Assembly: GCA_028622995.1 (NCBI GenBank) | Contig: JAJQJQ010000026.1 | Location: forward strand, 310,001 to 374,000 | DNA length: 64,000 nt | Direction: 5' to 3' | Source of the DNA: Panagrolaimus kolymaensis | Lineage: Eukaryota > Nematoda > Chromadorea > Rhabditida > Panagrolaimidae | Shown: positions 1 to 64,000 of the stretch, piece by piece | Layout: each line of letters opens with the position of its first letter | How positions within the stretch are numbered: the stretch's first letter is position 1 | Notes under the pieces: generated by a model | The model's database searches: none | What the model was told of the DNA's origin: nothing | What the model saw: only the letters and a program-made list of their open reading frames with translations | Translations under genes and position numbers: made by a program

Positions 1-926
1 TTACGAATGATTGGAAGAATTATTCGTTCCATAGTTCGATTATCAAGTGTTCAATATGATTTGGATGTTTTAATGCAACCGGTATTTTTGTTATTTTTAT
101 TATTAAAAAGCTAAATATTTAATTTAATTTTAGGGCTTTTCCGGTGACTTAACTGCTGCAACAATAAGAAAAGCAGCAAATATTTCAAGTGGAGCTAAAC
201 AAGCTTCAAGTCATCAAAAGAAAAAATTATATGAACAAACTTTAATGCTTAGAAAAGTTAAATCTTATCTTAGCACTTTGCAAGTAATTGATTCTGAACT
301 TGAATTGGATCGAATGTCAGTGGAATGTGAACCATTGCCGCCTGGTGCTTCGATGATTGGTTCAAGTTCGGCAGCACAACAACGTCGACGAGGACCTTCT
401 CCTTCGCCCAGTAGCCTTTCATCACATTCAAATCAATCAGATCAAAAAAACCAACAAAGATTTGGTCCAAAATTTGGTAAGAGGTTAACATAATTTTTTA
501 TAGTCGGTAAAAACAAAATAAAACATATTTAAATTTTTAGGCGTTGAATCCCCGCAAGCAGTACAAAAAATGCTTTCTTTAGTTCAAACATCCCGAGTTA
601 AAGCTACTTCTGCTGCACCAGGTTCAAGACCGCCAACTCATCAATTGCCAATACCATCATCATCAAATAATTCAACAACAGCAACAAATACCTCAAAAAA
701 ATCTTCAGCTTCTTCTTCAACAACGACAACAAGTGCAACAATGGCTACAGTTGGAAGCAGTAGTAATAGTCATAATGGGTCGCAATCAGGTGCAGGTGCT
801 ACACCAAAAATGGTTCGACGAATGCCTTCATTTTCAAAAGATCAACAACAACACCAACAAAATAATTCATCATCTGGTGCTAAAAACCATAAGGAAATGG
901 GAGTGGATGTAGGAACAGCTCAATAA
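1..926 (+). CDS. pxf-1: PDZ-GEF/RapGEF2-like Rap guanine nucleotide exchange factor, C-terminal end (5' truncated by window)
   Basis: Exons 1-81, 134-476 and 541-926, introns GT-AG, stop TAA at 924-926. The spliced product carries two blocks that I recognise from the region just after the RasGEF catalytic domain of vertebrate RapGEF2/6: a KKLYEQ...RKVKSYLS helix block followed by a CEPLP motif, and a short FGVESPQAVQKMLSL block that matches the FGINSPQALKKILSL motif of RapGEF2. The rest is Ser/Thr/Gln-rich low-complexity tail. PDZ, cNMP-binding and catalytic domains must lie upstream of the window. The family activates Rap1/Rap2 at junctions and membranes. Assignment rests on those two short blocks, so the subfamily is firm but paralogue identity is not. 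Confidence 0.8.
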
Positions 927-3900
927 AAACAAAACAAAAAAGCAAATGTGAAAAGATTTTTTTTCAAACATAATTTATTGTGATTTTTTTGTGCAGCGGT
1001 CCTGAAAAAATTTTTTGTTTGTGTATATTTTAAAGAATTTGTAAATCGTTCATATTACTTACATATATCAAAATTAATTATTTATGCATCCTCTCAACAA
1101 CAACAAAAAAAATTTCATTTTTTCGTTACTCTTTTTTGAACCTCTTTTTTGTCACTTGCATATATCTCTCGTTTTCATCAATTTTTACGGATCTACTATA
1201 TTTTTTATTTTCCTAAAAAAATAATATATACATTTTTTCCTTGCTCATTCATTTTTTGTGTTATATGCAATGATAACTGGTTTTAACTTACAAAAAACTA
1301 TATTTTTATATCCTTGTTTTTTTAATAATGTATCTTTTTGTTCATTTAAAAAAACAACAACACATGTAATTATTTTTTCTACGGTGCCTAAATGCAAATA
1401 TAGCTTACGCGCCTTATATTCATTTCTCTTTTATTTCTTTTTTCTTTTTTAACTTTACATATTTCTTTTTGGCACACATTTCTTATTCTTAATTTCAGTT
1501 TCAGTTTTTTTGGCCATAAAAAAAAGTTTAAACCCTTTTTAATTTTGTCCAGTATGCCCGTATAGGCTTCATTTTTTTAATGTTATTGTTTTTCAATTAT
1601 TTTATTTAATATTGCCAGAGATATATAATTCGAAGTTCGAATAAAAGTATATAATTTTTTTTTACATATTTGTGTAATTTATTACATTTTAGTAATTTTA
1701 GTAATAATTTTAAAACCTTTTTTTCTAAGATTATAAAAAAATCACAGGAAAAAGAGGTTTAAAAAAATAAATATAAACTTTGGTTGAATTTAAAAGATTT
1801 TCTTAGCAATGAGAGAAAGGATCAAAGTAAATAATAGAAAAGAAAAAAGTGATATTCACAAACTTTAAGCGAATTTATCACGCAACAAACAGTTTATTAT
1901 CGAAGATTTCCAGTTTTGTGTTTACTTTGTTTAACTTACCCGACTTAACCTATAATACATATTTACCTACAATCATTTCCGCACACTTTTTCTTTTGTTA
2001 TTTTTTCATTTTCATTTGTAATCTGTTTATGACGAAAGAAATTGATCATTGATTAGAAGAAAGACACAAATCGATCATGGAAATAGTAAACATTTTTATG
2101 AATAAAAAAAGAATCCAGATTTTCGCCACTAAAAAAAGGAAAAAACACATTTTTGATCTTTTTCTTTTTTGAATTAAAGAATGCTTTTTATTTTTTTCGT
2201 TGTTTGTAAAATATGTAATTATTTATTTTTAACTATTCATTAGAAAAGTTGTTTCCTTTTTAATGCATTTTTGAGGTCGGATATAAGCGATGAAGCGTCC
2301 CAGAACTTTAATTGGCTCTTTTTTTATGTATGCGGTTATGAAACTAGTTTAGTCGTTTGAAAGGAAAAATAAATTTTTAAAAACAAAGTTCATAAAGTTC
2401 GATAAATTATTTTTATGATTTTTCGAAAAATTTATTTATTTTTACCAAGCAAATTAATTTAATTTGATTCAATCATTATATTTTTTTGGTGGAAAAAGGA
2501 AAGAAGAAAAATAGGATAACCCAACTCGAGCGATTTTTATTTTTAACTTTTGAATATTTATCTGATTTGTCATTAGACTGGACTGTTTGTTAAAAGTTTA
2601 AAAAAAATCGTTGATTCAAGCTTTTCGCAAACATAACAAAGAATTTACTTTATGATTAAGCCATGTGTGAAAAAAGAGACTCTTGCCAGCCGCCTGTCTG
2701 AAGTGGGACTTAAACAATGAGTTTGATTTTTGGCTTTTCAATTTAATTCCCAATTTTTTGTACCTAAAAATTTTTATTCCTAAAAACGAACTTTTAATAT
2801 ATTAGTTTTTTTGAACACCTCAAACTTCTATAAAAGACAGTTTTTTGGGGAAGTTTAAAAAAAATGGTTCCTCGATTTTAATCTCACTTTGAAATCTGGA
2901 ACGGTGTAGTAATAATGACATGGAGATCTCCTATCAGCTTTACTAGCCTAAGGGTATAAAAAAAAAGTTTTGGCAATAAATTGTTTTATAACATTTATTT
3001 CGTCTCATCTATTTTTTTCAACTTCTTTTTTTCTGATGTTGTTTAGCAAAAAAAGAAAAAGAGCTTAACACAACAGGACAAACATCATATTTAAGAGCAA
3101 AGTCGAATACATATATATAAATATTCACATCCGATCCGGTTTTGGGCGTTAAGTTAGTCGTTGTTGGCGTTGTTGTTGAAGAGGAGTTCAGATGCGCAAC
3201 TCAACAACGACAACGTAAAAAAATAAAAAGCTACGTGCGTTGATCTTCTTTTTTTCGTGTGAAAAAAGAGGGGGAAAAGTTGCTTGCGCATAATAATATC
3301 TTTGCTGCTGCATCCTCTTCTGATTCAGTACATGCATACAGCAGCAGATCAGATCAGGGTCGACAGGGCCGCCTGAGGGTGGCGATGATGATGATGGCTA
3401 CGACGTTACTTTCACTTTCACCTAAATCAACCGGTTAGTTTAGATAGATAAATGATTTGGCCATGAAAAAAGAAAAAAGGAAAAGAAATAAACAATTTTT
3501 AAGCAGTAAAATTTGTTGGAGAAGGATAAAATGTTTTCGGAAAAATGAAAAAAAGAAGAATTTTGTTTTGATATTTTTCATTATTATTGTGTTCAAAAAA
3601 ATATTTACATGAAATGGAACTTGTTTGTTTTTGATCTAAAAAGCTATTTTATTTGTTTATTTTTAACTTTAAAAAAAATTTAAGTTTTGTCGTCGTTTCT
3701 TTATTTCTTTCTAGATTTATCGCGAATTTTGCCTTCCTGGAAATTAAATTAAGTTATGTTTTATTTATTTCTATTTTGTGCATTGATGGAAACACACAAT
3801 GTACAATGATGGCCCTGAATTTTTTTGCCCAAAGTTTTTCCATTTCTTGAAGAAATAATTTTTTAAAAGCCCGAATTAATTTTGTGGAAATTTCTATCAA

Positions 3901-6900
3901 TTATTCTTTTTCCTCATAATTTAATTTTTGATGACTTTTTTTACTGATGTTACAAAGCATCACATCGTCGACAATGTACTTTAGTGAAAGTTCTAAGAAC
4001 AAAGAACCAAAGATAGGATAAATTGTTTGCTCCTTCCTTCTTCGAGCTTTATGTCAATCACGAGTTAGCCATGTAAGAATGTTTTCCATTTCCGCAGCCA
4101 TCATATTTTTTTTTGTTTGAACTTTAAAACCTATGTTTTTACAAACTAAGTGTTGTTGTAAAAATAAATTCTTTTCATCGCTTTTTTTCTTCATCCGCTT
4201 CGAGCATCATCAGCTGATTTTAAGTAGAAAGCATTTAGCAACAACAAAAAAAATTTTTTAACAAGCTTAAAAGCACAAAGATTTTTTTTTTCATTCATTT
4301 TTTAAATCAACGTTTAGTTTTTTTTATTCTCCAGAAGATAAAGATGTTTGTTATTTGAGGTTTGCACTGTTTATTTTTTCTTCTTCAATAAACCTATTGA
4401 CCTATTCACGTGAAAAAAATAAGTGAGTAAGTAGGTTTTTATTTTCTTTGAATCATAAATCCTTCAGTTTTTTTTTCTTTTGATCTGTTAATTTTTGCAC
4501 AATTTTTTTTTCCAATCAAAATAAGAGGAAGTTCCCTCTTCTAACTGTACTCAAAGTGCTCCTCTTGACAAAAGTTATTTTTCTCCCTTTTTTTTCTCCA
4601 TCACCGCGAGCAAAAAAAAAAAAGAAAGAAATAATATAAACTCATTATTTTCTTTTTTTATTGTAGTAATTTTTACGCGCTTAAAACCCCTCAAAATTTG
4701 TTATGTTTGAAGAACAGATAGACGATTCATTTGTTGCTGTTGCTGTGGCTGAACGGCTACCTTATATTTTTTTATTTTGTGAGGCGCGCAAAACACTTTT
4801 TTTTCTTTTTAACCTTTGAGGATAATCATCGGCGCCAGCTTTCCGGGTCTCGATTTTCATTCACTTTACCATCACAATCGACTGCCTCCCTGGCGCCGGA
4901 TTTTGCAAAAAAATAAAGAAAAATAATAAAGAACAAAAACATGAAGTAACTTTTTTTATTTAGCAGTTAGCTACTATCCAAAAAAAATAAAATGTAAATA
5001 ATAAGTAAAAAAAAGTGTTGTGCGCTGCTGCGTGTGGTGTATATGAAACGTCTTTTTTAACAAAAGGAAAAAATATATAAATACCATTTTTATATTTATT
5101 TTTTGATATTTTAATGAATGAACGGAAACAATAAAATTGAGTTTTTTAATCTTTGTTTATTTAAGAAATTATTTTAGGTTTTGAATGGTTTATATTTTCT
5201 CTCCATTTTCGGTACTTTTTTCTATTAATCATTGTTGAATGGATGAGAAGGCGACGAAAGCGTACAAAAGCTTTTTAAAAAGATGACCTCCTAATAATTC
5301 TTGAAGAAGAAAAAAACACTTTTATTAACTTGAACTTTAAAAAGATGTCAATGACTAACTTATTAACTAGAGACAAGTAAAGCTAAAGAAAATTTATTTT
5401 CGTGTTTCTCTCATTTTCTTTAAAGAAAAAGGGTAGTTTTAAATTTTTATGGATCATAATCTAAAAAAATGCTGATGCGAGAAAAATATTTTTCCCTGGT
5501 CATGAGAATGAAAAGGCGCTACTAAACGCGACCATTTTCACGGGCTTTCTCCGTCTGCTTATCAGTAAAAAAAACAACACCATATTCGCCTTTTCTTTTT
5601 GGAAGTTGGTCTAAATAAAGAAGCGCTTAAAGTTTAAAATAAACTAAATAATGATCAGTAATCATCATCATCTTATTAAAGTTTATTTACATTATTGAAA
5701 GAGAGAACGAGGTATTGTTTATTTGTGGTTTAGAGCCAAACTATCAACATTTATTTGAAAGATTTCTGGCGCCTAGCTGTGTGTATTTTAAAAAGTGAAG
5801 TTCGGTTTTTATGATCTCAAATTTTTTGATTTAAAAAAAAATCACGCAGATTTTTTTTATCTAACTTTGACATAGCTTTTCATGGATAATGTTTTCCTTG
5901 ATACTTTTAACTTTTTACTCTTGATTGCTGTTACAGGTTGTAACAGAAGTATTACCTTATTACCCCCACTTGAAAGTGCACATTCTTCCAACAAACTCGA
6001 GATCAAATGATGTTGATGATGTTATTATGCAAAGAAAGAAGCAGCAACATTCTTTTGTTGCAAAAAAAAAATGCTTCACACGTCTCGAAAAAAAAATAAT
6101 CATCAAACAAGTTTTTTTACAAATGTTTGATGGTGGGGAACAAAAAAAATTGTGACAAAGCTTAATGTTAAATACTTTTGTAAGTATGTATATTTTTTTT
6201 AGCTCTTGAAGCTTTGCTGAAGCAACGAAAAATTTAATATTATCTTTTTTCTTCCTCCGTTCGTTTTTTGCAAGTGTTTCTTTTTCTTTTCAAGTCGAAG
6301 TCCACCGTTTAAAAATGGTTTCTAGATCAAGAAAAAATTTTAGTCATGCATACTTTAAATATGCGTCAGCACAACATGTTTTTTTAATCATTAAGGAAAT
6401 TTAATTTCTTCTTCCCCATAAAAAGGTTTTCCTCTTTTTTCTTGATCGAAATAAAAAAAAAATGACAGTACAGAGGTTATTTTGATTTTTTTTCGTTTCA
6501 ATTTTGTTTTGAGTCAGCAAAAATTTTAATTTTCTTTTCTTTTTTTTTCGTCTTCTTCCTCCTCTGCATTCCTTTTATTTTTATGGACGCTAATGGGTTT
6601 TTTTTGTTTGTAAGAAGGGACAACAAATAATGTAAAAGGCCATTAGCATTTTTTATTACTTTCTTTTTAACTAAAAGCTTCTTTTATTTTATTTTTTTTT
6701 GAATTTTTGCGTTTGAAACATTTATTTTTATGTATTTAACGGAAAAAAAACCATTATATTTTTTTTATTTTTACAAAAACAAGACAGGACAAAAATGACA
6801 AGAAGAAAAAAAATATGGAAGAGGAGAGGCGCCAAGAGGTTAACGCCTACTCTACTCGCAACAGCAGCGTAAAAATAAATTAAGGAGGTTTTTTGATGTT

Positions 6901-8419
6901 TGTATGTCGGATTCCGCGATTCTTAAAGGGTGCTTCGACAAAAAAAAAATCATTCATTCATTTATTCATTTTTTCCTTCATGCTTATTAAATCAAAGTTA
7001 AAAAATTTAGTTACTTACAAAATAATTACATTTTTTTCCGTTTTTTTTACTTAAAAATTATTTTGAACTTTAATCTAAAGGTTTTCCTAATTTTTTTCTA
7101 TCTTTTTTAAAAAAAAAAAGACAAAGTAAACTTACTTTTTTTTCCAAGGAAGCAAACGCGCATCCATTTCATTGAAGCTTGCAAGAAAAAAATAAAATTA
7201 ATTTGTTTAATTAAAGGCCACTTTTTTTCGTTTCGGTGCATTTATCCTTTCTCTTAAACTCTTTTTTTAAACTTTATGTCAATATTTAACACCAAGAGTC
7301 AGTAACAAACACAAACTTAACTGACCAGTAGTGTTAAATTACCGACCGACCGACAAAAAAGTCGGTAAATTCAGAAAATTGTCGGTATGGAAATTGCTCC
7401 CGGTCGATAAAGTCGGTAAAAAGTCGGTATAAAAATATGGTCGGTCGGTAAATCAGTCGGTAATAAGTCGGTATAAAAATTTTTTTCGAGTTAAAAATTA
7501 GAAAAAATTTTCAGTTTTTAGTCAAAAATACATTTTTTTAAATGCTAAAGTGACAATAACATCAAAAAATTAGTATTTCTATTAACTTTTTAAGAAAAAC
7601 AAATCCTAATAAGAACTTGAAAAAAAATGTCGGTATAAAATTTTGTCGGTCGGTAAAGTCGGTAAAATGTCGGTATAAAAAAACGGTCGGTCGGTAAATC
7701 GGTAGGTAAAAAGTCGGTCGGTAAGTCGGTAATTACCGACTTTTCGGTCGGTAATTTAACACTACTGACCAGGTCGAGATAAAGAGAGCACAGTTTGAGG
7801 AAAAAAACTTAAGTGTAAGTTCCGAGAAGAACAAAAAAAATTTGACTGTCATCATCATTAAGTTGGGGTTAATTTTTTTTGAGGACGTAAAACCTTTTTT
7901 TGCTTCTAAATTACATGTTTACATTTCAATCTTCTTCTATGTGGTTGGCAAAAACTAAATTTTCTTGAGATTATCTTTTTTTGTCTGTTTTATAATTTTC
8001 TTTTTTTCAATAATGATGATTTGCTCTTTCCAAAAATAAATTCAAGAAAAATCACGTCAAAATGTTTTAAAAATAAAAATTCAATTGAATAAGGCATATT
8101 TTTCATTCATTTACAGCCCACGTAAAGCATCATTTTTAACACCTTTTTTTATTCCTTTGCTTCATGATGATTTTTCTCTTCTTCCTTTGTTTTTGTTTTG
8201 ATGACGCGTAAAATGATTTTTGTTTGTTCCTCCCATTTTTTTTTACCATTCACGACCTTTCGCGTATTTAAAAACACCATCGCCACGAAAAAGCATTCTC
8301 ATTATCAGCTGTTTTATAGCTCTTCCAACAAAGCCAAGCCAGCTGAAAACCCAAGCAGGGGTCTCGATCTACTGCTAACCCTAGAAAAAAAAGGTTAAAA
8401 AAATAGAACAAAAATCAAA
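927..8419. other. 7.5 kb gene-free stretch
   Basis: No convincing coding exon on either strand. The sequence is dominated by A/T homopolymers. Local GC-richer islands occur near 3130-3420 (repeated GTTG/CAAC and GATGAT units) and 4820-4900 (two GGCGCC sites), and could be regulatory or untranslated exons. An acceptor-like CTGTTACAG at about 5937 precedes a short open frame of unrecognised sequence. The only clear structure is the inverted-repeat element at 7329-7764. The stretch separates the 3' end of the RapGEF gene from the start of the QSOX gene, both on the plus strand. Confidence 0.6.
7329..7764. mobile_element. hAT-like non-autonomous element built of GTCGGTA repeats
   Basis: Perfect 8-bp target duplication CTGACCAG at 7321-7328 and 7765-7772. 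Terminal inverted repeats begin TAGTGTTAAATTACCGACCG and match exactly at the right end. The interior consists largely of GTCGGTAAA-type units, mostly in one orientation with the opposite orientation at the ends, and no coding capacity. An 8-bp duplication with a TAGTG/CAGNG-like terminus is characteristic of the hAT superfamily. It shares its architecture, but not its sequence, with the elements at 23871 and 28510. Confidence 0.85.
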
Positions 8420-10629
8420 ATGTTCTTCGCGTTTCAAAAATGCATAGTATCCATATCTTTGGTGATATTATTAATATCAGAAGAATGTCATGCTTCAATA
8501 TCAACGATGACATATGTGCCACAAGGAAATAATCCATTATTATATCAACCTGGCGCAGAACCAATAATGCATTTAGATCAAGCAACATTTACTGATACAA
8601 TTTTTGATCCAACTAAACATAATTCTTTTATTGTTGAATTTTATGCAGATTGGTAAGTCAAATAACTAAAAAGTTTCAACTTTTTAAAATTGTATTTTTT
8701 CTATAGGTGTGGCCATTGCCGAGCATTTGCACCATATTATCGTGAATTTGCCAGTTTGGTATCAACTTGGGGTGAAGTTACCCGAGTTTCAGCTATTAAC
8801 TGTGCAGATAGTTTCAATGCTCAAGTTTGCAGAGATAATGGTGTAGCATATTTTCCTATGATTAAAGTAACAAAATTTAATAATTCGAAAATAGTTAAAT
8901 CTAGGTTTTTAGTATTTCCCTCGACATTCAACAGGTTATAACGATGGAATTTCATTAGAAGCAGCACATTCAGGAACAAATTTGCGTGATCAACTTGCAA
9001 ATAAAGTTTTAAATGAATATTCAAGAATGCCATATCCTGATTGGCCTAATTTCCATTATCTTGATGTGAATCGTCAAACAAAATTCGATGATCTTTGGAA
9101 TGGTGTTGGAAATACAGCAAATTATTTAGTTATTATTTTTGAACATTATGATGGCGCTGGTGCTGAGGTAACTTATCAAAAAAGCAATTTAAAAAAAACA
9201 TTTGCAATTTAAAAGAATTTTTTTAGTTCATGCTTAATTTATTCCCTTATCGCGCACTTGTGGGTGGTCGACGTGCTTTATCTTCCACTCCACTCGTTCA
9301 AATGCTCCAAATTACAACATTTCCTTATGTTGCCATGTTTAAACGTGGTGATCAACAAGCTGTTTTTATGGGACCGTAAGCGCTTAATTTCACTTACCAA
9401 TTTCAAAGTTAATAAGAGTGTTAAACTTTTAGTTATATGCCAACAACAATTCAAGAAGTTGTAAATAGAATTCAACCTGGACAATTTATCACTCCAGCAC
9501 CCATACAAACAACAACTCGAAGAAAAATAGATTTAATTGATTGTAATAAAGAGCCTGAACGATGCGCAGGATTATACTTTGCATCTGAAACCGATATGCT
9601 TAAGGCTATGTATTCGGCATTACATGATGAAGTAGTCCGTACGAACGATCGAATAGATGGTCAAAATTTTACGAATCTTTATAATTTTGTTTCATTGCTC
9701 TCTGAGGTATGCGTGCATAAAATGAAAAGTTAATCCACCAAAATATTTACATTCATTTTTTTAGCATTTCCCGTCATTTACATTTGCTAATAGCGATTCT
9801 CGACGACGTCTCGCTCGACAATCCACCTCAATGGTATGTTAAATTTTTGTTAAACAAAGCATTAATGGAAGGAAAATAAGGAAGGAATTTTTTTTAGGTA
9901 TTAAAAAAAAGTGAACGTGCAAAAATGGTTTTTGCACATATGAAACAATTCTTAGATCAAAAAGATGGAATGGTTACAGCTAGTGATTGGAAAAATCAAT
10001 TTGAAAGCATTGAAGTGAGTAAAAAAAAAGTCTAGAAGGCGCAAGAAAAATTACATAAAATTAAATTTCCAGAGAGTTTATGGTCATCCATTCCCAGTAA
10101 ATGCCACATGGCAACATTGTGCTGGAAGCTTTCCAGAATATCGGGGTTATACTTGTGGTTTATGGAGTACTTTCCATATGCTCACTGTACATACTTACAT
10201 GGATACAATTAAAAGTAAGATAACATAATCTTAGCAAAATTCAATCCATAGTTGTTTTTTTTAGATCGAAATGCTAACCCATTAAAACCCTTAAAAGCCA
10301 TACAAGGATGGGTTAATTCCTTCTTTGGCTGCCAACATTGTAAAGAACATTTTATGCATATGACAACTGTATTATTTCCTATGAGTGAACGTCGAGTTCG
10401 ACATAGTCATGATATGATAATGTATCTTTGGCGAGCCCATAATATTGTCAACAATCGTTTGCATGGAGATACCACGGAAGATCCCCAATTTACCAAATAC
10501 CAATTCCCTCCTGTATTTCTTTGTCCCACATGCCATTCTGGTGGACATTTTAGTCGTCGTCAAGTTCGGAATTTTCTTTTACGTTATTATGCTAATATTC
10601 GACCACATCATTGGTCCCATTCACTTTAA
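8420..10629 (+). CDS. qsox: Quiescin sulfhydryl oxidase (QSOX)
   Basis: Nine exons: 8420-8652, 8707-8866, 8913-9167, 9227-9375, 9433-9706, 9765-9833, 9898-10014, 10073-10214, 10265-10629 (587 aa). A hydrophobic signal peptide leads the protein. A thioredoxin domain follows, with the WCGHC active site split across the first intron. Then come a second redox-inactive thioredoxin-like region, a helical linker, and an ERV/ALR FAD-binding sulfhydryl oxidase domain with the GCQHC redox pair, the downstream HSHDMIMYLWRAHNIVN FAD helix and a CPTC pair. The family oxidises protein thiols to disulfides with reduction of oxygen to peroxide, in the secretory pathway or outside the cell. The protein ends soon after the ERV domain, so there is no C-terminal membrane anchor like that of vertebrate QSOX1. 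Confidence 0.93.
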
Positions 10630-11169
10630 AACAATTTTTAAAACAACTTTTTAATGTGAAAAAAAAACTACAACAACGGGTTGCTTCTTTGACGTGTTTT
10701 TCTTTTATTTTTATAATTTGTTATTTTTCATTATTTTGTACATACTGTAGAAATCTCAAAATTTAATAGAAATTTTCTTTTATTTTTCTTTTCTTAAAAA
10801 ATACGAGCATTGAACCTATCAAAAAATGCAATTTTCTCAGTGATTATTTTTTAGAGGTGTTTATCTTTCTTCTTTTGTTTTTTTTGTTCGTTAGAAATTA
10901 AAGTAGTTTATTAAATCCCGAGTTTTCTTTTATTTTTGTAAATAATTAATAAAAAATAATGCTTTATTCAAATAATACATAGTTTCATACACTTCGACGA
11001 CGAAAAAATGAGAATATCTAGAATATGAAAGGCGTTTATAGAAAAAAAAATTTTTAAAACAAAGATAAAATAAATCATTTCGCAATATTAAAAATAAATT
11101 TAATTAATAAAAATTTTTATAAAATTTAAAAATTAATATTAAATTTGTACTGTTTTATTAAAATTATTA
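10630..11169. other. Convergent intergenic region
   Basis: 3' flanks of the QSOX gene and of the small Cys-rich gene. A/T-rich, with an AATAAA-like motif near 10950; no coding signal seen. Confidence 0.5.
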
Positions 11170-11667
11170 TTATTGAGACGCAAAATCAATTTCATCTTCA
11201 ATTCCTTTTCTAAAATGGAAGGATTTGACTGGGAAGGCACTGTGTGGGAAAGAATTATGAATAACCACTGTAACATTATTATACTGAGGGCATTCAGCGA
11301 TATCAATTCCAATACAACAATGATAATCAATTTGATTATGCCAACAGCAAACTGTTGAAGGATCAGTCTAAAAATAACTTTGGGTTTTGAAATTTAAAAA
11401 AGGATTAAAAATTATTACCTTGTCATCTAAAGCATTCAAGCAAAGATTAGTTTGATGTGGAAGACATTTGCGTGGACCTCCATCAGGTCGATAAAGAGGT
11501 CGAGTGCCTCTGGGGCATGGTAAAACTACCATTCGAGGTGGAGGGGCACTATTTGTTACTTCTAAAAAAATCATAAAGGTTAGGAAAACTATTTAAAGAA
11601 ATCTAAGACCAAATAACTAACCAAAAATTACAGAAAACAAAGCAAAAAATAATACAAATTTATTCAT
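11170..11667 (-). CDS. Small secreted cysteine-rich protein
   Basis: Three exons on the minus strand (11622-11667, 11419-11561, 11170-11367) give 128 residues in frame. The first 15 residues are a strong signal peptide (MNKFVLFFALFSVIF). The mature part has eight cysteines in the order PC, KC, LC, VCC, HCC, EC. The spacing recalls the small extracellular Cys-rich modules common in nematode secreted proteins, but I cannot name the family. The C-terminal third lacks cysteines and is charged. There is no membrane segment. It is probably an extracellular or cuticle-associated protein. Confidence 0.72.
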
Positions 11668-12638
11668 TTTTTAGAATTTATATATTTTTTAATGAAAAAA
11701 TTTAAAAATCGTCTGTCTTCTGTCTCCAACTTAAATTGAGAGCAGCCCCAACTTAACTTTGTCGGATACACCACACAAAAGAATCAAGAAGTAAAATGAT
11801 ATGAGAGAAGACAATAAACGAAGAAGGAGAAAAAAAAATAATTTGGGTTACACCTGGAAAAAAAGAGAAATCTCGATTTCATGCCTTTAGGCGATTGTAT
11901 TTTAAGGATGGAAATAAAGTTTTCCTGAGCGTAAAAAAAGACGATCATAAAATTCGAAAGAAAAGATATACATAATTTCTTTCTATCAAGAAAATTTTTT
12001 TAATAAATGAAAATGAAACTTTAAAAAATTGAAAAGTGAAATTGAAATATCTCTCCTTTTTCTAGACATCTGGCATGGATGATGACGATGATGACAAAGG
12101 AGGAAAGCAAAAGTTTGAAAATGAAAAGTCGTCATGCAAGGATGAAATAAAAAGTATAAAAATTGTGCCAAAATAAAAAAAAAGTGCTATTTTATTTCTC
12201 TTCAATTTGTGGCCTGCCATAATAAAGCAGCGGCGGCATCTCCAAAATAAAAACACAACATTGGACCTCAATTTTTGGAAGCTTGAAACAAAAAGTGGAA
12301 AAGAAAAAATGCAAACAACAATTGTTTCACAGAAAGAAAGAAAAAACAATATCTACTAACTCCATCTCTATCTTTGCTACATCAGAAGCGCAAAGCCACA
12401 AGCATATGTACATAGCTCAAATATTTTCATTCCTTTTTTTGCCGCTTTTTTGTGCTTTTATAATTTGCATTTAACTTTTATTATTATTAAAAACCACTTT
12501 AAGTTTATTAAATTTTTTAATATTGTTTAAACTTCTTACATTACCTTTTAATTTATAAAAAAAGTAAAAATAGAAAGCTACGAAAAATAACTTTTATTTT
12601 TGGCAAGCACGGGGTAATAAATTTAATTTTTAAATATA
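11668..12638. other. Intergenic region between two minus-strand genes
   Basis: Upstream region of the Cys-rich gene and 3' flank of the GABA-B receptor gene. Short open frames here are low-complexity, have no splice support and do not look coding. Confidence 0.5.
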
Positions 12639-15600
12639 TTATAGCATAGTTGTATGTTCTGTAGGATCTAGCCATGGCCATCCATCTTGTTTAGTTCGAA
12701 CAACCATTGTTGATAAACCTAAAAAAATTATTCAAAAGAAAATTATCTCAGCATAATTATTTTAAATACTATAGCCTTACCGGAATTTAAACACCCGCCA
12801 TCATTTCTTATTTCAGAATTGCTTGAAGAAGTTAAGCTGAAAAAAACGAGACTATCATTATTTATTTCTTCACAAACAAAAAAAAAGAAAGATAAAAATA
12901 CAAAAATTATGTATTATATTTTTCTTCCTTTCTCTTTTTTTAACTTCATCTTCTTTTTATATTGTTGTTATTAAAGCCCTTCCAAATTTTTTTTGTCGCC
13001 TCTCTACACCATGTTTTTATTTTATATTTCAGGTGTTGTTCGACGACCACTGACTGACTTGTTGTTGTTGCCCTCCTCCTCTACTATTTTATTTTATATT
13101 TTCTTCTTCTCTTATTTCCTTCGCTTTTTGCCTTCCATATTTTTTTGCCGCAAAAAAAAATTGGCATTAATATAACTTTTTAAAACTAAAAATTAAAAAA
13201 ATATAATTTTTTTAGACTTAATTTTTTTCTTTTTCCTTTTTGTATTTAAAATATTTAAAAAGTTTGTCATCTTATCTTGAGAAAAAAAACACTTACTCTT
13301 CAAGGATTAATGGCTCATTTTCTTCATTATTCATTTGTTCAGAAGAATTAATACCATTTTTTAATGATCGCGAATTATCATTAGTAACAAAACAATCATC
13401 GTCATCATCGTCGTTAAAGGCTTTGGTTTCAGTTATTGTAGGCATATTATTATCATTTAATGGTAAATTTGGTGAAATAATTTGGTGACGTCGTGTGAGA
13501 ATATTAGAACAAGAATTATTATTATTTCCACCGCTGCTGTTGCTTTTGCTGGTAAATTCACAACCACCACCACTTTCTAAATTTGTAGTCATCGTCGTCG
13601 GTGTTACCGTTGTAACTGGCAAACTTGAAGGTGTAACTCCCACACAACATAAATTTCTTGTCCCTACAAAAAAAACTTTTAAAATTTATTCTATTAATAT
13701 GAAACAATTAAATATAAATATAAATATTAAATTTTTATTTATTTTATGGAAATTTAAAGAAATTATTGCATTAAAATGTTATGATTCTTCGACTTCAAAT
13801 CCGGAAAATGTGGTGCAATGTAATACCAATGAAGTAAGTAACTGCCTATCGAAAGCGTGACTTTTAAACTCTCTTTTTTTTTTTAAATTTCCCAGATAAA
13901 GCTAAGCTATGACTTTTTTTTAGAATTGTTACAGCGAATATTATTCTTTAAAATATAAAGAAAGAACAAATTTAGTGCAAAGATTTGATAGATTTTGTGT
14001 TCATGAAATGCATTGCCAATTTCGAGGTTTATCCGAAAATTGTATGACTATAGATGAATTGGATCCAATCGTACAAAAAACATTTCGAAAGAAATTACTT
14101 AATCAACGTTTAAGCCCAAATAATCTTTTATATTCGAGATTTTGTTGTTGCAGTAAAGATTTATGCAACACTATGTCATCAACGGAAATAAAAGAGCTTT
14201 ATAACGTCACAACTAATGGTGGCGGCGCTTGTGGGCTAAGTAAGAAAAATAATAATTTAATAGCGATTAATAGTTTTATTATAATTATTCTTTACTTTTT
14301 TATTTATTTTTAAATATATTTGTTAAAAGCTAAAAATAATTTTCCTACCTTTTTGGTCTTTTACACTTTCACCCAATTGTCTTAATTTTTCTAAATGATC
14401 CCATAATTCTGCCGATTTAGTTACAAGTATTTGATGCAAACGAAGATTGTCTTCTTCAATTCGACAAATTTTTTCTTTAATTCCTTCCATAACCCTGAGA
14501 GAAAAAGGAGAAAGGTTTTAAAAAATTAAATAAAAGTTTCGCAAAAAAAAATTTTACATTGAAAGTTGTCTTTGTAAATTATCTGTTCCATTTTTACCAA
14601 CCATGGATTTCATCATGCCTTTTCTATATCTTTGCTGTTCTGTGCCTCTTGGAGTTCTAATGAGTTCAATAATCTATAAAAAATAAACTTTTTTTCTCTA
14701 ATTTTTAATAATTATTAATTACGAAACTCATACCTTGGGAACGAATACAAAAGATAAAGTTAAAGTTGTACAAAATATAATAAAAAATGATGTAAGTGCA
14801 TAGGCTTCATTAACTCTTTCTTGAAGAATAAAAGCTAATGAAAGTCCTATAACACACATAACAACCACATTATAAACGCTCATTCCAATATATTTTGAAT
14901 CATTTAATGCTGGAATGTTTACGGCACGGGTTTCCCATGCAAGGAAGCAACCAAAAATCTATAACAAATTAATTTGAAACGAACAAATTTTAATTATTTG
15001 GATTTTTTAATTTTGACCTTACCATAAGTATGCCTTTAATAACATAAAAAACAACTTGGAAAAATATTGAATAATCACTTTGGCAACGTTCAAGCTGAGG
15101 AATAACTAAATGATTTTGAGAAACCTAAATAAACAAATTGTTAAATATATATATGGAAGAAAAAAAATTGAACTAACAAATGCTTCATGATCAGTAATCG
15201 AATATCGAAAGGGTGAAACAATGGCCCATATACCTAAAATTACCGCATCGATTGCCATAATTAATGCAACAATCATAAAAAGTTGATAATCTTTTATAGC
15301 TTTTTTATCTTTTCGAATATTAGTGAAAATTGAATGAACTCTCCAAGTTTTAGAAAACATTGAACCAAATGCAAGGGTGAAACCAACGCTCAAAACCCAA
15401 GTTTTTGCCTAAAATAAAAAATAATTTAAAGTATATTTAATTTTTAAATAAAAAAATAAAACATACATAACAAAGTTTTTCAAAAAGCGCTTCACTAACA
15501 TATCGAGTATCGATGCCGAGAAGTAAAACTGAAACATAAGCGCAAATGGAGCCCACAATAATTAAATTATTCATATATGGACTTGACATTTTAATAAATC

Positions 15601-17325
15601 TAAAAAATATAACTTTTTTGAAAGCTTTTTTAAAACTTTTTGCAAACCTATGATTTCGGTATTTAATATTAAAAAATAAAAAGAATAAAGCAAGCAAAAC
15701 TCCAACCAATGAAAGGGAACACATAATTCCAATTAAATAATAACTAATATATTGTTTTTCTCGAACCACTACTGTAGCATCAAGCGGCGGAGTCCATTCA
15801 AAAGGTTCATCAATGGTATATTTATTATTGGCATTATCATAATATCCAATATTATGATAGCTTCCATTCCACCATTGTTCAATAAAAGCTATTCCAAGCC
15901 TTTCATTATTTTCAAATTTTACTGTTCCTGTGACTCCTTCAAATGAAGTTTGACTTAAAGCTTTTAATAATTTTGATGAAGTTAAATCAGGTGAAACATC
16001 TTTAACCGTTTGCAAAGTGGTATTAAGAGCGAGGGCAAGAGTCCAAATTCCATCGTATGCATAAGCGCTATATGCATCATATTGACATCTTCGTCGATCA
16101 CAAAGTGCTTTAAGTTCTTCTTTTATTTCTTTTACAGTCTAAAAACAAATAATTTAGGTATCAAAAAAGCATTAAAATTTCTAAAATTACCTTATTCGAA
16201 GTAATTGCTTTATTTGAATCAGGCCTTTGTGGAGCAAAAGCCAATGCAAAATGACCTTGTAAAACTTTTTCTATTTCTTCTTCGCTACAATTTGTACTTT
16301 CAGTATATTTCCACCAATTAGTTTGATGATATCCATGCAAAATCCAAACATAATTTAAACCATACATTTCTCTTTGATAAGCTTCACAAAAAGTTTTTAC
16401 TGCTAAATCAGGGGAAAAATCAGCGATGATTATTCTTGCATCGCGTCTCTAAATTTTTTTATAAAAAATTTATTTTTAAGGTTTAAAATAGATTTGTTTT
16501 GCAAAGAACTAACTTTTAGCTCATCAAGTTCATAACCAATATTATGTTCTTGATCTGAACTTATTCCAGCTGTATAAATGACCCTAATATTATAAACATT
16601 TTCCAAAGTCGTAGTTAGCTTTTCATGGGGCTAAAAAAGTTTTTCTCTATCGCTCGTTAAGTTTTAAAAATAAATAAAAGCTCACTAAAGCATATCGAGG
16701 ATCATCGCTTTGTTTAATCGTTCCAACTCGAGTCCAATTATAACTTAATAATAATTGACATCTTGCGGCAATTAAATTTCGATCTCCAGGTATCATTCGA
16801 AAGAAAGTAGGATATTGATCTTTTGCATCGGCACTAGAAAATTTTGCATGGGTTTCTGCGTAAGAAAGATGCAAAATATCCCAATATTTTGATGCCATTG
16901 CCACGGGTTCATTAACATTTGTACAAACATCTCCAAAAAGTGCAAATGGGCGTTGAGCGAGGCTCATCAAATCAAATAATGATTTCATTCCAAGAGAAGT
17001 TTTACACTAAAAACAATTTAAAAAGATCATAACTTTAAAAAGTAAAAAATGTCAATAAAAAATGCACCTGTGTATCTTTAAAAATTAAATCAATACAATA
17101 ATTTGGAAGAATATTCGGTGTTGTATGAACATGATAAAGGGCTAATTTAATATAAGGTTCAAGTAACTTTCGATGTGTGTCAGGCAATAAAACACCCAAT
17201 GAAAGTTTTTGAGTTCTTGGAGCTGCTTCCGTGCTATGGCAATGTAAAGCATTCACCATAATCGAAGATAAATAAAATAATGAAAATACAAAACCCAAAA
17301 TCCAATAAAAGAATATTATTTTCAT
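12639..17325 (-). CDS. gbb-2: GABA-B receptor subunit 2 (class C GPCR)
   Basis: Fourteen exons from 17325 down: 17068-17325, 16686-17006, 16514-16630, 16191-16448, 15648-16138, 15467-15599, 15178-15408, 15023-15124, 14734-14958, 14558-14673, 14349-14494, 13297-13663, 12781-12836, 12639-12718 (966 aa). A signal peptide leads into a Venus-flytrap domain ([27 protein letters not shown]), then seven membrane helices. Subunit-2 diagnostic blocks are [24 protein letters not shown] and [10 protein letters not shown]...[19 protein letters not shown] cytoplasmic coiled coil ([18 protein letters not shown]) follows, as needed for pairing with subunit 1. The tail is Asn/Asp-rich. The family is the Gi/o-coupling subunit of the metabotropic GABA receptor. 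The intron at 13664-14348 contains an opposite-strand gene. Confidence 0.95.
13699..14313 (+). CDS. Ly-6/uPAR-like GPI-anchored small protein, nested in a gbb-2 intron
   Basis: Two exons, 13699-13833 and 13924-14313, 174 aa. There is an N-terminal signal (start MKQLNIN, hydrophobic FLFILW, mature from ALKCYD) and a cysteine-rich body ending in CCCSKDLCN, the canonical Cys-Cys-x-x-Asp-x-Cys-Asn close of the Ly-6 three-finger fold. A C-terminal hydrophobic run ([15 protein letters not shown]) with no following charged tail indicates a GPI signal. Such worm Ly-6 proteins often act as membrane-tethered modulators of receptors; the partner here is unknown. The gene is antisense to gbb-2 and fills almost the whole 685 bp intron, leaving about 35 bp on each side. 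Confidence 0.85.
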
Positions 17326-17661
17326 AGTTGTTTATTGCTTAAAAATCTGCATAAAAATATAAAATAATCATCACAGAAACCAAGCGACAGTTTTTTTAAA
17401 AACAATAAAGAAGAAAAGCAAGTGACTGACTTTCTGGTTTTCTCTTTTTTGTGCTTTTTTGGGTCTTTTTTTGTCACTTTTTTTCAAAAACACTCCCTTG
17501 CCGAAAGAAAAAAAATTTCTTAAAGAAACATGAATGCCTTTTGCCATAGGGCTACTTCGTTTGCTTCGATTCGAGGGAGTCTAAGACAAGACAACCAAAA
17601 AAGGAAAGGAAAAGAAAAAAAGGCTCCAAAAGGCATTTCTAAGCCCACACAAAAATAAAAT
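17326..17661. other. gbb-2 upstream region
   Basis: A/T-rich flank 5' of the gbb-2 start codon; it probably holds its promoter. No coding exon or repeat seen. Confidence 0.4.
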
Positions 17662-18000
17662 TCAATTTTTTCGTTTGTCCGACAACTGACACACTTTTAT
17701 ATTTGGTAAATGGGTACAACAATTTTTCAAAAATTTTATTTTATTTTTTCTTATCGTTTTAATGCAACTTGAACGAACATCTGCAAGAATCCATTCTGAG
17801 ATAAATGCTTGAGCTAAAGGTAAGAAAAAAAACGTAGATGTATATTTTGCATCTTTTTTCCATATGACAAAGTCTCTTGGGAATTTATTGAAATATCCTT
17901 CAAAATTTAAGCGGTTATCCATCTTAAAACTTTTGCATTTTTTATCGACAAAAAAAACTTTTAAAAATCGTTGAGGGCAAAATTATGTACTTACAGACAT
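17662..18000 (-). CDS. Hypothetical small protein
   Basis: A possible two-exon gene: ATGTCT at 17995-18000 followed by a GTAAGT donor, and an exon 17662-17922 beginning MDNRLNFEGYFNKF. The product would be about 88 residues, with a central hydrophobic stretch (TFFFLPLAQAFISEWIL) and a basic Cys-containing tail. I do not recognise the family. The acceptor (TTTTAAG) is weak, and the 3' end could hide a further intron. A reader should treat it as tentative. It lies between the 5' end of gbb-2 and the 3' end of RFT1 on the same strand. Confidence 0.35.
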
Positions 18001-18101
18001 TTTTATTATTTCATATTAGAGAAAATTAAAGTGAGAAAAGTTATTGTTGATTTTTTCATGAAAGTGTTAAAAGTTTATATAAAATTAAAAAAACAAATAA
18101 A

Positions 18102-20059
18102 TTAATCTTCATTTTTGAGCAAAAAAGGTTTAAACAAATGTTCAGTTTGATGTAAATAATTCATAACACCAAGGAAAAGTACGCCTCCAACTGAAATATT
18201 TGCAAGAGAAAACATGAGATCAAAATCGGGAGATCCAAAAATCTGAAAAACAAAAAGTATTTCTAATGGGTGCTAAAATGAAAAAATGCATACTATTGCT
18301 GAGATCGAAATAACCAAAGTGCTTCCAAATAGCATTGAAGCCAATTTTAATGTTGGTAAAAAAGTCAAAAAATGTTTGGCAGGAAGATAAGAAAATTTTG
18401 ATATGTAATGTTCACTGAAAAAATGTATACTGTAGCGTTGAAGCTTTTTTAATTGAAAATTTAACTTGTAAAAAATATTAATAATTAAATTAATGCAATT
18501 CGCTGCTATTAATCCATAAATTCCAAAATTGAAAAAAAGAATTATGCTTAAAGCATACAGCACAAAAATATATATGCATAAAAATAGATAACGGGAATTA
18601 ATCTGAAAAAACTTATTCTGAAAGAAAGAAAATCAAAATTAATTACTTCATTAGCATCCTTTGAAGCAAAAATAACAAAGCTTTCAGTTATTATATTTAT
18701 AGCCGAAAATAAAATTATAAAAATAAAATAAACTTTAAGCATTTGATGTCCATCATTTTGAATTATTTCGGGGCCGCCATAAATTCTCATAAGCAAATAT
18801 GAATATGGTGTAACGAAGGCAATAAAAACAAAACTCAAATTAATAATTATTTTAAGAAAAATAAAAAGAGTTTTAATCATTTTTCTTTTTATTGATGGAT
18901 CACTGCTAGAAATACTACTTTTTTCCAATTTTGATGTAAAATAAATGGAGGCTGCATCTTTTAACGGTAAAAAAATAACTTTATTTACGATACTACTAAC
19001 TTGTACAACTGTATCATAAACACCTGTAATTTAATTATATTTGTAATTTTTTTAACAATAGCAAGTGAAAAGAAATAAAATCGTAAAAGATACGGATGCG
19101 TTGGTTGGCACAAAAAAAATTTACCTTGTAGTTCAAAAGATAAACCATTATTTGTAAAAAGCATAATAAATCTGGCACTCTCATTTACGAAATGCTGAAT
19201 AATGGAATGCCAAATTAACGACCACAAAAATTTCTTTTCCTCTGGCATAATAATTTTGTAATGATTCGAGTGATCGATATTTCTCCATTTTAATAGATAC
19301 ATTCCAGTAAAAGTCAATGACGACAGAAACTAAAAATTAAAAATTCGTTTGGGAAAGATTTTCTTAAATTCCTTACTTGAGCAACACAAAAAGCATATAC
19401 ATGATCAACTTCACTCAAAAGAACAATAGCAAGGACAATGCCTTTTTGTAAAATTGCTAAAATGCATTTTGAATATAAAATAGAATCAGCTTGTTCTATT
19501 TTGAGGGGGTAAATAATGGTTGGCTCAACAAAAACTTCCATCAAAGCAGAAACAGCATAAACCAAAATGAGTAACGGATAGTTTGAATTATATTCCACTT
19601 CAAGGCAACCAACTAAATACCATATTGCTGAGCAAGTTATAGTTAAGATAAATGCATATGGTTTACTGAAAGATTAAGAATGCAAAAAAGGTGTCAGAGA
19701 ATATATAAATTTTTACATAAAATTAATATAATTCTTCACTTGTTTTAAATCTAAATCAGAAGAAATGCAAAGTTTTCGATATGGCTCACAAGCAAAATAT
19801 TTGATTGTTGAATATAATAGCATCATTCTAAATTCTTTGTTTGTGGTTAAAATAATTATATTGCAAGGACCTACCGAATATTTATCAATCCAATAAGGCT
19901 GAGTGAAACATATCTGAGAAGAAGGCTTGAAAGAAAAAATGAGATCAACCTTGTTATTGACTTAAAAATATATTTAACATTAGTACTTTTAGTATTAATA
20001 TAATTAATTACCTGTCCTTTAATTTGCTTCCAAAAAATGTCAAGAAAAGTGGAATCCAT
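18102..20059 (-). CDS. rft1: RFT1 family ER membrane protein
   Basis: Eight exons: 20012-20059, 19875-19960, 19717-19827, 19377-19665, 19125-19329, 18647-19023, 18294-18617, 18102-18242 (526 aa). It is polytopic (about 12-14 hydrophobic segments), as in the family. Matching blocks are RYVSLSLIGLINIR near the N-terminus, YALVSALMEVFVEP-type segment in exon 4, the glycine-led GVYDTVVQVSSIV segment, YGGPEIIQ, and the INIITESFVIFASKDANE block aligned with INGVTECFTFAAMSKEE of human RFT1. The protein is needed for dolichol-linked oligosaccharide synthesis in the ER; a direct flippase role is disputed. Exon 7 has two in-frame acceptors 15 nt apart (18617 or 18602). Confidence 0.9.
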
Positions 20060-20698
20060 TTTTTATGGTCCTCGGCACAAAGATGAGATCCATAAAATCG
20101 ATTAAGAAATCCAGCAACCCAAGCTTGGACATTTTTTTGGTTTGTTGTTCTCGCAGCGGCAAAATCAGCTGTTTGGTGGTAATGGGTTAGCATTATTGCT
20201 GAGGTCTTCGTCGTCACTCTTTCACCCACTAAATTATTTCAATGACGTTTTTGTGTCTGCTGATTTTCTCATCGTTCCCATTTTTTTTTAAATTGATAAC
20301 CAATTATTTTTTGAACTTTCTTTCATTAGCTATAACTCGTTTTAATCTTCTTTTTTAATCATCGCAAATATATGTATATCAAACTTTTGTCGGATTCACT
20401 TTCATTGATGCTTGATTGAATTGTTCCACCACCACTCCACGTGGATGATGGAGAGAAATTTCAGTGCGTACATATGAGGTGGTGGTTTTTTGTGTTCACT
20501 GAAAAACGTGTCTAGCGCTGTTGCTTGCTTTTTTTAGTTGTTGTTGCTTTTTGATGCATTCGCGCTCTAAAATTTATATTGTTGTTAATGAACAAAAAAT
20601 AAGAATAGAAAATAAACGAGATCGTGCAAAAACTCCTTTTTAATTTTTTTGTTAATTTTTTTTTGTAATATCCTTTTTTTGCAGCTTCCCCTTTAAAT
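20060..20698. promoter_or_regulatory. Divergent intergenic promoter region of RFT1 and SAR1
   Basis: The 639 bp between the RFT1 start (minus) and the SAR1 start (plus) must hold both promoters. A 73-codon open frame here on the minus strand overlaps the RFT1 start in another frame and looks fortuitous. A T-rich acceptor-like tract ending GCAG at about 20684 lies just before the SAR1 ATG and could be a splice or trans-splice acceptor. Confidence 0.5.
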
Positions 20699-21521
20699 AT
20701 GTCTTGGATATTAGATTGGTTTTCTGGAATGCTCAACTTTCTAGGTAAGTTTCCATCCATTTATTTATGAAAAACATGATTTTTGATTCCCTATTTTTTT
20801 AAGGTTTAACCAAAAAATCTGGAAAGCTCGTATTTCTTGGATTAGATAATGCTGGAAAAACTACTTTATTACATATGTTAAAAGATGATAGAATGGCTCA
20901 ACCAATGCCAACTTTGCATCCAAGTAAGATTTCAGCTTCATTTTTGCTAATTTTATATTCCTCTGCTTCTTTCTTGAATATATATTTAAGTTTCGCTTGT
21001 TTTTAGCGTCTGAAGAACTTTCACTTGGTGGAATTCGTTTCACAACATTTGATCTTGGTGGTCACGAGCAAGGTAAATATTTTTAATCACCTGATTGATT
21101 TACTTTTTTTGTACTTTGTGTTTTTCATAAATTGGTCATAATCACATGATTTACTTCTCTTTTTATAGCCCGACGTGTATGGAAAGATTATTTCCCCGCT
21201 GTTGATGCTATAGTTTTTCTTGTGGATGCTGCAGATCCAAATCGCATTGCTGAAACCCGTGAAGAACTTATTAGTTTATTAAATGATGAACAAGTTGCAA
21301 GTGCTCCCATTCTCGTACTTGGTAACAAAATTGATAAACCAAATGCTCTTAGTGAAGACCACCTAAAATACCATCTTGGTATTTCCCAAATGTGTACTGG
21401 TAAAGGACAAGTGGCTCGAACGGAATTAGCTACACGTCCATTGGAAGTTTTTATGTGTTCTGTTTTTCGTCGACATGGTTATGGCGAAGGCTTTCGTTGG
21501 TTGTCCCAATATTTGGATTGA
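20699..21521 (+). CDS. sar-1: SAR1 small GTPase (COPII coat)
   Basis: Four exons: 20699-20744, 20804-20923, 21007-21072, 21169-21521 (194 aa, the usual SAR1 length). The N-terminal amphipathic segment [16 protein letters not shown], the P-loop GLDNAGKTT, switch-I threonine in MPTLHPTSEEL, the DLGGHEQARRVW switch II and NKID are all present. SAR1 recruits Sec23/24 to ER exit sites when GTP-bound, starting COPII vesicle budding. The gene is divergent from RFT1, another ER protein. A sound start is supported by the family-typical N-terminus. Confidence 0.97.
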
Positions 21522-22072
21522 TGGGGAAATAAATTTGATAAATTTTTTTTACTATTTACATATGATTTTTTTTGATTTAATATATTTTCTTTATGTGTTT
21601 TTTAATATTGTATTTAAGCCTATTGTTCTTTCGTATTAATAATGACTGCATCTACTTTTTGTATATTATTTTTTTTATTATTCAAAGGTTGTTTTCTCGG
21701 GTTTCTTTTTTATGTATGCTCATTTAGTTGATTATGTTTTTTATACATCAGTCGTCGTTAATCAATCATCCTTTTTTACTTTTTTTTTGAGATATAAGTA
21801 AGTAATCACCAAAAAAGCTGTTTTATTTTTCAATCACAATTTTATTTCAAATGTTTATTTTTAGTTTTACCCGTTACTTTTCTTGTTCTTTTAAAATTTT
21901 ATAACCAATCTCTGTATGAAAAGTATGAAGATGAGGAAAATCATAAGATAATGTAAGTTTTTGATTAACACAAAAAGTTTATTAAAGGTACATTTGTAGT
22001 CATATTCAAAAATTATTAAAACTATTATTATAACTTACAAATTTAAAATTCCCAACAATTTTTATAACTTTT
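21522..22072. other. Convergent 3' flank of SAR1 and the protease gene
   Basis: T-rich, no coding signal or repeat seen. Confidence 0.4.
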
Positions 22073-23476
22073 TTAATGAATAATCCCATGCTCGCGCAAA
22101 AAATTTTTAACCTCATCGTCATTAAGATTAATGCCAAATGTTGAATAAGTATCTTCAGGACGATGCTTTTTTGCTCCTTCAGTGATTACTCCCTACAAAT
22201 AATTTGTAAATGAAAAAAAAAAGAAAAGGGAAGCTTACGACTAAAACTTGATTTCCATGCTCATCATCAGTTACTATTGGTCCGCCGGAATCTCTTGGGG
22301 CGGCTCCTTTGTCATAGTTAAAAAATAAATCATGATCAACAAATTCTAATGGCATATCAGCGTATAATAAATCTACGTTCATTACATCAGCAATGGACGG
22401 ACCATAACCAAGAATTCGACATGCATCTCCTATACTTGGAGCTTCACTCGCAATTTCAATTTTTTCGACTATGAAATGAAAATAATCTGGGATATCATTT
22501 AGACTAAAAGGGAGCTTGTTAATCATAAGTATTAGAGGCTGATCACACGTAGACACGGGGTGGTTTGGGTGCGATTATCGCACCGGGCTCCTCACACCCA
22601 AGATCGAAATTTGAGCTTCCCGCACAAAAATTTCAAAAAACAATAGAAAAAATTCGATGTGGTAAGAGCGAAAATTTTCAAAATATTTTAAAAAGAAATC
22701 AAGAGATATGCCTCTTTGGACATGTTTGCTTCCCGTATAATTGCAAAAATTTGTCGCGCCTAACTGCCCACTTGTTAGGCTGATTGTGTAATTGGGATAT
22801 CTCATGGAAACTGGATATTTTTTAAGAATAAAAATTTAAAGCTTACTAAACAATTGATAGATCGTTTTTCTTTTTTGGCACATATCCTGGCACTTTTATT
22901 ATATTATTAACAAAAGCATTAAGTCCTTCTTCATACACATAGCTCCCTAAAAAGACAACGAAATTTTCATAATCGGTACTCCTAAAAAAATTTTTTTGTT
23001 ACGTATACGCTCCTACACAAAAATAAGAACTTACTCTACAACGCAATGCGTTGCAACCAATAAAATTGGTGGTGTAAGATTGACAACAACAGCTGTGCGT
23101 GCCGAGCGAGTTTGGCCAGGAAAGGGAGCAATTAGTTGAGCAACATAATGATGCCCAGTTTGAACCAAATCTCCTCCCCAAATTGAAACCTAAGAATTTA
23201 AAAAAGTTCATTAGTAAAAAACCATAACATTTATTATGTTTCAACAATGTAGATACATCGGTTGAATATTAATATGCAAATGAGTCAAAGGAATGGTTTA
23301 TACAAAAACCATATGGCAAGTTGAAAAAACATACATACCTTTTGTTGTTCATCCGGCCCTGGAAGCAATGCAAGAAAATAATAAAAAAAATTTAAAAAAT
23401 TCATTTGTAAATTTTCTTGAAAGCAACCAGCGGTATTGCTACGCAATACCGCTTTTATGGATTGAGTTGATTTCAT
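22073..23476 (-). CDS. Chymotrypsin-like (S1) serine protease, with a 233 bp insertion at an intron-exon junction
   Basis: Proposed exons: 23428-23476, 23339-23358, 23035-23189, 22852-22981, 22239-22538, 22073-22192 (257 aa, in frame). The S1 landmarks are seen in order: VSIWGG after a short N-terminus, VATHCV (catalytic His), KKKNDLSI (catalytic Asp), GDACRILGYG, and PRDSGGPIV (catalytic Ser, with Arg replacing the usual Gly of GDSGGP). No signal peptide is visible, so an upstream exon may be missing; the first two exons are the least certain. The intron between exons 4 and 5 contains the insertion at 22544-22776. With a GTTTAG donor at 22846-22851 and the ATCAG acceptor of the distal duplication, the protein is uninterrupted. 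If that donor is not used, the gene is broken. Confidence 0.7.
22544..22776. mobile_element. 233 bp insertion with 8-bp target duplication
   Basis: The sequence AGGCTGAT occurs at 22536-22543 and 22777-22784, exactly flanking the insert (ATCAGCCT on the gene strand). The ends (CACACGTAGACAC and, inverted, AACAAGTGGGCAG) are only weakly alike, so clear terminal repeats are lacking. A short hairpin GGTGCGA-TTA-TCGCACC lies near the left end at about 22568-22584. An 8-bp duplication suggests a degenerate hAT-type element. It has no coding capacity. Confidence 0.6.
23429..23453. repeat. Perfect hairpin, 11-bp stem with TAC loop
   Basis: AGCGGTATTGC at 23429-23439, loop TAC, then its exact reverse complement at 23443-23453. 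It falls within the proposed first exon of the protease. A half-copy (CGGTATTGCTAC) recurs near 23739. Confidence 0.85.
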
Positions 23477-23566
23477 TGTTTGGGTAGACCAAGGGATGAT
23501 TAAGCTATGAATAAGTCAAAATAAAATTATGTTTTTAAGGAGAGTCCTCGAAAAAAAGCGAAAAGC

Positions 23567-23593
23567 GTTCTTCGCCCCTACGGGGCGAAGAAC
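23567..23593. repeat. Perfect GC-rich hairpin, 12-bp stem with TAC loop
   Basis: GTTCTTCGCCCC at 23567-23578, loop TAC, exact reverse complement at 23582-23593. It is GC-rich in an A/T-rich setting, just upstream of the protease gene. Function unknown; it could be the remnant of a mobile element. Confidence 0.85.
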
Positions 23594-23870
23594 CCATTTC
23601 TACTTTTTTTCTCACTAAGTTTAATCACCTATCCACTCAATAATGTTAAAAAAGGTATATCCAAATTCATAAATCTCAATAACGCAAAATTTGCCTAAAA
23701 ATATTTGTAAAATTCCATTCTTTTTCCTTTTTTGAACGGTATTGCTACTCCCAACACGAAAATACATTTCATTGACTGAATTTTCATTGCTGACTGAAAT
23801 TAGGTCAAACATTGAGCGATTCTGTTTATTCTTTAGAAAGTAAAAATATTTTTATTCGTTGCGTTCCCAA

Positions 23871-24155
23871 CAGGGATGCGCGGAAACGACTTTTTTTTCC
23901 TTCCGCGGAAACGGAAAAATCAAAATCTATTTCCTTCCGCGCTGGCGGAAACGGAAATTTTAAAACCTACGGAATTCCGCGGAAACGGAAGCGGAAACGG
24001 AAATTTTACGTTACAACTCAAAAAAATTTCCACGGAAATAAAGGCGGAAATTTTTTTCCCGTTTCCGCTACGCGGAAACGGAAACGGAAATGAAAAACAT
24101 GCGGAATTCCGCGGAAACGGAAACGGAAACGGAAACGGATTTCCGCGCATCCCTG
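23871..24155. mobile_element. hAT-like non-autonomous element built of GCGGAAACG repeats
   Basis: Perfect 8-bp target duplication GTTCCCAA at 23863-23870 and 24156-24163. Terminal inverted repeats CAGGGATGCGCGGAAA match exactly at both ends, and the CAGGG terminus is typical of hAT. The interior is nearly all GGAAACG/GCGGAAAC units plus a few inverted copies. The overlapping open frames in it are products of the repeat and not genes. Confidence 0.9.
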
Positions 24156-24163
24156 GTTCCCAA

Positions 24164-25080
24164 TAAATTTTTTTTAAACAAAGTTAAAGGTCGACAGCTT
24201 TTTTTTTCAGAAATACGCTCTTTCTTTTTTCCATTTCTCTTTTTTTCCATTTATCAAATATAAAAAGGCAACATTTGAGTGACATTTGAGTATGAAAGTC
24301 TATGTAAAAAAAACATCTGCAAATACGCCCTGTCTGTTCTTCAGGCCGCATGACGTTCAACAAAGAGCCGCAACAATTTTGATGCTCGTGATTGAAGAAA
24401 AGCAAAAAAAAATGTAAAAAGCGAAAAGAAAAGGGAATATTTTTAAAACAACAATTGTCATTTTTTAATATGTGAAATCAATGTATAAAGCTTTTTTTCA
24501 ATCTTGAGCGAAAATCAAAACCAAAATTACCAAAAAAATTGAACAATATCATGTTCGAATAACCAAAGATATGTTTAGCTTTACTTCATTTTTTTTACGC
24601 TTGGATTGAATCACGATCAGCAGCTGTTTTCAATGTATTAAGTGGAAAAGTATAGAATAAACAACTTTATCGCTAAACTGTCATTATTATAACAGTCAAA
24701 ATTAATGACCTGTTGCTCTTTTTTGTTAATATTTAGCATGATATTGCTGCATTTTTAATGTAATAAGAACTAACTAATTAGTTTTCATTGTTTCGAATCA
24801 CAATACCTGACAGCCGATGAATTTTTTTATTGTGTACCAACACAAAAATCGTTTCATATTTATGATCAAATTTAAAAATTTTTGTCATACAAATAAATAT
24901 GTTATTTCTTTTTTTTTTGTATGTACATTCTTATTTTGCAGTTTTAATTTTTGTCAAAGCAGAAACAAATGAAGCATATTTAAGTGTGCTTTATTGTGTA
25001 CAAAAACAAATTTTTCTTAACGCGACAGCATTTTCCATTTCATAAGAGTCTAAAATTTTACGACTCATCTCTTTTTAAAA
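24164..25080. other. Upstream region of the serpin gene
   Basis: A/T-rich; no exon or repeat seen. It probably holds the serpin promoter and the 5' flank of the protease gene. Confidence 0.4.
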
Positions 25081-26550
25081 ATGTTTTTAACATATTCTGA
25101 AATTAAATTCTCGCTCAACATTCTTAAATTTTGTAATATTGATAATGAACCGGTTGCTTTCTCACCCATGTCAATTTTAAATAATCTCGCACTAATTTAT
25201 TCTGGATCCGATGACTCAACAACTACTGCTCAAATTTTTAAAGTTATTTGGGATGGTTAGTTTGCCTGATCTCTTATATCCAGCATTTCTATGGTTTGAA
25301 TTTATAGGAAAGCAAAAAGAGGTTGTTATTGAACAATATGTAAACTTGATGAAATACTATAGGACGCTAAAAGAAAGTGGCACAAGACACTTATATTCCA
25401 AAAATTTGTTTTTATCTGATACATCATTGATTTCATCGTATGCTGAAATCATGCAAGAATTTGATACTGAATATCAACAGCTCGATTTTGGAAATAACTC
25501 TGCTGAGGTGAGCAATCATTTTTCAGAATCTTTAGATCCGATACAGGATCAAAGATCCGCTTATTTCCTAAAAATGGCTCGAACTTTAACCCTTTAATGA
25601 TTACAGTTTCCAAATTTTAGAATATTAATCAATTCATATCTAAAAACACAAACAGCCGAATTCCCAATATTTTAACAGAGAATGATGATGTAATTATTAA
25701 GAATGAGACACATTTTTTAATTGTAAACGCCTTGCACGTTCATCCTGAATGGGAAAATAATTTTGCGGGTATTGGTCCTGGAAATTTTTTTATAGCTCCA
25801 TTTACACCTTATTCGGTTCGCAAAAGCAAATTGCTTTATCGACAAATTGAAAATGAAGCATGGAATTTTAATGAAGGAGAAACTTGGAAATGCTTGGGCA
25901 TTCCCTACAAGCACCAAAAATCCTGGCTTCATATATTACTCCCTAATAAGAAAGACGGCTTAAATGAATTAATAAATAAATTGGATTTTGATTTGATGAA
26001 GCAATGCATTGCCAAAAAGTAAGTTTTTACGCTGTGCAACATAATATTTTTAAAGCTCGTAATGGCATTATAAAAAAAATTAAATTACTGCCTTCACAAC
26101 TTAAGTCATTGAATATTTTCAATTTTTAGCAACGCAGGAAAAATGAATGTGTGGATTCCTGTTTTCGAAATTGAAAATAAAGTATATTTGAAGCAAGTGT
26201 TGAGCAAACTTGGCATGTCAGATATGTTTAATGGTGAAAATAGTCATAAAATGTTCAATCTTCCACGCCATGTTGATAATATTTTAAATCAAACAAAGAT
26301 AAATGTAAGAATCCTAACCTAAATTAGTATTTAAAATATTAATTACAATATATTTTAGGTTGATCTAATTGGATACAAAATACCCCCTCAACCTGCATTT
26401 ACAGTTGATGAATATTTACAATCAGAAATTACAAAGGATGAAGATATTAAAAAATTTCGTGCGACTCATCCTTTTGTGTACTTTGTAACCTTTGTGGGCG
26501 AAAATGTGCAAGATTTAAAAAGTATTGTAGTAATGGGAAAATATAATTAA
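25081..26550 (+). CDS. Intracellular-type serpin, probably non-inhibitory
   Basis: Five exons: 25081-25255, 25308-25507, 25621-26018, 26130-26304, 26359-26550 (379 aa, normal serpin length). Serpin blocks seen: AFSPMSILNNLALIYSGS near the N-terminus, INQFISKNTNSRIPNIL, LIVNALHVHPEWENNF, LHILLPNKK, and the C-terminal HPFVYFVTF followed by IVVMGKYN. No signal peptide, so cytosolic. The reactive-centre region between exon 5 start and HPFVYFV has no Gly-Thr-Glu-Ala-Ala hinge; it is Asp/Glu/Lys-rich. Inhibitory serpins need small residues there for loop insertion, so I infer loss of protease inhibition. It lies next to the S1 protease gene, though on the opposite strand. Confidence 0.85.
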
Positions 26551-26936
26551 TGGAAATTTTTATCAGAAATATATTTTATTTATTTTTTAAACAAGAGGGA
26601 ATGTTAATGTTCTTAATAAAAAATAAATTTGTTGAAACTCTTTGAATAACGGATATAACAATGAAAAGAAGGATAGTACACACATAGGTTTTATGCGGTG
26701 AGTAGTTTGAAAAAAAACGATTGATTAACAACCCAATCCATATTATTTATTTTTTAATAGCTGATTAAAAATTAATTTAGAGTGCGCTTTAATTTTTTTA
26801 GCAACTATGCAAATGACCCATGTATTATTTTTTTAATTTTTGCATTCAGCCATTTTTGGCTTCAAATATTTTATTTTGGTCGGTAAAGAAGCTTTTGTCA
26901 ATACATTTGTATTGGAAATTATTGTTATGCTGTTCA

Positions 26937-27011
26937 TCGTACAAAAATGCTCTTGAATTGGATCCCAATAATCAAAATTACAAAGAAAATCTTGCTCTTG
27001 TTGAAGCAAAA
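26937..27011 (+). pseudogene. Fragment duplicated from the SGT-like TPR gene
   Basis: Encodes YKNALELDPNNQNYKENLAL and a few further residues, closely matching the last TPR of the complete gene 5 kb downstream (31849-31923, YKNALELDPTNESYKENLAL). DNA similarity is high over about 75 bp and stops at both ends. There is no start codon or upstream TPR exon, so this is a stranded piece of a terminal exon. Confidence 0.75.
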
Positions 27012-27227
27012 TATTTAGGATTGCAATTTGCAATAATAAAAATGAAGGCATCAAGTCTTTTTCAATTTTTCAAAATACTCAACAAAGACCTTCGAAGATA
27101 TTTTATCCTTGGATTGTTTAAACAGCAGCTTTCATTCCTAATAAAATTTAACTATTTATAGTTAACGATGCTAAGTAGCTCAACTATTTTTCTAGCATTC
27201 TTATTACTTGGGATAAAATAAACTTAC

Positions 27228-27312
27228 AATATCCAATATCGCCATAAATGTGGTTGCATTGTAGATGATTCATTATAATTCGCAAACCATTGGCTTCTAA
27301 TTTTTTAATCAT
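27228..27312 (-). pseudogene. Unidentified coding-like exon fragment
   Basis: On the minus strand an ATG opens 28 codons (MIKKLEANGLRIIMNHLQ, then Cys/His-containing residues) ending at a GTAAGT donor. The composition is unlike the surrounding A/T-rich sequence. No downstream or upstream partner exon was found, and I cannot name the family. It may be an exon relic. Confidence 0.25.
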
Positions 27313-27741
27313 TTGTTTTATCAAAAAAAATCGCTCAATTCATCTGTTATTTTATCATACTTATCTTTAACATTCATTTTAATAAAAATTAAAAAAATAT
27401 TGAAGCAATAGATGAGTCAAATTTTAGAAAATTTGGCTTTTTTCAATAATAAAATATATTAGAGCAAGTTTGTTTTATTATTTAATTCAGTAACAACACA
27501 AAAAAAAGTTATGGTTTCCAATGAAATGAAACAAAAAAATTAGATATCAAAGAAATAAATGAGGTCATGAAAAAAATCGATCGATTAACTCATAATATTT
27601 ATGCCATGTATGTTTGTAATCATTTACAACGATTTTCTTTATCGTGCTGTCCCGTTCTTATAGTTAAAATTGATAAAAGGTTTATATATTTTTGGCATTT
27701 TATAAGAAATTGTAAAATTTTTTATAATAAAAAAATTATTT

Positions 27742-29050
27742 TCATGCTAGCTTTTTACAAATAAATTGAAGACTATTATCGCAAGGAATATTAGAAAGTT
27801 TTCCACTAAAAATCAGTGCACAGCTACCATTTATTGAATTATGTTGATTGCTTAACCATGGAAGATAATCAATTGGGTTTCCATCAGACCATTTCCATGT
27901 GAGGTAATCATCTGAATAAAGTCCAATCAATTCTTGATCCTCGCCTCGTATAATGCCAAAAGCTAAAAATAAAATATGCACATTTTAGTATTATATTTAA
28001 AAAAGGAAGGAAACTTGCATGAAATAAATTTAGCTTCTTCAAAGCTATGAATGGATGGTAAATGGCCCTTCAAAGATTTACAAATTTCTTCGGCAGAAGT
28101 CCAATTTAGTCTTCCATAATTTTTATCAATACCATAACAAGATAATGTTGATGGAAAATAAAACCAACCATATGCACATGTTGGTGGTGGAGAAGCTGAT
28201 ACCTTGCAAACATATGGTTTTTTATTAAAGCAATCATCAGTCAACCACCTTCCATTGTTTATCGTCAATGCCGCGCAATAATTTGAAGTAACATTTTCAC
28301 TCTCTGGGATTGCTATTATTTCATTAAAATCGAAAGTTGAATTATCTGTCCAACTCCAATCTCCTGGCGTCGTTAAATTATTTAAGCCTATCCAAAATTC
28401 AGTTATTGTACTGTCATTAAAATATGTTGGAGCTTCGGCTAAAAAAAATATTTCTATTTTTATTATTTTCTTTAATTCTTAATTCTTGGATTTAGGGATT
28501 ACTTGTAAGCAGCGCTGGCGGTTTACCGAAATCCTTCGGTTTTCGGTTTCGGTTAACCGAACCGAAACCGAAGCTTATCGGTTTTCGGTTTTTCGGTTTA
28601 AATCGAAAACCGAAATCCTCGATTTTCGGTTTTTCGGTTTATAAAATTTTTCGGTTTTCGGTTCGGTTTGAAATTCAAAATCGTTATTTTTTGGGATAAA
28701 ATATTAGGTATTGCTTAAATAATGCCTTTTTATGCATTATTAGCATGTTTGCTAACACTTTGGATAACAACTAGATACATTTTTCTATGAAAAGCGAATT
28801 CGGTTTTTTCGGTTCGAATCGGTGCACCGAACCGAAACCGAAGTTTCTCGGTTTTCGGTTTATCGGTTTGAACCGAAAACCGTGATACTTCGGTTTTCGA
28901 TTTTCGGTTCGGTTCGGTTCACCGAAAACCGAACCGAAAATGCACCGAAAACCGAACCGAAAAACCGAAAACCGCCAGCGCTGCTTGTAAGCAAAGCATT
29001 AACAAATCCATCATGAATCGAAACCAAATGGCCTGATAGCGAATTAAAAG
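27742..29050 (-). pseudogene. C-type lectin-domain gene, 5'-truncated and interrupted by a hAT-like element
   Basis: Exons recognised: 28985-29050 (GHLVSIHDGFVNALL, the usual end of the first CTLD helix region), 28019-28438 and 27742-27962. Domain 1 continues with FWIGLNN, WSWTD, NYCAALT and CFNKKPYVCKV. Domain 2 runs from CAYGWFYFPSTLSCYG to FICKKLA-stop, with IGLYSDDYLTWKWSDGNP and CALIFSGKLSNIPCDN. The intron between the last two exons has a GC-AG donor (GCAAGT at 28013-28018). The element at 28510-28983 sits on the first exon-intron junction. No signal peptide or start of domain 1 fits in the 468 bp before the next gene, so the locus is probably dead. Confidence 0.75.
28510..28983. mobile_element. 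hAT-like non-autonomous element built of CGGTTTTCGG repeats
   Basis: Perfect 8-bp target duplication CTTGTAAG at 28502-28509 and 28984-28991. Terminal inverted repeats CAGCGCTGGCGGTTT match exactly. The flanks inside are dense arrays of TTCGGTTTTCGG-type units in one orientation on the left and the opposite on the right, around a plain A/T core at about 28675-28795. No coding capacity. It is inserted on the 5' splice junction of the lectin gene. Confidence 0.9.
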
Positions 29051-29518
29051 CTTTTTAAAAAATGAATGATTTGATTTCATTAAGGTACAAGTGTTAAAAT
29101 TTTAAGAATGTTTCTGGAATTATGCATTAAGTGTATTTAATTTATATAACTTTTTGATACTTTTTTTTAGGAATTTAGATGCTTTAAAAGCTTTAAACTA
29201 CAAATTGTGTAATAAAACCTATAAAATCGAAATAAAAACACTGATCTTATTTTAAAAACAAACTAACATCCAATAATAATCGATACATTTTTCAAGAAAA
29301 ACCTAAAAGTCCATATTGTAATGCATATACGCAGCATATGAAAAAATTTGGTTCTTGCAACGAATACAGACTGTAGTTTTACAATCAAAAAAGAAAATTT
29401 CATTCATTCTTTTTTAAACTTTCATTGCTCTTTTTTCTACGTCGTTTTTCAACATTATCATCGAAATTAATTTTCGTGCATTTATAACTTTCATATTTTA
29501 GCTTATTTCTCGTTCATA

Positions 29519-31950
29519 ATGTCGTCTAATCAAGCATCAGCTGGTAATATCAATGTGAGTTTATATTTTTTGGTTAATTTTTTCGCAACATTTTTAAATA
29601 TAATTTTTTAGGATATTCAGAGATCATCTTCTCCAACACGGGATGATATTGCAAAAACTTTTGATCTAATGTTAGATGGAGAAGAATGTATCAAAGCTTA
29701 TAAATACAAGGAAGCAATAGAAAAGCTTACTCAAGCGATTGCATTGTATCCTCGTCCTCTTTTCTTTTGTAGACGTGCTGATATGTATTGCATTCTTAAA
29801 CAATATGATAATGCGATCAAGGTAGGCTTTATTTTTATAATATTAAAACCTTGTGTATTTGTCTTTTAGGATTGTCGTACAGCTATTGAACTTGATCCGA
29901 AATTTGATAATGCTTATCGTGTTCTTGGTTGGGCATTTAGCGCTCTCAAACGTTATGATGAAGCAATTGAAGCTTTCAAGAAAGCCCTTGAACTTGATCC
30001 TGGAAATGAAGATACTCGAGTCGGTCTTGCTCATGTTGAAGAAAGTCTTAAAATTGTAAATTTTCATTCATTCATTTCAATTTTTTCACCAAGTATTTAG
30101 ATCGAACAAAAATCTTCGCCTCCAACATCTGAAGCAATTTCAAAAGCTAATGATCTGAAAGAAGAAGGAAATGAACTTATGAAAGCCTCCATGTTTAATG
30201 AAGCAATCGAAAAATACACTCAAGCCATTGCATTGAAAAGTGATCCTGTCTATTATTGTAATCGTGCCGCTGCTTTTTGCCGTCTTAATAAATATGGCGA
30301 AGCTCAAAATGTGAGTATTTTTTGTATTGTATTTCTTATAATATGCAAAATATTTTAGGATTGCCATGCTGCTCTTTCACTTGATGCAAATTATGCTAAG
30401 GCTCACACTGAAAAAAAAAGTAGCGATTTTTCATTGACTAAGTCAGATTCTGGAAAAATGGTAGTGGATGAAGCTCCAATTTGGAGACAATTCCTAGGGG
30501 GCGATCTCCAAATTACACCATTTTGTAGACATTCTGTATTTTTTTGTTCAAAACTAGTATTGAATGAAAAATAATGCCTTTTTTTTCAAAATTCACTCCT
30601 ATTTTTGGGCAAATTTTTTTTCAGTCAAAGTTCAATGTTTTTCTTTTAACTATTTTTGATGAGGAAATACTCGAATCGCGATGAATGTTTTATTTGCGGG
30701 ACGTATTTGCGGGAAACATAATCCAAGGGTTCTATTTTTATTTTTTGCTATTAGTTGTGTTAAATTTAAAAAGATAGATTTTAGCCGGAAGATTAAAGTT
30801 TATGTAAAAAATCTTGTCCATTGCGCTCAGAGGTATTACAAGAAGCATAGACCATTATTTAAATAAATGTGTTCTTCTTCTCTATGTTTGAAAGATCGAG
30901 GTACTCATTAAAATGCAAATTAATTGGTTGCGATCAGCTTTATTCAAATAAAATAAAGAATTAATAAAACGATCCAGCGCAATCAAAAAAAATGTTCTGC
31001 GCCGTCTTTTTTTAAAAAAACGATCTAGCGCTTTCATTTTTTTTACGTATGAAAACGAAAAAAAGTCGAGCGGTCGCATTTTTTTCAAAGCGCTAGACCA
31101 GTCATTTCTTTGGCCGTCTGCCACCCATTTTCACTTCATTATCGCTTTCTTTCCTTTACCTTTTAAGAATTTATGCGATGTTTAACCAAAGTATTATTCA
31201 TTGATATCTTCGGATACCTTGATAGCTAATTGATATTCTTTATTGAAATCAAATAAATAGCAAATAAATATGCAAATCTTTGGTTTACCAGTATTTGCGT
31301 AACCATCCAAGGCTTCGGGTGCGGCCAAGCTTTGGTTAGTTATGCGAACCAGAAGTAACCATTGAGATGCATAGCTATGCATTTGGTGACGTTCAATGAA
31401 TTCAAAACATTAGCTAATGCATATATTTGGTTGCATCCAATATTTGCTATAAAATAAATTCCAAGCTCGAAAACTGGGATAATTCTTAATTTTTGGTATA
31501 AAGGCTATCTTGATAGTCTTCTAACAGTAATATGAAGTTTCAAAATCAATATCTAATAACCTTTGTTAATACAAAAAACTTCTCTCGCAATCAAAAAATT
31601 CGTCACCTTTTTCGTATTTAATTGTCTCCATTTTGTAGATATTTCGTCTCCTAAAATGGATACAAATACATACCCAGAAAGAGACAATAGTATGTGTATC
31701 AAATCGCGAAATCGGTTCCTTTAGGTATCGGGATTAGTAGCGGAATTGTGCTATATTTTGTTGACTAATTCGCTACCTTTTTTTTTCAGTGCATGCTCGA
31801 ATGGGTTTCATGTTTTCATGTTTAGGTATTTACTTCTATTCTGCTAATGCGTATAAAAATGCTCTTGAATTGGATCCAACAAATGAAAGTTACAAAGAAA
31901 ACCTTGCTCTTGCTCAAGCTAAAATTCGTGAAGCTAATCACCAATCATAA
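29519..31950 (+). CDS. sgt-1: SGT-like tetratricopeptide-repeat co-chaperone, with an element-derived intron
   Basis: Exons 29519-29554, 29612-29821, 29870-30055, 30101-30310, 30359-30419, 31790-31950 (287 aa). Two TPR blocks are seen: one over residues 20-135 (YKEAIEKLTQAIAL; YDEAIEAFKKALELDP), the second starting SKANDLKEEGNELMKASMF and ending YKNALELDPTNESYKENLAL. The second resembles the carboxylate-clamp TPR of SGT/STI1, which binds Hsp70/Hsp90 C-termini. The SGTA N-terminal dimer domain is absent. The last TPR is split by a 1.4 kb element at 30406-31791. Splicing with the element's own sites gives the in-frame join KAH-TEKKMH-ARMGF, and the helix spacing then matches human SGTA after RMG. 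Confidence 0.85.
30406..31791. mobile_element. CACTG-terminated element forming an intron of the TPR gene
   Basis: The left end reads CACTG, nine A, GTAGCGA; the right end is the inverse, TCGCTACC, nine T, CAGTG (one G more than the left). A 2-bp CA duplication flanks it (30404-30405, 31792-31793). CACTG/CACTA termini with 2-3 bp duplications fit the CACTA-Mirage-Chapaev group. Inside are an inverted GGAGACAATT pair (30483-30492 and 31620-31629) and short inverted units around 30965-31105, but no transposase. The left terminus supplies a GTAGCG splice donor at 30420, the right a T9-CAG acceptor ending at 31789. Confidence 0.8.
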
Positions 31951-32889
31951 AATCTAATGGCTGTGTTTGAGTCTCTTTTGTATTCCATTGTTTTTTTAAA
32001 CTTTTATTTTATGTTTCTGTTGTTGATTTGAGTATTCTTTTTTTTTGTCAATTTATCATGTTTTTTCTTGTTGCTGCTTTGAACCTTTTTTGGTTGAATT
32101 TTTTGTTTGAAAATAAAGTTTTACTGTTTGTTTTTATTATGTTTAATAAGTCTTTATCACTATCTCTTTATCCTAACTTTTTAACAAATTTTTGTTCCAC
32201 CATCTAACAGCGGTACGATAAATACCTCAAAAATTATGGTTGTAAGTAGTAGGCATGGCTGAGAGCCCACTTTTTTGTGCTTTAGCGCTCGATCACCCAA
32301 GCCCGGTCTTCATCCATTTTTTATTTTTCAAATTTATAAGTAAATTTTTTGTAGCCCTATATTAGATCGCTTTGGTTAATAAATTTTATAAAATTGTAAA
32401 ATTATAAAATGAATCACTACCAAAAACAACAACAAGATTTAACAACTAATAATGATTTTTCTTGTCCTCCCCCGCAGTTATACACTTTTTTCTTTTTTTA
32501 AATTTCTTAAATTTAGAGAAAGATAAAAGTATGCCTGCCACCTGTTTTTGTGTGTTCTCCAAAAAAAGTTGTTCAACTTTTTTTTGAGAGACTCTTTCTA
32601 ATCTTTTTTTTTCTTTGCTATTTGCCGTTGGGCTTGACTTATATGATCGCTCATTTGCTTGCTGCTTGTTGGTATAATATGTGCGTCGTTATCCATGCAA
32701 GTAAGTGAAAATGAATGAATGGTTGCTGTTGTTCTTTGACTTGAAAGTTAAATTGCTTTTAAATTGAGTGGATTGGCATTTTTGTTTCTATTGTTTTTTA
32801 TTCTTTAAATTTGCTAGAAAAAAACATTTCGTTGTTTGGTTTTATAGCATTTTTTGGAGTGTTTTTATTATTAAACCTTAGCTGCTGCA
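31951..32889. other. Intergenic region
   Basis: 3' flank of the TPR gene (AATAAA at about 32112) and upstream region of the repeat-protein gene. No exon or repeat seen. Confidence 0.45.
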
Positions 32890-35800
32890 ATGAGTTATGA
32901 TACATGGAGGTAAGAAATTTGATATATCATATTAATAAATGTTTATCGATCATAAAATCGAGCACTTTACTTTTTAAAACATTTTTTTGTTAACAACAAA
33001 TAAAAAAAAATTCTTTCAAATAAGTGATTAATAAAATGGTTTATTAATGGCAAATTTTTGTTTTGTAGATCAAAAAATAATTACGGTGAAAATTATGAAA
33101 AATCATCATCCGTTGGTGGTAGCATAGAAATTTCTCCCATTGAAGTTGGTACTCGTTCTATTTCATCCGATGGTGGAGGAACTCCCACTCAACAACGCCG
33201 AAGTGTGCAATTTTCTGATAAAGTTCAAAGATTTCCTGAATCTGCACCAACATCACCAAAACCCTTGGATACTCCAACCACACCAAAAGATGTCGTAAAT
33301 AAAACTCCATTGGGTATTGCATCAGAAAGTTTAAACCAACAACAACAAACTGGTGCTAATGATAATGCTGAAAAGAAAGTTGAGATTCCTATTGAAAAAA
33401 TTTCTGATTTCAAAGAAGAATCAAAAAATAGTAAACCACAAATTGATTCATTTATTGATGTAAAAATGGAAAAACGAAATGATCCGGATCTTGTTATTGA
33501 ATTTAATTCACCCCTTTCAAACTCTTCCTCTAATTTTAATTCCTCCCAACAACAACAAGAAAAAATTAGTGATTATAAACAAAATCAAGAGCAAAATCAA
33601 AATAATTTTAAACCATCACCAACAACAGCTGACACTTCTTATTCTTCTTCCCATGCAGCAGCATCAATTGAACAACAACAACAACCCCCGCATCATCATG
33701 TCAAAAATGAAAATGTGAATGATAACAGCAATTTCAATGGAAATTATAATGATAAACCATTTGTAACTACAGTAATTTTAAACGTTGAAATGGTTAGAAC
33801 TCCAAAAGAAACTGATCCTGAAGATGATTGGGATACAGATTTGGTAAAAGTTTCATTTTCAACTGGTGCAAGTTTTGGTGAAGCCCAAGAAACTGAAATA
33901 ACAAAAAATAACGCCGACCAACAAAGTTCAAAAAATATTGTTGAATCGATTGCACCCTCAACTATCCCTGTCAATGAGGCCAAAACTTCCCCAGATGAAA
34001 AGCCACCAAGATCTCCACAATTTGGTCAATCTAAAGAAGGCCTTAATGCCATTGACTTAACACCATTATTAAATACCGCACCCGCTACTGATATTGCTGT
34101 TATCAATGCAGGACTTAATCGAACTCCATCTATTACTGACGATTTTCCAGCCGAAGAAAACAACAAGTCAGCACAACAAGCTTCAGAACAAACTACTGAA
34201 AATGATAAAACAAAGCCCCAAAGTGATGGTAATAAAAATTCCATTGAAATTCCAATTCAATTTGAAGGTCAACCTCCAGTTTCTCTTGCTGACCTTTCTT
34301 TGCCAAAATATGGAACGGAGAAAGTTGTAGAAATTCCAATTATTTTTGATGATTCTTCAAAAGACAAATCTGAATCAACAAATGCTGAACTTCAATTTGG
34401 TGTCATCCCTCAAAAAGCCATAGAAATTCCAATTCAGTTTCATGAAGATAAACCTGTAACTCCCGTCGATATTCCATTATCTGAATTTGGAAGTCCTGGA
34501 GAATCAAAAGTTGAAATAGCTATTATTTTTGAATCAGATTCAAAACCTAATGAAGTAGAAAAAGAAAAAAGTGGTGGTATTGAAAAAGGAATAATTGAAA
34601 TTCCCATTCAATTTGAAAATGGACCAACAGTCGCAAAGGTTGATGTTCCTCTTTCTCAATATGGTACACCACCTTTGACTCAACAAGAAATTCCTATTAT
34701 TATTGCTGAGATTAAAGAAGCTAGTGGTGATTCAGGAGAAGCAGATAAAAATGATAATAAAATTAATGTAGTTGAAATTCCTATTCATTTTGAAGGTCAA
34801 GAAGCTCCAGCAACTCCTTTCAAAGATAAAGAAATTTCACCAGCTCCTGAAACTTCAACAGAAATTCCAATTTTTTTTGAAAATCAAAAAGATGGAAAGG
34901 AATCATCGAATGAAAAACCTCAGGAAAATACTGGTATTGAAATTCCCATTCAATTTGATGGCCAACCTACTGTAGCGAAAGTGTATATTCCTTTATCGAA
35001 ATATGGAACAGCTCCAGAAACTAAAATTGAAGTGCCAATTATTTTTGGTGAAAATAATGATACTAAAACAAATGTCGAAGGCGGGGATGAAGGTGAATAT
35101 ACGGAAATTTCTGTTATTCAATTTGGAAGCGGTGCTTCACAAAAAGCGAGCGACACTTCTGCCGAAGCTAATGAAGCTAAAACATATGCCTCAGATGATT
35201 TATCAAAGCAGGCAGAAGCTTTTGAAAATGAACAAACTGGAAAAGAGGAAGGAAAGAAGGAAACGCAAACAGCAACTTCAGATTATGCTTCCAATAAACT
35301 CCAAAGCCATGGTATTGAAATTCCAATTCAACATGAAGGCCAACCAGAAGTTCAAAAGGTTGATATTCCTTTATCGCAATTTGGAACTCCAGCTGAAACA
35401 AAACAAGAAATATCTATTGTTTTTGAAAGGCCAAAAGATGACCAAAAAACAAGCGACAATAATGAAAAAGACTTATTCGGTTTACTTCAAAATAAATTGA
35501 TTGAGATTCCAATTCAATTTGAAGATGGCGCACCGGTTTCAAAAATTGATGTTCCATTGTCTGAATTTGGCTTTCCCGCTGAAACTTTAAAAGAAATTCC
35601 CATAAAAATGGAAAAAGATGCTGGAGATGAAAATAAGGATAAGGCTGAAAAAAGCGGACAATTTGGAACATTGTCATTTAAATTAATTGAAATTCCTATT
35701 CAACACGAAGGTCAGCCAGAAGTTAAAAAAGTGGATATTCCTCTCTCTGAATTTGGAACTCCATCAGAATCTCTTACAGAAATTGCAATTATTTTTGAAG

Positions 35801-38575
35801 AAAAAGATGATCAAGAAAAACTTAAAGAAGATGACGACGAGAAAAAACAAAAATTGGAAGATGACAAAAATGAAATTAGCCAACCAAAAGTTGAAGAAGG
35901 TCAAAAAGAAGCAGATTCTAACAAAATTATGTCGGATCAAAATGAAAAAGTTAATAATGAAATCCCACAAACCCAAGAAGAGGAAGAACCAGAAACCATT
36001 ACAGAAATTCCAGTAATATTTGAAAATCAAGAAAAGCGAAAAGAAGAAACTATTCCAGTTTCAAATCCAGATGAACAAAATAAAAGTGAATTATCTACAC
36101 AATTACCATCGACTGAAACTGGGTCTAATGGGGCGGTATTGGTTGAAATTCCAGTTATAATCGAAAAACAAGAAAATCAAAAAGAAAGTGCTTCCGCAGT
36201 TGAACCAACTGACAGCGCAAACAAAGATAATTCTTCCCAAAATATGGCAACAAATGATGAAAAAGCAAGTGATACAGGTATTATAATTCCAATAACGATA
36301 GATTACAAACCACAAGAAAATGAACCCGAAAAAAGACAAGGAGAAAATGAAAACGTGTCAATTCCATCCCAACCTGTTGGCCAAACTTCTTCAACAACTC
36401 CAGAAGAGCCAAAACAAGTGGATGGTGTAATTTTTCAGACATCATTTGCAAAACCGATGGTTGATGAAAATGCAACTTCACAATCTCAAAAAGCTGCTGA
36501 ACCTGTTCCAGAGCCGGATGAAGTAAAATATCAAAATTCTTTTGCAAAACCCCTTGATACAGCTGAAAAGAAGGAAGAGAAGCCAGGTGAAAAACCTATA
36601 GATAATAATTATCAATCCAATTTTGCTAAGCCCATGGAATCTTCGCAACAAATGGATATTAACCAAAAAACGCCAGAAAGTGCTACTTTTGGACAAAAAT
36701 CTGAAGAGCCCAAAATTTCAAATGAATCAAAGGAATCAGAAAATGTAACACAAATTCCAATTAAAATTGATATTTCTCCATTAATAAATGAATCTCCAAA
36801 ACCGGTATCAGAAAATAGACCTGAAGTCAACAAAACTCAAGATAAATCACCTTATCAAATTGATGACAAAGTTGAATCAAGTTTATTCTCAGCGCCTAGC
36901 CCAATTGATGAAGATAATTTTTGGATTGAAGTTCCTGCAAGTGGCGTCGTTCGTGAAATACCTATCAGTATTCAAAAAACTGGGGCACCAGCAGCACAAT
37001 CGACTACAAGCCAACCAACATCTGCTTCAAATGTAACATCAGATAAACCCCAAAAAGATGAACAATTTACTCCTTCTCAAGAAACGAAAAAACAAGATAC
37101 TGCCGCTGCTCCCGCAGAACCCCAAAAATCTGTTGGTGATGATGGTGTCACATATTATGAAGTGACATCATCGGAAAATAAGCAACAGCAGCCACAAAAT
37201 CAAGGCTCTCAACAATCTTCATCACAAAATGAAAAAGCTCCATCAGATCAGAATTGGGGCGGCACTTCAGCTAAACCAGATAACAAAATCTCCGATGGCA
37301 ATTTTTCACAAACATCAGATAATTCTGTAAAATCCCCGACGAGCAAAAAATACGACGATAATAATAGCATGGAATTAAATATTCAAGAATATGAAGACCA
37401 ATTAAGAAAAAATACTCAAGAAGCTTTAAATTTGGTTGATAAACTTTGTGAATCATCTTTGAATCAACAAGAAAAAAATAGAAAAGAACGAGAAAGAGAA
37501 CGCGAGCGTGAACATGAAAAAGAGCGTGAACGTGAACGAGAAAGAAGAAGTTCGAGAAGTCAAAGTCGTGAAAGATCTGTCCAATTTAATGAAAGGTAAA
37601 ATATTTCTTTTTTCCACGTAAATTTTTTTAAAATAAACATTTATTTTTTAGTCAGCTTGAAGCTCAAAGTTATAAAGTTAATCCTGATTTAATGCAAGAG
37701 CCAACCACAGCCATACTTTTACCTGAGAATCGGCTTGCTTTGTCTGATAATCAATTTGGTCTTTCCATATTTAATTTACATACAAAGGATTTAAAAAGAA
37801 TTGATGGTGGAAATAAATGGAGACGGCCACATCATATGATTTATTTGCCAAGAGCTAAACATCTTTTGGTACAATTTTTAATTAAATATTTTAATATCTA
37901 AGAATCGATTTTTTTAGGTTTTGTGTGAATATTCTGAAAAAGAAGATGGCAATTATCAATTATTTATTTGTCGATTCAGTCTTGATTTGGAATATATTAA
38001 TCGCGTGGAAGCACCCGTGCTTATTCGTGACAAAGAAATTACCACATTCCGTTTATGTCATTCACATCGAACCGATTGCTTGTATTTAGCTGCAAGCACT
38101 TTCAATACTGGGTATATATATGAATTATCACCCGAAGGATTTTGGCGAGAAGTATATACAGGAAGAAATAAAGTTTTTAATGATATTTCAGTTTTTGCTG
38201 TTATTGGTAAATTTATAATTGTCAAAATTTATGTATGTATAAATATTTTCATTTATAGGCCCAGTAACTGAATTAATGTTAGTTGAAAATATCAAGGATT
38301 ATATTGTCGTGGTTTCAATTTACAATTCTGAAGCAGCTGATACTCGCATGATTGCAGCATGTGAAAAACCTTCAGCATTAGCAATCGATGAAAAAGGCAC
38401 AGTGATTATTTATGATCGATGCAGTTGCAAAGTTGGAATTCATTCTCGCCTCGATAATCTCCGAGTTCATGATATTGCTCTTGTGGAACATAGAAATTGC
38501 AATCTTTCAGCATTTGAACGTTTGCTAGCTGTATTAATTCCAAGCAAAAAGGATTTACGCCTTTACAAATATTAA
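32890..38575 (+). CDS. Large acidic repeat protein with C-terminal beta-propeller-like region, function unknown
   Basis: Five exons: 32890-32909, 33069-37595, 37652-37868, 37918-38206, 38259-38575 (1,789 aa). The 4.5 kb second exon encodes a disordered, Glu/Gln/Ser/Lys-rich region. At about residues 400-920 there are eight copies of a roughly 38-residue unit with consensus IEIPIQFEGQP, xVDIPLSxFGTP, xEIPIIFE, separated by acidic linkers; degenerate EIPV copies follow. Three short repeats of YQxxFAKPM lie near residues 1140-1210. Then come a coiled-coil-like segment, an Arg/Glu repeat (ERERERE) and a structured C-terminus of about 280 residues with strand-rich NHL-like motifs (SALAIDEKGTVIIYDRC). 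No signal peptide or membrane segment. I do not recognise a named orthologue. Confidence 0.85.
34243..35810 (+). repeat. Coding tandem repeats, eight imperfect units of about 38 codons
   Basis: Each unit opens with IEIPIQ(F/H) and closes with EIPIIFE or a variant, with the central PLSxFG or PLSxYG motif about 20 residues in (unit 4 has lost it). Units 6 and 8 share QHEGQPEV and are the closest pair. The units are interspersed with acidic linkers of different lengths and are not strictly head-to-tail. Confidence 0.85.
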
Positions 38576-38770
38576 ATAAAAAAGATACATTGTTTTTTAA
38601 AGTTATAATATTTTTTTGTTTAAATTTTCTTTATTTTTATTTTTGAAAAACCAAAAACAAAACTAACAAATAAATCTAAAAAAAGTAAACTAATAATCTG
38701 TTTTTAAATAAATTTTTTCCTATTCAATTTTTTCTAAACTTTTTTTCTATAAATAATTTCTTTATTATTT
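38576..38770. other. Short convergent intergenic region
   Basis: A/T-rich 3' flanks only. Confidence 0.4.
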
Positions 38771-41700
38771 TTAATTAATTGGTGTAGTTTTTGTTGTTGC
38801 TGAAATGCCAAAATCTTGTAAACGGCGAAGAGCTGGACGATAAACTTCTTTAAATATGGGTCGAATCATGCCTTTTCTTTGAATTTCACCTTTAAGATTT
38901 TTTAAATTAAAACTTTATAAATTAATTTTTTTAAATTACCATTAAGAACCATGTGAGAGACAATGGCACAAGTGTAACCCACTGTTCGAGCCATAGCTGA
39001 ATAACCATTAGGTTCGCCATAAGCCACGAGACTAACTCGATGTCTTTCTTTATTTCCACTTGATTTTTGTGCAATTATATCATGATTGAGAATAACAATA
39101 TCCCGTTCACCTTTTTCATATGCTAATTGTTTAGCCAAATGTGGAACCAGAGTATCCAATGGAGTTACATGGCGTTCAGCGGTGATATCAGAAAATAAAC
39201 CTAATTCTTCCAATGCGCTTAATTCCAATTTCTTATCTCTTCCAAGTTTATCTGCTACAATATTTCGTAATTGATCAGGAAAAATATCCATATTTTGATT
39301 CATTAAAGATGCAATAATTTGTTTCCAAGTTAAATCTGGACCTTGCATGGGATTAAGAATATCCTTGCGTTCAAGGGAAAGAAGTCCAACTGATTTTAAC
39401 GCTTTAACAGCTTCAACAAAACCCTAAAAATATTTTTAAAAATTGGCATAAATTTTAATTTGTAAAGACAAACTTCATATCTCAAAGTCCCACGAATAAG
39501 AGTTTTGCATTCACTTTCAATTCCATAAATTGAAGCATATTTAGTTGAATCACGATTAGCATAACCAAGAAGATTAAAACCAGGCATAAAATCAATTGGA
39601 TATATATCATCTATAACTCCTCCATCACCAGGAACATCAATGACTTTTCCATTTTTAAGATATCTCGCTGAACTCATTAATGCAAGTAAAACACCTTTGG
39701 GACTCCAACTAAATTTATATCTCAATGCATTATCGGAAGCTTCAGGAGCAGGAAGACCACCACAAAAGCTAACAAATGAAGTAATTTTTCCACCGGCATC
39801 ATGAACTCGATCAAAAACTTCAGCTGCGAGCATATGATCGATGCCAGGATCTAATCCAGATTCGTTCATAATCGTAATTTCAGCTTTTTGAGCACTAAAA
39901 AACTTTGCATAATTAAATATTTTAGAAATTTAATTAATTTTTACTCTTCATCTAAAGCTTGAAGTTCAGGAGAAATATAACTACTCGTAACCATATTAGT
40001 TTTATTTTTAATACACATTTTAGCAATTCCCGCATGTTGAGTATATGGTAAAAGTGAAATAACTAAATCATGTTTAGAAATTAATTCTTCAATAACTTCA
40101 GGTTCTTTATTAACATCCACAACAACTGAATGAATATTTTGTCCTGCATCAGCAAGGCGTTGACCATCTTGATGGGAATCGGTTGCAACCGTGAGATTTA
40201 CTTTGCTTTGTTTTGAATAATAATTTGCTACTGGATCCGAAACCATTCCAGCTCCAAGGAGGAGAACATTTTTATCTCCACTTGCCATAACTTTTGCTTT
40301 GTGGCTTGATTTACTGCAAAAAAATAAGTAAAAAAAGGTTTATTCTTTTTTAAATTTCAAAGAAAAAAAATATGCATACTTTTGTTGAGTTCGTAAATCC
40401 GAAATATATTTGAATTTAGGAGTTAATTCTCCATCGCTTGTAATAATAGCTCGTTTAATTTCATCTCGACATTGTAATTCATTAAAGTTTTGATCGGTTG
40501 AACAATTAAGCTAAAAATAAAAACGAATTTTTTTACTAAAAGCAAAATAGACAGCAATGACGAAAACAAGCAACTGTCAGCTGCTGAAGCCGCAAAAAAC
40601 GTGCTTTTTTTCAGACACGTGGGAGCTGAGTTTTCGTTGAGTGAAAAAGTCTTGAGTTTAACAAAATAAAATGAAAAAAAGAAGTAACAAACCATATCAA
40701 CAATATATGGATAAACTAAATTTCCAAATTGTTCCGTAGCTTCTACAGGCATTTGAGCAGGCATATTATCTATGCTACAAACAAGGCAACCCGAAGGATT
40801 ATCAAAACTAAAAAAAATTTATTATTTGACTCCAAAAATTTTTTTAGTTAAAATTTTACCTATCAGAAGTAACATTAAAATCTGCATCATAAATATTGAA
40901 AGGTTTATCAATGGTTGTGCATTCGGTCATAAATTCAATGGAGCCACCTGGATCAGCAGAAATATCACAAATTGCTACTAACCGATGAGGCAAACTAGGG
41001 CATCCAGGAACATCAAGTCGATTGGATTTTGGGGTTAAAAGATTTTTAGCATCTGGAACTGTAATAAGTCGAGGAGTGTTTACACCCCAATAAACTCCAT
41101 TTATAATAACTGTTGCATATGGAGCAATTTCTGATGCAAATTTAGATACATATCGATCGGGATGTTTTGTAAATTCATCCTTGTTGTATTTGCCCCCCGC
41201 TTTGCGAACCATATGATCTTGTCTTGTTACAACGCAACCATAGATTTTATTAAGCTCTGCAAAAATTAACAATCTTTAATTTATGCAAATTTTTTTGTTG
41301 GACATACGTCCTTTTTTTGCAACTTGTGGCAATGTTGTCGCATCAACAAATTCATGGGGTAAATGTTCAAATAATTCTTGAGCTCCTTGTGATACATTTC
41401 CTGATCCAGTAAAAACAAAAACCAATGGTCCCAAAGAACGGGGAAGTCGATTAAGAGCAATTTCATAACCACAATCTCGAACCGCGTTAATAGCCATATG
41501 AGAATCACTGTAATTATGAGCTAAAGCAATATGCAAAAATGGAGTATGATGGCCTAAAGCTAATAGACGAAGGCCAAGCCCATGCAAAATATCAATGAAT
41601 CCAGCATAACCCGCCCATTTACCAAACATAACTAATCTTTTTCCTTCGTCATTCACAATTTTTTCATAATCAATTAAGCGAATTTTCTAAAAAACTTTGG

Positions 41701-42135
41701 ACTAAATTTAAGAAATTACTTTGTTTAAGTTTTTACCCTATGCAAAATAGTATCCAACATTTCCATATTATCAGCTTGAGCTTTAATGGTATGTGAAAAA
41801 AATGCATAAGTTTTGCGTGGAATTAATTGTTCGACTGGAACTTGTTTAACCGAAATAATTAATTGAGCTGGAGATAAATCTTCTTGAACTGTTGCTCCAG
41901 CAGAAATATAATCTTGAATTGGAAATGCTCGACGATTTGAAGGTTGAATGAGAACTTTAATTCCATTTCTAGTTGATTTTTTAACATGCCCCGGAGCTAA
42001 TGGAGCTCGTCTTTCCCAAGCATTTATGGTTTCACGCCGAATTCCAAGGCATGGAGTTCCTCTTCCAACATAGGCTATATTTCGAGCTTGTAATTTCAAG
42101 CATTCCACTGTGAGACGAGGCCTTTTGAATAACAT
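38771..42135 (-). CDS. aass-1: Alpha-aminoadipic semialdehyde synthase (lysine-ketoglutarate reductase / saccharopine dehydrogenase)
   Basis: Nine exons: 41737-42135, 41308-41686, 40860-41256, 40693-40807, 40380-40510, 39945-40313, 39474-39894, 38940-39423, 38771-38889 (937 aa; human 926). The N-terminus is basic, consistent with mitochondrial import. The reductase half has [37 protein letters not shown] and [13 protein letters not shown]. The dehydrogenase half has the Rossmann motif [32 protein letters not shown] and [16 protein letters not shown]. The enzyme carries out the first two steps of lysine breakdown in mitochondria. The ATG directly follows TTTTTTAG, so it may sit at a trans-splice acceptor or after an unseen 5' exon. 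Confidence 0.96.
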
Positions 42136-43403
42136 CTAAAAAAGGACATTGCAAAAAATAGAAAAAAAAGCAGCCGTAAACCCAAAAAAAGAAAAGAAAA
42201 TATTTATGAACAACAAAGCTTATGAAATAATGTCGCTAGCTATAAAAAGAATTGAATGTTAAAAACCAAATAAACAAAAATAAGCTAACACAAAAAAGAA
42301 ACAAAATTTAATAAAATTAGTAACCTTTTTATTTAAAAAAAAGTCATTAACACCTAAAAATAAAAAAAGCGGGCGATAGATTTATGTTTATTCGCGCGTT
42401 TTTTTAGGTTGTCGTCGTCGTCTGATGTAATGCGTTTATGATAAAATAAAAAGTCAAAGATTGTTCAAAAAGAGTTGAAAAAACACTCAAAATTGAGGGA
42501 GGCAAAGATAAGAAGAAAAAAAAACATGAAAAAAGGCGGCGCTTTATTTTTTTTTTCATTCCCATTCATGTTACCCATAGAAGAATTGATAATTCCAGAA
42601 AACTGTCTAAAGGAATATTAAAATTCAATATAAACTTTTTTTTTTAAACTTTGACTAATTTTTTTAAGCGAAAAAAGTTAGAAAATGGAGAAAAAGATAA
42701 CAATAAAATTAATACGCCTTATCAAATTTACTTTTTTTTGCAAATATTTTAGGTCAATAATAATAATAATAATTTGGTCAAAGATTATAAAAAGCAATAC
42801 ATAGTTTCTCGCTCAAAACATTCATAAACTGAAAAACGCTGCAATGTAATGCGAAGGAAAGACATAGAGAGAGAGAGATAAGACTAAAAGCAACAAAAAA
42901 TGCAAACAAGCCACTTACTTTTGTCTATTTCCCATCAGCCAGAAACGACAAACGAAAAAAGCTTAACGCCACGTGCTTTTTTTTATAATAAAATTTGCAC
43001 AAAAGATAGTGATGATCAACGTAGAAAAAAAATATAGAAAAACGCTTGCTTTTCAAGAGCGTTTGTCAGAAGCAGCAGCAACAACAGCATGTCAAAATGA
43101 GACACTGACTACGTCTTTAAAATTGCAACCACCAAATGTTTCAAAAAAAGTTCTATTTTTTTGCAGTTAACAAACAGGTGAGCGTTAAAAAAATAGCTGG
43201 TGAAGAATAAATGGAAAGAAAAATAAACAATTTGCTTTTTGTGAAAAAAATTCTCTATTTTATGAATTTGTTGAAAAATTTATTTTGTTTTTCAAATAAA
43301 AATAGTAAAATAATATCAAAAAATTACAACAATACTTTCGAGGTATTTAAAATTCAGCAAAATAAATAAAAATTAAAACAAAATTAAAAAAAAAGAAATA
43401 ATT
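42136..43403. other. Intergenic region upstream of AASS
   Basis: 1.3 kb between two minus-strand genes. A/T-rich with a GAGAGAGAGA tract near 42870; no exon seen. It probably contains the AASS promoter and the LIN-54 3' flank. Confidence 0.4.
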
Positions 43404-44748
43404 CTATTCAATAAAATCTGCTGGATTCATTAATTCCTTTTTAGCTGCAAGCATTTCATGTTGTTGAGTTTTTCGAATGGTTTCAAAAACTTGGCCCACA
43501 CAATCCCCAAATTCTCTGCATAAAGCATTTATGGTTTCAACAATTGTTTCATTTTTTTGTTCCTAAAATTTAAAATTTTTTGCTTAAAATAAGTTTTTTT
43601 AAAGATTAATATTTACCGATTCTACTGCTTGTCCCATCATACACATAGTTGTAGTTTCAACTACATCATCCGTGAGATAATACCATGGATAAGTTTTAGC
43701 ACTTTTAGAGGGAGTGGGTTCATCCACTTCTTCATCCGAAGCTGGACTTCTTCGATCAAATTCGCTGGAAATGGGGAATCTATCAGTGAAGCGAACTTGT
43801 CGATCTGCTTCGGTATTTCGACAACATCGACATTTGCATCGATCAGTACACGCAACTTTTGCCTAGAAAAATAAAGTTTTATCATAAATAAATTATGTTA
43901 ATTTGTTTTTGTATAACTTACTTCGTAACATTCACAATAATTTTTCAAACAATTTGATTTCTTGCAATGACACCCTTTTTGATGCAATCGTTCCATATCG
44001 TGGTTAACTCCTTTATTCGCCACACCAATTTTAGGTTTAAAAGCGTGAGGATTTTTTTCTAATGATTGTTTAATCGCTCGACTTCGTTCATGATTGAATT
44101 CAAGATTATTATGGCAATCTTTGCAATTACAATTTAAACAAAATTCTCCATTTGCAAAACAATCACAATAAAGTTTTAAACATTGAGATCGAGTGCAATT
44201 GCAAGGCTTGCGTTTGCCTGGTTGTGATCGGCGTCTAAAAATTTTTAACCATCAATGGAATATATAATTTTAAAGTTTTTGGTCGTGAAAACTTACGCTG
44301 GTTTTGCAGGTTTTCTTGCTGCCCATTTTGTTGGGCTTGCATAAAAATATTTAGGAGTGCTCTAAAAAAGATAAAACTATAATAAATTATTTAATGGATG
44401 ATTAAAAACTTGCCACTCGACTTGAACTAGGCGCTCCATATGCAGCAGATTGGGGCTAAAAAGAAAAAAGTTTATTTTTTTATTAGTTAAGAAAGTCTAA
44501 TTACCGCATGACCTTGTGGAGAATCATAATAATATGTAGAATTATCAAAATGTACTACAGAATTTTCAGCTGAACCCCCGGCTGCTGCACCCAATGGTAA
44601 AACATTTTTTTTATCTTCTCTTTGTAAATATGGCATTTCTTCTCCAAGTGGAGGATATTCCGATTCATCATCCTTAAATCAATCATTTAAAGTTATTTAA
44701 TTAAAAATAATTGTTACTCACCTCTCGATATTCACTTGTTTCACTCAT
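43404..44748 (-). CDS. lin-54: LIN-54 / tesmin-type CXC DNA-binding protein
   Basis: Seven exons: 44722-44748, 44505-44672, 44414-44455, 44297-44361, 43922-44234, 43617-43862, 43404-43562 (339 aa). Two Cys-rich CXC motifs are joined by the conserved linker: [18 protein letters not shown] and [17 protein letters not shown], with KRGxxH-type linker [10 protein letters not shown]. Tyrosines in LYCDC and NYCEC match the residues known to enter the minor groove at CHR elements. LIN-54 is the DNA-binding part of the DREAM/MuvB complex controlling cell-cycle genes. The C-terminus is helical. Intron 3 appears to use a GC-AG donor (GCAAGT next to 44414). Confidence 0.93.
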
Positions 44749-45125
44749 TTTTATTTAATTTCAATAAACAAAAAAATCAGCAAAGTATAAAGAAGAAAAA
44801 CTTTTATTCCGAAAACTTCATCTGCCGCGCATGGCAAACAATTCGTTACGAGACCATTTTATTCTTTTAAATGTGATTGAGAAGTAACTGAATGAAGGAA
44901 ACCTTCCAGCTATTTATCCCAAATAAAATTTACTTTTTAATAAATTTATAATAAAAAACTTTTCTGATAAAAATTGAGTTCATGATATTTGTATTCTGTC
45001 TTTTTTTACACATTTTATTTAAAAAATTTATTTATTACCATGTATCAAAAGATGAATTTTTCTAAAATATAAAAACCAATTTTTGCCATTCTTCTATTCT
45101 CTCAAAAAATCATTGATCGTGTTTT
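44749..45125. other. Intergenic region
   Basis: LIN-54 upstream flank and 3' flank of the receptor gene; nothing further seen. Confidence 0.4.
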
Positions 45126-47242
45126 CTACATAAATTTTTGCAATAATTCTGAAAAAATACAATTTACTTTTTTCGATTTCAACAGAAAAAAATGTGCAAC
45201 CTTTAAATCGCTGTTTCTAAACTGTAATAAGGCATTACAAATAATGACGACTCCAATAAGCAAATTAGATGTTTCAATTCCAATTTTAACTGCATTTTCA
45301 TTGTCGAAAAAACATAAAAGTACCACAATAAATGATGGCATAAAAATAAGGGAGGATATTAGGACGAACCGTATCTGAAAAAATTAACATTTTCAAAGAC
45401 ACTTTTATCCCAAAAAACTTGCTGTAATTGCATATTTAAATTGAAAATCTTGTAAGCTCATAAAAAGGATTAAATGAAAAGCCAAGGAGATGAAATTAAA
45501 AATTATGCAAACAGAATAAACAAAAATATGTCCATCCAAAGTTGGACAATCATCATTTTGAATATTATTTCTTTGTTTAAAAAGGCCTTCTTCTTGAAAA
45601 CTTATTAATAACAAAATTATTGTAACAGCTATGGTAATTCCAAACACTATGATTCTATATAATGGTGGAGGAGAATGAAAAAATATTGGTCGAAATCTTG
45701 CAATTATATAATCCACTGATGTGCATAAAATGTAAACAGACTAGAAAAATAAATGGATAAAGTTTTGAATTTTTAATTTATTTTAATATTTTGAATTTTG
45801 CTTTTTTTCTTCTTTCAAGATTGTCCCCAGGGTTCAATATGTAAAGTGACCATGCTTTATTTTTTTCAACACTTTCACTTTAAATGGAAGCAAAAAGGAG
45901 CAACTATTCTACCGGAAGCAATAGTGCCCAAAAGCAGGCTCAATGAAAAAAAGGAGAGAAAAAATAAAACAATTTTTTTCATTTTTTTTTTCGGCAACAA
46001 CCACCAAAAAGCAAGAAACAAACAGCAGCCTTTTGGCAAATGTTCTTTTTTTCGTTTCGCATTGATTACTTAGCTTTAAAAAAATATGTTAGCCGTGGTG
46101 GTGGCGGTGACCGAAGAAAAATTTTGAGCGGTGCTTTATTGTTCTTTCCTTCCTTAAAGCAATAGAATAAAATAGTAGAAAAGTTTTTATGCCATTGCGT
46201 TTGTTTGTAACTGGGCAGGAGTTAAAAAAAAGCAAGCAAGCGACTGCATCGGTTCGGTTTATTTGCTTTTAAATTAATTATAGAAAAGTGAATTTCAAAA
46301 AAAACTATTATTTTTGTTTTATTAATAATTTTAAATTGTATGTTTTTCTTTCTTAATCTTATTTTAATTAATTTTAAATTTAGCTTTTTTTTAGTAATAA
46401 ATTTTTTTAAATAATGGGTACTTATGAACCCGCATCCACTCTTGATCGATATGTGGCCCCTGGATTAAGATTATGGATGTTAATTGCATTAATTTTTGGA
46501 ATTTTATTAGTTATGGTTGTGATAGTTTGTTGTTTTATTCGAATAAGAATTCCTCGAACCAAGCGACAAATAGAATTAATTGCTGCTAGGCGAAAAATGC
46601 GTAAACAACAACAATCCAATGCCGCTGGTGGACCTAATGCTGGGGGCGTAAATGGCATAGAACCTCATGAAGATACTCAACGTGGTCAAACTATTGTCCT
46701 TAATTCCATTGGACAACATAGAGCTGGCGGCGGAGGTGGTGGTGAGAGAAGTAGTACTGATCCAAGAGGCCACCATCATCATCACCATCATAAAAATATT
46801 GACCAACAACCTCTTGTTTCAAAATCTATTCCCGTTTAATTATTTTAATTATTATCAAATATTTTATTTTTGTAAGTCTGTCCAAAGTTAAAAATAAAAA
46901 CTTAAAACAACTAACTTGTAAAATAGGTAGTGAACTCGCAATAATTTCTGGGATACAAAAATTTTCATTATTTTCTTTAAGTAAATATAAAATTCCAGAT
47001 GCTATTAAACAAATAAAGCAAATAAAATCAACAATTAAAGTTCCTAAAAATAAAAATTAAGTTATGTTAAAAATATGTTTCTCGGGCGGCAATCATTTTT
47101 ACTTACCTACAACTGTAGGATACTTCGTTCTCAATTGTTTATTTGATAATATCAAAATTAATATTGGAACGTTCACTAAAGCTGCAATTCCACCAAATAA
47201 AATATATAAAAATCCTGTTGTCGTCGAATTTATTGACTTCAT
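45126..47242 (-). CDS. Seven-transmembrane receptor, nematode chemoreceptor-like
   Basis: Four exons: 47107-47242, 46916-47043, 45423-45740, 45126-45374 (276 aa). Seven hydrophobic segments are visible, starting FLYILFGGIAALVNVPILIL with the TM1 Asn, through SVYILCTSVDYIIARF, IIVFGITIAVTIILLL, VYSVCIIFNFISLAF and IRFVLISSLIFMPSF to LLIGVVIICNALL. The small size and TM1 GxxxxxxN pattern resemble nematode serpentine receptor families, but I cannot assign one. The ligand is unknown. The last two exons join only through a GC-AG donor (GCAAGT at 45417-45422). The 1.2 kb second intron contains the TMIE gene on the other strand. Confidence 0.75.
46414..46839 (+). CDS. tmie-1: TMIE-like mechanotransduction channel subunit, nested in a receptor intron
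   Basis: Single exon, 141 aa. A short N-terminus is followed by GLRLWMLIALIFGILLVMVV (membrane helix) and CCFIRIRIPRTKRQIE. The RLW motif at the start of the helix and the CC...RIPRTK(R/K)xIE block just after it are the conserved core of TMIE (transmembrane inner ear), a subunit of the TMC mechanosensory channel complex that binds phospholipid. The tail is low-complexity, with Gly and His runs. A TTTTTTTTAG acceptor-like tract lies about 20 nt before the ATG, which may be a trans-splice site. The gene is antisense to the host receptor. Confidence 0.87.
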   Translation: MGTYEPASTLDRYVAPGLRLWMLIALIFGILLVMVVIVCCFIRIRIPRTKRQIELIAARRKMRKQQQSNAAGGPNAGGVNGIEPHEDTQRGQTIVLNSIGQHRAGGGGGGERSSTDPRGHHHHHHHKNIDQQPLVSKSIPV

Positions 47243-47930
47243 TTAGAAAAAGAGTCGTTTACATAAAAAATATTAAATATTTTTTCTTTTTAATTTGTTA
47301 ATGATTGTTGTAAGATTCCTCATTAAAAACTTCTATCACCAAATTAACAAAAAAATTAAAAAGAAGGGGGCCGCCGTTGTAGTCATCGGCAGCAATGAAA
47401 AAATGAGAATGCGCACAGGAGGAGCACATGGAAGAAAAAACAAAGAATCGAATCGAATCATTTTGCTCCTTTATTTTTATTTTTTTCTTGTTTCTTTCTC
47501 TCTTTTTTTTCTGAAAACAATTTTTTTTCTTGTTGGTTGATGCGTGTGTTTTAATGATAAAAATCAAAATCAGTGAAAAAAAGAAAAATGACAAAATTAA
47601 ATTTTCTTCATCGTGAGTGCATTCATTCAAACAATTAAGGTGTTAGTTAGTTCGCATTCTTCCCCTTTTTTCTCCTCCATTTTTCTTCTACCGAATTAAG
47701 TTGTAGGTGTAGCGTCGTCGTTTTTTTCTTTTTTACTTCTTTTTTTTCAAATTTATGCGTAAGAATTTTTTTTAGAAAAAAATTATGTATGTATCATTTA
47801 TTTTTTGAGCAAAAAAATAAAAATAAAAATTAATCTCTTTAAAAAAAGTTTTTTAAAGTTCTTGAAATTGTGTTAAGGTTTTAAAAATTAGAAAAAGTTT
47901 ACAAAAAAATTTATTAGTAAAAGCTAATTC
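47243..47930. other. Intergenic region
   Basis: Upstream of the 7TM receptor and 3' of the BTB gene, both minus strand. Short low-complexity open frames only. Confidence 0.4.
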
Positions 47931-49944
47931 TCAATCATTTTCATCATCATCGTTGTTTTCACCATTTAAAGCTGTTGTTGCTCGGCTATTTGAGATCCCG
48001 TTTACCATGTGTTGAGGCAACATTTTACGCGTAAGTTTGTTGATATGTTTCTTAAAATATTTATCAGTTGGTATATAACTTTTGGAAATTGGAAGTAACA
48101 TAAGATGAAACATAAATTCCTTATCTTGATGTTCTTCGGGAACAATGCAAAGTAAAATAGCCTAAAAATAAATTAATTCGTAATTAATAAATGGCTTAAA
48201 TTAGCATAAATTGAACGAACTAACTTTTCTTGGAGTAATATTAATTTTAGTTTGATCAAAATCAAGAAAAACTTTTCCATCATCCGAGCATAAAGTTCCT
48301 CGAATAAATGCATAAACATCTGTGGCAGTATCAGTTAATTGACCACGAACAAATTTACGAATTACATAAATTTTTCTATAATTTAAAAAAAAAGATTATT
48401 CAATTTTTTGTTTTATTTTAAATATCCTATTCCTTACCCATCAGAATATTGAAATTCTAAATGTACACCAAAAATAATTCGAAACCAATTCCAACTTCCT
48501 TCGCCATTAATTAAATGTCCAAAACGCATACACGATTCATGAAAAGCTTTAAAATCAACAACATCAATGGTTTCAATTTCTTCATTGGCTGTCGTTGTTA
48601 TTGGTGTTAATTCATTTGGAATTAATTGATTCATCCACATATCAGCTAACATATCTTTAAGAATGATTTCCGGTAGCAATTTATCTTTGGTTAATTCTTC
48701 TATGGATGAATGAGTATTTAACATATGGGTAAAACGAATGCCTTTAAGAAGATCAAAATATATTGAAGAAGAAAACATTGGATTAACGGAGGAAATAAAA
48801 GTTGAAAAATCATCCCCTGGTGTTATATCCACAAGTTTACAAATTCTTAATTGATCCAACATTATCCACTAAAAATTATACAATGCCTTACATCCAACTG
48901 GAATCAATTTCACCGTTTGTAACCGTTTGTAACCGTTTGTAACCGGTTTGCACCGAAGGATGCAATGCCAAAAAGTCTCTTTCATTTGAAAATTTTTTCA
49001 AGCAAAGTTTCCATAAATTTTTTTGAAAGTTTTCGTAAGCTTTTGAAATATTTTTTTCAAATTTTTGGTTGTAAAAATTTTCAAATGAAAGAGAGTTTTT
49101 GGCATTGCATCCTCCGGTGCAAACCGGTTACAAACGGTTACAAACGGTGAAATTGATTCCAGTTGGATGTAAGGCATTGTATATATTTTTTGAACAAATT
49201 TTTTTTAATTTTGAACTTACTTTTTTAAGAATTCTATAAACATTATATTCCGCGTTTTGAACCAATAATCTTCCATCAAATATAAGAATTTTAAATAAAT
49301 CTCGATTTACATCCTTCAAGAATTCTAAATCTTCAGAAAGTTTCCAAAAGTTTGCAAATAAATAATCCAACACTGTAGTTTTAAATAAAGGAATATCCCA
49401 AGTTAGACTTTGTTCATAGTAATTTAGAATTGTTTCCTTTGAAAATCTTTCTTCATGAACGCTGACACAATCTTCGATGACATTTTCCTAAAAAAAATTA
49501 AGGTTATTATTGACGACAATTGGCAGGAAAAGTTGTCTATGCGGTTAATAATCATCAACTTACTACTTCCAAATATTTTGCTGCAGACAACACCTGTTCC
49601 ACATTTGAAATATTGAGTTGCATGGGTCGATTACAAAGATAACAAAAAATTTGATGAAGTCCATCAATTGTTATTTCAGGATTGTTTATAACAAATTTAA
49701 TATTTCTATCTTCAAGATCTTCTTCACCAAGGCCATTTGATTGTTCATCTTCCTCGAGGGCTCGTTTTAATACTGGAGATTGTTTAGCGAGAGCAATTTC
49801 AAGTTCCCAAATTTGTCCCAAAGCTTCTATGGAAACCATGGGATCTTCTTTTTTGGACTTTTTGGCGGAAGGCTCTTCTGGAGAAGATTCATCATCTTCA
49901 GATGGAGATGATGACTTTTTAACAGTCGAAGTAGCCCCACCCAT
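47931..49944 (-). CDS. gcl: Germ-cell-less (GMCL) family BTB-BACK protein
   Basis: Five exons: 49564-49944, 49221-49487, 48438-48868, 48225-48375, 47931-48161 (486 aa). Start chosen at MGGATSTVKK, which fits an N-myristoylation consensus as in other GCL proteins. An acidic, Ser-rich stretch precedes the BTB domain (ends NISNVEQVLSAAKYLE). The BACK-like region includes AEYNVYRILKKWIMLDQL, matching the EMDIYTALKKWMFLQL block of human GMCL1. The GCL domain has CMRFGHLINGEGSWNWFRI, aligned with CMRCGRKLAKDGEYCWRW. GCL is a CUL3 substrate adaptor needed for primordial germ cell fate in flies. The C-terminus is Asn/Asp-rich. The intron between exons 2 and 3 contains the element at 48879. Confidence 0.85.
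48879..49181. mobile_element. Tc1/mariner-like MITE with long inverted arms, inside a GMCL intron
   Basis: Arms of about 110 bp are near-identical in inverted orientation, beginning TACAATGCCTTACATCCAAC, around a loop of some 80 bp. TA flanks both ends, consistent with TA target duplication. Each arm contains CCGTTTGTAA units, three on the left and two on the right, and an internal copy of GCAATGCC. No coding capacity. Its lower end lies 10 bp from the 3' splice site of the intron. Confidence 0.8.
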
Positions 49945-50347
49945 AGTTTTTTTTATAAGCAACTATTTAATGTTAAAAGTCGCGTTAAATAGGAATTTAT
50001 TCTCGCATAACCAAGAATAAAAAGAGTTCACTTAAACTTAAATCATTTCTATATTTACAAAATAAAATAGCGTTGCCCGGGTAAAACTGCAAAAAAAGAG
50101 TCTCTTTTTCTTTCTTCCTTTTTTTAAATCTATTCAACTGTGAAATTATTCCCAAGGTATTTATTTATTTTTAGTTGGCAAAATGTCCCAGTTCTTCAAT
50201 TTCTTTATATATTTTTCTTCGATTTCCGAAAATGGAAATTAAGGGATAAAGAAAGAAGCCAGTTGGCGTGTGCATTTTTTTGATTATTGGTTTTTTTTAA
50301 AACTTTCTTAAATGTAAATTATTTATTTATTTTTTAAGTATTAAGCC
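49945..50347. promoter_or_regulatory. Divergent promoter region of GMCL and synaptojanin
   Basis: 403 bp separates the two start codons, so both promoters must lie here. A GC-rich motif GTTGCCCGGGTAAAACTGC near 50072-50090 stands out from the A/T background. No exon seen. Confidence 0.5.
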
Positions 50348-53300
50348 ATGTCATCTCTCCGTGGGTATAGAATATATCGGGGTAATGATTTTCCATATAA
50401 AGTGTTAGTGGAATCCGTAAACAATAATGCTTTTTTATATGTTCAAAATGCAGCAATAACAACTTTAAGTAAGCTTTAAAAAAAATAAAGATTTATTAAA
50501 TAAATTCTTATTCTTAGATCCGGATGATGGAAATTCATATAAAAATTCTTTCACTAAGCTTGCCGATGGTTGTGGATTAATGGGAATTTTACGAATGTCA
50601 TTTAAAGGGAATCAAGAAAATGAAGTGGATGATGCATATTTAATTGTAATAACTCAAGTAAAATCTGCTGGAAAAATAAATGAATGTGATGTATATAAAA
50701 TTTCGGCGGTGGAATTTTTATCCTTAAATCGAGAGCCTCATTTAAATGTGGATGAACGAATTCCTGAGGTAACTCTAAACCCTAGACTCTTTCTTTTTTG
50801 TTGAAATAATTAGCATAATTTAACTTAAAAATTTTTTTAGCTCGCTCGACTTTTATCTTCCGGAAATTTTTATTTTGCTTATTCCATTAATTCAGGAAAT
50901 ATGTTTGATTTAACTTTATCAGCTCAACAAAAAAATATTAATGAATCACAGCAACAAGAAGAATCAATTTCTGATAATCGATTTTTTTGGAATAAAAATT
51001 TATATTTTCCATTAGAGCGTTTTGGAATTAATTCAGATGATTGGTTTGTTCGATGCATGTGTGGAAGTGTACTTCTTCGAACCATTTACGTTGGGCATAG
51101 AACTGCTAAAATTGGAATTATTTCGCGATTAAGTTGCGAGCGAGTTGGGACTCGGTTTAATGTTCGTGGAGCTAATGATGATGGGCATGTAGCTAATTTT
51201 GTTGAAACTGAACAGGTTCGAAAATAAACTAAATTTTTTTCCCCAAAAATATGTTTTTAATTTTTGAATTTTTTAGTTTATTAGTTTTGAAAATCAAGAA
51301 TCATCGTTTGTTCAAATTCGTGGATCTGTTCCCTTATTTTGGGAACAACCTGGAATTCAAGTTGGCTCCCATAGTATTCGATTAAGGTCCATTGAAGCTT
51401 CTATTCCACCTTTGGAGCGACACTACACTCAACTTAAAAAACTTTACAATAGCGTCGCTACAGTAAACCTTTTAGGTTCCAAGGAAGGTGAAAGAAGATT
51501 ATCTGAAGCTTTTAAGGTAGTATTTTTTGATTTATTTAAACTTTTTGAAAAATAAAATTATTATTTTCAGACAATTTACAAAGGTTCTTCCCATGCTGAA
51601 ATAGAAATGATATCTTTTGATTATCATGCCCAAATGAAACTTTCGAAAACTTCAATAATTTCTTTGCAAAAAAAATTGGATGCATTTACCGAACAATTTG
51701 GAGTTTTTCTTTCAACAGATGGAAAAGCAGAAAAGTAAAATTAAAATTTAAAAATTTTTATTTTTGTAGTTTTCAAAATTATTCTTTATAGACTTCAAAG
51801 TGGCGCAATTCGAACTAATTGTCTCGATTGTTTGGATCGAACAAATTGTGTTCAAACTTTAATTGGAATGAAAGCCCTTTTATTACAACTTCAAGATTTA
51901 CAAGTAGAAAAATATAAAGCCAAAATCACAGCGCGTTTTGAAGAAACTTTAAAGGAAATTTGGCAAAAGAATGGAGATCAATGCAGTATTATTTATGCTG
52001 GAACTGGAGCATTGGAAGGTAAATCAAAAATTAAGGATGCTTCTCGTTCGATTGCAAGAACATTTCAAAATAATTTAATGGATGGGGCAAAACAAGAATC
52101 ATTTGATTTATTTTTACTTGGAAATGGGTATTTTGATGATGAGTTTGATAAAGCATGCCGATTTTTGCCATCTCAATTAATGAAAGGTAAAAATACTTAA
52201 TTTTTTCTTAAATCCTAAGAAAAATTTTTTTGTGACAAATTAAAATTTAATAAATTCCAAAAATTATTAATCTAAAAACTTTTCTTTTTTTTCCTCCAGG
52301 CAGCTCATATGTAACAGGTTGGATTATTGGATAGTATAAAAATAGTGTTTTGTTGTTAGTTAATTTTTTGTGGTTGTGTATTCTCTTTTTCTATTTCTTT
52401 TAAAAAATTTGAGTTATAAAAAAAATCTTTTTAGAATGTCCCATGGCCCTTTCTGAATTAATTTCTCGTCGACAAGAAATGTCCACTCGTCAAGCCCTCT
52501 CAGTTTTTTGTGGAACTTGGAATGTTAATGGCGGAAAAAATATTAATAATATCGCTTTTAAACATGAAAATTCTTTTGAAGAATGGTTATATTCTCAACC
52601 ATCGTCAGGTAACTTTTTTGATTACTGTATCATTTTTAAAATTTTAATGTTGCAGGTGATTGCCCTACTTACGATATCGTTGCAATTGGTTTAGAAGAAA
52701 TTGTAGATTTAAATGCGCAAAATATGATGAAAGCAAGGTAAGGAAGAAAGAAACATCCTTTTTTTTATTGCTAAAAACCCATTTCTCATTCTTTGTCACG
52801 CACTATTTAGCACAACAAATCAACGAATCTTTTGTGAAGGAATTAAAAAAGCTTTAACTGATATAAGTCATGAAAAATATGTCGTTTTGGCTTGTGAACA
52901 ACTTGTTGGAGTTTGTCTTATTATTGCTGTTCGATTAAATTTGCTACCAAGAATTCGAGATTTTGCAATATGTGAAGTTAAAACAGGAATGGGTGGAGCC
53001 ACAGGAAATAAAGGTTCCATCGCTGCCAGATTATCCGTGGATGCAACTTCCATGTGTTTTGTAAGCTCACATTTTGCTGCTGGCCAACATGAAGTTTCTA
53101 ATCGAAACGATGATTATGCATCAGCAATTCGAAAGATTCGATTCCCTCTTGGTAGAACCATTCGCTCTCATGATGTAATATTTTGGGTTGGAGATTTTAA
53201 TTATCGCGTTTCCCTTAGTGCCATAGATATTAAACGGGCGGTGGAACAACAAAATTATGATTATCTTCAAGAACATGATCAATTAACAGAACAACTTAAA

Positions 53301-54389
53301 GCAGGAAATGTTAGTTACTTTTTTCATTAAAAATCTTTCAAATTAAAAAACTTTTTATTTTTAGGTTTTTCATGGCTTCCAAGAAGACCGAATCACTTTT
53401 GCACCCACATACAAATACGATACCTTCAGTGATGATTATGACACATCCGAAAAATGTCGAGCCCCAGCATGGACTGATCGTGTTGTATGGAGAGATGAAC
53501 CAACAGAAAAACTAATCAAACTTGTTGAATATCGCCGATCAGAACTTCGATCATCAGATCATCGCCCCGTTGCTGCGGTATTTAAATTAGATGTTCTTAA
53601 AGTTGATTTAAAAAAATGTGAACAAATCTTTCGTGATGTTGTTGCTTCTCTTGGACCACCAGATTGCATGATTTTATGTTCATTCGATAACGAAACTGTC
53701 TTTCCTGAAGATTATAAAAATGATGTTTTGATGAAACTCACTGAAGAATTGGACATTCATTGCTCCTTATTCACGTATGCCTTTTTTATTTTTGGATACT
53801 GTAAATAGCTTTTTTATTTGATTTTTTTAGAATCGAAGGTCACTTCCTTAAAATTGCATTCCCTAATGGCCCAATGACTTTAGCTGCTTTAAGTATGGAT
53901 GGAAGCGAAGTTGGACAAGGTGCAAGAGCTCGAAAAATTTCTGTTCAACTCCGCTATCCTGATTGGGAAGAAGATTGGACTTTACGAATGGCCCCAGCAT
54001 TTAAACGAGAACCAAGTTATATTAATCTTAGCAATATCGATGGAATTTCTATTGTTAATTTAAATGTTGATGAAGAAGATGAAGATAATCTTTCAATTGA
54101 TTCAGCTCGAAATTCCATGTATTTTTCTGGTCGAGCTTCTCCTAGATGTAAGTCTCCTACTTTATCTGAGAAATCAAGACACTATGATTTTCTAAGCTAA
54201 TCGTATGATTTTTTAGTAGAAGAACAGCATCTTGTTAGTAACTCATTTGCATCCGCATCACCACGTCCAAATAGTCCTCGAATTCCTCCACGCCCAACTA
54301 ACATTCCGCCACCTCGGCAAAATGGAGCATCTTTTGGTCCTCCGGTTGTCCCTCCACGGCCTAGTCCCGATCATTGGCCTCCAGCTTAA
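50348..54389 (+). CDS. unc-26: Synaptojanin (dual phosphoinositide phosphatase)
   Basis: Twelve exons: 50348-50468, 50518-50768, 50841-51215, 51277-51516, 51571-51734, 51792-52186, 52435-52608, 52656-52737, 52811-53309, 53365-53774, 53831-54147, 54217-54389 (1,066 aa). The N-terminal SAC1 domain has the catalytic [10 protein letters not shown]. The inositol 5-phosphatase domain has [31 protein letters not shown] and [10 protein letters not shown] proline-rich tail ([15 protein letters not shown]) would bind SH3 proteins. The enzyme strips PI(4,5)P2 from endocytic vesicles and is needed for synaptic vesicle recycling. Start chosen as the first ATG, giving [11 protein letters not shown], close to the family start. 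The intron at 52187-52434 holds a possible alternative exon. Confidence 0.97.
52300..52334 (+). other. Possible alternative terminal exon of synaptojanin
   Basis: It follows a strong acceptor (TTTTCCTCCAG) and, joined to exon 6 (phase 1), reads [11 protein letters not shown] then TAG. Use of it would end the protein right after the SAC1 domain. Confidence 0.4.
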
Positions 54390-54637
54390 CTTGTCTAGTT
54401 AATTTAAAAACAATATTTATGAGAATTATTTACTTAAAAATTATTGGCATTTTTAAAAATCTTTTTATAATAATTTTTCCCTGTGCAATTTTTATTTTTA
54501 ATTTCTTTCTGATCTCTATTTTCCTTTGTCTTTGTGCAATATTATGACATTTATTTATTTCTGAGATAGTTAATAGATTATTTAAAAAAAAAACAATGGC
54601 TCTTATTTTTTAAAATCAAATACTTAAATTAAAATTT

Positions 54638-55837
54638 TTAAGCTTTTCCAAGCATGAAAAATTTGTTGGCATTTGGCGTAGTTTTTAAATCATTTAAAGG
54701 TGTAACTTTGTAAAACCCAACAGCGGCTGCGATGCAAATAAAAACTCCAAGGATATTTGTCCAAGATGGAGCAAGGTCATAGAAAAGATATACGGAAAGA
54801 GCATAGGCAACAAAAATCTGTAAAGCTCCAGCGATATTATGAACAATAGAGGCATGAAGGGCATTGGCATGGGTGGCGCAATAAAATACAGCTGTATGGA
54901 ATGCAACACCAATAAATACAAGAGCGGTAAGGCACGTTACAAATAACATGGTCATACTCGTAATCATGTACATAAAGGCATCACGAATTTCATCCTGAAA
55001 AATAATGGTTCATCAAAAATTAAAAATCCTCGCTTGCTTTTAAAAAAAATACAGTAACCACCAAAAAAGCCTAAGAAATAGAAAGTATAAAATTTTGCTT
55101 TTAAAGCTTACTTGAACTAAATCAGCAATTAAGAAAAGGCATAAACAATTAAAAGAATTCATATAAACCAAATCAAGAGTGGAAGGGAAGTTTTCATGTA
55201 ATCTTTCAATCATAACTAAAGCCACTGCATGCATTACAAGGGCGGCAATACCATAAACGATTGACCAAATATCAATGGAAAGTTCATAAAAAGCTTTAAA
55301 TAAAAAACTATAATAAATTTTTTTTAATTATTTCAAAATGGCTTACATGAAAGTGCTCCACCAATGCAAAGAATTTCAATAATTAAAAGGGTTTGACGAT
55401 TAGGAAAACTTTGTCGATGTAAATAAACTCCAACGGCGATGACGATTAAAGGACAAAAGCGTTGAATTGGAGGAAACAAAGGCATAGCAATGCCATCAAG
55501 ACAATTCATGCCAAGATAGGTGCTAAGCGCGTATAAAACCGATGGCAAAAACATATCTTTTCCACGTTGGAAAGTATACGCGGGTAATTTAATCCAATTA
55601 AAAAGTCTATAAAAAAACGTTGGCATTAAAAACCTTAGAAATATGAAAATTTCTCTACCTAGCTGTTTCAATGCTAAATAAAGTTACAGCCATTTGAAGC
55701 ATTAAAATAACAATAGGATAATCAAAAAAGAATTTAGTCATAATAATTCGATTAAATAATGAATTTAAAATTGAAATTCCACCCAAAACAATAATACTTT
55801 TAAGGGAATCACTGTTCATTACAGTATGAAGCATCAT
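54638..55837 (-). CDS. Nucleotide-sugar transporter, SLC35/TPT family
   Basis: Four exons: 55659-55837, 55347-55606, 55112-55293, 54638-54994 (325 aa). About ten hydrophobic segments, with FNRIIMTKFFFDYPIVILMLQM at the first helices, LGMNCLDGIAMPLFPPIQRF in the middle, and HASIVHNIAGALQIFVAYAL and GVFICIAAAVGF near the end, as in SLC35D-like drug/metabolite transporters. Members exchange nucleotide sugars for nucleoside monophosphates across Golgi or ER membranes; the substrate cannot be read from sequence. Exon 3 uses an unusual TTTAAAG acceptor, chosen because it alone keeps the frame. Divergent from the Pax gene. Confidence 0.82.
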
Positions 55838-56751
55838 TTTTACGGTTTAAACAAAAATAAGAATAAAATTAATGGAAGATTTATTAAATAAAAATATTAT
55901 GAAAAAAGGAACGTATTTTTATTGAATGAAAAAGTGTTGATTTTTTTAAAAGAAAATTACACCATTTTAAGAATTTTATGCTATTGAAGAGGATATCTGC
56001 GCCCGAGAAAGTCTTATCATTTTAAAATCTGACCCGATTTTATATTTTTTATTTTCCTTTGAGGTTCATTATACATACTTTTTTGCTTAAAAATATACAT
56101 AGAGAAGATTTTTAAGAGAGACGTCAGCATAAATGGAAGAAAACATTATTGACAACTTTTTAAAAAAATATAAAAGTTTTGAGTCATTCATGGCAAACTT
56201 TTTTGATTTTTTTTTCATGTTTTTTTTATTTTGAATTACAAAAAAAAACTTTGAAAAAAGGATGCTTTTTTTGCAAATACACAAATGTCATCAGTGCAAA
56301 AAGAAATCAGGATGCATGTAAAAAAGTTTTGTCGTTTTTTATTCTGTTTAAACATTACAAATTTATTTTTATTGTAAAAAATGGAAGGCATCGTTCAAAC
56401 AAATTTTTTTGACTCACCTGCGCAAAAATATTTTTGATCCTCGTCTTTTTCTACTTTTCTTCTAACTTGTTGACGTCGGTCGTCCACCAATGAAACCCAT
56501 GTTCTTCTTTGTCATCTTTTTACACTCCGCCTATTTTTTGCCTTCACAATTTTTTTTTTGTGAACTTTTTTTTTCTGTGGTTAGGCCACCACCGTTTCCG
56601 GAAAAGAAGTGAAGAGAAGGAGAAAACTCCGCCTATAGGCTTTTGAATTCTTTTTTTTTGTTGTTGGACGCTTTTGATCCCCCTTTTTTCCACTAATCCG
56701 AATTGAAACCAGTAAACTGTCGTCCATACACGTCGTCGTCTAAGCGGGTGT
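55838..56751. promoter_or_regulatory. Divergent upstream region of the transporter and Pax genes
   Basis: 914 bp. The Pax-proximal 300 bp are notably richer in C/T and in CG dinucleotides (GTCGTCGTC, GACGTCGGTCGTCC) than the rest. No exon seen. Confidence 0.45.
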
Positions 56752-58215
56752 ATGGTCAGTGGTCCGCTTCGGCGAGTTTACCCCGCTTGGTCAATCATGG
56801 ATGCATGGCATCAATTTTGTAATAGTCAACAGCAACTTGTTAGCAATGGGCAACAACATCAACAACATCAGCAGCAATTAGCCCATCATCAACATTTATC
56901 TAATCATTATCATCACCATCCACAATACCTTCAGCATGATCCCCATCATTTGTTAGTATCAGCGGCTTCGTCAAATGATATTTCTTCGTCATCCCATTTT
57001 TCTAATTCTCAAAATGCCGCTAATGCAATGGGATTACCTGATATGGTTGCAGTGGCTGCAGCAGCAGCGGTATCAGTAGCAAATAATGTAAATTTTTCTA
57101 ATTCTATGCATGGATATCCAAGTTAGTTAATTATTTCTTAAGAAATTTTTCAAAAATTACTTGGGTAGTAAAGTTATAGGCCATACTGGAATAAATCAGC
57201 TTGGTGGAGTTTTTGTTAATGGTCGACCTTTACCTGATCAAATTCGAAATAGAATCGTGGAATTAGCTCAACAAGGGGTTCGGCCATGTGACATTTCTCG
57301 GCAATTAAGAGTTTCTCATGGATGTGTGTCGAAAATTCTTGGAAGGTTTTATGAAACCGGATCAATAAGGCCAGGTACAAAATTTTTTTCTTTGTAAACT
57401 AAATTATTTTTGACTTCAATTTTTATTTTTAGGAGTTATTGGTGGCTCTAAACCTAAAGTAGCTACTCCCAAAGTTGTAAATATGATTTCAATGTATAAA
57501 ATGCATAATCCTACTATGTTTGCATGGGAAATTAGAGAAAAATTAATTCAAGATGGAGTTTGTGAAGAAGATAGTGCACCTTCTGTGAGTTCTATAAATC
57601 GAATTGTTCGTAATCGTCATCACAATCATCATCAATGCTCGCCAACAAATAATAATGCCGCTTCTTCCTCACACTCAAATAATTTATCTTCACCCAGCTC
57701 AACTTCGAGCCAAGCTTCCAATAATGGAGGAAATAACAATAATTCAGTTCCAAGAACAGCGACGATAAATGGCGAGCAGCTTAAAACTAAAGAACTGAAA
57801 TCCAGTCCAGATAATAATATTTTTACAAATTATCGTGCCACTCATGCTGCAGCCTTATTTGCAGCTTCAAATCAAGCTAATATTCATCCGAATGAGGCTG
57901 CGGCAGCTGCGTATTGGCTTTCACCATCAGAATTTTGTCGACCTTCATTAAGGCAAAGTTTTATTCCATCTTCCACGGCTACCGTTTCAGGTATGCCACA
58001 TTTCTTTAATCAAAAACTTTCAAATTAATTATTTTGGGTTTTAGATTACTCCATTCCAAATTCTTCAAATTTTTCTCAAAATGCATTTCCTTTACATCCA
58101 AATGGTCAGTTTACTTCCTTAAAAAAAAAAACATTTAAAAATACCGTAATTTTTTTTAGATCCCAATTCTTTAAGTGGTACCTCAGCATTTATGGCAACA
58201 GCTTCTCAAACATGA
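56752..58215 (+). CDS. pax-2: Pax-2/5/8-type paired-domain transcription factor
   Basis: Five exons: 56752-57121, 57180-57374, 57433-57990, 58045-58104, 58160-58215 (412 aa; 397 if the internal ATG at 56797, MDAWHQF, is used). Gln/His-rich N-terminus, then the paired domain from [19 protein letters not shown] through [20 protein letters not shown] to [13 protein letters not shown], closest in memory to Pax2/5/8 and worm EGL-38/PAX-2. No homeodomain. The canonical octapeptide (YSINGILG) is not found; the nearest is YSIPNSSN in exon 4. It would bind DNA through both paired subdomains and act in organ and tissue specification. The splice inside the paired domain after GSIRPG is as in other Pax genes. 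Confidence 0.93.
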
Positions 58216-60988
58216 CTCCTTAGAGACGACTGACTTTATTTTCTTCTTTATTTTTTTTATTAGTGTCTCTGTTACTTATTGAAAACAAAGCAGAAAATTT
58301 TGGTGTTTCTCACTTTATTAAGTCCCTTGACAAATTAAGTAAAAAGCTTTTCACTTTCGTCTTATTTCTTTCTTTTTTTCTTGTCACCCAAAAATAAGGC
58401 ATGGAATAGGAGAAAAGCATTTTTATTAGGTGCATTGGTTTATTGTCGTTGTTGTTGTTTTTACAGCATTTTTTGTGTCTTTCTTATTTTTACTACTTTT
58501 TTTCTTGTTATCCTTAAAAAATTCTATTTGGTTATATTTATTAAATTTACTTTTTCTCCATGAATTTTAAAATATAAAAAATTTAAAGCAAAAAAAGGCG
58601 AAGGCAAAGAAAAAATAGGATGAAACACAGTAAGAAAAAAAGAAGAAGACATTACCGTAATCGACGTCGTCTTTGGATGCTTTAAGTGACGCACACACTT
58701 TTCATTCATTTTTCTTTGCAAAAAAAAGATGGAAAGAAGGAAACCACAATATCATTTTTAATTGCCATTACTTTTTTGGTGCTTTTACTTGCCGACAACC
58801 ACCAAAAAGGGTCATGATTGATGAGAATAAATATAAATGAGGACACAACTTAACTTAACTTTTTTTATTCTATCATTTTTTCAATTATTAATTTATTCAC
58901 AAAAGTCAAAAATTTAGCCTTTTCCGCGGCTTACTTATTTCAAAACTATCAAAAAAATATCTAAAAAAAAGGAGAGATATTTTGACATTTTTTTTCGGTG
59001 TCCATAATTTTTTTTGTATATTTTACCTCAAAAATTGACTTTTTTTTAAAACAACATCATTCAAAAATAAAACAAAAAAAAGAGGTTACGTGAAGCGGTC
59101 ATCAAAATCAAAAAAAAATAATTTAGAACGCTCAAATAAAAAGTTCGGGACATGGAAAACAATTGGGAAATAATAATGATCATCCTCATCGCTCATTTTT
59201 TTCTCCACTACTTTTATTTATTTGGGGGACATTTGCTTCTCTCTATTTTATTTCATTGTTGGACGAAGAATGGAAGGTTGTTTTTCATAAGCCCATTTGC
59301 CCATTTTTGGGAGATTTTTGAAAAAAAAATTGTGACCTAAATCCGAAAATGAAAAAAAAAGTTTTTTGACGCATCCATTCTTTCACTAAACAATCATCCA
59401 CAAAATAATTTCCGGTAGTATACATTTTTAATTTTTCATTATTGGCATACGTATAAAAAATTTATAAATACTAATAATATGAGGGTGAAAGAATTCAAAG
59501 GAAATTAAAGGTACAAAATTTCATTTTTTTTTCAGATTCATTGAAAGCAAAAGAAAGTAAAAGCAAAAACGATTTAATTCTTTAAAAAAATTTAAAAAAA
59601 TAGCTGCCCGAAAGTGAAAAGTAAAATTATCCTATAAATTTTTTCGCAATTATTTAATTCTTTTTTTTTCGTTTACTCATCTCTTTTTTCATTCTTTCTT
59701 TTGTAACTTTTTAATTGCTGTAACCGGAAGAAGACAGACATTACAATTAATTTTTTATTTATTCATCCATATTTTTATTATTTAAATAAAAACAATATTA
59801 ATCAATCCGAATAAGAAACGACAAAAAAGGTAGTGAGAAAAAAATTCCCGACAGTAAACATTAGAATGGCAATGATAGGTTGAAAAAGACATTGCCGCCA
59901 CCTTTGCCGATCATTTTCAATTTGTCGCCATCGTTGAATTATCGTGATGGTTATTTCGAGGTAGCAGCACGCGACTAACCTTGAATATTTTTTTCTCTCC
60001 CAGGACTCATAAACGAATACCAACACATCTTCTTCATTTTTTTTCAAAAGCAGCAACAACAAACAACAGTTTTTTGTCAACCGGAACAAATTTTTGCGTG
60101 ATGGCTATTTTTTTTTTCTTCATCTGCTTCTTATTTTTATGCCATTACATTGTATTGTATTTTTGTAGGTGTTATATCCATCCCGCAATACTCAAGGCCA
60201 TTTTTTTCTTTTTTTTCTTTTTTTGTCATCTAACAATATTTTAAATGTGTAAATTAGCGTATGTACAAAAGAGACAAAAGAAAATCATTGAAAATGAATA
60301 CATAAATGCAAAAAACTTCTAAAAAAAATCATTCAAGAACAAGGGATACAATTTCAAAAAATTAAATTTCTTAGAATTTGTGCAAAAGTTATTAGTAAAA
60401 AAGTTTTGTATATTAAAAATTTCAAAATAGAAAGTGGCATTTTTTCAGAGCGACAATACAAAAGTTAGATTATAGCAAAATATGCAAAACGAGGTACATG
60501 AACCTTAAAGAGAATAAGAAAATTTAAATTTAAATTAATTTTTAAACAGAAAAAACTGCTTGCTTTAATCCTCAAATTTTGAATTCAATTTTAACCTCAT
60601 TTGAAAACCACAATCATCTAGAGCATTATTGCATCACCAAACACTTTTTTCCTGAACTTTCTTTTTTACCTCACTGCCATCATTTCTTTTTATGGGTCAG
60701 GTCATAATTGATCTAAAGCTGTTATTGTGCTGTGCATCCAAATATTGCAATAGCAACAAGCAACAGCAGCAGCGCAGTCAATAAGGACTCTCTCTCTTTC
60801 TCATTGTGTTCCTTTTGCAATAGGGGAACACATTCGTTCTAATAAATAAAATCCAAAGAGCCAAACAAAAAAAACGCGGGCAACGCTTTCCTTCCTTATT
60901 TACTTCCATCAATTTTCTCAAATTGTGGGTTATAAACCATTTTTATTAAATGTAATATTTTTTGTTAAATCAATCAACAAATACAAAA
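58216..60988. other. Gene-free region between Pax and SMC1
   Basis: 2.8 kb of A/T-rich sequence with low-complexity open frames and no supported exon. A CAGCAGCAGC-containing segment near 60750-60785 and CTCTCTCTCTTTCTC near 60788 precede SMC1 and may be part of its promoter or 5' UTR. Confidence 0.45.
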
Positions 60989-63900
60989 ATGGGTTTTCTA
61001 CGATTATTAGAAATTGAAAATTTTAAAACTTATGCAGGAAAAAATTATATTGGTCCATTTAAACCTTTTTCATCTATTATTGGACCAAATGGATCTGGTG
61101 TGTTTTAAAACTTTTGAGTTTGAAGTTAATTAATTAACTTGACGTTTTTTAAGGAAAATCAAATCTCATGGATGCCATTTGTTTTGTTTTAGGTGAAAAA
61201 ACACAAAATTTACGAGTCCGCAAACTTGCAGTAAGTTTTTTTGGCACAACTTTTTGAGAGTCTAAAGAAACACACATTTTTTTCCAGGATTTGATTTCGG
61301 GCGCCCCTGTTGGAAAACCAGTTGGAACAAGATGTCATGTAAAAATGACATATGTTATGGATGATGATTCAGAAAAAGTTTTTCAACGAACTGTAACTCC
61401 CGGAGGCTCTGAATATCGCATAGATGGAAATACAGTTTCTCCAGCAATATATCATGAACATTTGGAAGAAATAAATATATTTATCAAAGCTAAAAACTTC
61501 TTAGTTTATCAAGGAGCCGTTGAGCAAATTGCTATGCGTTCACCCAAAGAGCGAACTCAATTGTTTGAAGAACTTTCAAAGTATGGATAAAAAAAAATTT
61601 ACATGCGTTTTTAGACCTTAAAAATATATATCGTTTTTTAGATCATGCGATTTAGCTAATGAATATAATAAACTTAAAACAGAGTTAGCTAAAGCTGAAG
61701 AAGATACTCATTTTAACCTTAATAAACGTCGAGGAGTTTTGATGGAAAAGAAAGAAGCTCGACAAGAAAAGGATGAAGCTGAACGATATCAAGCCATGAG
61801 AGACAAATTAGCTGAAGTTCAAATCCAACTTTTTTTAGTTCAACTTTTTTATGCTGAGCAAGGCCGAGAAAAAGCTAAAAATGATTTACAAAAAATGCGT
61901 GAAGAAGTTGATAAAGCGAGAAATGAAAAAATGGAAAAGGAAGATGTTGTATCCACGAAGCAACAAGAACATCGAAAAGCAATGAAAGAACTTCGAAAAT
62001 TGGAGAACGAAGTGGCTGCTAAAGAAAAAGCCATCACTGATTTTAAACCCAAATTTGCTGAAAGCAATCAACAACTTGTTCATATAAAACAAAAGATTGA
62101 AACCGCAGAAAAAATGCATATAGCCACAGCTAAAATGGCTAAAGAACAAGAACAAAATCTTAAAGAATTGGAAAAGCAACAAAAGTAAAACTCTTTTCAT
62201 TCTAAGATTTACAAAACCTCCGTTTTTTCAGAGACATTCAAAAGCAAAAGAAAAAATGCGAAGAAAAGTTGCATACTCAATCTCAAGAACTTTCCCTTTC
62301 CCTTGATGCCAATCAAATTCTTGAATATAATAGGCTTAAAACCGAAGCCGAAACCCAAGGTGCAAGATTGACTGCACAAATAGAAGATTTGAAACAAGAG
62401 AAAAAATCCAAACTTGTTGGAATTCAAACTGAGGAACAACAAATGAAAAGTGTGGAAGATCGAATCAAACAAGTAAAATTTTATATTTACTTTAAAAAAT
62501 AATTTTGATTATTCTTAAAATTAAATTCCTTTTTTAGAAAGAAGGTGAACTTGAGCGACAAGAACAAGCTTTTGCTAGCATTGATGAAACTCGCGAACAC
62601 CATATTCAACAACTTGATGAAGAAAAGCGAAATCTAACTGCCCTTGAAAAAGAGGTTATCGAAGCCAAACAATTACTTGAAAAATATACCATCGAACTTC
62701 AAAATATTAACTATCAAATTTCTGATGCTCATGGAGATTCAGTTGAAAGTGAAAATACCAAACGAAGAAACGAAGCTATAGAAAATTTAAAGCGGTTGTA
62801 CCCCGAAAAAGTCCATGGCAGACTTGTGGAAGTTTGTAATCCTTCGCAAAAGAAATATCAATTAGCCATTACTAAAGTTCTTGCAAGCAATATGAATGCC
62901 ATCGTAGTTGACACGGATGACACAGCGGAAGAATGCATAAATTATTTAAAAGAACAAAGATATTTTTCTGAAAAGTTTTTACCTTTAAATTCTCTTGATG
63001 TTGCACCCATTAATGAAACCTTGCGAGAAATCAGTGATCCTAAAGGTGTAAAATTACTTTATGATGTTATTAATTGCACTCAACAATCTATTCGAAAAGC
63101 CATTCAATATGCTTGTAATAATGCAGTAGTTTGTGAAACACCCGAAGATGCAAGAAAAATGGCTTTTGGTAGAGATAATCAACGAGTTAAAGCTGTCTCC
63201 CTTGATGGAACATTATTTCAACAGTCTGGGGTTATTTCTGGCGGAGGTGCTGAACTTAAAGCTCGAGCTAAAAAATGGGATGAACAAGGAATGAAGTAAG
63301 TAAACCAAAAAAACTATAAACAAAAAACTCCAAAAATAAAACTCAACTTTTATATTTTTAGAAAGCTTCGAGATCAACGAAAAGACCTCCAAGAAAAATG
63401 CAACAACCTCCATCGAAATCGCAAACGTGAATTGGATGTTGAAATGAAGCGAAATCAGATTCAACAAATTGAAACCCGAATTGGTTGGACCAAAACTGAA
63501 CGAGATCGCCTCGAAAAAACTATTATCCCTGGAATTAAAAGAGATTTGGAATCTTTCCGCGGTCATTTATCTTTAATGAAACCAAACATTGATAACAAAA
63601 TGAAAGAAATCAAACTACTTGAAGATCGAATTGCTAAAGTTGAAAAAGAAAAGGATTCAATTTCGGATACAATTTTTGCGGATTTTTGTAAGCGCGTTGG
63701 AATTCACGATATTCGAGAATATGAAAATCGTGAAATGAAATTTCATCAAGAAATGCAACGCGAACTCAAATCGTTCGATACTGAACTCGCTCGATTGCAA
63801 TATGAAATAGATTTCTTGAAATCTGATGATCGAAAAAAGCGGGAACAACAAGAAGCCGCAAAAATCAAAGAACTTCAAAATACTAAAAAAGATTTAGAAA

Positions 63901-64000
63901 AGAAAATTAAAGAGCAAGCAGCCACATTGAAAAAATATGAAGAAGATTTAGCTAAAACTCAAGAAAAAGCTGAAGAACAACGAGAAAAAGTTGGAGAAAC
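60989..64000 (+). CDS. him-1: SMC1 cohesin ATPase subunit, 3' end beyond window
   Basis: Exons 60989-61097, 61154-61230, 61288-61580, 61642-62184, 62232-62472, 62538-63295 and 63362 to the window edge, open to 64000. The N-terminal [18 protein letters not shown] and the Walker A GPNGSGKSN (split by intron 1) are SMC1-typical, as is [17 protein letters not shown] long coiled coil follows, then the hinge ([15 protein letters not shown]...[18 protein letters not shown]) and the returning coil. Signature and Walker B motifs lie outside the window. With SMC3 and a kleisin it forms the ring that holds sister chromatids. All intron phases are consistent. Confidence 0.96.

Follow-up and report, generated by a model that had tools for sequence, protein, structure and literature searches.

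The TPR Gene and Its Interrupted Last Exon

The window, i.e., the whole 64,000-nucleotide stretch of Panagrolaimus kolymaensis DNA analyzed here, carries on its plus strand a TPR gene, the last exon of which (exon 5) is interrupted by a transposable element. Alignment with paralogues predicts exon 1, with the ATG at 29519, at 29519–29554, exon 2 at 29612–29821, exon 3 at 29870–30055, and exon 4 at 30101–30310, all on the plus strand. Exon 5 starts to the left of the insertion (30359–30405) and continues to the right of it through the stop codon (31794–31950). The introns of the gene are 45–57 nt long. An earlier note on this DNA had placed the element inside the last TPR of an otherwise intact gene, and this was indeed the case: elsewhere, the window copy is open, with no other stop codon or frameshift.

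The insertion is a CACTA-like, non-autonomous DNA transposon of 1,386 bp (30406–31791), recognized from its sequence and its matches in the genome. Its left terminal inverted repeat, CACTG-A9-GTAGCG, lies on the plus strand (30406–30425); the right one (31771–31791) reads CACTG-A9-GGTAGCG on the minus strand. A 2-bp target duplication, CA, flanks the element on the left (30404–30405) and on the right (31792–31793). Each plus-strand end holds a candidate splice site (here and below, a slash marks the exon boundary or the insertion point): a weak 5′ site, AAA/GTAGCG, at 30420–30425 and a 3′ site, CCT9CAG/, at 31776–31789, fair among all AGs and low among the acceptors of the gene family. All these elements of the earlier description were confirmed, including the extent of the insertion, both termini, the CA duplication, the GT at 30420, and the AG ending at 31789. 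Copies of about 1.45 kb on contigs C29 and C54 were 83% and 82% identical to the window element.

The inner part of the element (31087–31583) was 88–89% identical to sequences on contigs C23, C45, and C10, and no such termini were found at these three matches. The inner element also matched part of C49 (83% over 248 bp) beside a small ORF, the product of which looks secreted. The stretch 31087–31583 is possibly a captured sequence or another repeat. An Rfam search of the window gave no match. In both the minimum-energy and the centroid RNA folds, the two ends of the element are predicted to pair; such pairing could unite the splice sites, mask them, or form a substrate for SOS splicing.

Without the element, the gene encodes 281 aa. 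Removal of 30420–31789 (1,370 nt) leaves 18 extra bases in frame and without a stop codon (KAH-TEKKMH-ARMGF), giving an ORF of 287 aa; the arithmetic of the earlier note was right on this point. The unspliced frame (285 aa) runs into a stop codon inside the element, after ...VLNEK, and a foreign tail replaces most of the last TPR. The Pfam TPR_1 score was 106.7 bits for the element-free protein, 107.7 for the spliced one, and 98.7 for the unspliced one; the first two values do not tell whether the six extra codons harm the fold. Among solved structures, those of the RPAP3 and SGTA TPR domains match the C-terminal half of the protein. A PDB search with another ORF of the window, 1,513 aa in length, gave no match.

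The TPR family is large: 48 matches were found, with 40 of the 112 candidates scored, so that its size is a lower bound and further copies may exist beyond those scored. The gene is greatly expanded and forms clusters on contigs C25, C37, and C33, which are homeologous. In the family alignment, 24 of the 39 other rows, including the homeolog on C37, are open from ATG to stop in the exon columns of the window copy. On the branch of the window copy, the polarized changes comprised 28 nonsynonymous versus 7 synonymous ones, and on that of the C37 homeolog 38 versus 11; a further 12 nonsynonymous and 7 synonymous changes between the two remained unpolarized. Comparison of the two copies by NG86 gave a dN of 0.127, a dS of 0.159, and a dN/dS of 0.80, versus 0.115, 0.251, and 0.46 by YN00; because of this difference, constraint on the gene is described as weak or unclear rather than absent. 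The gene does not evidently require removal of the element. With so many gene copies, the survival of the insertion therefore says little about splicing.

Element Family and Its Classification

The genome-wide search with the terminal repeat, proposed in the earlier note as a check, was carried out on 265,843,910 bases in 807 contigs. The exact terminus occurred 16 times at 11 loci in these 265.8 Mb; the reversed-pattern control occurred 0 times. Chance is thereby ruled out, and the family has a low copy number. When up to three mismatches were allowed, the number of matches (253) was that of the background (274 in the control). The copy numbers obtained by DNA search are lower bounds, and a few degenerate or partial copies are to be added. 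Both ends were identified in ten copies: six by a fixed pattern, with a perfect duplication in 6/6, and four after visual identification of the second end. A 2-bp duplication was present in all ten (TA in six, CA in three, and TT in one). For the C6 copy and two C11 copies, one end was located in the stretches fetched. A terminus match with one mismatch at C8:2511271 had no right end within the 820 bases fetched and is probably due to chance. Two pairs of inverted copies lie 70–100 kb apart (C5:1289400/C5:1389674 and C11:4507646/C11:4577957); the flanks of the C5 pair match by eye, as do the bases adjoining the C11 pair, a pattern that points to segmental duplication in inverted orientation.

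The genomic context of the copies was judged by eye and by whether frames stay open when the flanks are joined, a procedure independent of protein search and annotation. Only one of the ten two-ended copies, that of the window, lies in a recognizable coding exon, which speaks against the generality implied by the earlier note. Three copies, two on C5 and one on C12, look intronic, being located between donor- and acceptor-like sequences, and the two on C5 are probably one duplicated insertion. The C29 copy lies just upstream of an ATG, and the frame is also open for 43 codons before the junction; a coding position is possible for it. The context of the remaining two-ended copies was non-coding or unclear. 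An introner family would have several copies at coding introns, and the single coding-exon copy among ten does not fit this. A large introner family was ruled out by the total of 16 exact ends at 11 loci.

The copy on C1 is 9,159 bp long, has a CA duplication (L029:619-9777, G000:C1:1314318-1323476), and contains an ORF of 402 aa with the following motifs, in order: D15, D111, CxxC (128–131), HxxxH (333–337), and E357, where the acidic residues were assigned by eye. A cruder form of this pattern (GD, CxxC within 60, HxxxH, E) was matched by 6 of 2000 shuffles. Several further ORFs were present on both strands of this copy; one, of 313 aa, looks K/E-rich. A Pfam search of seven ORFs of the C1 copy (E ≤ 1) returned no transposase family, with one irrelevant hit below the cut-off; the superfamily assignment therefore rests on the order of motifs, the termini, and the length of the duplication. 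The order D-D-CxxC-HxxxH-E is given for EnSpm, Mirage, Chapaev, Transib, Plavaka, and ESTA (PMC12730594), and the same source ascribes to the CMCT clade mostly 5′-CA..TG-3′ termini and a target duplication of 2–5 bp. Our family has CACTG..CAGTG ends and a 2-bp duplication in 10/10 copies. Provisionally, the element is thus CACTA-like and would belong to the CMCT clade (EnSpm/CACTA, Mirage, Chapaev, Transib, Plavaka, ESTA), among whose members the motifs of the 402-aa ORF cannot discriminate.

CACTA/EnSpm in the narrow sense has CACTA ends and a 3-bp duplication, as in a soybean element (PMC2613891); the ends of our element are CACTG and its duplication is 2 bp, which places it outside this definition. 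Tc1/mariner elements duplicate strictly TA. This group was ruled out by the CA duplication in three of the ten copies and the TT duplication in one. A literature search of titles and beginnings of abstracts, general in scope rather than directed at Panagrolaimus transposons, returned no description of this transposon family.

Age of the Insertion

Panagrolaimus kolymaensis is reported to be triploid (PMC10374039). Three homeologous contigs were found for the locus, with the insertion in only one of them. The homeolog on C37 (L036, G000:C37:1478106-1479002) is continuous through the site (CTCA/TGCT). This contig is syntenic with the window to the left and to the right of the gene (27744–33217, in pieces 84–97% identical); two further pieces of lower identity (81% and 67%) represent cross-matches elsewhere. 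We reached the third homeolog, that on C33, via the downstream flank (93% identity); the two halves of exon 5 adjoin there, overlapping by the two duplicated bases, and the element is absent.

The site was also uninterrupted in 34/34 fetched loci of the family, a number that includes the C37 homeolog (43 spanning alignments, none with more than 12 gap positions; overlapping loci are in some cases counted twice). Four alignment rows that do not span the junction were excluded from this count. Since the element is absent from both other homeologs and from all fetched paralogue loci, it is younger than the split of the homeologs. An ancient intron at this site, named in the earlier note as an observation that would speak against its reading, was ruled out on the same grounds. 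A close sibling, which would allow finer dating, was not encountered: identity to the element is 82–87% for the other long copies and reaches 92% or more in short stretches.

The homeologs differ from the window copy elsewhere as well. In the C37 homeolog, intron 3 has TT where the aligned donor should start with GT, and this copy may splice the intron differently. In the C33 homeolog (L070, G000:C33:1727400-1732400), other sequence has replaced the missing 5′ portion of the TPR gene; exon 5 is joined there to sequence matching 27028–27606 of the window.

Strength of the Candidate Splice Sites

The candidate sites were scored with matrices based on the paralogues. Because these derive from four homologous intron sites, with T at −1 in 84% of donors, a second measure, the number of matches to the U1 consensus, was added. 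Five paralogue rows and the introns lacking GT and AG at the corresponding alignment position were excluded from the splice-site sets. The donor AAA/GTAGCG scored 0.0 bits. Each of the 36 distinct family donors scored higher, and 47% of the GTs in the window scored at least as high. It matches the U1 consensus at 4/9 positions, a value reached by 61% of window GTs. The 36 family donors match at 5–8 of 9 positions and eight donors of other window genes at 4–7; both sets are small, and the latter eight were hand-picked by eye with knowledge of usual donors. As for the donor proposed at 30420 in the earlier note, the GT is there and its context is weak. Some features of this context do occur in other donors: the related donor AAG/GTAGGC is found in intron 2 of the TPR gene itself, A at −1 is common among the eight donors of other genes, and one of the 44 compared donors likewise lacks A at +4, G at +5, and T at +6.

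The acceptor ending at 31789 scored 5.3 bits and belongs to the top 3.6% of window AGs, scoring at least as high as 96% of them. Among the 82 distinct family acceptors, it falls below 81, with only one scoring as low; the C at −3 is rare in this set, where TTTTTAG dominates. Three AGs (31825, 31167, and 31638) scored better than the candidate. The word "ideal", which the earlier note had applied to this acceptor, is an overstatement, as is "donor" for the GT.

In the nine copies compared, the A-run ends in a GTA in 15 of the 18 combinations of end and direction, and CAG/TG follows a T-rich run in 18/18, with the run interrupted in the C51 copy. Read in reverse, the right terminus of the window element gives AAG/GTAGCG, which matches the U1 consensus at 5/9 positions. 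The earlier proposal that one terminus serves as a donor in one direction and as an acceptor in the other is supported as regards the presence of both dinucleotides; at the window copy, the donor is weak and the acceptor low for the family. The frame would be kept, i.e., the bases left are a multiple of three, in only 10 of the 15 GTA-bearing combinations; the "any insertion" of the earlier note thus does not hold for the frame. Taken alone, the sequence leans against efficient use of the candidate donor.

Origin and Fate of the Insertion

We consider it probable that the element is an ordinary CACTA-like insertion in exon 5 of one of the three homeologs, tolerated owing to redundancy, with ends shaped by transposition. 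A non-autonomous transposon would have inserted into a redundant, fast-evolving copy of the TPR gene and duplicated CA. Tolerance of the insertion probably stems from the uninterrupted copy at the syntenic position and from the dozens of paralogues. The ends would look like splice sites because transposition requires CACTG plus the A-tract: ends of the form CACT(G/A)...(C/T)AGTG automatically place (C/T)AG two bases from the right end, and the A-tract in reverse is a T-tract. They would thus be kept for transposition and not for splicing. The main message would be truncated inside the element or partly repaired by its inefficient removal from RNA, and the element is possibly removed to some extent. 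Against this explanation counts the fact that the frame is otherwise intact and the remnant in frame, as a working intron would also give. The high rank of the acceptor among window AGs, the dN/dS values, which are compatible with some constraint, and the lack of a Pfam match for the C1 ORFs count against it as well.

That the spliceosome removes 30420–31789 via the terminal GT and the T9-CAG, leaving six codons, and that the element is hence an intron, is possible, though on the unlikely side. The GT and AG are in place, the frame is kept without a stop codon, the acceptor stands high among window AGs, and the similarity to the donor of intron 2, the common A at −1, and the single other donor without +4A, +5G, and +6T point in the same direction. 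The low rank of both sites against those of the family, the many window GTs that do as well as the donor by either measure, and the three higher-scoring AGs in 31167–31825 argue against it, as do the length of 1,370 nt versus 45–57 nt for the introns of the gene and the predicted fold, in which both sites lie inside the stem of paired ends. A broader reading extends this to the whole animal CACTA-like family: its 20-bp terminus would act as a donor one way and as a polypyrimidine-CAG acceptor the other, insertions would be removed from mRNA in both orientations, and the window copy would be a newborn intron present in a single homeolog of the three. We regard this as unlikely; if true, exonic insertions would be near-neutral.

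Splicing might instead employ other cryptic sites within the element or next to it, yielding altered proteins, as reported for Tc1 in C. elegans. GTs scoring better than the candidate exist at 31690, 31335, and 31047, along with the better AGs listed above; the three GTs are, however, all downstream of the stop codon of the unspliced frame, and this outcome seems quite improbable. Equally hard to favor is SOS splicing, in which the stem of paired ends would be excised and the mRNA religated by RTCB without the spliceosome. The signal for this process is the paired ends of the transposon, and the predicted fold pairs both ends here, in a stem of about 20 pairs with a bulge, which may or may not suffice. 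The pathway has been described in animals (PMC13247085). A search for CAAP1 (PF15335) found no match in this genome, nor in 14 control genomes, and is hence uninformative. As to an assembly artefact, the presence of the insertion in only one of three homeologous contigs would fit it; the perfect 2-bp duplication, the full termini, and the same anatomy in other copies make such an origin extremely improbable.

Relation to Known Systems and Significance

The claim that the principle is undescribed was too strong, as the termini of En/Spm and the introners of Aureococcus are precedents. Menssen et al. in 1990 reportedly described splice sites in the termini of maize En/Spm, forming a novel intron. 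In En/Spm, an AG lies two bases from the right end. Our element resembles maize En/Spm and dSpm in its CACTA-type ends, this position of the AG, and its insertion into a gene, and resembles En/Spm in having GT and AG (candidates here) within the termini. It differs in its nematode host, in CACTG instead of CACTA, in the 2-bp duplication, and in that splicing is here only predicted.

In Aureococcus, introners bring both splice sites with them and leave 12 additional bp (Gozashti et al. 2022, PMC9860276, Figure 2F); introner families have from 5 to >2,000 copies per genome (PMC9860276). The likeness to our element consists in both candidate splice sites being on the element and in the extra codons predicted in the message; unlike the introners, our family has one recognizable coding-exon copy and is known from DNA alone. 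In C. elegans, Tc1 is said to be spliced from mutant pre-mRNAs via cryptic sites (Rushforth and Anderson, 1996). Tc1 is likewise a nematode DNA transposon; in contrast to the window element, it belongs to Tc1/mariner and its removal has RNA evidence, whereas removal from pre-mRNA is here only a candidate process. The primary paper on SOS splicing is said to be that of Zhao et al. 2026. The window element shares with SOS-splicing substrates that it is an animal DNA transposon in an mRNA with ends able, by prediction, to pair; that process is non-spliceosomal and, for this locus, only a candidate.

According to a review, a transposon may harbor a strong donor and acceptor near its boundaries (PMC3443670), and a study of intron gain in nematodes discusses the failure to identify the sources of gained introns (PMC9169325). 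If the predicted junction is absent from RNA, the locus would be a clean case of transposon ends mimicking splice sites and a caution for intron calls made from sequence only. If the junction is real in RNA, the element would be a young transposon-made intron in an animal, for which the three homeologs in one nucleus would provide a built-in presence/absence control.
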